From Elainella sp. Prado103 (lineage in GTDB: Bacteria > Cyanobacteriota > Cyanobacteriia > Elainellales > Elainellaceae), in contig JALOOM010000045.1 in NCBI GenBank assembly GCA_025454395.1, positions 1-36,265 on the forward strand: DNA of 36,265 nt, given 5' to 3'. Under the pieces are notes generated by a model. That model made no database searches. It saw only the letters and a list, made by a program, of their open reading frames with translations, and was not told the origin of the DNA. This document shows, piece by piece, positions 1-36,265 of the stretch. The translations under genes were made by a program, and so were the position numbers. Each line of letters starts with the position of its first letter. The stretch's first letter is position 1.

Positions 1-170
1 GCTTGCTTCTGCGTAGCAGTGGGTAGTTTGAGTTTTGTCAGTCAATCAGCATCAGAACATTACAGTTGGCTACAGGCTTCTTCTATCTATTCTGACAATC
101 AGACTTCAAGCTGGGCAGAAACCTGGCTATCCCCCCATGATCGATAAAAATAGACCGAATAAAAACCAAA

Positions 171-200
171 TAAAAAAGGTGAGCCAATTGACCCACCTTC
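171..200 (-). terminator. Rho-independent terminator after pdhC
   Basis: Read on the minus strand, a hairpin with outer arms AAGGTG (complement of 194-199) and CACCTT (complement of 176-181) encloses an imperfect inner stem centred on CAATTG. It is followed at once by a run of six T (172-177) and more AT-rich sequence. It lies about 75 bases past the E2 stop codon and is oriented to end the minus-strand transcript. Confidence 0.72.
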
Positions 201-230
201 ACTTTCAAAATTTTGGGGTGATGCTCATCA

Positions 231-269
231 ATCGCAATCACCATCGATCGCAATCACCATCGATCGCCA
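231..269. repeat. Tandem repeat, 16-bp unit, about 2.4 copies
   Basis: The unit ATCGCAATCACCATCG occurs at 231-246 and 247-262, with a partial third copy to 269. It lies between the E2 stop codon and its terminator, so it would be transcribed in the 3' untranslated region. Confidence 0.85.
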
Positions 270-275
270 TTGCCC

Positions 276-1574
276 TTATAGGGTGAGCGATTGAGCGTCT
301 GTCTCAATGAGTTGAGCCAGATCCTTCAGGAAGGCGGCGGCATCAGCTCCATAGACGATCCGGTGATCGCAGGTTAGGTTGACCTGCATTTGGGTGCGCA
401 CACCAAACATCCCATCGGGAGTTGCGACGACCTGCGGCTGCGAAGCTCCAACTGCCAGAATACCAGCCTGTCCCGGTGGCAAAATCGCATCAAACCGATC
501 GACCCCAAACATGCCCAAATTGGAAATTGTGAACCCGCCAGTGCTATACTCATCCGGCTGCAACTGCTTCGATCGAGAGCGATCGACTAAATCTTTCCAG
601 GTGCGCGACAGCGAATAGATATCCATCTGATCGGCATTTTGCAGCACCGGCGTGATCAAGCCCCCATCCGCCATAGCCACCGCCACCGCCACGTTGATGC
701 TAGTCCGATAGTTAATGCCCTGTTCCGTATAGAAGGCATTTAGAATAGGGTGTTTTTGCAAGGTCATGGCGATCGCTTTCGCCAGCAATGCGGTCATGGT
801 CACACCCTTAGATTTGATCTGCTTGTAGAGTTTGTCGAGCTGATCGGTGGTGATCGTGTAGCCAACCCGGAACACCGGCACCTGCAAGCTGGCATTCATG
901 TTTCGCACCACGGCTTGCTGGAGGGTGTTGAGCGCTACCACTTGGCCGGGTTGGGCCGATGGCGCAACTGGAGCGGGCGGTTTGGCTACCGGAACCGCAG
1001 GGGTGGTCGGGATCGCAGAGGTTATAGGGATCGCAGGGGCAACCGTGATGGGGACAGCCGTACTGGTCTTACCAGCCGCCGCTTCCACATCTTCAGCCAC
1101 AATCCGCCCATGGGGCCCACTGCCCTTCAACGTGGTCAGATCCACTTTCAGATCTTTAGCCAGCTTGCGGGCGCGAGGAGACACCATTTGCCGATCGCTC
1201 GATCCAGGAATGCTGGTGGCTCCATTGCCATTGCTGCTGACCGGAGCCTCAACTACGGCAACAGGTTGGGGAGTTGGAGCGGCAGCAGGAGTCGATCCTG
1301 CTTGGGCTTGCTGCTTGGCTTGCGCAATTTCTGCCTCGGTTTCAGCAACCAGGGCGATCGCTGCTCCTACAGCCGCTGTTTCTCCGGCTGGCACGATCAC
1401 TGTCGCCAAGTAGCCTTCATAAAAAGACTCTACATCCATGTCGGCCTTGTCAGACTCGACAATCACCACCGTTTCGCCTTTTTCAACCTTGTCACCCGGA
1501 GACTTGACCCAAGACACAATTTTGCCCTCAGTCATGGTTGAACTTAGAGCAGGCATGAAAATTTCATTGATCAT
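276..1574 (-). CDS. pdhC: Pyruvate dehydrogenase complex E2, dihydrolipoamide acetyltransferase
   Basis: This is the core E2 subunit. It accepts the acetyl group made by E1 on a swinging lipoyl arm and passes it to CoA to give acetyl-CoA for fatty-acid synthesis in the cytoplasm. The 432-aa protein has one N-terminal lipoyl domain (about 1-76, lipoylated Lys43 in ESDKADM), an Ala/Pro-rich linker, a peripheral subunit-binding domain (about 130-166, VSPRARKLAKDL and GSGPHGRI), a second Ala/Pro linker, and the acetyltransferase domain (about 212-432). The catalytic His is H404 in CDHRIVYGAD. Tyr408 stands where enterobacterial E2 has Asp, which from memory is also the case in cyanobacterial and plastid E2. 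The start is two bases after the stop of the YlqD-like gene, so the two are almost certainly cotranscribed. E1 and E3 genes are not in the window. The gene is called odhB in some cyanobacterial genomes. Confidence 0.95.
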   Translation of the reverse strand: MINEIFMPALSSTMTEGKIVSWVKSPGDKVEKGETVVIVESDKADMDVESFYEGYLATVIVPAGETAAVGAAIALVAETEAEIAQAKQQAQAGSTPAAAPTPQPVAVVEAPVSSNGNGATSIPGSSDRQMVSPRARKLAKDLKVDLTTLKGSGPHGRIVAEDVEAAAGKTSTAVPITVAPAIPITSAIPTTPAVPVAKPPAPVAPSAQPGQVVALNTLQQAVVRNMNASLQVPVFRVGYTITTDQLDKLYKQIKSKGVTMTALLAKAIAMTLQKHPILNAFYTEQGINYRTSINVAVAVAMADGGLITPVLQNADQMDIYSLSRTWKDLVDRSRSKQLQPDEYSTGGFTISNLGMFGVDRFDAILPPGQAGILAVGASQPQVVATPDGMFGVRTQMQVNLTCDHRIVYGADAAAFLKDLAQLIETDAQSLTL

Positions 1575-1576
1575 GG

Positions 1577-2026
1577 CTACACGTCTCCCCGAATCTCTTC
1601 TACAATGCCGTCTCGCAGCAACACTTCAACCTGCATTTTGCGAATTAAATTATCGCCGGTTTCTACCCGGAAAAATCCTTCAATCTGACCCTGGTTCACT
1701 TCTTGATCCATTTCCAGGATCTGAACTTGCTGGAGCTGCTGGAGAATCTGATTTTTTTTCTCCAAAATTTCGCTCTTGCGTTGGTTGATCTGGGCCTGAA
1801 TGTTTGCAACTTGCTGGCCAACCGCAGGATCAGAGGGCGGGGAGCTTTGCTTTTGCAGTTCAGCTACCATGCGTTGCCCTTGAGTTTCCACCTGTTGAAG
1901 TTGACCGTCTAGCTGATTGATTTGTCCTTGCAACTGCTGCTGCGCCTCCTCTTTCCAGCGAGGAGTGACAACCGCTTTCACGTTAATAGCTCGCTTTAGA
2001 AGCAGGTGAGGCTTGGAAATTTCCAT
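1577..2026 (-). CDS. YlqD-like coiled-coil protein
   Basis: This 149-aa soluble protein resembles the YlqD family, which has no firm biochemical function. Residues about 25-105 are rich in Gln, Glu and Leu with heptad character (for example QQLQGQINQLDGQLQQVE and ILEKKNQILQQLQQVQ), so a long coiled coil is expected. The C-terminal 45 residues (GQIEGFFRVETGDNL to EEIRGDV) look like a small beta-rich domain. No signal peptide or membrane segment is seen. The stop codon is two bases before the pdhC ATG, which implies translational coupling. A scaffold or accessory role for the E2 product is only an inference from this spacing. Confidence 0.72.
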   Translation of the reverse strand: MEISKPHLLLKRAINVKAVVTPRWKEEAQQQLQGQINQLDGQLQQVETQGQRMVAELQKQSSPPSDPAVGQQVANIQAQINQRKSEILEKKNQILQQLQQVQILEMDQEVNQGQIEGFFRVETGDNLIRKMQVEVLLRDGIVEEIRGDV

Positions 2027-2119
2027 GAATGGAGATAGAAATACGACGGGTATGCAATCAAACTAAAGCATGAAAGCTGCAAAGGGCGGTTCATCTTCGC
2101 TTTTGCGGTTTCGATCGCT

Positions 2120-4036
2120 TTAGTTAAACATCTCGTCGATCATACCGCGATAGCGATCCGTCACGACATTTCGGCGGATTTTTAGAGTTTGGGTCAACAT
2201 GCCATTTTCGATCGTGAAGGGTTCGGTGAGTAGCCGGAAGGATCCAATTCGATCGTCCGGTCGATAGCCAGGGCGGTTTTTTACCTCGCGGGTGAGTTCT
2301 TGCCGAAACAAATCCTGCACGGGTTTATCCGTCAGGCTAATTGTGGGAGCACCAGATGTGGGCTGAGCGCTTTCGGGAGTCTGGAGTTGTAAGTTTTGGC
2401 TCATGGCCCACTTTTGCAAGGCATCCCAATTCGGCACAATCAAAGCCCCGACTACTTTTTGATCTTGCCCGACTAGCATAATCTGATCGATATAAACGCT
2501 CCGCAAGCAAGCATCTTCGATCGGTTGTGGTTCAATATTTTCACCATTGGTCAGCACGATCGTGTCTTTGGCTCGTCCGGTAATTACCAAATCGCCTTTG
2601 TCTGACACCCAGCCCAGATCGCCCGTATCAAACCAACCTTCAGGATTAATTGCCTTTTGGGTGGCAGTTGGGTTCTTGTAGTAGCCCTGCATCACCTGCA
2701 ATCCGCGAATCATCACCAGTCCCTGTTTTTCCGGCGGCAGCGGTTTTTGGGTTTCCGGATCGACGATCTGGGTCTCGGTGTAAGGCAAGGGCTGACCATC
2801 TCCGCCACGAATATTGCGATCGATCCGCCGCACATGGGTAATCGGCGAAGTTTCGGTTAAGCCATAGCCGCCCAGAATTTCAATCCCGACAATTTCAAAG
2901 AAGTCTTCCAGATGCTCGGCGATCGAGCCGCCGCCACTCACCACAAATCTGATCTCACCGCCGGTGCCCTGACGAATTTTTTGATAGACCAGCCGATCGC
3001 CTACCCAGTGGATCGGAGCCAGCAGGGCTGCTTGCAGAGAGGCGACGATTTTTTCCACTAGGGAAGGATGCAGATTCTCTAGGTTCAATCCCTGTGCGGT
3101 GCGGCGGGCTTTGATATATCGATCGCTCTGCGCCAGGAAAAAGTTGGCAATTCGCTGCGTTTTTTCCGGCTGATCGCGCAATTGCTTTTGAATGCCGTCG
3201 TAGATGGACTCCCAGAGGCGCGGCACACCCACCATATAATGAGGACGAAATTCCTTAATGTCTTTTTTGACGAAGCGAATGTTGGTGTAAATCTGGGTGC
3301 AGCCATAGGCCAACGTAAAATACTCGAAGGTGCGCTCGTAGCAGTGCCAGATCGGCAAAATGCTCAAAACCCGCTCACCGGGCTGGGGTTGCACGACAGA
3401 AGCCGCTCCAGCAATTTGCGACAGCAGGTTATTGTGGCTCAACATCACGCCCTTGGGCTGCCCGGATGTACCGGAGGTATACATCAACGTTGCAATGGTG
3501 TTACGGGTGGGGCGAGCGGGCTGCAACGGCTGGGATTGCCCCATCTGCAACACCTGGTTAAAGTTGAGGGTTTTGATATGCTCGATCGCAGGTGGAGCTT
3601 CATCGGAGAGCAGAATCACCAACCGAATGGGCAAATCAGCCAGATAGGATTGCACCTTATCGAGGGTTTCTCGATCCTGCACCACCAGTCCCATACTATC
3701 GCTATGACCGAGAATGAACCCTAACTCTTCTCGATCGGCTTGAGAACCCCGCACCGCATTGATCGCCCCCGCCGTCATAATGCCCTGATCAGCGATCAAC
3801 CAGCGCGGACTGTTATCCGAAAACTGAGCAATATGCTCACCTGACTGCACCCCAAGCGCCTGTAACCCGGCAGCAAACCCACAAATTTGTTGATGGAGCT
3901 GAGCATAGGTGAGCTGAACTTCCGGGGTACTGTGCGGATCGTGCAAGGCAACTACATTGGCAGTTTGGGGATTTTGAGCCACGATCGGCCAAATTTCTGG
4001 CAGGGACTGCACTTGGTTATAGTCTAATTGAGTCAT
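2120..4036 (-). CDS. aas: Long-chain acyl-ACP/acyl-CoA synthetase (AMP-forming)
   Basis: This adenylate-forming enzyme activates free fatty acids through an acyl-AMP intermediate. Cyanobacterial members mainly load acyl carrier protein and recycle fatty acids released from membrane lipids. The chosen start gives 638 aa. Visible motifs are the AMP-binding loop YTSGTSGQPKG (186-196), GGYGLTETSP, the GWFDTGDLGW hinge region, GRAKDTIVLTNGENIEP, and a C-terminal Lys in LTQTLKIRR. The ATG at 4036 is preferred to the longer reading frame from 4153 because it has a strong TGAGGAG site 9 bases upstream and matches where homologues begin. The extra 39 residues also lack family character. The YlqD-like gene starts 93 bases downstream on the same strand, so a three-gene lipid unit (aas, YlqD-like, pdhC) is possible. 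Preference for ACP over CoA cannot be decided from sequence. Confidence 0.9.
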   Translation of the reverse strand: MTQLDYNQVQSLPEIWPIVAQNPQTANVVALHDPHSTPEVQLTYAQLHQQICGFAAGLQALGVQSGEHIAQFSDNSPRWLIADQGIMTAGAINAVRGSQADREELGFILGHSDSMGLVVQDRETLDKVQSYLADLPIRLVILLSDEAPPAIEHIKTLNFNQVLQMGQSQPLQPARPTRNTIATLMYTSGTSGQPKGVMLSHNNLLSQIAGAASVVQPQPGERVLSILPIWHCYERTFEYFTLAYGCTQIYTNIRFVKKDIKEFRPHYMVGVPRLWESIYDGIQKQLRDQPEKTQRIANFFLAQSDRYIKARRTAQGLNLENLHPSLVEKIVASLQAALLAPIHWVGDRLVYQKIRQGTGGEIRFVVSGGGSIAEHLEDFFEIVGIEILGGYGLTETSPITHVRRIDRNIRGGDGQPLPYTETQIVDPETQKPLPPEKQGLVMIRGLQVMQGYYKNPTATQKAINPEGWFDTGDLGWVSDKGDLVITGRAKDTIVLTNGENIEPQPIEDACLRSVYIDQIMLVGQDQKVVGALIVPNWDALQKWAMSQNLQLQTPESAQPTSGAPTISLTDKPVQDLFRQELTREVKNRPGYRPDDRIGSFRLLTEPFTIENGMLTQTLKIRRNVVTDRYRGMIDEMFN

Positions 4037-4045
4037 GCTACGTGG

Positions 4046-4052
4046 CTCCTCA
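4046..4052 (-). promoter_or_regulatory. Ribosome binding site of aas
   Basis: The minus strand reads TGAGGAG here, 9 bases before the ATG at 4036. This decides the start in favour of 4036 over the in-frame upstream codon at 4153. Confidence 0.75.
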
Positions 4053-4194
4053 GGTATCGAGTCGGGAGAAGGGGTAAAGGGAAATTGGCCAGGGAAGGTG
4101 GACAACTGAAATTGCACAACTGAAATTACACAAATCCTGATGCCATTCTGCAACCAGAGATTCTTGGCGTGGCAGCTTGATTTCTAGTCTCCCA

Positions 4195-4253
4195 TTTTGC
4201 GTGAATACTTTTTGCGTGAACACTTTTTGCGTGAACACTTTTTGCGTAGACAC
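4195..4253. repeat. Tandem repeat, 15-bp unit, 4 copies
   Basis: The unit TTTTTGCGTGAACAC repeats with period 15 (TTTTGC at 4195, 4210, 4225 and 4240) with a few substitutions (GAATAC, GTAGACAC). It lies about 160-215 bases upstream of the aas start in a 440-base spacer, 4037-4477, that otherwise holds no gene I can support. Confidence 0.9.
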
Positions 4254-4276
4254 CACTGCTCATCCCAGCATTACAA

Positions 4277-4325
4277 TCTGCACTGAAAAATCTGCACTGA
4301 AAAATCTGCACTGAAAAATCTGCAC
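4277..4325. repeat. Tandem repeat, 14-bp unit, 3.5 copies
   Basis: The unit TCTGCACTGAAAAA occurs perfectly at 4277-4290, 4291-4304 and 4305-4318, with a half copy to 4325. It is only 23 bases from the 15-bp array at 4195-4253 but unrelated to it in sequence. Confidence 0.92.
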
Positions 4326-4477
4326 CGATCGCAATTAGCCTGATTCAGAAAAGGGTTGATGCTTCTAGCCTCTCCCAAAGCTTCTAGAATATTAGGTGAT
4401 GTCAGGACAGATTTTGAGCTGTCATGGGGTTTCTGTGACACGGTGACTCTTAATCAATAACTTTGTAGGAGGATCGA

Positions 4478-4762
4478 ATGCCTAAGGCAACCTGGAACGG
4501 CGCAGTCCTTGCCGAGAGCGATCGTTGTGAAGTGGTGGAAGGCAACTATTATTTTCCGCCCGACGCGATCCGCGCTGAATATTTTCAACCCAGTGAGACT
4601 CATACCACCTGCCCCTGGAAAGGGATTGCCAGCTACTACAGCATTGCAGTGGATGGGCAAGTCAACAAAGACGCGGCTTGGTACTATCCCCAAACCAAAG
4701 ATGCAGCTAAGAACATTGAAGGGTACATCGCGTTCTGGCGAGGAGTCAAAGTAGAAGCTTAA
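4478..4762 (+). CDS. DUF427 domain protein
   Basis: This 94-aa protein has the features of the DUF427 family: ATWNGAVLAESDRCEVVEGNYYFP, then EYFQPSETHTTCPWKGIASYYSI and DAAWYYPQTKDAAKNIEGYIAFWRGVKVE. The family is a small single-domain beta fold found alone in cyanobacteria and as tandem copies in other bacteria. No enzymatic role is established that I know of. The conserved Cys-Pro-Trp-Lys (about 47-50) is the most prominent possible functional site. An AGGAGGA ribosome binding site at 4467-4473 supports the start. The gene stands alone, without close same-strand partners. Confidence 0.88.
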   Translation: MPKATWNGAVLAESDRCEVVEGNYYFPPDAIRAEYFQPSETHTTCPWKGIASYYSIAVDGQVNKDAAWYYPQTKDAAKNIEGYIAFWRGVKVEA

Positions 4763-4774
4763 CTCGTTGCCTCT

Positions 4775-4804
4775 CCTGTGAGAGCGATTCCTGTGGGAGC
4801 GATC
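4775..4804. repeat. Direct duplication, 15-bp unit, 2 copies
   Basis: TCCTGTGAGAGCGAT and TCCTGTGGGAGCGAT are adjacent, differing at one base, just after the DUF427 stop. The rest of the 4763-5056 spacer shows only a small hairpin at 4973. Confidence 0.75.
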
Positions 4805-4972
4805 CAGGGTGAGGGGAGGTTCAGCACCGCATTGCTGTTCACTCATCATCCTGGTGCATTTTGCCATCTAGGATTGGCCATCTTTCCTTGATCGTATCCT
4901 GCTGGGTAACTGGGAAAACTAAGATACCCTCAGTTGCACCTGACGGGCGATCGATCGGAAGTGTTAGGATAT

Positions 4973-4988
4973 GAGACTGGTTAGTCTC
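4973..4988. other. Small perfect inverted repeat
   Basis: GAGACT (4973-4978), loop GGTT and AGTCTC (4983-4988) form a six-base-pair hairpin about 70 bases upstream of the DUF3038 gene. It lacks a T-run, so it is a weak terminator for the DUF427 gene. It could equally be an operator or chance. Confidence 0.3.
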
Positions 4989-5056
4989 TCTCGAAAACAC
5001 GAGTTAGTTTGCCGTAAGTTTGTTAAAGTTCTGCGCTAAAATTCTGCTGTTTTTCC

Positions 5057-5674
5057 GTGAGGGACATGCAACTCATCAGTCATCCACCTACTCCATCTGT
5101 GTCTATTCTGCTTGATGCTTTACCGGATCCCAAACTCCCTGATGGTGTCTGTCCGCGGCGGGCCCGTCAGCAAATTGATTTTCTGCTGTTGGCGATCGAA
5201 GCACTGGAGTTAGGTGGCTCTGAGTTTTTTCTAGAAGATATTAAAGCGCTGGGTCTACAAGATGTGATCGGCAACCGAGTCGCCTTGTGGCGGATGCGGG
5301 CAACCAACCCTCTGCGGCGCAACAATCAGCGTCGTCCTTTGACCCTTCAGGAAGCCAAGGCCTTGGTGATGATTGCCTGTCATCGGGCAAAGCGCCTCAC
5401 TGTCTTAGTGCGTCAGCTTTTGATGGTTTACGATCAGCTCCTGGAAAAGCAGCTTTCTGCCAGCCACCACTTGCGACTATCGAACTATCTGGAACGATTT
5501 CGGGCCCATTTTCGAGCCCGGATGAACCCTAAACGGGCGGGTGTTTTGGCTTATAGCACTAACGAGAAATTAGATGAGCTGGCCTTGACCCTTTTGAGTC
5601 AACTTCTATTTTGTACAGGGACAACCGGGGCGCAACGCCTCTGGAGCAGTTTGTTTGACGGAGATGTAGAATGA
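5057..5674 (+). CDS. DUF3038 family protein
   Basis: This protein of about 205 aa is conserved in cyanobacteria and is usually found directly before a DUF4335 gene, as here. It is predicted to be helical, soluble and basic, with motifs CPRRARQQIDFLLLAIEALELGG, RVALWRMRATNPLRR and LTLQEAKALVMIACHRAKRL. I see no catalytic signature. The reading frame opens with GTG at 5057. An ATG three codons later (5066) is an equally possible start giving 202 aa, and neither has a clearly better ribosome binding site. Its last codons overlap the next gene by four bases (ATGA), so the two products are made together and may work as a complex. Function is unknown. Confidence 0.82.
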   Translation: MRDMQLISHPPTPSVSILLDALPDPKLPDGVCPRRARQQIDFLLLAIEALELGGSEFFLEDIKALGLQDVIGNRVALWRMRATNPLRRNNQRRPLTLQEAKALVMIACHRAKRLTVLVRQLLMVYDQLLEKQLSASHHLRLSNYLERFRAHFRARMNPKRAGVLAYSTNEKLDELALTLLSQLLFCTGTTGAQRLWSSLFDGDVE

Positions 5675-6888
5675 CCATTCAGCGTCAATACAGTTTGCCT
5701 AACTGCAAGCTGGTGGTGCAGGGTTTGAATAACAGTGCCGAGGTGAGCCCTCGTCCTCTCCTGTCGGTAGTCACGAATGTCGAGTGCTATCTAACCGGGC
5801 AAAAAGTTCCCCTGACGGGCGGTCGAGAATTTCTTGAGAACCTTGCTACTGCGGTCAGCGACTATGCCCAGGGCTATCTCAGTGGCATTCAGCATTTAGT
5901 ACGGCGTGCTCGCCAACATCAGGATGGGTTAGTGCAAATTGAACAGGTCGGGCAAAATCTGCATCGATTAACCGCCAAGTCGGAGGCCGCCGCCCCCCCG
6001 ACTGAGATGACCTTAACCACAGTGCAGTTTTTTGATCTGGTTGAAGCGATCGATCAACTGTTTGCGGATGCCCAAACCCTCCCCGAACTGGCATTGAAGC
6101 TTACCCCCCTATCTCGGCGCAATGTGATTTCTCAGGAGCCCATCACTAAACGGGCCACGCCAATCGCGATCGGGGCTTCAAGTCTGGCAGCAGCAGCGGC
6201 TCTATTGTTTATGCTTCCCGTCCCTGAGGTGAAACAGCCGACTCCGACAGAAGGGGAGACAACTGAACAAACAACCAGCTCAGCCGCCGAGCAATCAGCG
6301 AATTCAACCCCATCTCCTGCATCCTCCGATCCTCCGTCCAGTTCCCCAGCGGATTCCTCAACCAATTCCCCAACAGCCAGTTCACCCACTAACTCACCGA
6401 TCAGCGCTCCTACCGATTCCACCTCAACAAACTCAACCGCTGATCCCGCGTCAGATAACTCCGCCAATTCTGGAACTACGACGGCAGCCAACGCCGGATC
6501 GGGAGTCGATCTGACCAATAGTCCCAATATTACCGATTCAGGTGAACTCGATCGCCTCACCGTCCAGCTTTACGATCGGCTTGATTTAGCCTGGAAGCAA
6601 ACCCCTTCCTTTGATGGCGAATTGATCTACCGAGTGGGCATGAGTCCCAATGGTGAGATTGTCGGCTACAAATATAGCAACGATGCCGCTCTCACCTACC
6701 TCAACGAGACCCCCCTCGCCAATGTGCAATTTAGCCCAGCCACTGAGGGCAACCCAGAAGGGGCAGCCATCTCCGGTTCTGATACAACACCGATCGCCCA
6801 GTTTCGAGTGGTGTTCAAATCCAACGGTGTTTTAGAAGTCAGTCCTTGGGATGGACAACCCACGCCTCCGGTTTCCCCAACTCCGTAA
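5671..6888 (+). CDS. DUF4335 family membrane-anchored protein
   Basis: The 405-aa product has an N-terminal cytoplasmic-type domain (about 1-150, starting TIQRQYSLPNCKLVVQGL), a single hydrophobic segment (about 163-185, TPIAIGASSLAAAAALLFML), a Ser/Thr/Pro/Asn-rich linker of about 100 residues (188-285), and a folded C-terminal domain (about 290-395, LDRLTVQLYDRLDLAWKQ and GEIVGYKYSNDAALTYL). The likely arrangement is an inner-membrane tether with the linker and C-terminal domain in the periplasm or thylakoid lumen. It starts inside the end of the DUF3038 gene. The N-terminal domain resembles the DUF4335 family, which is confined to cyanobacteria as far as I know. Its function is unknown. 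Confidence 0.82.
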   Translation: MTIQRQYSLPNCKLVVQGLNNSAEVSPRPLLSVVTNVECYLTGQKVPLTGGREFLENLATAVSDYAQGYLSGIQHLVRRARQHQDGLVQIEQVGQNLHRLTAKSEAAAPPTEMTLTTVQFFDLVEAIDQLFADAQTLPELALKLTPLSRRNVISQEPITKRATPIAIGASSLAAAAALLFMLPVPEVKQPTPTEGETTEQTTSSAAEQSANSTPSPASSDPPSSSPADSSTNSPTASSPTNSPISAPTDSTSTNSTADPASDNSANSGTTTAANAGSGVDLTNSPNITDSGELDRLTVQLYDRLDLAWKQTPSFDGELIYRVGMSPNGEIVGYKYSNDAALTYLNETPLANVQFSPATEGNPEGAAISGSDTTPIAQFRVVFKSNGVLEVSPWDGQPTPPVSPTP

Positions 6889-6973
6889 CTCTCGCTGTCA
6901 GTACCTCAGATCAGCCGTATCGCCTGAGCCAGTCCTAACGATCAGCGTAACCTGGCCAACCCAGGCAAAAAAA

Positions 6974-7672
6974 TCAGGCAAAAGAATAGCCCTGTGGCCC
7001 CGCCCATCGATCGGTGGTTTCTCCAAACCCGATCGCCTGATCTTCAAGCGAGAGACGAGTTTGCCCCATTAAATCCACGGCATACAAAAACCAATCGGTT
7101 TCCCCCATATTGCCTGCCCGAAACAAAACCTGATTGGGATAACGGCCGCTCCAGCCTAGGAGAACCGCATGGGTGTATTGCACTTGGGTTGGAGCTAGCG
7201 TATAGGTGCAGTTAGACCGCTGATCCCAAACCACTGCAAAATCAGAAGCTAAACCACTGCCAAATAGGGATTCAAACTCTCTGGCGAGTAATCGATCGCC
7301 CGACTCTGACCAAGCAACTGGAATGGCAATGGCAATTGTGCCAGGTTGGTGAATCAGGGCATCTGCTACAAAAGGATTATCTGCAAAAGGCGCAGCGGGC
7401 GTGATGGTTTGCAATTCACCCGTCTGTAAATTTTCCACAAATAGAATGCTGGCAATCCGGTTTTGGGTCAAATGCTCACCCGATTGAAACTGAATGCGAC
7501 TATAGGCAGCATAGTCACCCGTAGGCGAAACGACAGATGGACTGCGGTAATAGCGAAATGGGGGATTCACGCTCTCTTTTTCTGCCATGGTTGCCATCAC
7601 CCAATTCCAAGGGATCGGATGGGGACTGTCGAGTGGATCAAAGGAAACAGACTGGGTCGAGAATGATGTCAT
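6974..7672 (-). CDS. Conserved cyanobacterial protein, possible beta-propeller fragment
   Basis: This 232-aa soluble protein is of a type I recognise as conserved in cyanobacteria but cannot name. It begins SFDPLDSPHPIPWNWVMATMAE, then has blade-like stretches: SPSVVSPTGDYAAYSRIQ, ILFVENLQTGELQTITP, IPVAWSESGDRLLAREFES, and WFLYAVDLMGQTRLSLEDQ. The pattern of hydrophobic strand, turn with G-D, and strand resembles TolB/PD40-type propeller repeats, so a protein-interaction role is possible. No signal peptide or catalytic motif is visible. It is convergent with the DUF4335 gene (85-base gap) and has no same-strand partner. Confidence 0.7.
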   Translation of the reverse strand: MTSFSTQSVSFDPLDSPHPIPWNWVMATMAEKESVNPPFRYYRSPSVVSPTGDYAAYSRIQFQSGEHLTQNRIASILFVENLQTGELQTITPAAPFADNPFVADALIHQPGTIAIAIPVAWSESGDRLLAREFESLFGSGLASDFAVVWDQRSNCTYTLAPTQVQYTHAVLLGWSGRYPNQVLFRAGNMGETDWFLYAVDLMGQTRLSLEDQAIGFGETTDRWAGPQGYSFA

Positions 7673-8148
7673 ATCTAGCAGTTATCTTAAAAGCGATGTG
7701 TGGTTCAGCAATGCATCACCCAGGCCCCTCACATGAGTCAATCAGCAACCTGATCCAAGGGCTAAACTTTAGATCAGATGGGGTTGCCAGCCATTGATAT
7801 CGGGCAGGGGCAATCAGGAAAAGGAATTATGAAAAGCGCAAACCAAAAAGCACAAACTTGGGCAATTCTGGAAAGCAGCAATCACCCAACACACCACTTC
7901 TGAGCCCCATCGATCGGACTAATCTATTCGACTTCGATCTAAATAGGTAAAGTTGAAACTCGATCCCCCCGATCGATGAAGCAAATTGCTCAATTCAACC
8001 CACGCTTTGCTCGATCCAATTCTTCTTATCTCTGGTATAGCAAGCGAAAGCGGTTTCAGCACGATCCCCTAAAAAAAAATTCATTTAACCTCAACCTGTA
8101 GCAAAATAGACTTGACAAATTGCAATCATATTGACTCAATTCAAACTC

Positions 8149-8199
8149 GATTTGACTCCGGCTTAGATTTGACTCCGGCTCAGATTTGACTCCGGCTGA
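8149..8199. repeat. Tandem repeat, 17-bp unit, 3 copies
   Basis: The unit GATTTGACTCCGGCTTA starts at 8149, 8166 and 8183, with variation only at the unit ends. It lies upstream of the OmpA-like gene. Confidence 0.92.
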
Positions 8200-8242
8200 T
8201 TGGATGAGCCGCAGAAGTTGCTTTGTAAGCACTGTGGAGATC

Positions 8243-8295
8243 AATCACTAGACTCTAAATCACTAGACTCCAATCACTAGACTTCAATCACTAGA
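8243..8295. repeat. Tandem repeat, 14-15-bp unit, 4 copies
   Basis: TCACTAG recurs at 8245, 8260, 8274 and 8288 within a unit close to AATCACTAGACTCC. The first spacing is 15 and the later ones 14, so one copy carries an indel. The sequence is unrelated to the array 45 bases away. Confidence 0.88.
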
Positions 8296-8394
8296 GGTCA
8301 ATGGTTCAAGGTGACGCAGATTTCTGGGCATTCTGGCGCTGAAAAAATTTCCTTTTTTGAGAGTCAAGTTAGGATTCTCCCAGCAAGTTCTACT

Positions 8395-8399
8395 GGAGG
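8395..8399 (+). promoter_or_regulatory. Ribosome binding site of the OmpA-like gene
   Basis: GGAGG lies seven bases before the ATG at 8407 and decides that start over the in-frame GTG at 8311. Confidence 0.75.
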
Positions 8400-8406
8400 T
8401 GCGTTC

Positions 8407-9315
8407 ATGACTAAGTCACCCACTACGATCAACCCGACTACCCCAGAAAAACCGCAAACTGCTCCAACTTGGCGGTGGGGAGCCGCTTTCTGGACATTGA
8501 TTTTTCGCTTATTACTGTTGGGGATCGGTGGCAGTTTAGCCGCATCCGTTGGGATCGCTGCTGCTCATATTTATCCAGCTCGGTTGCAGGAGCCTCCCTT
8601 CGCAGAAAAGCTGATTCAAACCACCCGATCGTTGTGGCGAGGAGGTGGAATTCCAGGCGCTCAACCCCCCGCTGCAAATCCTTCGCCCTTGGCTCCCGCA
8701 TCCCCCCCCCCAGCTTCACCGGATCTGACCAGCGGTTTACCGGCTCAAGAGCGTCAACAGTTGCAAACAGAGCTAACCCAACTACAAGCCGAGTTACAGA
8801 CCCTCACGAGCCAATCTAGCGAGCCGCTGGCCGATCGGGTAGCCGAGCTTCAGAAGCGGATTCAGTCGATTCAGGCAAAACTAGGCACCGCGAGCCCAGG
8901 CTTTGTGGATTCAACTGAAACGGGCAACTCCACACAAACTTTTGTGGCACCCGCCCAGAGCAATGGCGATCGATTGTTGGTTACCCTACCCAGTGATGCC
9001 CTATTCGATCCCGATCAAACCACCCTCCGCTCAGGAACAGAAGCGATTTTTGCCAGCATTCTGATGGATTTACAACGTTATCCCGATGCCACCATTCGGA
9101 TCGCGGGGCATACCGACAATCAAAACAGCGCCGATCGCGATCGACAACGTTCTCTAGAACAAGCCAAAGCGGTGCAACAATATCTCTCCGGTCAGTTAGG
9201 GGAATCTATCCACTGGGTTACCGTAGGCTATGGGCAACATCGCCCTCTAGCCACCAATGACTCGCCAGAAAATCAACAGCGCAATCGACGCATTGAGATT
9301 GTGATCGAACCCTAA
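8407..9315 (+). CDS. OmpA-family peptidoglycan-binding membrane protein
   Basis: The 302-aa product is an inner-membrane-anchored protein with a periplasmic OmpA-like domain, which binds the diaminopimelate of peptidoglycan and ties the envelope to the wall. There is a basic N-terminus, one hydrophobic segment (about 27-55, AAFWTLIFRLLLLGIGG onward), a Pro/Ala-rich stretch (80-110), a short coiled coil (111-160, LPAQERQQLQTELTQLQAEL and VAELQKRIQSIQAKL), and the OmpA domain (188-302). That domain includes the ligand-binding region RIAGHTDNQN (Asp237) and the closing NRRIEIVIEP. The layout resembles MotB or stand-alone OmpA proteins, but no MotA partner is next to it. An in-frame GTG at 8311 would add 32 residues without family resemblance. 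A 19-bp tandem duplication overlaps its stop codon. Confidence 0.85.
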   Translation: MTKSPTTINPTTPEKPQTAPTWRWGAAFWTLIFRLLLLGIGGSLAASVGIAAAHIYPARLQEPPFAEKLIQTTRSLWRGGGIPGAQPPAANPSPLAPASPPPASPDLTSGLPAQERQQLQTELTQLQAELQTLTSQSSEPLADRVAELQKRIQSIQAKLGTASPGFVDSTETGNSTQTFVAPAQSNGDRLLVTLPSDALFDPDQTTLRSGTEAIFASILMDLQRYPDATIRIAGHTDNQNSADRDRQRSLEQAKAVQQYLSGQLGESIHWVTVGYGQHRPLATNDSPENQQRNRRIEIVIEP

Positions 9316-9341
9316 CTATCCCATCGAACCCTAACTATCCC
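9304..9341. repeat. Tandem duplication, 19-bp unit, 2 copies, over the OmpA-like stop codon
   Basis: ATCGAACCCTAACTATCCC is repeated exactly at 9304-9322 and 9323-9341. The first copy contains the last codons and the TAA of the OmpA-like gene, so the second copy is a fossil of the gene end. Confidence 0.93.
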
Positions 9342-9363
9342 GATGTGAAATCCCGATGTGAAT
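9338..9363. repeat. Tandem duplication, 13-bp unit, 2 copies
   Basis: TCCCGATGTGAAA (9338-9350) and TCCCGATGTGAAT (9351-9363) abut and overlap the end of the 19-bp array. Confidence 0.88.
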
Positions 9364-9379
9364 TGTTCTTGAATGAGTC

Positions 9380-9412
9380 GTGGCTCCATCGTGGCTTCAT
9401 CGTGACTTCATC
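9380..9412. repeat. Tandem repeat, 11-bp unit, 3 copies
   Basis: GTGGCTCCATC, GTGGCTTCATC and GTGACTTCATC follow one another, with a partial fourth GTG. The unit is not related to the neighbouring arrays. Confidence 0.88.
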
Positions 9413-9451
9413 GTGTTCTGATTGTGACCCGGTCATTGCCCTGTTTGTTTT

Positions 9452-9471
9452 TCTTGCATTCTCTTGCATTC
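9452..9471. repeat. Tandem duplication, 10-bp unit, 2 copies
   Basis: TCTTGCATTC occurs exactly at 9452-9461 and 9462-9471, just upstream of fmt. Confidence 0.8.
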
Positions 9472-9496
9472 TACTGTTTTGATCGAGCTACCCTGC

Positions 9497-10558
9497 ATGA
9501 CCCAGCCTGTTACTCAGCCTGTTACTCAACCCGTTATCCAGCCTATTGACCGTTCCGTTCACCCGTTGAAAGTGGTTTTTCTCGGCACACCCCAGTTTGC
9601 TGTCCCTAGCTTAGAGCGGTTGGTTGATGATCCCCAGTTTGAGGTGGCAGCAGTAGTCACCCAACCTGATAAGCGGCGAGGCCGGGGCAATGAACTCTCG
9701 CCTTCACCTGTCAAAACGGTGGCAGTCGCCCATCAACTCCCAGTCTGGCAACCGCGGCGGATCAAGAAAGATTCTGAAACCCTTGAGCAGTTGCGATCGA
9801 TCGGGGCAGATTTGTTTGTGGTGGTTGCCTATGGACAAATTCTTTCGCCTGAAATCCTCGCAATGCCGCGTTTAGGCTGTGTGAACGGGCATGGGTCGAT
9901 CTTGCCCCGCTATCGAGGAGCCGCACCGATCCAGTGGTGTCTCTACCATGGCGAAACCGAAACGGGAATCACGACCATGTTGATGGATGCGGGTATGGAT
10001 ACGGGTGCAATGCTTCTGAAGTCTACTGTGGCGATCGGGCTATTCGATACAGCGGCCGATCTGGCCACCAAACTCGCTGACCTTACCGCAGATTTATTGA
10101 TCGACACCTTGCTCGGGCTAGATCAAGGCACAATTACGCCTATCCCGCAAGATGATGCACAGGCAACCTATGCCCCCCTGATTCAAAAAGCCGACTTTCA
10201 GTTGGACTGGTCTCGTTCTGCTTTGGCATTACATCATCAAATTCGGGGCTTTTATCCTCACTGTTTTACTGAGTTTCGTGGCAATGGGCTAAAAGTGATC
10301 GCCACGGTGCCTTTAGATGCGGTCGATCGCGATCTGTTGCCGCTTGACTTACAATCCACGGCTTCCGAGTGGTTAAATTGGAGGCAAAAGGGTACCGCAA
10401 GCGAGGTCGTGGGGATTCTCAAAAACCAAGGGGCGATCGTTCAAACAGGTTCTGGGTTACTGCTGTTGAAAGAAGTGCAACCTGCCGGAAAACGAGTGCA
10501 ATCCGGTTGGGATTTTGTCAACGGTGTCCGCCTACAAGTGGGTGAACGACTAGGTTAG
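9497..10558 (+). CDS. fmt: Methionyl-tRNA formyltransferase
   Basis: Fmt transfers a formyl group from 10-formyltetrahydrofolate to methionyl-initiator tRNA, which bacterial translation initiation requires. From the ATG at 9497 the protein is 353 aa. Family sequence begins at about residue 24 ([21 protein letters not shown]). Active-site residues are Asn130 and His132 in [18 protein letters not shown] and Asp168 in [11 protein letters not shown]. The C-terminal tRNA-binding domain is complete, ending [22 protein letters not shown]. Before the catalytic domain are about 23 extra residues made of TQPV tetrapeptides, encoded by a 12-bp tandem repeat. They are unlikely to matter for catalysis. 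A TTG at 9464 would lengthen the protein further and is less likely. It converges with the small minus-strand gene, with two bases between the stop codons. Confidence 0.95.
9503..9550. repeat. In-frame tandem repeat, 12-bp unit, 4 copies, in fmt
   Basis: CAGCCTGTTACT at 9503 and 9515 is followed by two diverged copies to 9550. It encodes successive TQPV-like tetrapeptides in the N-terminal extension of Fmt. Confidence 0.9.
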
Positions 10559-10560
10559 GT

Positions 10561-10926
10561 TCACTTGGTCAATTCCCGTTTCTGATAAGAGCGACACCCT
10601 TCACAGGGCCCACTGGGATTCACTGCACAGCGCACCAGTTCTGAGTGGGCGTTATAAGAGCAAGTGGAATCTCCAATTACGCGATGCCCATTGACTAAAC
10701 TCCATTCATCTGGGCGCTTGGCAGATTGAACATAGAGGGCAATTTTGTGGAGTCGATATTTCCCAGACTTAAACTGATAGCGGTGGCGACGTTCCAACAC
10801 AGTGTAAGTCTTGCCTTCCAGGTCGAGATAAGCTCCCGGCTGGGGCTGCCAGTCTAAACGCACGTTGCCGATCGTGCGACGGGGAAAGCTGAGGATGACC
10901 TCAGTGGGTAATGAATCTGGCTCCAT
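10561..10926 (-). CDS. Small conserved cyanobacterial protein with four cysteines (probably DUF6464)
   Basis: The 121-aa product (from the ATG at 10926; a GTG at 10932 would add two residues) ends with a compact cysteine motif, CSYNAHSELVRC, then NPSGPCEGCRSYQKRE. The spacing C-x11-C, then C-x2-C, suggests a metal or Fe-S site. The first two thirds look like a beta-rich domain (ILSFPRRTIGNVRLDWQPQPGAYLDLEGKTYTVLERRHRYQF). I believe this is the family called DUF6464, but the name is from memory. It lies 100 bases after ppk on the same strand and could share its transcript. Its function is unknown. Confidence 0.75.
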   Translation of the reverse strand: MEPDSLPTEVILSFPRRTIGNVRLDWQPQPGAYLDLEGKTYTVLERRHRYQFKSGKYRLHKIALYVQSAKRPDEWSLVNGHRVIGDSTCSYNAHSELVRCAVNPSGPCEGCRSYQKRELTK

Positions 10927-11026
10927 AATCACCGATCTTGCTGCATCTGGTATTAGATCATAAATCGAGACCCAGTTTCTTTGCCATAGATTAACTATCC
11001 GTCTCTTCTGATTTGAAAGCGCTTGA

Positions 11027-13570
11027 CTACGACCCTACAATCGATTGCCGGGCCATTTCGACGAAAATCCGTTGAGCATTAATTTCCGCTTCGGGCGATC
11101 GGGGTTGACGCTGAATGTAACGCCCATTGGGTTGGAGTTCCCAGGCATGACGATTGTCTGCTAAGAGCGTGCCCAACAGGATTTGTAGTTCTTGACTCAG
11201 ATCCGTATTTTCGATCGGCACCAAAACTTCCACTCGATGCTCAAAATTGCGCCGCATCCAATCTGCACTTCCCAAATAAACTTCCGGTTGGCCACCATTG
11301 TGAAAGTAAAGGATGCGCGAGTGTTCTAGAAACCGCCCAACAATGCTGATCACCCGAATATTGTCACTCACGCCGATCACACCTGGACGTAAACAACACA
11401 TCCCCTGCACGATCAAATCAATTTTGACTCCCTGCTGCGATGCCAGATACAGAGATCGAATCAACGTTGGATCGGTGATTGCGCCCAGTTTTGCCACCAT
11501 GCGAGCATGGATTCCTTGTTGGGCGAATTGGGCTTCTCGCTGCATGAGTTGCACTAAACGATCGCGCAAATTCACAGGTGCGACGAGCAATTTGCGATAA
11601 TTCATTTGGCGAGAATAGCCAGTTAAATAATTAAATAACTCTGAGAGATCGGATCCTAACTCACTGCAACAACTCAAGAGCCCCACATCGGCATAAAGCT
11701 TCGCAGTTCGAGGGTTGTAGTCACCAGTGCCAATATGGACATATCGTCGTAGAGACTCGCCTTCTTGCCGCACCACCAAGATGACTTTAGCGTGAGTTTT
11801 TAAACCCACCAAGCCATACACAACATGAACACCAGCTTGTTCCAATTTACGGGCCCATTGGATGTTATTTGCCTCATCAAATCGGGCTTGGAGTTCGACT
11901 AAGACGGTCACCTGTTTACCATTTTCAGCGGCTTCGACCAATGCGTTGAGAATGGCTAGATCGGCTGAAGTGCGGTAGAGGGTCATTTTAATCGTCAGCA
12001 CATTTGGATCGATCGCTGCCTGTTTGATAAACAGTTCTACCGAAGCAGAAAATGCCTCATAGGGATGATGCAGCAGAATATCGCGCCGACGAATGGCAGA
12101 AAAGATATCTTCCCGGTCTAACCGAGTAGATTCTGAGTCTGCTTCATCTGGATGCCGCAAATGGACGCGCCGTAAGGCCGGTGATACGATCGGGCTCCAG
12201 TGAGCATATTTCAATTCAGGCAGCGGCAAGGTTGATAGAAACCGCAGATCACGCAAGCGCAGCAAACCCTGGAGATGATAAACATCCGCCTCTGCTAGCT
12301 CCAGCTCTTGCATCAACAAATGGCGAATCCGCAGGGAAGCACTGGCTTCGATTTCCAGCCGCAGAGCCGTGGCTCCGGTCTGCCGTCGTCGCAGTTCTTG
12401 TTCGATCGATCGCAATAAATCTTCTGAATCTTCCAAGCCCAGTTCAGCATTGCGTGTAATCCGAAACAGGGAATGCTCGACTACTTCCATCTCCGGAAAC
12501 AGCATCGACAAATGGTGAGCGATCACCTGTTCGATCGGCACACCTGCCCAGATCACCGGATGGCGATGGGATAAAGCGGCGGGTAAAGGAATAAACCGAG
12601 GGAGCAAATTAGGCACCTTGACTCGGGCAAACCGGCTGATTCCCGTTTCTCGATCCCGCACTACTACGGCTAGATTGAGGCTGAGATTCGAGATATAAGG
12701 GAATGGATGACTTGGATCGATCGCCAGTGGCGTTAAAACTGGAAAAATTTGCGCCTCAAAGTATTGCTGTAAATACTCTTGAGTTGTTGAGGGCAGATCC
12801 CCATAGTTGAAAAGATAAATGCCTTTTGCAGTAAGTTGAGGTCGAAGAGCTTGCTCAAAGTGGCGCTGATGTTGAGCAACTAGCGGTCGCAGCCGATCGG
12901 CAATTGCTCTTAATTGTTCGTCCGGGGTACCGCGATCGGGAGAAACCTTCGGTGATCCGGAGAGTTGCTGTTTCAGAGCCGCCACCCGCACCATGAAAAA
13001 TTCATCCAAATTGGACGCGAAGATGGCCAGATATCGCAGTCGCTCCAGTAGAGGCGTGCGAGGATCAAAGGCTTCATGCAAGACCCGATTGTTAAACTCT
13101 AGCCAGCTCAGCTCACGATTGAAATAAAACTGCGGATCGCTGAGATCGATCGCGGCTGACTGGGTTGAATGTTGCGTGGTCAGTTCTGTGGCCCAATCAC
13201 TATCGCTCTCGACATAACTATTGACATGCCGATCAACACCCATATCGACATACCGATCGATACCCATATCGACATCCGTATCGACATCGCTATCGACACC
13301 GCTATGAACATGACTATCAACCTGGCTAAAGTCGGCAGGCTCTTGCAGTTCTGAGACAAATCCAGGCTGTGAACTCCCATCCCCTACCAATGATGCTTCG
13401 GCTGAGGAGGGCTGGACTGATACCGACTCGATCGCCCGATCGGTAGGTAAGGTAGGCTCAGGCGATGCATCATCAGCCAGAGCTTTAGCAGCAGGCTCTA
13501 GGGACGGTATCGAACTAGCAACAGACTTCGCGATCGGTTTTGAATTAGTAGCTTTTTTGGCTCTCGGCAT
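11027..13570 (-). CDS. ppk: Polyphosphate kinase 1
   Basis: PPK1 reversibly builds polyphosphate from ATP, a phosphate and energy store in cyanobacteria. The catalytic part starts near residue 142 (DLSDPQFYFNRELSWLEFNNRVL) and contains the N domain, head domain and two phospholipase-D-like catalytic domains. The autophosphorylated histidine is His593 (LKTHAKVILV) and the second essential histidine His750 (RFLEHSRILYF). Their spacing of 157 equals that of E. coli H435/H592. The family is usually about 690-740 aa. This protein has 847 because of a 140-residue N-terminal extension, first Ala/Ser/Pro-rich and then a run of V-D-x-x tetrapeptides (about 84-121). The extension is acidic and probably disordered. 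A later ATG just before residue 142 is not available, so the long form appears to be made. Confidence 0.95.
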   Translation of the reverse strand: MPRAKKATNSKPIAKSVASSIPSLEPAAKALADDASPEPTLPTDRAIESVSVQPSSAEASLVGDGSSQPGFVSELQEPADFSQVDSHVHSGVDSDVDTDVDMGIDRYVDMGVDRHVNSYVESDSDWATELTTQHSTQSAAIDLSDPQFYFNRELSWLEFNNRVLHEAFDPRTPLLERLRYLAIFASNLDEFFMVRVAALKQQLSGSPKVSPDRGTPDEQLRAIADRLRPLVAQHQRHFEQALRPQLTAKGIYLFNYGDLPSTTQEYLQQYFEAQIFPVLTPLAIDPSHPFPYISNLSLNLAVVVRDRETGISRFARVKVPNLLPRFIPLPAALSHRHPVIWAGVPIEQVIAHHLSMLFPEMEVVEHSLFRITRNAELGLEDSEDLLRSIEQELRRRQTGATALRLEIEASASLRIRHLLMQELELAEADVYHLQGLLRLRDLRFLSTLPLPELKYAHWSPIVSPALRRVHLRHPDEADSESTRLDREDIFSAIRRRDILLHHPYEAFSASVELFIKQAAIDPNVLTIKMTLYRTSADLAILNALVEAAENGKQVTVLVELQARFDEANNIQWARKLEQAGVHVVYGLVGLKTHAKVILVVRQEGESLRRYVHIGTGDYNPRTAKLYADVGLLSCCSELGSDLSELFNYLTGYSRQMNYRKLLVAPVNLRDRLVQLMQREAQFAQQGIHARMVAKLGAITDPTLIRSLYLASQQGVKIDLIVQGMCCLRPGVIGVSDNIRVISIVGRFLEHSRILYFHNGGQPEVYLGSADWMRRNFEHRVEVLVPIENTDLSQELQILLGTLLADNRHAWELQPNGRYIQRQPRSPEAEINAQRIFVEMARQSIVGS
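13208..13321. repeat. In-frame degenerate 12-bp repeat in ppk
   Basis: About ten degenerate copies of a 12-bp unit (plus strand, close to TATCGACATACC) encode the Val-Asp-x-x run at residues 84-121 of PPK. Copies differ at several bases, so the array is older than the near-perfect arrays elsewhere in the window. Confidence 0.85.
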
Positions 13571-13640
13571 ATTTACCCTGCAACAGGGATCCTCTTTTCA
13601 GTTTGGCACTGAATCTCTCTGCTGATCCGGGCAGAACTGA

Positions 13641-13847
13641 TTAAAACACCTCATCTTCTCGCCCAAGCCACCATTCTCCTAGTTTCATTAAATCTTGGTG
13701 TAAATCAGCAATCGCTTGCTCATATTCTTCAGGAGAAAGGGTGTGTCGGCGTTCTTGCAACTTTTTTAGCCGCAATTGAGTGAGTAGCCAAGGCTTACTG
13801 ATCCCATCTGTGGCTTCAATGTAGCGGGCTAGATTTTCACTATCCAT
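13641..13847 (-). CDS. Small conserved protein of unknown function upstream of ppk
   Basis: This 68-aa helical protein (MDSENLARYIEATDGISKP, then LLTQLRLKKLQERRHTLSPEEYEQAIADLHQDLMKLGEWWLGREDEVF) has no motif I recognise. Its charged amphipathic helices and regular codon use argue that it is real, and I believe related short proteins occur in other cyanobacteria. It ends 70 bases before the ppk start on the same strand, so it may share a transcript with ppk. A 15-bp tandem array lies just before its start codon. Confidence 0.65.
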   Translation of the reverse strand: MDSENLARYIEATDGISKPWLLTQLRLKKLQERRHTLSPEEYEQAIADLHQDLMKLGEWWLGREDEVF

Positions 13848-13861
13848 CGCAATGTCTGTTC

Positions 13862-13936
13862 CTAACCCAACTATCTCTAATCCAACTACCTCTAATCCAA
13901 CTATCTCTAATCCAACTATCCCTAACCCAACTATCC
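13862..13936. repeat. Tandem repeat, 15-bp unit, 5 copies
   Basis: The unit CTAATCCAACTATCT repeats with period 15 from 13862, 13877, 13892, 13907 and 13922, with C/T variation at a few positions. It sits 15 bases upstream of the start codon of the 68-aa gene, within its likely leader or promoter. Confidence 0.93.
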
Positions 13937-14116
13937 ATGGACTAATTTTTTGATCATTAATCTACTTATAACAATTTCTCTCCCGATCGGAACGGTAACC
14001 TCGGATCAGGCTCAACACTAATTCAACCCTAGCAGCACCTTCTCCCCGGAATGCGAAAGCATTGGATTCGCCCGATTGGAGCTGCGAGCAAAGCATTGGA
14101 GCAAAGATTGAGCAAA

Positions 14117-14160
14117 GAGGCAGTCTCAACGATCACCTGCCAAGTGACCCAGACTGCCTC
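14117..14160 (-). terminator. Candidate terminator of sodB, nested hairpin
   Basis: On the minus strand GAGGCAGTCT and AGACTGCCTC form a perfect ten-base-pair stem around a 24-base loop. The loop itself can pair TCAC with GTGA. TTTGCTC follows. It lies 138 bases past the sodB stop. The short T-run makes it a moderate terminator. The strong stem might instead protect the transcript end. The rest of 13937-14298 shows nothing else. Confidence 0.5.
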
Positions 14161-14298
14161 CCTGACTATTGATGGATCCTATCTGGATCGCTTGATTTCC
14201 TGATTGACTTCACGGCTGATCAATCCAAACTGCATCGAGCTAACTGCTGAACGTGAGCAGCCATTTGGGTCTGATCAGGCATTCTGATGCCAGCAAAA

Positions 14299-14904
14299 CT
14301 AGGCAGCGGCCAGATTCTGGTTCGCAAAATCCCAGTTTACCAACTGTTCTAGGTAATTTTGGATGAAGTCAGGACGGCGATTTTGGAAATCGATGTAATA
14401 AGCATGTTCCCATACATCCAAGGTCAGCAACGGCACCTGACCATAAACCAGTGGGTTTTCCGCGTTTCCAGTTTTGGTGACTTTCAAAGTGCCATTTTCC
14501 AGCACTAACCAGGCCCAACCGCTACCAAACTGAGTGGCTGCTGCGGTTTTGAAAGCTTCTTTGAACTTTTCGTAGCCACCTAAATCACTATCGATTTTGG
14601 CAGCGATCGCACCAGTGGGAGCCCCACCACCGCCACTGGGAGTCATACTATTCCAGAAGAAAGTATGGTTCCACACCTGCGCGGCATTGTTGAAAATCCC
14701 TGCTTTAGCCGAATCCTTGAAGGAAATCTGGATCACTTCTTCCAGAGACTTGTCAGCCAGTTCAGTATCTTTGGTCATATTGTTCAAATTGGTCACATAG
14801 GCAGCATGGTGTTTGCCATAGTGAAATTCGAAGGTCTTGGCTGACATGCCATGAGACTCCAGCGCGCCTGGATCGTAGGGTAAAGGCTCTTGTACGAATG
14901 CCAT
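14299..14904 (-). CDS. sodB: Iron superoxide dismutase
   Basis: SodB converts superoxide to hydrogen peroxide and oxygen in the cytoplasm, an important defence beside photosynthesis. The protein is 201 aa, the usual length. Metal ligands are His28 (FEFHYGKHH), His80 (AAQVWNHTFFW), Asp163 and His167 (LDVWEHAYYID). Gln76 in AAQVWNH is the outer-sphere glutamine typical of the iron type, while manganese enzymes carry it elsewhere. WNSMTPSGGGGAPTG is also iron-type. The ATG at 14904 is chosen over a longer frame from 15045 because MAFVQEPLPYDPGALE is the normal N-terminus and AGAGGA lies nine bases before it. No export signal is present. It is divergent from secD. Confidence 0.95.
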   Translation of the reverse strand: MAFVQEPLPYDPGALESHGMSAKTFEFHYGKHHAAYVTNLNNMTKDTELADKSLEEVIQISFKDSAKAGIFNNAAQVWNHTFFWNSMTPSGGGGAPTGAIAAKIDSDLGGYEKFKEAFKTAAATQFGSGWAWLVLENGTLKVTKTGNAENPLVYGQVPLLTLDVWEHAYYIDFQNRRPDFIQNYLEQLVNWDFANQNLAAA

Positions 14905-14913
14905 TGTGTTCTG

Positions 14914-14919
14914 TCCTCT
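14914..14919 (-). promoter_or_regulatory. Ribosome binding site of sodB
   Basis: AGAGGA on the minus strand, nine bases before the ATG at 14904, supports the short reading frame. Confidence 0.65.
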
Positions 14920-15141
14920 CGAAGTAGTGGAATACCAGAGTATGAGTATAGGGGTGACCCATTGTTTTAGCCTGCATCTGGAGGAAGAAACCCAACCGGG
15001 CTGAAACGCTCCGATCGAGCCCCCAGTCTCCCCCAAACCATTCATGAATTTTCGTAGAGCAGACTGCCCACCGGCATGGCAGGCTGCCCATCCTACGTTG
15101 ACAACTCACTTCAGGATGCTGAGATGGCAATGGCAGGACTA

Positions 15142-15161
15142 TTGATAGAATTTTATATCAA
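15142..15161. promoter_or_regulatory. Inverted repeat, possible operator
   Basis: TTGATA, an eight-base AT-rich spacer and TATCAA make a dyad between sodB and secD. Its position suits a regulator of either gene. No protein can be assigned to it and chance is possible in AT-rich sequence. Confidence 0.25.
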
Positions 15162-15403
15162 AAATCGACACGTCGGATGTTTCGGTCTTGACTCCCGCCG
15201 GTGGCATCAGGGTTACCGCTAAGATGAAAGACGGAGATCAGGATTGCCTCAAACTCCCTCAAGCCCAATCGAACCGTTTGGCTGAGACAGTCTAACTTAG
15301 AGAGTTTGGTTGAGTCGGATCCTTTCGACCCCAAAATCCGGCTATCATAGCGGTTGTTGCAGCGGCTACAAACATCGACCAATTGGCAACCCATTCACGA
15401 CCA

Positions 15404-15439
15404 AGCGGCGACCAATAACCAGACTCAGCGGCGACCAAT
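15404..15439. repeat. Direct repeat, 13-bp, 2 copies 23 bases apart
   Basis: AGCGGCGACCAAT occurs at 15404-15416 and 15427-15439, in the leader just upstream of secD. A related CGACCAATTGGCAAC lies at about 15376. Confidence 0.7.
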
Positions 15440-15463
15440 CGGCAACACATACAGCGATAAACA

Positions 15464-16882
15464 ATGGGTAGACAGCGTTCAATTTTGGCTTTTATTTTGC
15501 TGCTGGCGATCGTCGCCATCGTGGTTTTAGTGCAGGTTCCGCTGCGACTGGGGCTTGACCTACGAGGTGGATCGCAACTGACCCTGCAAGTGAAAACCAC
15601 TGAAACAGTAACTCAGATCACCCCAGAGAAACTGGAAGCAGTCCGGCAGGTGGTCGAAAACCGAGTTAATCCCAACGGCGTACAAGAAATTGTGGTACAG
15701 GTGGTGGGCGAAGATCAGTTGCTGGTGCAGTTGCCAGGGGTGAATGATCCCTCGGAAGCGGAACGGGTGCTGCAAGATGTCGCCAAGTTAGATTTTCGCC
15801 AGCAAAATCCAGGCACTGAGGCCCAGTTTCAAATTGAATTACAGCTTCGCCAACAAAAGCAGCTCGAACTCGATACGCTCAGACAGGCCGGAGAGCCAGC
15901 CGCTATTAATGCCAAGCTAGAGGAACTCAAGTCCAGTGAGCAGGCGATCGCTGCTTTATTCACTAAATCTGAACTGACCGGCGAGAAACTGAGAACGGCC
16001 TATGCGCAGCCACTACAAAACAGTTCGAATGTTTGGGAAGTGGTGCTGAACTTTAACGATCAGGGAGCCAATGAGTTCGCGGAGCTGACAAAAGCCGTGG
16101 CGGGCACTGGGCGGAGCCTAGGGATCTTCCTCGACGATCGCCTCCTGAGTGCGCCACGGGTCGATGCCCAATATGCCGCCACCGGGATTACGGGTGGCAC
16201 AGCTAGCATTACAGGTGGGTTTGATGCTCAAGGAGCAGCTCGATTATCCCAGCAGCTTCAGGGTGGGGCATTGCCTGTACCGATTGAAGTCGTGGAAAAC
16301 CGAACGGTCGGAGCGACGTTAGGGCAAGACAGTATTCAGCGCAGCATTTACGCCGGTCTATTTGGCTTGGCATTGGTGCTGATTTTCATGGTGGTGTACT
16401 ATCGTCTACCAGGCGTAATTGCCGATATAGCGCTTGTGTTCTATGCCCTGTTTAACCTGGCCATTTTTGATGTGGTACCCGTGACCCTGACTCTGCCTGG
16501 AATCGCCGGATTCATCCTCAGTATTGGCATGGCGGTTGATGCCAATGTGCTGATTTTTGAGCGTACTCGCGAAGAGTTACAAACTGGAAAAACCCTCTAT
16601 CGATCGGTCGAGGCCGGCTTCTACCGCGCCTTCTCCAGCATTTTAGATAGCAATGTCACTACCCTGATCGCCTGTGCGGCCCTCTGGTTTTTAGGGGCAG
16701 GCTTGGTGAAAGGATTTGCCCTAACCCTGGCGATCGGGATTGTAGTCAGCATGTTCACCGCTCTCACCTGTAGTCGCACCATGCTATTTGTGGCTCTCAG
16801 CTATCCCGCCCTGCGTAAGCCCCATCTCTTCGCACCCGGACTTCCCTCCGCGACTAAACTTCAGGCAGAGAAAACATCATGA
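15464..16882 (+). CDS. secD: Protein translocase subunit SecD
   Basis: SecD works with SecF beside the SecYEG channel and uses the proton gradient to pull proteins out on the far side of the membrane. The 472-aa protein has an N-terminal membrane segment (about 6-26), the [14 protein letters not shown] motif, a large periplasmic/lumenal P1 domain (about 30-285), and a C-terminal block of five membrane segments. That block includes [24 protein letters not shown], which carries the conserved Asp and Arg of the family. The gene overlaps secF by four bases (ATGA), so translation is coupled. Confidence 0.96.
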
Positions 16883-17847
16883 AATTGCAAGTTATTCGCC
16901 AGCGATCCCTATGGTGGGCGATCTCCTCTCTGGTAATCTTCAGTGGCATTGCGGCAATGGGGGTATTGTGGAATCAAACCCAAATGCCGCTTCGTCCCAG
17001 CTTAGACTTTGTGGGCGGAACGCGATTGCAGCTTGAGTTAGATTGCAATCAACCCAACAATTGTGATCAACCGATCGATCCGGCTGCTATCCGCACCGTT
17101 CTCACTAATCAAGGGCTCGAAAGCAGTAGCATTCAAGTGGTTGGGGATGAAAAGCAAGCCCTATCAATCCGCACTTCGACGCTGAATGTGGATCAGCGGA
17201 ACCAGTTGGTTTCAGCCTTAACCCAGGAGATCGGCCAATTTGCCGCTGACAAAACCCAGATTGATACGGTCGGGCCCACCCTGGGGCGACAACTCTTTCG
17301 ATCCGGTCTGACTGCCCTACTGGTTGCCTTCGCCGGGATTATGATCTACCTGAGCTTGCGATTTCAGTTTGACTATGCTGTATTTGCGATCGTAGCGCTC
17401 CTACATGACGTGCTGGTGACCGTCGGGATTTTTGCCATTTTAGGGCTCATCGCTGGAGTCGAAGTTGATAGCTTATTTATTGTCTCTCTGCTCACCATCG
17501 TCGGTTTTTCGGTCAACGATACCGTGGTGATTTACGATCGAATTCGAGAAACCATTCAAGTCAACGGTAATCGATCGATCAATGACATTGTTGATGATGC
17601 GGTGAATCAGACCTTGGGGCGTTCGATCAACACCACCCTGACCACCCTGTTACCGCTGATTGCCATTTTCTTGCTGGGGGGCGCAACCCTGAAGTATTTT
17701 GCCCTAGCGCTGATTATTGGTTTTATTGCTGGTGCCTATTCCAGTATTTTCATTGCCAGTACCCTACTAGCTTGGTGGCGGGTTCGATCGGGTCAAGAAA
17801 TTGCGGGAGTGCCCACTGAACCTCTTGATGTTGCAGAAGAAGGATAG
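16879..17847 (+). CDS. secF: Protein translocase subunit SecF
   Basis: SecF pairs with SecD to drive late steps of Sec-dependent export. The 322-aa protein shows the first membrane segment (about 10-30), the [13 protein letters not shown] motif, a shorter lumenal domain with two Cys ([12 protein letters not shown]), and five C-terminal membrane segments with [19 protein letters not shown], the SecF version of the signature. It begins within the secD stop and ends ten bases before the next gene. Confidence 0.96.
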
Positions 17848-17857
17848 CCCTTAACCT

Positions 17858-18508
17858 ATGCCCAAAAAGCCAGTGGTGACAGAACAGCGGGTCGTTTTGC
17901 CAAACGTGAGCTGGCAACAGTTTGAGACGTTATTGAGTGAGCTGGGTGATGAACGCCAAACCCGTCTCACCTATCTACGCGGCAAGTTGGAAATGATGAC
18001 TCCCGTGGAAGCCCACGATCGATGTAGTAAATTGATCGATTCGTTGATTCTGGTGTTAGCAGATGAACTGAAACTGCCCCTGACCGCGGTGCTGCCGGTT
18101 TTGCTGAAGCATGAACCCATGGGTTGTGCTACTGAACCGGATGCTTGCTACTACTTGGAAAATCGTTCTCAAATTGGCCATGGGATTGATCTCAGTCAAG
18201 CGATCCCCCCTGACCTGCTGGTGGAAGTGGCGCTCACCAAAAGCAGTATAGACAAGCTGCCTATCTATGAAACCATGGGTATTCCAGAGGTTTGGCGCTA
18301 CATTACGACCTTGGGAGACGACATGCTGAAGGGCAAACTGTTGATTTACCATCTCAAGTCAGATGGCTATGTTGAAAGTCGGGTCAGTCAGGCGTTTCCG
18401 TTTTTAGCTGCTGATCGCATCTTGGCCTTTCTGGAGCAAAGTGACTCAATGAGTTTAGCTACCGCACTGCGGGTTTTACGATCGTGGGTGCAGCAGCAAC
18501 AACAGTAA
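17858..18508 (+). CDS. Uma2-family (DUF820) putative PD-(D/E)XK nuclease
   Basis: The 216-aa protein belongs to the Uma2/DUF820 family, which is expanded in cyanobacteria and has a restriction-endonuclease-like fold. Its true substrate is unknown. Visible family features are [18 protein letters not shown] (Glu45), [10 protein letters not shown] (Asp96), [21 protein letters not shown] (Asp119, Glu123, Lys133) and the GIPEVWRYI strand. The likely metal-binding residues are therefore kept. A poly-Gln tail ends the protein. It lies 10 bases after secF and 10 bases before mutS, all on one strand, so it is probably in the same transcript. Uma2 genes are often isolated or mobile, so its place inside this housekeeping cluster may be accidental. 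Confidence 0.88.
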
Positions 18509-18518
18509 ACTAGGACTC

Positions 18519-21218
18519 ATGATCGATCCCGCCTCTGCCTCTGCTTCTTCGACCGACCCGACCCTGCCCTTACCAGATCGGCTGGTTAAACATGCCGTGC
18601 GATACACCGATCATCGATCGGTCAACTGGGACGATCTAACTCCTATGATGCGCCACTATGTGGAGCTGAAAGATCAATACCCCCATGCCTTGTTGCTGTA
18701 CCGAGTCGGGGATTTTTTCGAAACTTTCTTTCAGGATGCGATCTCCGTCTCACGAGAGCTAGAACTGGTGCTGACAGCCAAAGATGGGGGTAAAGAGGTT
18801 GGGAAGGTACCCTTGGCAGGGATTCCGCACCATGCCTTGGATCGGTATTGTGCCCTCCTGGTGGAGCGGGGCTATGCCGTCGCCATTTGCGATCAAACCG
18901 AGGATGCCTCTGAAGCGCAAGGGCGGCTGGTGCAGCGCGAAATAACGCGAGTGATTACACCGGGCACAGTGCTGGAAGAAGGCATGTTGAATGCTCGACG
19001 TAACAACTTCCTTGCTGCCGTGGTGATCGCAGGTCATCACTGGGGATTAGCCTATGCCGATATTTCAACCGGCGAGTTTTTGACGACTCAATCGACTCAG
19101 CTTGATCAACTTCATCAAGAACTGCTGCGGTTACAGCCGTCTGAAGTGCTGGTGCCAACCCATGCACCCGACTTAGGGCGATTGCTGCGACCAGGCGATC
19201 GATCCGCTCATCATCCCGATCTGCCCGACTGTTTACCCCCACAATTCTGCTATACCCTCCGCAGCCAGACTCCTTTCCTGCTCAGTGAAGCCCGTCAAAA
19301 GTTACTAGAGCAGTTTCGGGTGCGATCGTTAGAGGGCATGGGTTGCGATCATTTACCCTTGGCGGTGCGGGCAGCAGGGGGATTGCTCGACTATTTGGCA
19401 GATACCCAACGCACCCATGAAATTTTGCTGCGGCCGCTTTGCACCTACACCTTAACGGAATATTTGGTGATCGATCACCAAACTCGTCGCAATCTGGAAA
19501 TCACCCAAACTAGCCGGGATGGCACGTTCCATGGATCGCTGCTGTGGGCTCTCGATCGCACCGTCACGGCAATGGGAGGGCGAACCTTGCGTCGCTGGTT
19601 GTTGCAGCCCTTGTTGGATATCCCAGCCATTCAAGCCCGCCAAGATACAATTCAAGAACTGATCGCCCAGGGCAGTTTGCGGCAGAGCCTTCAGCAGTTA
19701 CTCAAGCAAATTTATGACATGGAGCGCTTAACCGGACGATCGGGATCGGGGACTGCCAATGCGCGAGATCTGGTGGCGCTGGCCGATTCGCTGCAACGTC
19801 TCCCGGAATTGGCTGCCCTTGTTTCTAAGGCCACCTCTCCTTACCTCACGCCGCTCCAAACTGTTGCACCGGAGTTAGAAGCATTGGGCGATCGGCTCAA
19901 GGCGCATCTGGTCGATCAGCCGCCCATCCACCTGACTGAAGGACACCTGATTCGATCGGGGGTAAATCCTCAGTTAGATGCACTGCGGCAACAAATTGAA
20001 GCCGACGAACAGTGGATCGCTAATCTGGAAACGACGGAACGACAACGAACCGGCATTGCCACATTAAAAGTAGGCTATAACAAAACTTTTGGCTATTACA
20101 TTAGCATCTCACGGGCTAAATCGAATGAGACACCTCCGGCAGGCTATGTCCGTAAGCAAACATTAACCAATGAAGAACGCTATATCACCAGCGAACTGAA
20201 AGAGAAAGAGAGTGCTTTGATGACTGCTCAAAGTGAGCTGGGTAAATTAGAATATGACATTTTTGTAGCCCTTCGATCGGAAGTCAGCCAGGATGCCGAT
20301 CAAATTCGATCGGTAGCGCAGATGATTGCAGCAGTGGATGCACTGTGCGGATTAGCAGAAATCGCTGTGTATCAGGGCTATTGCCGTCCTGAAATGGTAC
20401 CCAGTCGGGAGATTTCGATCGAACAAGGTCGCCACCCTGTTGTGGAGCAATCATTGCCCTCAGGCTTTTTTGTCCCTAACTGCACTAAATTGGGTCAACT
20501 CACCGCTGCCCCTATTCCTGATTTAATTATTCTCACTGGCCCAAATGCCAGCGGCAAAAGCTGTTATTTACGCCAAGTGGGACTCATTCAACTTTTGGCG
20601 CAGATCGGTAGTTTTGTCCCGGCTAAAACGGCGCGGTTAGGGATTTGTGATCGTATCTTCACGCGAGTAGGTGCCGTTGATGATCTGGCAACTGGACAGT
20701 CCACGTTTATGGTGGAAATGAACGAAACTGCGAATATTCTCAATCATGCAACTGCAAATTCTTTGGTGTTACTGGACGAAATTGGGCGAGGCACCGCGAC
20801 CTTCGATGGTTTATCGATCGCTTGGGCTGTAGCAGAATATTTAGCCTTGGAAATTCGAGCCCGCACAATTTTTGCGACCCATTACCACGAACTGAATGAG
20901 TTAGCGTCTATGGTGGATAATGTTGCCAATTATCAGGTCGTAGTCCAGGAATTTCCAGATCGGATTGTGTTTTTGCATCAGGTGCGCCCCGGTGGGGCCG
21001 ATCGTTCCTATGGGATTGAAGCAGGACGATTGGCGGGTTTACCTGCACCAGTGATCGACCGCGCCAAACAGGTGATGCATCAAATCGAGCAGCATTCCAA
21101 AATCGCTGTGGGATTGCGTCAGTCTAACGGATCAGGGGGAAAACCAGCCGCTGCCGATCAACCGAGGGGCAATCGCCCAGAGATGGATGCAGCTCAGCTC
21201 GACATTTTTGGAGCATAG
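18519..21218 (+). CDS. mutS: DNA mismatch repair protein MutS
   Basis: MutS binds mismatches and small loops and starts repair with MutL. The 899-aa protein is full length. The mismatch-recognition domain has the Phe-x-Glu motif in GDFFETFF (Phe66, Glu68). The core and clamp domains follow. The ATPase domain has Walker A GPNASGKS (about 674-681), Walker [17 protein letters not shown] and FATHYHEL. Walker A reads NASGKSC rather than the common NMAGKST but keeps the Gly-Lys-Ser core. A C-terminal tail follows. There are about 30 extra residues before the first domain. AGGA lies three bases before the ATG. It is the last gene of the secD-secF-Uma2-mutS run. No frame break or missing catalytic residue is seen. 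Confidence 0.96.
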
Positions 21219-21321
21219 ATGTTTTGTGGCTCTGCTCTGGCTGCCCGATCGGATTCCAGTGCCGGTATGTCTTAGTCCTGAATGATTTTGTCTCAAAAAA
21301 CCTGTCAGTGTTAAACCCACT

Positions 21322-23130
21322 ATGTTCATCGATCGTCGCCTCCGATTGTTCACTTGCTTCTTCTCGATCGCATTTACGCTACTTTTAATTGCGCCTCTCT
21401 CAGCTCAAGATCTGCCCGCACTAGAATCTGGTCACCCGCTTGATGGCAACTTGATTGATGGCAACCTGATTGATGGCAACTTGATTGATGGCTACCCTGT
21501 TCTCCTGGACGGTAAAGAGGTATTTCGGGTGCGTCAAGGCGTTGCAGGGGTTGTTTCAGCGAAAGAACGGGCTGCCATCATTACACAACGCCTCGATCTG
21601 ATTGCCAACGATCCAAATATCACGCTAGACACAATCCGCATCGAGGAACAGAGCAATACCTCAGTGGTGAAAGCCGGTGATGTCATCCTATTTACGGTAC
21701 GGGATACCGACCAAGAGCCTGGTCGCACTCGGCAACAATTGGCTGAAAAAGCCGTACAAATTCTGCGGCCAAACATCACTGAATATCGAGAGAATCGCAG
21801 TATTCAGAAACTGATCCGCGGCATCATTCTCACCATCGTCAGTACTATCGGGCTCTTGCTATTTGGACTGCTCCTGCAACGGTTCGTCTCGCAACTGCTG
21901 ATCCGCATTCAAACAGCAAGCCGTCGAGATAGATTGGATCTGAGCATCCAACGGTTCCAAGTTTTGGGTTCAGCCGCCACTGGATTTTTGCTGTCTAGCC
22001 TGGTTCAGCTTTTTCGCCTCATGCTGATTCTGGTTAGTCTTTATCTCTATATTCCGTTCGTGTTGAGCCAGTTTCCAGTCACTCAGGCGATCGGCGATTC
22101 GATTTTTCAAGATATTGCCTATCGATTTAATCAGGCTGGGGGTGGGTTCGTGCAATATCTGCCTAATCTGGCCATGATCGTGCTCATTGTTTTCCTCACC
22201 TCCTACATGATTAAGTTTGCCAAGTTGGTAATTATTGAACTCGGACGCGATGATGCTTATTCCTGGTTTTATCCAGAATGGGTTCGTCCTACCGTTCGTT
22301 TGTTCACCTTTTTGATTATTGCGATCGCAGGCGTGGTGGCGGGCCCTTATTTACCAGGGTTTGGCTCTCCAGCCTTCCAGGGTATCTCATTATTTTTAGG
22401 AGCTTTACTGACCTTAGGTTCTTCTTCAGCGGTCGCCAACACCATTTCTGGCATCATTTTAATTTATACGCGGGCATTTCAGATTGGCGATTTAATTCGT
22501 ATCGGCAATATCACAGGTGAAGTGATTGAAAAGTCACTCTTTGTCACCCGGTTGCTGACTCCCAAGCAAGAGGTGATCACCATTCCGAACTCTTCAGTTC
22601 TCAATAGCAATGTGGTCAACTTCACAGCCATTTCCCGCCAAGAAAATCGCTACTTGGTGCTATATACCACCGTCACCCTGGGTTATGACGCGCCTTGGCG
22701 GCAAGTCCATGAAGTGTTAATTTCAGCGGCCAAAGCCACGGATCATATTGTGTCCGAACCCAGGCCTTTTGTCCTGCAAACTAGCTTAAATGACTATCAC
22801 GTCAGCTATGAAATTAATGCTTTTACTGATTGCCCCCAGCAAATGCCATTGATCTATTCCGCGCTCCATCAAAACATTCAAGATTATTGTAATCAAGCTG
22901 GAATCGAAATCCTGTCTCCTGCTTTCTCCGCTTTACGAGATGGCAATCATTCGACCATTCCGTCCGACAATTTGCCTGCCGATTACCAAACGCCCTCCTT
23001 TCGGATTCAAACCTCTCCCCATTCCCCAACGGCCGCCTATACTGCTAATCCAGTTCCTAACTCCAATCCCACTGCTCCCCCTACCCCGGCTGATAGTTTT
23101 TCGAGTCAGGATTTCCCAACCCCGATCTAA
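21322..23130 (+). CDS. MscS-family mechanosensitive ion channel
   Basis: The 602-aa protein is a large MscS-type channel that would open under membrane tension to release solutes after osmotic downshift. It has a signal peptide (about 1-28, cleavage near SAQ-D), a periplasmic domain to about 160 with a DGNLI repeat at 41-56, several membrane segments between about 165 and 390, and the MscS beta domain. The pore-lining helix is GALLTLGSSSAVANTISGIILIYTRAF, followed by IGDLIRIGNITGEVIEKSLFVTRLLT and EVITIPNSSVLNSNVVN. A Ser/Pro/Thr-rich tail (about 545-602) is probably disordered. An uncharacterised periplasmic N-terminal domain is common in cyanobacterial members. There is no close partner gene. 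Confidence 0.9.
   Translation: MFIDRRLRLFTCFFSIAFTLLLIAPLSAQDLPALESGHPLDGNLIDGNLIDGNLIDGYPVLLDGKEVFRVRQGVAGVVSAKERAAIITQRLDLIANDPNITLDTIRIEEQSNTSVVKAGDVILFTVRDTDQEPGRTRQQLAEKAVQILRPNITEYRENRSIQKLIRGIILTIVSTIGLLLFGLLLQRFVSQLLIRIQTASRRDRLDLSIQRFQVLGSAATGFLLSSLVQLFRLMLILVSLYLYIPFVLSQFPVTQAIGDSIFQDIAYRFNQAGGGFVQYLPNLAMIVLIVFLTSYMIKFAKLVIIELGRDDAYSWFYPEWVRPTVRLFTFLIIAIAGVVAGPYLPGFGSPAFQGISLFLGALLTLGSSSAVANTISGIILIYTRAFQIGDLIRIGNITGEVIEKSLFVTRLLTPKQEVITIPNSSVLNSNVVNFTAISRQENRYLVLYTTVTLGYDAPWRQVHEVLISAAKATDHIVSEPRPFVLQTSLNDYHVSYEINAFTDCPQQMPLIYSALHQNIQDYCNQAGIEILSPAFSALRDGNHSTIPSDNLPADYQTPSFRIQTSPHSPTAAYTANPVPNSNPTAPPTPADSFSSQDFPTPI
21443..21487. repeat. In-frame tandem repeat, 15-bp unit, 3 copies, in MscS gene
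   Basis: GATGGCAACTTGATT starts at 21443, 21458 and 21473, with a partial fourth at 21488. It encodes the DGNLI pentapeptides just after the signal peptide. Confidence 0.93.
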
Positions 23131-23251
23131 CTCTGCTCACTCTATCCCCGCTCAATTTCCACGCTTGCGTTCACTCTCTCGCCTTTATTCCCCATTCCAT
23201 TCTGAAAATTCCATCACAAATCGATCGACCAAAGTCCCCCAGGGAGGCATA

Positions 23252-23272
23252 ATGAAAAAATTGATTTGGTAG
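23252..23272 (+). CDS. Six-codon leader-like ORF
   Basis: ATG AAA AAA TTG ATT TGG TAG encodes MKKLIW and is preceded by AGGGAGG at 23241-23247, the best ribosome binding site in this spacer. It ends 13 bases before the GTG start of the next gene, whose own binding site is weak. It may be a translated leader that feeds ribosomes to, or regulates, that gene. It could also be chance. Confidence 0.35.
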   Translation: MKKLIW

Positions 23273-23285
23273 ATTGTGACTGTCT

Positions 23286-23603
23286 GTGAAGTACTTTTTT
23301 CTCTCAGAAGGTTGGAGCATTGGTCGGGTGTGGGAATTTGGCGGTCTCTGGAATGAAGGAGCCTGGCAGCGCAAACCGCAAATTGAACAGACCAACCTTT
23401 GCATTTTGGAAAACAACGAGCGGCTCTGGCTTTACCGCGTTGAAGAAGCCGTGATTATGGTCGAAGTCAAAGCGATCGATCCAGAATTAAATCGCCCTGC
23501 CAGTCGATCGATCACCAACGTGGTTCTCAAGCGTCTGATCACGGCCGAGCAGGCGATCGAGCTACTTTGTAAGGCAGAAACCTGTTTCAATAAGGCGAAT
23601 TAG
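23286..23603 (+). CDS. Small conserved cyanobacterial protein of unknown function
   Basis: This 105-aa protein begins MKYFFLSEGWSIGRVWEFGGLWNEGAWQRKPQIEQTNLCI. I recognise it as a pattern shared by cyanobacteria but not tied to any named function. The middle, ILENNERLWLYRVEEAVIMVEVKA, suggests a beta-rich fold. The last third (TNVVLKRLITAEQAIELLCKAE) is helical. No signal or membrane segment is present. The start is GTG, because no ATG is available and the protein pattern begins at this codon. The six-codon ORF just upstream may affect its translation. Confidence 0.72.
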   Translation: MKYFFLSEGWSIGRVWEFGGLWNEGAWQRKPQIEQTNLCILENNERLWLYRVEEAVIMVEVKAIDPELNRPASRSITNVVLKRLITAEQAIELLCKAETCFNKAN

Positions 23604-23725
23604 CAGCCCTGAAAATTCATCATTCAGTCAATTCTCCCCTGATCAGCTCACGCTCAATCACCCATCCTCCTCAAATCATCAGGATAGCGCCATAGGATAG
23701 CAGCCATGGCAGCCCCTGAATGCAT

Positions 23726-24322
23726 TCAATCTGGATCCTGCTTGGTGCGACGAGGATGGTGACGTTCTGGCTGGCTGGATTGTCGTTCATACCAGAATCG
23801 CCATTCGGTAGAGCTGCGGATCGCGATCCAGAGGAGGAGGAGCACAATCAGTCCTCCTTGTTGGGGAGCATCTAAAGCCAAAAGGACCAAAGCGACACAG
23901 AGAAAATCTTGAATGAAAATCACCCAGATGGGGAGCCCTCGCAACCGATAGGCCCAACCGACTTGCACCAGATGGAGCACAAAAGCCAAAAGCCCTCCCA
24001 CGATCGCTAAAATCCAGCTCAGGGAGGCATCTAACTGGGTTGTGCGAGCAACTGTCATGCCTACGATCGCTCCTACTAAGGGGCTAACCGTCAGTTGCAC
24101 AATTTGCAGGAGGCGCTGTCCGAGTGGTTCCTTGGAGCACAGCAGCTCGATCAAAGACCAACTGACCAAAACCCCCAGTACGATCGGCGGCGGAATCTGG
24201 GATAGGAGAGGCACATTGGCCCATAAATCATCGCTGTAGAGTAGTCCAATCAACAGTAAGGGGAGGGCGATCCGCATACCAACCGCTGCCGAGAGAGAGA
24301 GGGCAGCCAGAACCTCTAACAT
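23726..24322 (-). CDS. DUF4126 family membrane protein
   Basis: The 198-aa protein consists mostly of hydrophobic helices: about 4-28, 46-60, 78-92, 101-122 and 131-170, with a basic hydrophilic tail (QSSQPERHHPRRTKQ). The sequence MLEVLAALSLSAAVGMRIALPLLLIGLL and the later AIVGGLLAFVLHLVQVGWAYRLR fit DUF4126, a family of inner-membrane proteins of unknown role. A GGAGGA site eight bases before the ATG (complement of 24331-24336) supports the start. It begins 17 bases after the stop of the histidine kinase gene on the same strand, so the two are likely cotranscribed. Confidence 0.82.
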   Translation of the reverse strand: MLEVLAALSLSAAVGMRIALPLLLIGLLYSDDLWANVPLLSQIPPPIVLGVLVSWSLIELLCSKEPLGQRLLQIVQLTVSPLVGAIVGMTVARTTQLDASLSWILAIVGGLLAFVLHLVQVGWAYRLRGLPIWVIFIQDFLCVALVLLALDAPQQGGLIVLLLLWIAIRSSTEWRFWYERQSSQPERHHPRRTKQDPD

Positions 24323-24339
24323 GTCTGATCTCCTCCAAC

Positions 24340-26187
24340 CTAGAGCAGCAGATCAGCCGAGTCTGTGAGTGCCGCCGCTACCATCACCGGATTGATGTAC
24401 AACGGCACTGTAAAGGTGACAGTTGATCCCAGCCCTTCACCCATGCTGAAGAAATTCACCACTCCCCCCATCGCTTCCACCAGTTTCTGGGAAATCGCCA
24501 GCCCCAACCCCGTGCCTCCATATTGCCGGGTGCGCGATCCATCAATCTGATTAAAGGTCTGGAAGAGCTGATCTTGCTTTTCCAGCGAGACTCCGATCCC
24601 GGTATCCGCGACACTAATCTTCACCGTACCCGGCATTTCTTCTTCTTGCACCACCACCTTCTCGCGGATCACCTCTGCGCTGATCGTCACTCCACCTTCA
24701 TGGGTAAATTTGATCGCATTGCCAACCAGATTGAGCATCACTTGCAGCAAGCGTTGATAGTTGCCATAGAGAATAATCTCATCCCGCGTGTCAGGCGTGC
24801 GGATCTCAAAACTGAGGTGCCGCTCCTGCGCCATCGGGTAGGTCATGCGCTCCACCTCAGACAGCAGTTCATTCAGCTTGACCGGATTGAGATCAATTTG
24901 CAGTTTGCCTGCTTCAATTTTGGCAATATCGAGAATATCCTGAATCACTTCCATCAGGCGGGTGGCCGATCGATAGGCTTCCTGGATAAACAGCTCCTTT
25001 TCTTCGCCATCATCTGCCATGTCATCTAGCACCAACTTCAAGAAGCCGATCACCCCATTCAGAGGAGTTCGCAGTTCATGGGAAGTATTGGCCAAAAATT
25101 CACTTTTCAGGCGAGAGGCTGCCTCGGCTTGTTGACGCGCTTCTTCCAAATCTGAATGTTGCTGCATCAGGGTTTCATTCACCCGCTGCAACTCATCCGC
25201 CAAGTGCCGCACCGACTGAAACATCAGCGCATGTCCCAGGGCCGTGCCCACCTGATCGGCGACCTCATGCCAGGTTTGTTCCGCTTGATTCCAGTAGGAG
25301 CGTTCCGCCGGACAAAGCACCAGTAGCCCATTAGGCTGATCTTGGTAGTAGGTGGCCAGCAGTAATGCCGTGGGTTGGGTGCCATCGGCCAGGCGAATCT
25401 GCGTCAAAATCGGCTGACCAGAGGTCCAGGCTTCCTGAACCAGGGGATTATCTAACAGCAATTCACCATACTCGATCGGGGATAGGTGAGCGCGAGTATA
25501 GTCAGCAACCACTTCAAGAATTAGCTGGGTCGGATCGGGCAGGTAAAGCACGCAACGATTTGTTCCTAACCCTTCACCCAAACCCTCAACCGTCCGTTGC
25601 TGCACTTCCGAGAGAGTCAAGGATTGGCGGATTTTGGTCAAGGTCTGGGTCAAGGTCTGGGTCAAGGTCTGGGTTGATCGCAACGACAGATGACCATTGG
25701 CAGCCTGCTGAGTCGGAACTTCGGTGGCTCTGCGATCGATCGACAGTGGTTGGAGGAACGCATAGGCTTCAGCCTGAGCAATTGAACGGCTGGGTCGTCC
25801 TGTCAGCAATACCATCGTGGCTCCTTCCTGCGGCATCAATACCGGACTCGCTGTCAGCTCCAATAGCAGGTATTGATCAGCCACCAGAAACGGATATTCA
25901 AACTGGAGGGGAATCAAGTCATCTAAAACCGACCGGAGCCGTTCCTGGTAGGATGCAGGCGACAGAGGCAGGAAGCAACGCTGGTTAGGCTGCATCACCT
26001 CATTGGGGGAAATCTGATAGCGATCGGATAGTCGCCAGTAAAACGAGAGAAATTGCCCCGTTGCAGTTTGGGTGAAAACCAGTTCGACTCCAGGGCTCGT
26101 CGCCATACGCTCCTGACGATCAGCCTGAGTGTCTTCTGAGTCAATCGATTCAGTAATGGGAAGTGAAAGATCGCCGGAGGTAGTCAT
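24340..26187 (-). CDS. GAF-domain sensor histidine kinase
   Basis: The 615-aa protein is a soluble two-component sensor. It has a PAS-like N-terminal region (about 30-130, VELVFTQTATGQFLSFYWRLSDRYQI), a linker with TQTL repeats (172-185), a GAF domain (about 190-322), a coiled coil, HisKA with phospho-acceptor His370 (FLANTSHELRTPLNG), and HATPase with the N box (NLVGNAIKF), DTGIG (528-532) and GTGLGL (558-563). No response regulator is adjacent, so it is an orphan kinase. The PAS and GAF domains suggest it senses a small molecule, light or redox state inside the cell, but no chromophore cysteine is evident. ATG 26187 is chosen over 26304, whose extra 39 residues look non-coding. ATG 26106 is another option. 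Confidence 0.88.
   Translation of the reverse strand: MTTSGDLSLPITESIDSEDTQADRQERMATSPGVELVFTQTATGQFLSFYWRLSDRYQISPNEVMQPNQRCFLPLSPASYQERLRSVLDDLIPLQFEYPFLVADQYLLLELTASPVLMPQEGATMVLLTGRPSRSIAQAEAYAFLQPLSIDRRATEVPTQQAANGHLSLRSTQTLTQTLTQTLTKIRQSLTLSEVQQRTVEGLGEGLGTNRCVLYLPDPTQLILEVVADYTRAHLSPIEYGELLLDNPLVQEAWTSGQPILTQIRLADGTQPTALLLATYYQDQPNGLLVLCPAERSYWNQAEQTWHEVADQVGTALGHALMFQSVRHLADELQRVNETLMQQHSDLEEARQQAEAASRLKSEFLANTSHELRTPLNGVIGFLKLVLDDMADDGEEKELFIQEAYRSATRLMEVIQDILDIAKIEAGKLQIDLNPVKLNELLSEVERMTYPMAQERHLSFEIRTPDTRDEIILYGNYQRLLQVMLNLVGNAIKFTHEGGVTISAEVIREKVVVQEEEMPGTVKISVADTGIGVSLEKQDQLFQTFNQIDGSRTRQYGGTGLGLAISQKLVEAMGGVVNFFSMGEGLGSTVTFTVPLYINPVMVAAALTDSADLLL
25637..25672. repeat. In-frame tandem repeat, 12-bp unit, 3 copies, in histidine kinase gene
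   Basis: GTCAAGGTCTGG occurs exactly at 25637, 25649 and 25661. On the coding strand it gives the TQTL tetrapeptides in the linker before the GAF domain. Confidence 0.93.
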
Positions 26188-26380
26188 CAGTGTAGAACCA
26201 CAAGCAACAGGATGAAACTTTTGCTTTCCCAGGTTGACTGAAGTTGATAGGTTGAAGCTGCAACTCGATCGCGAACGAGAACTCAGGAACTGAAATAGGA
26301 TCAACTTCTAGCCTACTTTAGCCTAACCAGACAGCCTGAATGGACTTGACATTGTTACTTGTCCCACTTGTCCCGCTCTT

Positions 26381-26611
26381 TTAATCATTCCATTCCCCTT
26401 TCGGCGGAACAGGAGGATTTCGACGCATGGTTCGGGTCAGGTCATCATCCCGACGGTTGCCTCCTCCGAGCCATTGTCGGACGGCCACTTCAATCACCTT
26501 ACTGGGATCGGTCGTCAGATGATTGATCTGCTCTAGCAAGTCAGCATCCATCTGGATTGAGACACTTACTTTGCCAGCAAGCGGTTTGGAGTCAGTATCA
26601 GAATCGCTCAT
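26381..26611 (-). CDS. Ribbon-helix-helix DNA-binding protein
   Basis: The 76-aa protein carries a typical ribbon-helix-helix core at about 14-50: a beta strand KVSVSIQMD, then helix ADLLEQINHLT, turn, and helix DPSKVIEVAVRQWLGG. Such proteins dimerise and bind DNA through the strand, usually as repressors or antitoxins. Here no toxin-like gene is adjacent, so a stand-alone regulator is more likely. The last 25 residues (NRRDDDLTRTMRRNPPVPPKGEWND) are charged and probably flexible. A direct-repeat array with 16-bp period starts 63 bases upstream of the start codon, which is where an autoregulatory operator would sit. Confidence 0.72.
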   Translation of the reverse strand: MSDSDTDSKPLAGKVSVSIQMDADLLEQINHLTTDPSKVIEVAVRQWLGGGNRRDDDLTRTMRRNPPVPPKGEWND

Positions 26612-26674
26612 AAATGCTTAGACATCAGGGCTTAGAGTTGGTCAGTTGCAATCGATGTAAAGGTTCACTCCGGT

Positions 26675-26754
26675 CATGTTCACCACAAGTCATGTTCACC
26701 ACAAGTCATGTTCACCACAAGTCATGTTCACCACAAGTCATGTTCACGCCGGCA
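26675..26754. repeat. Tandem repeat, 16-bp unit, 4 copies plus a degenerate fifth
   Basis: CATGTTCACCACAAGT occurs at 26675, 26691, 26707 and 26723 without change. At 26739 it continues as CATGTTCACGCCGGCA. Each copy includes GTTCACCAC. It lies upstream of the divergent ribbon-helix-helix gene. Confidence 0.95.
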
Positions 26755-27052
26755 ATGTTCGCTCCATCTGCATCACATGGGTCTCGTCGAGCAACCGTCA
26801 AACAGGTGAATAACCCCTTGCTTGATCAGCCAGCCGCGAATCTTGAGGTCGCAAGCCTCTGGGATCCATTAAACCGTATTCAACCTGGATTCAACCTTTA
26901 AAACAAAGTAAGGCGTGGAATTCCAGAAGAGTTCCCATTCCCATCACAAAATTAACCCGGTACCTGAGCGATCGATCCCATGGGTCTCAGGAATATCCGG
27001 GGCAAGACTCGCATCAGAGCAAGGGAAAGGATTACAATATCTTAAGCAGTTC

Positions 27053-27102
27053 TGCTCGTTTGCTGCTTTGCTTGTTTTGCTGCTTTGCTCGTTTCGCTGC
27101 TT
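27053..27102. repeat. Tandem repeat, 16-17-bp unit, 3 copies, in the lepA leader
   Basis: TGCTCGTTTGCTGCTT (27053), TGCTTGTTTTGCTGCTT (27069) and TGCTCGTTTCGCTGCTT (27086) form an array ending 78 bases before the lepA ATG. One copy lacks a base. Confidence 0.88.
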
Positions 27103-27180
27103 GAAGTGCAGCCGCCGGAGAATTCTCCCCAGCGACCTGAGCCTTGCTTTCGATTCACTTTGCCTATCACGTTGAGATTT

Positions 27181-28986
27181 ATGACGGACGTACCGGTCTC
27201 TCGCATCCGCAACTTTTCGATCATTGCCCATATCGATCACGGTAAATCTACCCTGGCAGACCGTCTGTTGCAGGTGACGGGAACCGTCAAAGATCGAGAA
27301 ATGAAGGAGCAGTTTCTCGACAATATGGAACTGGAGCGGGAGCGCGGCATTACGATCAAGCTGCAAGCCGCTCGAATGAACTATCGAGCCCAAGATGGGC
27401 AAGATTATGTCCTGAACCTGATCGACACACCTGGCCATGTGGACTTCTCCTATGAGGTCTCCCGATCGCTGGCCGCCTGTGAAGGTGCATTGCTGGTGGT
27501 AGATGCCTCCCAGGGGGTAGAAGCTCAAACCTTAGCGAATGTTTACTTAGCGCTGGAAAACAACCTCGAGATTATTCCAGTCCTCAACAAAATTGACCTG
27601 CCAGGAGCCGATCCCGATCGGGTTGCAGGTGAAATTGAAGAAATTATTGGGCTTGATTGTAGTGGCGCGATCCATGCCTCTGCCAAAGAAGGGATCGGCA
27701 TTCAAGACATTCTGGAATCGATCGTCCAGCATGTGCCCCCGCCGCAAGACACGGTAGAACAACCACTGCGAGCCCTGATTTTCGATAGCTATTACGATCC
27801 CTACCGGGGCGTGATCGTCTACTTCCGGGTGATGGATGGCACCCTCAAAAAGGGCGACAAAATCCGGCTGATGGCTTCCAAAAAGGAATATCAGATCGAC
27901 GAGTTAGGCGTGTTGTCTCCGACCCAGGTGCAGGTGGAGGAGCTCCATGCCGGTGAGGTAGGCTACCTGGCCGCAGCGATTAAGGCAGTGGAAGATGCCC
28001 GAGTCGGCGACACCATCACCTTGGCGGCAGCTCCCGCTCCCGAACCCCTGCCCGGCTACACTGAAGCCAAGCCGATGGTGTTCTGCGGACTCTTCCCCAC
28101 CGATGCCGACCAGTTTGAAGATTTGCGAGAAGCGCTGGAAAAGCTCCGCCTCAACGATGCTGCCCTCAAATATGAACCGGAAACCTCTAGCGCCATGGGG
28201 TTTGGCTTCCGCTGTGGCTTCTTGGGGCTACTCCATATGGAAATTGTCCAGGAGCGGCTAGAGCGGGAATATAACTTAGATCTGATTACCACTGCTCCAT
28301 CGGTGATTTATCGGGTCAATAAAATTGATGGCGAAGTCCTCTACATTGACAACCCTTGTTTGCTGCCCGATCCCCAATACCGCGAGTCGATCGAAGAGCC
28401 CTATGTGCAGGTCGATATGATCATGCCAGAAGAATTCGTGGGGGCTTTGATGGAGCTGAGTCAGAGCCGTCGCGGAGTCTTCAAAGATATGAAGTATCTA
28501 GCCCAGGGGCGAACCACCCTGATCTACGAGATTCCGCTGGCCGAGGTCGTGACCGACTTCTTTGACCAGATGAAGTCTCGATCGCGCGGCTATGCCAGCA
28601 TGGAGTATCACCTGATTGGCTATCGCGAAAACCCCCTGGTGAAGCTGGATGTTTTGATCAACGGCGATAAGGTTGATCCCTTGGCAACGATCGTGCATCG
28701 GGATAAGGCCTACTATGTCGGCAAAGCCCTCGTGGAAAAACTGAAAGAGCTCATTCCCCGGCACCAGTTTAAGATCCCCATCCAGGCTTCGATCGGTAGT
28801 CGGGTCGTAGCCAGTGAACATATTCCTGCCCTGCGCAAGGATGTGTTGGCCAAGTGTTACGGCGGCGACATTTCCCGCAAGAAAAAACTATTGCAGAAGC
28901 AGGCTAAGGGTAAAAAGCGACTGAAGGCGATCGGTACGGTTGATGTGCCGCAGGAAGCCTTTATGGCCGTTCTGAAGTTGCAGTAA
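27181..28986 (+). CDS. lepA: Elongation factor 4 (LepA), ribosome GTPase
   Basis: LepA/EF4 is a translational GTPase that binds the ribosome and has been linked to back-translocation, stalled ribosomes and 30S assembly. The 601-aa protein has the P-loop AHIDHGKS (16-23), ERERGITIK switch I, DTPGH (82-86), NKID (136-139), domains II and III, the EF-G-like domain V, and the LepA-specific C-terminal domain with [22 protein letters not shown] and the basic [16 protein letters not shown]. The ATG at 27181 is the family start. The reading frame is open upstream to 27085, but that part lacks family character. The stop is eight bases from the stop of the convergent kinase gene. Confidence 0.96.
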
Positions 28987-28994
28987 GCCCGCTC

Positions 28995-31067
28995 TCAACG
29001 GGGCAGTTGGGCGATCGTGATAGTTGAGCCAGTCGCGACCGCAACGGTTTGCCAATCGGGGCTAGGGACAAATTGCCGAATGTGGGCATTGAAACCAGTC
29101 AGCGTCTGGATCACCTGACCCGTTTCCAGGTTCCAGAGCTTCAAAGTCTGATCGGCTCCCCCACTCAGTAACCGTTGCCCATCCGGACTGATCGCCAGCC
29201 GTTCTACAAAGCCGTGATGCCCTTGTAGGGTGCGAAGCACTTCACCCGTATTCACGTCCCAGACCCGAATCGTTTGATCGGCACTGGCGGTGATCAGTCG
29301 CTGCCCATCGGGTGTAAAGATGAGATCATTCACGTAGCTGCTATGGCCCTGAAATTGGCGGATTGCCTGCCCGGTTTGCCGATCCCACAAACGAGCGGTT
29401 TGATCGGCACTGGCACTGGCTAAAAACCGCCCATCCGGACTAAACACCACGGCATTGACATAGCTGGTATGCCCTAAAAAGGTGCGAGCCTGCCCAGTTT
29501 GTAAATCCCAGAGTCGCACCGTTTGATCGGCACTGGCGCTGACTAAAGATTGACCATCGGGGCTAAAACCAATTTGGTTAATGTAACTGGTGTGCCCTGT
29601 AAGCACTTGCAACGGCTGCCCCATACCCAAATTCCAAAGGCGAATCGTTTGGTCATCGCTGCTACTGGCCAGGGTCGATCCATCAGACTTCACCACCACA
29701 GACTTCACCGTGCTCGTGTGGCCTGGCAAGCTCAATACCGGTTGCCCATTGCTGACACCCCAGACCCGGATGGTCTGATCATCCCCCCCTGTAATCAGCC
29801 GCTGACCATCGGGTGTGAAGGCCAATCCTCTCACGGTGCCTCCTTGGTCTGGGATCGATCGCACCACCTTGATCGATCGTCCTTGGGTCGCTTGCAGAAT
29901 GGCTCCAGGATTACCTCGCCAAATCCCATAGGAACCCAATGTAATCAGTAGGATCGCCGCTCCTCCTAACCACCAAGGCAGGCGACTCAGAGGAGGCATC
30001 ACCGTAGGAGCTTGGGCTAAGGGGCTCGGTAACATCTGGGTGGTTTTAGCCCCTGGATTTGCCCCTAGATTCGCGCCTGGATCTGCGACTGGATTGGCGA
30101 CTGGATCTGCGCCTGGGGAATCTGAGCGCGCCGGTGAAGCGGATGCGGTGAGCGTGCTGGCTTCTATGATCGCCAACCGACGCAAAATTTCTGTCGCAGT
30201 TTGGGGTCGATCGCTCGCTCTGGGGGCAATCAAGCCATCGATCAGCGTCGCCAGATCGTCCGAAATTTGAGGAGCCGCCTGTCGCCAGCAAGACTCGTTT
30301 CGCATCGAATCATAGATCGCCGGATCGACCGGCAGTTTGCCCGTCACCAGATAAATGAGCGTGTAACCCAAGGCATAAAAATCTGACTGCGGTACCGCCT
30401 GCCCCCGTTCCTGTTCCGGTGGGGTGTAGCCTGCCGAGCTGATCCGCGTCCCGCCCGTTTCGCCCCGCTGCGCCAAATAGGTGTAGGTCATTTCACGGGC
30501 TGCTCCAAAATCCACCAGCACCAACTGCCCATTCGATCGCAGCATGATGTTTTCGGGTTTGATATCGCGATGAAAATAATGGCACTGATGCACCAATTGC
30601 AGAATCTGAGCCAGTTGCCGTAACCACCGGATTGCCTGCCGTTCACTGATCGGATGATGCCCCTGCTGCCGCATCCATTCCTTCAGATTGGGCCCATCAA
30701 TTTTTTCCATCAAGAGGCAATGGAGGGGTTCGGTGGCTCCTTGCGGATAATATTCAAAATAGCTTTGGGGTTCGACTGCTGGAATGCCTGGATGGGGCAA
30801 CTGCCCGAGCACGATCGCCTCTTGTCGAAAGAGCTCAATGGCTTTGGGGTGATGGCTGTAGGTTTCCTTCAGCACCTTGAGAATTTTGGGTGTACTGCGA
30901 TCGAATACCTCATAAACGCGCCCAAACCCACTCTGGTCACTAATCAGCCGCATCACTCGATAGCGCTTGAGCAGCAACAGCTCCGAACCACAACTTTGGC
31001 AAAATTGGCTACCATCATTTCCAGGGTGATCAGGCTGAGGGCACCGGGGGTTAATGCAGAGACTCAT
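28995..31067 (-). CDS. Ser/Thr protein kinase with zinc ribbon and WD40 propeller
   Basis: The 690-aa protein starts with a four-cysteine zinc ribbon (Cys4, Cys9, Cys23, Cys26), then a Hanks-type kinase domain (about 35-300): catalytic Lys64 in KILKVLKE, HRDIKPEN (166-168 for HRD) and DFG (Asp186). The glycine loop is irregular (SDQSGFGRVYEV). Next come a Pro/Ala linker with a 12-bp-encoded repeat, one membrane segment (about 364-383, LPWWLGGAAILLITLGSYGIW) and about seven WD40 units (about 409-690). Six carry the (S/G)xxDQTxRxW signature and the last is degenerate. The kinase would face the cytoplasm and the propeller the other side, or the whole protein may be peripheral. ATG 31067 gives the usual MSLCINPRCPQP start, while the frame opens at 31097. 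Such kinases are typical of cyanobacteria. The substrate is unknown. Confidence 0.92.
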   Translation of the reverse strand: MSLCINPRCPQPDHPGNDGSQFCQSCGSELLLLKRYRVMRLISDQSGFGRVYEVFDRSTPKILKVLKETYSHHPKAIELFRQEAIVLGQLPHPGIPAVEPQSYFEYYPQGATEPLHCLLMEKIDGPNLKEWMRQQGHHPISERQAIRWLRQLAQILQLVHQCHYFHRDIKPENIMLRSNGQLVLVDFGAAREMTYTYLAQRGETGGTRISSAGYTPPEQERGQAVPQSDFYALGYTLIYLVTGKLPVDPAIYDSMRNESCWRQAAPQISDDLATLIDGLIAPRASDRPQTATEILRRLAIIEASTLTASASPARSDSPGADPVANPVADPGANLGANPGAKTTQMLPSPLAQAPTVMPPLSRLPWWLGGAAILLITLGSYGIWRGNPGAILQATQGRSIKVVRSIPDQGGTVRGLAFTPDGQRLITGGDDQTIRVWGVSNGQPVLSLPGHTSTVKSVVVKSDGSTLASSSDDQTIRLWNLGMGQPLQVLTGHTSYINQIGFSPDGQSLVSASADQTVRLWDLQTGQARTFLGHTSYVNAVVFSPDGRFLASASADQTARLWDRQTGQAIRQFQGHSSYVNDLIFTPDGQRLITASADQTIRVWDVNTGEVLRTLQGHHGFVERLAISPDGQRLLSGGADQTLKLWNLETGQVIQTLTGFNAHIRQFVPSPDWQTVAVATGSTITIAQLPR
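29010..29843. repeat. WD40-encoding repeats, about 126-bp period
   Basis: The C-terminal part of the kinase gene contains successive 42-codon blocks that are still alike at DNA level. For example TTTGATCGGCACTGGC recurs around 29275, 29400 and 29521. This level of likeness points to fairly recent amplification or gene conversion among blades. Confidence 0.75.
30054..30113. repeat. In-frame tandem repeat, 12-bp unit, 5 copies, in kinase linker
   Basis: Units near TGGATCTGCGAC start at 30054, 30066, 30078, 30090 and 30102. On the coding strand they give D/N-P-x-A tetrapeptides in the linker between kinase and membrane segment. Confidence 0.92.
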
Positions 31068-31152
31068 AGAGAACTTCGCGGTAAATGCATCGATCAATAA
31101 TTAACTCATTCCAGAATGGCGTAGCTTTATCTCAACCGATCTCCTTCTTCCT

Positions 31153-32073
31153 ATGATCCAAGCACAATCTTTACCCCACATTGCCCTCCCGCGCCTCGGT
31201 TCCCAACGGGATTGGCTCTGGCGAGGCTGGCAGATTCGTTATACCGTCGCCCGATCGCCCCATGATACCCTGCCTCTACTGCTACTTCATGGCTTTGGTT
31301 CAGCCCTCACCCAATGGCATGAAAATATCCTGCCCCTCAGCCAAGCCCATCCTGTGTATGCCATGGATCTGATTGGGTTTGGGGTGTCAGAAAAAGCCGC
31401 AACCACCTATCGGGTCGGGCTATGGGTCGATCAAGTCTATGAATTTTGGCGCGTATTTATTCGCAAACCGATCGTTCTGGTGGGCCATTCCCTCGGCGCA
31501 CTGGTCGCCCTTTCCGCCGCAGTAGCTCATCCGGAGATGGTCGATCGCTTGGTGTTGCTCACCTTGCCCGCTGCCCGCCAGGAAATTCTCCCCGGTTGGT
31601 TACAATCGGGGATTGGCTCAATCGAAGGCGCATTGACGACTCCCCTGTTGATCCGGCCGCTATTTCGGCTGATCCGACGACCAGGTGTGATTCGATCGGT
31701 GCTGCGTAAAATCTACGTTAATCAGGAGCGAGTGACCGAGACTTTGGTGGAGAACTTTTTGCAACCTGGCTTTGACCAGGGAGCCGATCGGGCCTTTTGT
31801 CGGTTGGCTCAAGCCCGTACCGATACGGATTTTAGCCGCGCCACCCAGGATTTGATCAAGGAGGTGAATGTGCCAATTTTGCTACTCTGGGGATCGGACG
31901 ATCGTGTCATCCCGATCGACTGGGGGAAACGGATCGATGCGCTCACCGGACACCAAGTCAAACTGGTGGAAATCCCTAATGCAGGTCACTGTCTCTATGA
32001 CGAATCAGCGGAACCCGTTAATCGGGCGATTTTGGACTGGCTGGCAGCCGAGAACGGGAATAAGGCAGGATGA
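31153..32073 (+). CDS. Alpha/beta hydrolase
   Basis: The 306-aa protein has the alpha/beta hydrolase fold with all catalytic parts: oxyanion-hole HGFG (46-49), nucleophile Ser113 in GHSLG, Asp250 in LLWGSDDRVIP and His279 in NAGHCLYDE. Between strands 6 and 7 lies a lid-like helical insert (about 145-225). No signal peptide is visible, so it is probably cytoplasmic or loosely attached to membranes. Cyanobacteria have many such proteins, including lipases, esterases and chlorophyll-dephytylase-like enzymes. The substrate cannot be told from this sequence. It is divergent from the kinase gene with an 85-base spacer and convergent with the downstream histidine kinase. Confidence 0.88.
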   Translation: MIQAQSLPHIALPRLGSQRDWLWRGWQIRYTVARSPHDTLPLLLLHGFGSALTQWHENILPLSQAHPVYAMDLIGFGVSEKAATTYRVGLWVDQVYEFWRVFIRKPIVLVGHSLGALVALSAAVAHPEMVDRLVLLTLPAARQEILPGWLQSGIGSIEGALTTPLLIRPLFRLIRRPGVIRSVLRKIYVNQERVTETLVENFLQPGFDQGADRAFCRLAQARTDTDFSRATQDLIKEVNVPILLLWGSDDRVIPIDWGKRIDALTGHQVKLVEIPNAGHCLYDESAEPVNRAILDWLAAENGNKAG

Positions 32074-32108
32074 ACGCTAGGAATCTAGCCAGGAATCTAG
32101 CCAGCTAT

Positions 32109-34367
32109 TTAACTGGGAGATATGTTGGGCAGTTCTCCGAGTAACCCTTGAGGGCGAGATTCCGCCCTGGATCCGGGAACAGTAGCTGATCCGGGAGCTG
32201 ATCCGGGAGCTGATCCGGGAACAATACCTGCGGGCTGCTCAGCAGAGCTGGTTGAGGCAGTTGTAGCAGTCACCATGGGTAAGGTAAACCAGAAAGTGGT
32301 ACCGGCTCCAGGTTGGGTTTCGACCCCAATTTCGCCATCATGGGCTTGAATAATTTGCTGACAGAGGTAGAGCCCCAACCCTAACCCCACGGACTTGGGC
32401 TTATTGGTACCGCGAAAATAGGGATCGAACAATCGATCGCACTGTTCTGGCGGAATACCCACGCCGTTATCAGCCACGGTGCAGTAGATCCGATCGGTTT
32501 CGAGGCGAGCATCTAAGGTAATCTTGAGCCCCATCGGGTTATGCTTCAAGGCGTTGGCCAGCAGGTTTTGATAGACCCGCCCCAACTGAAGCGGATCGAC
32601 CTGCACCAAGGGCAATTGCTCGGAGATGCGATTATCGAGTTGGGCTTGGTCTTTTTCTAACATCGGCTGTAAATCAGCCACCGCATTCGTCACCAACCGC
32701 TTCAACGTCACGGGCTGAGGATGGAAGGCGATCCCCCACATTTCAGCCGCATGGGTATCAATGAGGGAATTGATCAGTTCTAACTGATGGCGACTGCTCT
32801 CCTGCATTCGTTCCAACACTTTGCGGGAGAGGTGAATGTCGTCGCCGGTTTGGCTACTCAGGTTATTTAAGACCATCGACATACCCAACACGGGGTTGCG
32901 TAGATCATGAGAGACCGCTCGCAAGAACAGGTTCAACTGGCGACGCAGTTCAGCCTCTAGGGTTTCTAACTCGTCATTTTTCTGTTCCAACCCGCGGGAA
33001 TATTCCTCTAACTGTTGATGGGAATGCTTCAGCTCTTGGCGCATGTGGTTAAAGGCATTCACCAAGACCCCCAATTCGCCCGATCGCTTGATCGTGACCG
33101 GCCGATCCCAATCGCCTCGGGCCAGACCATCCGCCGCCCGAATCAACTGCATGATCGGGCGGGTTAACCATCGCCCTGCCGCAACCCCTAAAGCAATGGC
33201 TCCGGCCGATCCCAATAAGCACAGGAGTGCGGTAGTGAGATTATTCGCCCGAATCTGCGCCATGAAATCGTTTTGGGGCACGGTGATCACCACCAACCAA
33301 TCCAACCCGGCATAGCGACGATCGCGGAAGGATTCCACCCGCACAAACTGTTTGGCACCATCCGCCGTCCGAAACTCGAGCTGTTGGGGGGCTTGCCGCA
33401 ATAGAAAGGCAACTTGGTCAAAACTGCCAAACTTGTTCACCAGATATTGAGCAGTTTCCCGGGTCAATACATTCTTACTTTCGATCGCTCGTACACTGTT
33501 CAAACCCTCTCCCGTTTGCACAAACGGATCTTCCTGGGTTGAAGTTGCCAGCAAATCCCCATCCAGTTGCAAAATGAAAATTTGCCCCGAGTTCCCGACC
33601 TGCAAGCTATGCAAAAACTCGTTCATGTCAAGCAGGCTGAGGGTAGCATCCGCCACACCCATCAGGTTACCTTGGCGATCATACAGGGGTTGATCTGCAG
33701 AAATCACAAAGTCTTCGTTCGGGCCAACGGTACTGTAGGGCCCCACCCAAACCAGTTGGCCCGCCTGCACAGCCCGCTTATACCAATCCCGAGTCCGAGG
33801 ATCATAGAAAGGGGATTCGGCGATCAGCTCTCCTTGCTTACCAAATTGATTGATTTCCCAGGTTCGTAAGGTGGTATCTATCCGGTGATCACGCAGGCTC
33901 CGAGTTAACAGATCTTGGTTGGAATAATAGCCCAGATCCAAGTAATCGCCCTGTTCGGTGGCCAATGCCAGTAAGGAGATATCATCTGGCTGTTGCAGGA
34001 CGATCGATTCACCCGTCGGCGCTTCAGAGCGATTGTTAAACTGATTAAACTGATGCCACAGGTAGTCTTGCAGCATCTCCATATTATCCAGGTCAATAAT
34101 CCCCTGCCGCACCGCATCGGCATTCATCTGGTTGGCTAACCGAGGCATCCGTAAATAGGTGACTAAGGTCTGCTCAACTCGCTGCCCCACTTCCCGCTCC
34201 AATTGGGTGGCTAGATCACGGACGGCCCGCTCGCCATTCTGAAAGGACAAAATGCCAATTAACATGGCTACGAGCAAGATCAGCAGCAGAAATGGAATGA
34301 TCAGCACAGCTCGCAGCGGTAAGCGAGCGATCAACCGATTCAGAGCAGATTGAAGGGGCTTGGGCAT
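32109..34367 (-). CDS. Membrane sensor histidine kinase with dCACHE and HAMP domains
   Basis: The 752-aa protein has membrane segment 1 (about 19-41), a large periplasmic double-CACHE-type sensor (about 45-370, with ESPFYDPRTRDWYKRAV and DQPLYDRQGNLMGVADATLSL), membrane segment 2 (378-398), HAMP (399-452), a coiled coil, HisKA with His487 in the less usual H box AVSHDLRNPVLGM, and HATPase (NLLANALKHN, DNGVGIP, GLGLGLYLCQQ). dCACHE sensors usually bind small ligands such as amino acids or carboxylates, but the ligand here is unknown. A flexible tail carries GSAP repeats. No response regulator is near. ATG 34367 (MPKPLQ) is chosen. The frame opens at 34520, with 51 residues that do not look like protein of this family. 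Confidence 0.9.
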   Translation of the reverse strand: MPKPLQSALNRLIARLPLRAVLIIPFLLLILLVAMLIGILSFQNGERAVRDLATQLEREVGQRVEQTLVTYLRMPRLANQMNADAVRQGIIDLDNMEMLQDYLWHQFNQFNNRSEAPTGESIVLQQPDDISLLALATEQGDYLDLGYYSNQDLLTRSLRDHRIDTTLRTWEINQFGKQGELIAESPFYDPRTRDWYKRAVQAGQLVWVGPYSTVGPNEDFVISADQPLYDRQGNLMGVADATLSLLDMNEFLHSLQVGNSGQIFILQLDGDLLATSTQEDPFVQTGEGLNSVRAIESKNVLTRETAQYLVNKFGSFDQVAFLLRQAPQQLEFRTADGAKQFVRVESFRDRRYAGLDWLVVITVPQNDFMAQIRANNLTTALLCLLGSAGAIALGVAAGRWLTRPIMQLIRAADGLARGDWDRPVTIKRSGELGVLVNAFNHMRQELKHSHQQLEEYSRGLEQKNDELETLEAELRRQLNLFLRAVSHDLRNPVLGMSMVLNNLSSQTGDDIHLSRKVLERMQESSRHQLELINSLIDTHAAEMWGIAFHPQPVTLKRLVTNAVADLQPMLEKDQAQLDNRISEQLPLVQVDPLQLGRVYQNLLANALKHNPMGLKITLDARLETDRIYCTVADNGVGIPPEQCDRLFDPYFRGTNKPKSVGLGLGLYLCQQIIQAHDGEIGVETQPGAGTTFWFTLPMVTATTASTSSAEQPAGIVPGSAPGSAPGSATVPGSRAESRPQGLLGELPNISPS
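32185..32220. repeat. In-frame tandem repeat, 12-bp unit, 3 copies, in histidine kinase tail
   Basis: GCTGATCCGGGA occurs exactly at 32185, 32197 and 32209. It encodes the GSAP tetrapeptides in the C-terminal tail, after the ATPase domain. Confidence 0.93.
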
Positions 34368-34608
34368 GGCAGAGTACCAATGTGACGAGATGCCTGTCTT
34401 TTCCCATCGGGGGAGTGGCAAGGCACAGATCGGCTCAATCAGACATCCTCCCTTAGACCCTATCTTAGAATCACCCTTTGACTCAAGTTTTCCGGAAGTC
34501 TGTCGCCAGGATATCGACAAAAGCCGCTTGCCAAAGCATGATATTCAGGAAGTCTGCCTCCCCTTATGCTGAGGAGAGTCGCTTGCAAAGGCCCGATTGG
34601 ATCGACCC

Positions 34609-36078
34609 ATGACTGATTTAGTTTTATTCTGGCATCGCCGTGATCTACGCACGATCGACAATGTGGGGTTAAGCGCTGCCCGTCAACGCACCCCGCAAGT
34701 GGTGGGGGTATTTTGCCTCGATCCCCATATTCTCGAAAAAGACGATGTAGCTCCCGCCCGGGTGGCCTATCTGCTCGGTAGTTTACAGGAACTTCAAGCC
34801 AGTTACGCCCAGGTGGGCAGCCAGCTTCTGATTCTGCAAGGCGATCCGCTCCAACGAATTCCTGCCTTGGCCCAAGCCCTGCAAGCCAGAGCTGTTTATC
34901 TGAATCGGGATGTAGAACCTTACGGACGGCAGCGCGATCGAGCCATGCAAGCAGCCCTGGGTGCAATGGGCATTGAAATCCAAGGCTACTGGGATCAACT
35001 CCTCCATGCCCCTGGTCAGGTCGTCACTGGCACAGGTCAGCCCTATACGGTTTACACGCCGTTTTGGCGCAACTGGCGCAATCAGACTAAAGCTGAGCCG
35101 ATCGCACCCTTGCACGATGCCATTGGATTAACCGGCGAGCAGCAAGCGATCAGCCAGTCGATGGGAGTGATCCCGTTACCCAGCCTGACGGATTTAGGCT
35201 TCTCCTGGGAACACCCGCTGCTCCTAGCTCCGGGCACCCAGGCGGCTCAAGAGCAGCTTGACCAATTTTGTGCTCAGGCGATCGACACCTACGATGAACA
35301 ACGCAACTTTCCAGCCATTGACGGCACCTCTCGGCTCAGCGCCGCCCTGAAGTTTGGTACGATCGGCATCCGCACGGTTTGGGCAGCCAGTGAAACCGCT
35401 GATGCCCATAGCCGCAGCGATGAAACCCGGCAGAATATTCAGACCTGGCAGCAAGAGTTAGCCTGGCGTGAGTTTTATCAACAGGCTATGTTTCATTTTC
35501 CCGAATTAGCCGAGGGTTCCTACCGAAAACCATTCAAGCAATTTCCCTGGCAAAATAACGACACTCATTTTCAAGCCTGGTGTGACGGGCGAACGGGTTA
35601 TCCGATCGTGGATGCCGCCATGCGCCAACTGAATACGATCGGCTGGATGCACAACCGCTGTCGCATGATTGTGGCTAGCTTTCTCACCAAAGATCTAATC
35701 ATCGACTGGCAATGGGGCGAAAAATACTTTATGCAAAAGCTGATGGATGGTGATCTATCTGCCAATAATGGCGGCTGGCAATGGAGTGCCTCCAGCGGCA
35801 TGGATCCAAAACCCCTACGCATTTTTAATCCAGCTAGCCAGGCCCAAAAATTCGATCCCGAAGGGGAATATATCCGAGCCTGGCTACCGGAACTGCGCCG
35901 CCTCGACACTGAAGCCCTCCTGACCGGCAAAATCTCCCCGGCCGAGCGGCAGAGCTGCAACTATCCCCTACCGATCGTTGATCATAAACAACAGCAGAGT
36001 CGGTTCAAAGCACTGTATCAGCAACAAAAAGATCAGCAACAAAAAGATCAGCAACAAAAAGAGGCCGTTCATGAGTAA
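34609..36078 (+). CDS. phr: Cyclobutane pyrimidine dimer photolyase
   Basis: Photolyase uses blue light and reduced FAD to split UV-induced pyrimidine dimers. The 489-aa protein has the antenna-binding alpha/beta domain ([15 protein letters not shown] at the start) and the helical FAD domain ([71 protein letters not shown]). The electron-transfer tryptophans are Trp314, Trp367 and Trp390, the same numbers as in the Synechococcus enzyme. The antenna is therefore likely 8-hydroxy-deazaflavin, though this is inferred. ATG 34609 is preferred to TTG 34597. A 15-bp repeat near the 3' end adds QQKDQ units to the tail. The gene is divergent from the histidine kinase, with about 240 bases between starts. 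Confidence 0.95.
36019..36063. repeat. In-frame tandem repeat, 15-bp unit, 3 copies, at the photolyase end
   Basis: CAGCAACAAAAAGAT starts at 36019, 36034 and 36049 (the last ending GAG). It encodes the Q-Q-K-D pentapeptides of the C-terminal tail. Confidence 0.93.
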
Positions 36079-36156
36079 TCTGCACAGGATAAACTACCAA
36101 GCAATCATTCAAAACTTTCATGATATATAATTTAATACATCTGAGAATACGTCAAA

Positions 36157-36265
36157 ATGTATATGGAATATATTAATTGGAAAAGTAGCGATCCATCAGC
36201 GATTGTAGTCGATCTACATCACCAAGACACAATCTTAACGGGGTCTCCGTTAGTCCCCATTAGAA
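36157..36265 (+). CDS. Possible 5' end of an ORF cut by the window edge
   Basis: From ATG 36157 a frame stays open for 36 codons to the end of the window: MYMEYINWKSSDPSAIVV, then DLHHQDTILTGSPLVPIR. A second ATG is two codons on. The residue mix looks like real protein, but there is no good ribosome binding site. The only promoter hint is TATAAT at 36126-36131 without a clear -35. The segment is much richer in AT than the genes to its left. I recognise no family. Confidence 0.33.
   Translation, partial: MYMEYINWKSSDPSAIVVDLHHQDTILTGSPLVPIR
36236..36252. other. Small perfect inverted repeat at the window edge
   Basis: TAACGG (36236-36241), loop GGTCT, CCGTTA (36247-36252). It lies inside the possible truncated ORF. 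No T-run follows in the visible bases. Confidence 0.3.

Follow-up and report, generated by a model that had tools for sequence, protein, structure and literature searches.

Short head-to-tail duplications at an ompA-fmt junction of Elainella and a strand-consistent C at the boundaries of such arrays

A point mutation in the topA gene of Escherichia coli, R168C, causes de novo head-to-tail duplications of 2-19 bp that are independent of pre-existing repeats (Bachar et al., PMC6954433). The available sections of that study describe the birth of a tandem repeat from non-repetitive DNA as unknown, leave the mechanism of the R168C duplications open and state that known cleavage motifs were not found at the hotspots. 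A review, in the part available, treats altered supercoiling and a disrupted catalytic cycle as undecided causes (PMC7587558). The arrays described here share with this mutator their head-to-tail arrangement, repeat independence and size range. However, R168C is a laboratory point mutant, whereas the cyanobacterial arrays were found in natural genomes and formed over evolutionary time. The mutant duplications begin at 2 bp, whereas the excess here becomes marked from 9 bp, and the boundaries here carry, on one strand, a C four bases 5' of the junction (C at -4).

Small indels from trapped or misdirected topoisomerases are likewise known in eukaryotes, where Top1 causes deletions at ribonucleotides and Top2-linked duplications are joined by nonhomologous end joining (NHEJ); these cases differ from the present one in enzyme type (IB and II), in their smaller units and, for Top2, in end joining. 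Tandem arrays in cyanobacterial intergenic DNA are also known as short tandemly repeated repetitive (STRR) heptamers, a recurring family with 7-bp units, whereas the units at the locus studied here are 10-19 bp and those across its genome mostly 9-17 bp. In flies and primates, most short insertions are tandem duplications of adjacent sequence, and short matches mark deletions, not insertions (PMC2374710); these eukaryotic events have geometric length distributions, and the available parts of that study contain no cleavage signature. Prokaryotic satellites (Subirana and Messeguer, PMC6749651) have units of at least 10 bp, many coding ones being multiples of three, as here, but they demand at least four repeats and internal regularity, and the junction arrays reach 3.5 copies at most; the available part of that study proposes no mechanism. 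The highest satellite density in Table 1 of that study is 89 per Mb, in Methanosarcina vacuolata; under a looser criterion applied with Tandem Repeats Finder (TRF), the present genome holds 95 arrays of at least four repeats per Mb against that maximum, a rough comparison only, as the criteria differ.

Five tandem arrays between ompA and fmt

The locus lies in a 36,265-nucleotide stretch of the Elainella sp. Prado103 genome (the window), where a gene for an OmpA-like protein is followed by fmt (Table 1). The initial annotation had described the junction as five successive arrays, and TRF recovered all five with the same units and positions, far beyond chance. Two of them were said to overlap, and arrays 1 and 2 do so by 5 bp (9337-9341). 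The stop codon of the OmpA-like gene lies inside the first 19-bp copy of array 1 and was indeed copied, with a second TAA at 9332-9334. As had also been proposed, the last array extends the N terminus of Fmt: it lies in frame downstream of the ATG and translates to TQPV repeats, and 24 residues, Met included, stand ahead of the conserved KVVFLGTP. Arithmetic on the TRF rows assigns about 70 of the 181 bases from stop to ATG to extra copies, so that the greater part of the spacer shows no recognisable repeats.

Table 1. Genes and tandem arrays at the ompA-fmt junction (positions in the window)
Feature	Position	Strand	Description	Basis
OmpA-like gene	8311..9315	+	ORF opens at GTG 8311; ATG 8407 candidate start; stop TAA 9313-9315	ORF list; homologues upstream of fmt in relatives; name from initial annotation
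fmt, methionyl-tRNA formyltransferase	9497..10558	+	ATG 9497; ORF opens at TTG 9464	name from initial annotation
Array 1	9304-9341		19 bp x 2.0, 100% matches, exact, without microhomology	TRF
Array 2	9337-9362		13 bp x 2.0, 100% matches, exact	TRF
Array 3	9378-9415		11 bp x 3.5, 92% matches, diverged copies	TRF
Array 4	9452-9472		10 bp x 2.1, 100% matches, exact	TRF
Array 5	9503-9544		12 bp x 3.5, 80% matches, in frame within fmt	TRF

Unchanged arrays in distant relatives had been named as the finding that would speak against recent growth; the junction arrays were sought at 35 other ompA-fmt loci (28 distinct places), none of which carried them. In Elainella saxicola, a member of the same genus whose OmpA-like protein is the most similar (60%), the stop is followed after 9 bp by an ATG in frame with fmt. 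Nine distinct junctions of relatives have at least 190 bases between the stop and the fmt anchor; four of these have their own exact arrays, with units of 14-15 bp, the other five have none, and duplication is therefore one of several ways in which the spacer grows. In Planktothrix and Kamptonema, this junction contains heptamer arrays. The comparison with other loci supports the view that the junction arrays are local duplications and not conserved. Of the proposal that the spacer had grown by repeated local duplication, the origin of the arrays stands, and growth by this route alone does not; the interpretation as a whole was partly supported.

Most coding arrays in genes of the window sit in segments that no relative's alignment spans. 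The TRF coding rows 668-692 and 9983-10006 were considered as recent duplications and rejected because the aligned relatives have an identical peptide; these rows are either old or coincidental.

Short duplications throughout the genome

Exact arrays with units of 9-30 bp numbered 541 in 1.137 Mb of this genome, compared with 7-9 in three runs of an order-2 Markov null of 1.137 Mb. Their intergenic density was 173 per 100 kb across the genome. The junction had been presented as a clear record of intergenic growth; this is an overstatement, as such arrays occur throughout the genome and the junction is not special. Nine 250-bp intervals, each starting at an array, held at least three exact intergenic arrays that differ in unit, where random placement over the 1.137 Mb predicts 4.3 such intervals; three of the five junction arrays enter this count, the other two being inexact or coding. 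The ompA-fmt junction represents the dense end of a pattern that spans the genome.

Intergenic units were mostly 9-17 bp long with a steep drop at 18, and units of 6 or 8 bp were not clearly in excess. Arrays of different unit touched one another more often than expected (10 versus 2.2; maximum of 7 in 200 random placements), while no excess clustering was seen at distances above 10 bp, and the idea that one array begets others was rejected on this pattern. The units differ at nearly every place. Among 527 arrays, 95 distant unit pairs had common 10-mers, about twice the 38-50 in shuffles; few units are involved, and a dispersed repeat family was rejected. This excess of common 10-mers, the largely intergenic placement and the position of some arrays across gene ends would suit functional regulatory repeats maintained by selection. 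We nevertheless find such an origin scarcely credible: 10-mer sharing is still rare, the junction arrays are missing from relatives, and unit lengths that are multiples of three predominate in coding arrays (184/227, compared with 96/305 intergenic arrays), as expected from mutation filtered by reading frame.

Slipped-strand mispairing, in which the nascent strand slips back from one short, already present direct repeat to another and copies the interval again, would require a direct repeat at both ends before the founding event. In the commonest class of clean intergenic two-copy arrays, none was found: 0, 1 and 2 extra matching bases were present in 46, 15 and 7 of 123 arrays in this genome and in 39, 22 and 3 of 77 in other genomes, close to the proportions predicted if no homology is required. 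Slippage is not without support, as 55 of the 123 arrays had at least 3 extra matching bases, above the no-homology expectation, and many arrays hold three or more copies; slippage presumably acts once two copies exist. However, 28 arrays with at least 4 extra bases were inspected by eye, and many of these extra bases were worn third copies instead of microhomology. As slippage also predicts no C at -4 (see below), we regard it as an unlikely founder of the arrays. A distinct mechanism for arrays of 2.3-2.9 copies was dropped after inspection of the same 28 by eye, many with a third copy worn by substitutions or indels. Hairpin-prompted slippage was also rejected, as 67 stretches restored to their state before duplication did not fold better than 400 random intergenic stretches (P = 0.71). 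Loss of repair genes was set aside because XseA, SbcD and MutS1 are all present here; matches among 24 genomes numbered 23, 23 and 24, respectively. Ku was absent nearly everywhere.

C at -4 on one strand at both array boundaries

The boundaries were analysed in clean two-copy arrays with zero extra matching bases, 236 of which yielded a main set of 187 distinct arrays once 4 duplicates, 44 arrays with similar flanks and 1 array at an edge had been removed. In 71 of the 187, both boundaries had C at -4 on one and the same strand, compared with 10-19 at offsets 2, 3 and 5-9; equally spaced pairs of positions in the flanks gave about 24 of 192. A separate group of arrays from the same genomes, each with one internal substitution, showed the mark in 34 of 84 (6-11 at other offsets; P ~ 1e-10), and 46 fresh arrays included 12 with same-strand C at -4 (P = 0.009). 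The mark had first been noticed in this genome and was then found in other genomes, where the strand-folded count reached 101 of 268 (expectation, 65.5; P = 1e-6). Taken singly, the marginal tests specified beforehand gave weak results on fresh sets (30/100, P = 0.09; 25/84, P = 0.04), and in small fresh sets another offset was equally high (0.31 at -8, 0.30 at -9).

The mark was present in intergenic (45/112) and coding (26/80) arrays, in three unit-size classes, in low-density genomes (11/20, versus 0-3 at other offsets), in arrays without CGATCG nearby (68/181) and in the 44 arrays removed by the flank filter (19, versus 5-10). It was absent at units of 5-6 bp (90/617) and 7-8 bp (17/148), where arrays are largely due to chance. 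The mark is less clear in arrays with 1-2 bases of microhomology: in this genome, 28 of 64 had it at offset 4, with 29 at offset 1 and 20-21 at offsets 2, 3 and 5, and in other genomes offsets 4, 1 and 3 gave 16, 20 and 15 of 46, respectively. With 3-5 bases of microhomology, it was absent (17/34 in this genome, others at 13-31). Within coding arrays, the marked strand was the non-template strand in 17 cases and the template strand in 7, a suggestive difference.

At the junction, array 1 has G at +3 at both boundaries, equivalent to C at -4 on the bottom strand. Of the two possible placements of array 4, one gives a bottom-strand signature; of the three for the exact core of array 5 (9503-9528), one gives a top-strand signature; and a check of array 2 found none.

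Left and right marks were associated on the same strand (odds ratios of 3.5 and 3.0) and not across strands (0.43 and 0.90). Opposite-strand pairs at offset 4 were also raised in raw count, at 38 of 187 (12-24 at other offsets), though they did not exceed what the marginals give. These associations bear on staggered opposite-strand nicks followed by fill-in and blunt, Ku-type end joining, as in a target-site duplication or an abortive transposition footprint. Such events would account for the missing microhomology and the bounded length, but the same-strand association runs against a staggered cut, and unit length ranges over 9-17 bp instead of being fixed. Moreover, Ku is absent from this genome and was found in 1 of 40 genomes searched, and a 20-kb sample of that one genome contains 2 arrays. 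We therefore consider staggered nicking very unlikely.

Clean arrays marked at both ends make up 38% of the set, or about 29-30% once background is subtracted. In the 116 mark-negative arrays, C at -4 was near background (21, 28, 22 and 32 of 116), which calls for a second process or for cleavage independent of C. None of the best-matching open-licence papers on tandem repeats, cyanobacteria and topoisomerase, in the parts available, describes a C(-4) signature at the boundaries of natural duplications. This signature, and the enzyme to which it points, lay beyond what the initial annotation could see.

Topoisomerase I as a candidate source of the duplications

The features expected of topoisomerase I-mediated duplication of the R168C type that were found here are size within 2-19 bp, repeat independence (the zero-homology arrays above, 46/123 and 39/77) and C at -4. 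According to the available part of one study, C at -4 is a cleavage preference of bacterial topoisomerase I and not of topoisomerase III (PMC6101483). We consider it probable that the five junction arrays are ordinary head-to-tail duplications of the genome-wide kind, mostly 9-17 bp and without microhomology, and that at least a substantial share of these were made by TopA (DNA topoisomerase I, type IA).

In the proposed route, TopA would cut one strand at CNNN^; the 5' end would stay bound to the enzyme's tyrosine, and the 3' end would be free. A polymerase would then extend the free 3' end by 9-17 nt before religation, copying the sequence downstream of the cut. TopA would accept the new 3' end best if it also ended in CNNN and would join it to the held 5' end, giving a second copy on the cleaved strand, which the next round of replication would fix as a tandem duplication. 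Thereafter, slippage may add copies, substitutions may wear them, and the reading frame filters arrays within genes.

Another enzyme with a C four bases 5' of its cut, for example an HUH-type nuclease or a second enzyme of type IA, could leave the same mark; there are two type IA genes in this genome, and one-base specificity identifies little. Nevertheless, topoisomerase III lacks the C preference and the E. coli topA phenotype matches independently, making a different enzyme a rather improbable source. We know of no other housekeeping enzyme with a C(-4) preference.

The C(-4) edge mark points to a testable source of new repeats. If the footprint holds, the origin of a repeat could be asked in any sequenced genome from the bases four positions off the array edges. 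It would also help to decide the mechanism of the E. coli topA mutator in favor of a cut-and-join step over altered supercoiling, and would account for some of the growth of bacterial spacers and for the origin of short in-frame peptide repeats, TQPV in Fmt among them. More broadly, wild-type topoisomerase I may be a natural writer of 9-17 bp repeats in cyanobacteria, perhaps in bacteria generally, through a cleave-extend-religate error that leaves C at -4 on one strand at both edges and is readable in any genome, a proposal that we hold to be evenly poised. If it is true, de novo minisatellites, in-frame peptide repeats and some of the growth of intergenic DNA would share a single enzymatic origin.

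A match to a type IA topoisomerase was found in 40 of 40 genomes. This ubiquity counts against a simple account, because array density varies about tenfold among genomes, Elainella saxicola being one of the low-density relatives, while every genome has TopA, and no gene accounting for the density differences between genomes was found. An E. coli K-12 control gave 0 arrays in 100 kb, of which only 8 kb is intergenic. The motif RILDRLVGY is intact in this genome, with one match, in the longer of the two type IA genes. By the residue spacing in the available part of PMC7587558, this motif holds the equivalents of R169, D172, R173 and Y177. Alanine in place of R169 is reported there to change the preferred base at -4 to adenine, and R168 is a neighbor of the cytosine pocket. 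The R168-equivalent residue, just before the motif, is R in six of six relatives with topA at hand.

Tandem arrays at the ompA-fmt junction and throughout the genome

Tandem Repeats Finder confirmed that five successive arrays lie at the junction of the OmpA-like gene and fmt (see the table). As the initial annotation had proposed, the first begins within the OmpA-like gene and includes its stop codon, and the last lies in frame downstream of the fmt start codon, ATG 9497. The OmpA-like protein is unaltered by the first duplication, because the first stop codon is still used. The spacer from stop to ATG measures 181 bases, approximately 70 of which are extra copies by arithmetic on the Tandem Repeats Finder output.

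The same junction was compared among relatives. In 40 loci with an OmpA match, which include Elainella sp. Prado103 itself and several places present twice, the OmpA stop and one reference residue of fmt were separated by -10 to 398 bases; in Elainella saxicola, an ATG in the fmt frame lies 9 bases past the OmpA stop. Sequences were compared for 36 loci, our own included, after exclusion of four whose OmpA match ended at residue 110. None of the 35 other junctions (28 distinct places) has the arrays of the window, which are therefore not conserved. Exact 14- to 15-bp arrays were found at the junctions of four relatives (Kamptonema L069, Planktothrix L057 and L099, and Lyngbya L068), unrelated in sequence and in some cases built on heptamers. 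Among the nine distinct junctions of at least 190 bases, four carried such arrays and five had none. Local duplication would thus be one of several routes by which this spacer lengthens. Heptamer-type repeats occur at junctions L057, L069, L088, L099, and L102 (Planktothrix, Kamptonema, Microseira, and a cyanobacterial metagenome-assembled genome), and the spacer seems to gather repeats of differing kinds in unrelated cyanobacteria.

The junction had also been put forward as a clear record of intergenic expansion; within its own genome it is not special. In 1.137 Mb of the 5.84-Mb genome (the window plus 60 stretches), we found 541 exact arrays of at least two copies with units of 9 to 30 bp, compared with 7 to 9 in order-2 Markov simulations. 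When open reading frames of 80 codons or more were taken to approximate the coding regions, intergenic sequence contained 310 of these arrays and coding sequence 231, at densities of 173 and 24 per 100 kb, respectively. An additional 377 kb yielded 179 further arrays with units of 9 to 24 bp. For G001, a genome of the same genus and apparently E. saxicola E1, a 181-kb sample gave densities of 21 intergenic and 5.9 coding arrays per 100 kb. Other relatives had 0 to 215 intergenic arrays per 100 kb, in samples mostly of 5 to 59 kb (100 to 200 kb in three). The top-scoring array of the window, a 16-bp unit, is perhaps very recent.

Arrays and related features of the window
Feature	Position	Unit and copies	Observation
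Junction array 1	9304-9341	19 bp	C(-4) mark present, bottom strand
Junction array 2	9337-9362	13 bp	C(-4) mark absent
Junction array 3	9378-9415	11 bp	
Junction array 4	9452-9472	10 bp	C(-4) mark in one of two placements
Junction array 5	9503-9544	12 bp	C(-4) mark in one of three placements of the core
Row in fmt	9983-10006	12 bp x 2.0 (91%)	encodes MDAGMDTG
Degenerate in-frame array	13212-13318	12/24 bp	D/V-rich repeats near N-terminus of 847-residue protein
mutS1	18519-21218 (+)		match G000:C9:18636-21110, 936 bits
Top-scoring array	26673-26747	16 bp x 4.7	copies 100% identical

A cytosine four bases upstream of both array boundaries

In a first profile of 36 arrays, C stood at -4, four bases 5' of the boundary, at 53% of unit ends. 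Among 79 arrays of this genome, it was found 32 times in the left flank and 36 times at the unit end. A preference belonging to a single strand should also show up, equally often, in mirror image as G at +3; this was counted 28 and 27 times in the same arrays, and 28 and 33 times in 67 arrays of other genomes, where C at -4 occurred 17 and 23 times. Folded by strand, C at -4 reached 39% here and 38% in the other genomes, and all remaining positions from -9 to +8 lay at 16 to 28%. The signal was weaker in two fresh sets with preset positions. One gave 30 of 100 against 23.8 expected (P = 0.09), the other 25 of 84 against 17.7 expected (P = 0.04), and one other offset (-8 and -9) was equally high in these sets; their same-strand count was 12 of 46 (P = 0.009).

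Both boundaries were marked on one strand in 71 of 187 distinct, pooled clean arrays, compared with 18, 11, 17, 10, 14, 18, and 19 at offsets 2, 3, 5, 6, 7, 8, and 9. Within one strand, the left and right marks showed a positive association (odds ratios, 3.5 and 3.0; P = 1e-4 and 6e-4); across strands, one combination was negative (0.43; P = 0.012) and the other neutral (0.90; P = 0.76). Raw opposite-strand pairs were also raised at offset 4 (38, versus 12 to 24 elsewhere), because the marginals are raised. A separate, nonoverlapping set from the same genomes, with units of 12 to 20 bp and exactly one internal substitution, carried the mark in 34 of 84 arrays versus 6 to 11 at other offsets, as did 19 of the 44 arrays removed by the flank filter (versus 5 to 10) and 15 of 41 arrays of at least three copies in this genome (versus 4 to 11). 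Short-unit arrays, which arise largely by chance, lacked it (5 to 6 bp, 90/617 versus 83 to 114; 7 to 8 bp, 17/148 versus 13 to 26).

The mark was present in intergenic (45/112) and coding (26/80) arrays. It was found in low-density (11/20) and other high-density (13/42) genomes alike, indicating that the rate of array formation and the mark are separate matters. It was blurred in arrays with one or two ambiguous bases and was not seen in those with three to five. After background subtraction, approximately 29% of clean arrays carry it; the 116 of 187 without it resemble background. At the ompA-fmt junction, the marks are in keeping with the genome but are not proof for a single case, chance being approximately 12.5% per placement. 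Of the marked coding arrays, 17 had the mark on the non-template and 7 on the template strand, as might be seen if the enzyme acted on the strand opened by transcription.

Homology, unit length, and reading frame

Classical slippage between short repeats would predict matching bases at the boundaries of the first duplication. In clean two-copy arrays, those flanked by no remnant of a third copy, 0, 1, and 2 extra matching bases were found in 46, 15, and 7 of 123 intergenic arrays of this genome and 39, 22, and 3 of 77 from others, and in 33, 18, and 3 of 83 and 28, 10, and 4 of 47 coding arrays, respectively. Zero was the most frequent class, in proportions near those of a match-blind choice of edges (69, 35, and 13 expected for the 123), which argues against slippage; homology seems not to be required for the first duplication. 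On the other side, the tail with at least three extra bases (55/123, this genome) exceeds the match-blind expectation; among 28 such arrays inspected, many were worn third copies and some had no explanation. Later copies were probably added by slippage.

Unit length is bounded. Intergenic exact arrays of this genome rose from 5 at 8 bp (null, 3.0) to 18 at 9 bp (null, 0.4) and 49 at 14 bp, then fell to 25 at 17 bp and 5 at 18 bp. Shorter units also exceeded the null (752 versus 546 at 4 bp, 184 versus 148 at 5 bp, 46 versus 37 at 6 bp, and 27 versus 12 at 7 bp). Units divisible by three made up 184 of 227 coding arrays versus 96 of 305 intergenic ones, as expected if the reading frame filters mutation, which also argues against an assembly artefact. 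Units of 18 bp numbered 24 in coding and only 5 in intergenic sequence, whereas those of 15 bp numbered 71 and 38. The 847-residue protein with D/V-rich repeats, a further in-frame case, resembles a polyphosphate kinase. The peptide encoded by the row within fmt is common to the relatives compared, and the row is thus not a recent duplication.

A proposed topoisomerase I model for the founding duplication

A C at -4 is described as a cleavage preference of bacterial topoisomerase I (TopA), not of topoisomerase III (PMC6101483). In Escherichia coli, the topA R168C mutant accumulates repeat-independent tandem duplications of 2 to 19 bp (PMC6954433); PMC7587558 names two candidate causes, a change in supercoiling and a disrupted catalytic cycle, without choosing between them, and reports that changing R169 to alanine shifts the preference to adenine. 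A strand that is cut and then rejoined to a 3' end other than its original one would leave just such a same-strand footprint, which favours direct catalysis by TopA.

The arrays themselves show the footprint, the bounded unit size, and a founding step independent of homology; the remainder of a cleave-extend-religate model we infer. TopA would cleave one strand at the left boundary (CNNN^), a polymerase would extend the free 3' end by 9 to 17 bases, and TopA, still holding the 5' end, would religate the new 3' end to it. The C at -4 would be required for cutting at the left boundary and favoured at the right, since the same pocket would hold the upstream strand as the ends are rejoined. Unit size would be limited by the extension possible before the enzyme opens, and short loops would perhaps be cleared by mismatch repair, MutS being present. 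A type IA topoisomerase match was found in all 40 genomes, yet array density differs widely; the motif RILDRLVGY was matched in 38 of 40, and the R168 equivalent was arginine in all six relatives examined.

The mutS1 match places the MutS of mismatch repair in this repeat-rich genome. In five relatives (G006, G011, G012, G013, and G027), the MutS-model match is interrupted near model position 590 within one open frame, and in G011 also near position 235, which suggests common insertions. G019 is the only Ku-bearing relative among the 40 genomes, with two loci (C61:34854-36425 and C66:46632-48226) that each hold two Ku matches on opposite strands.
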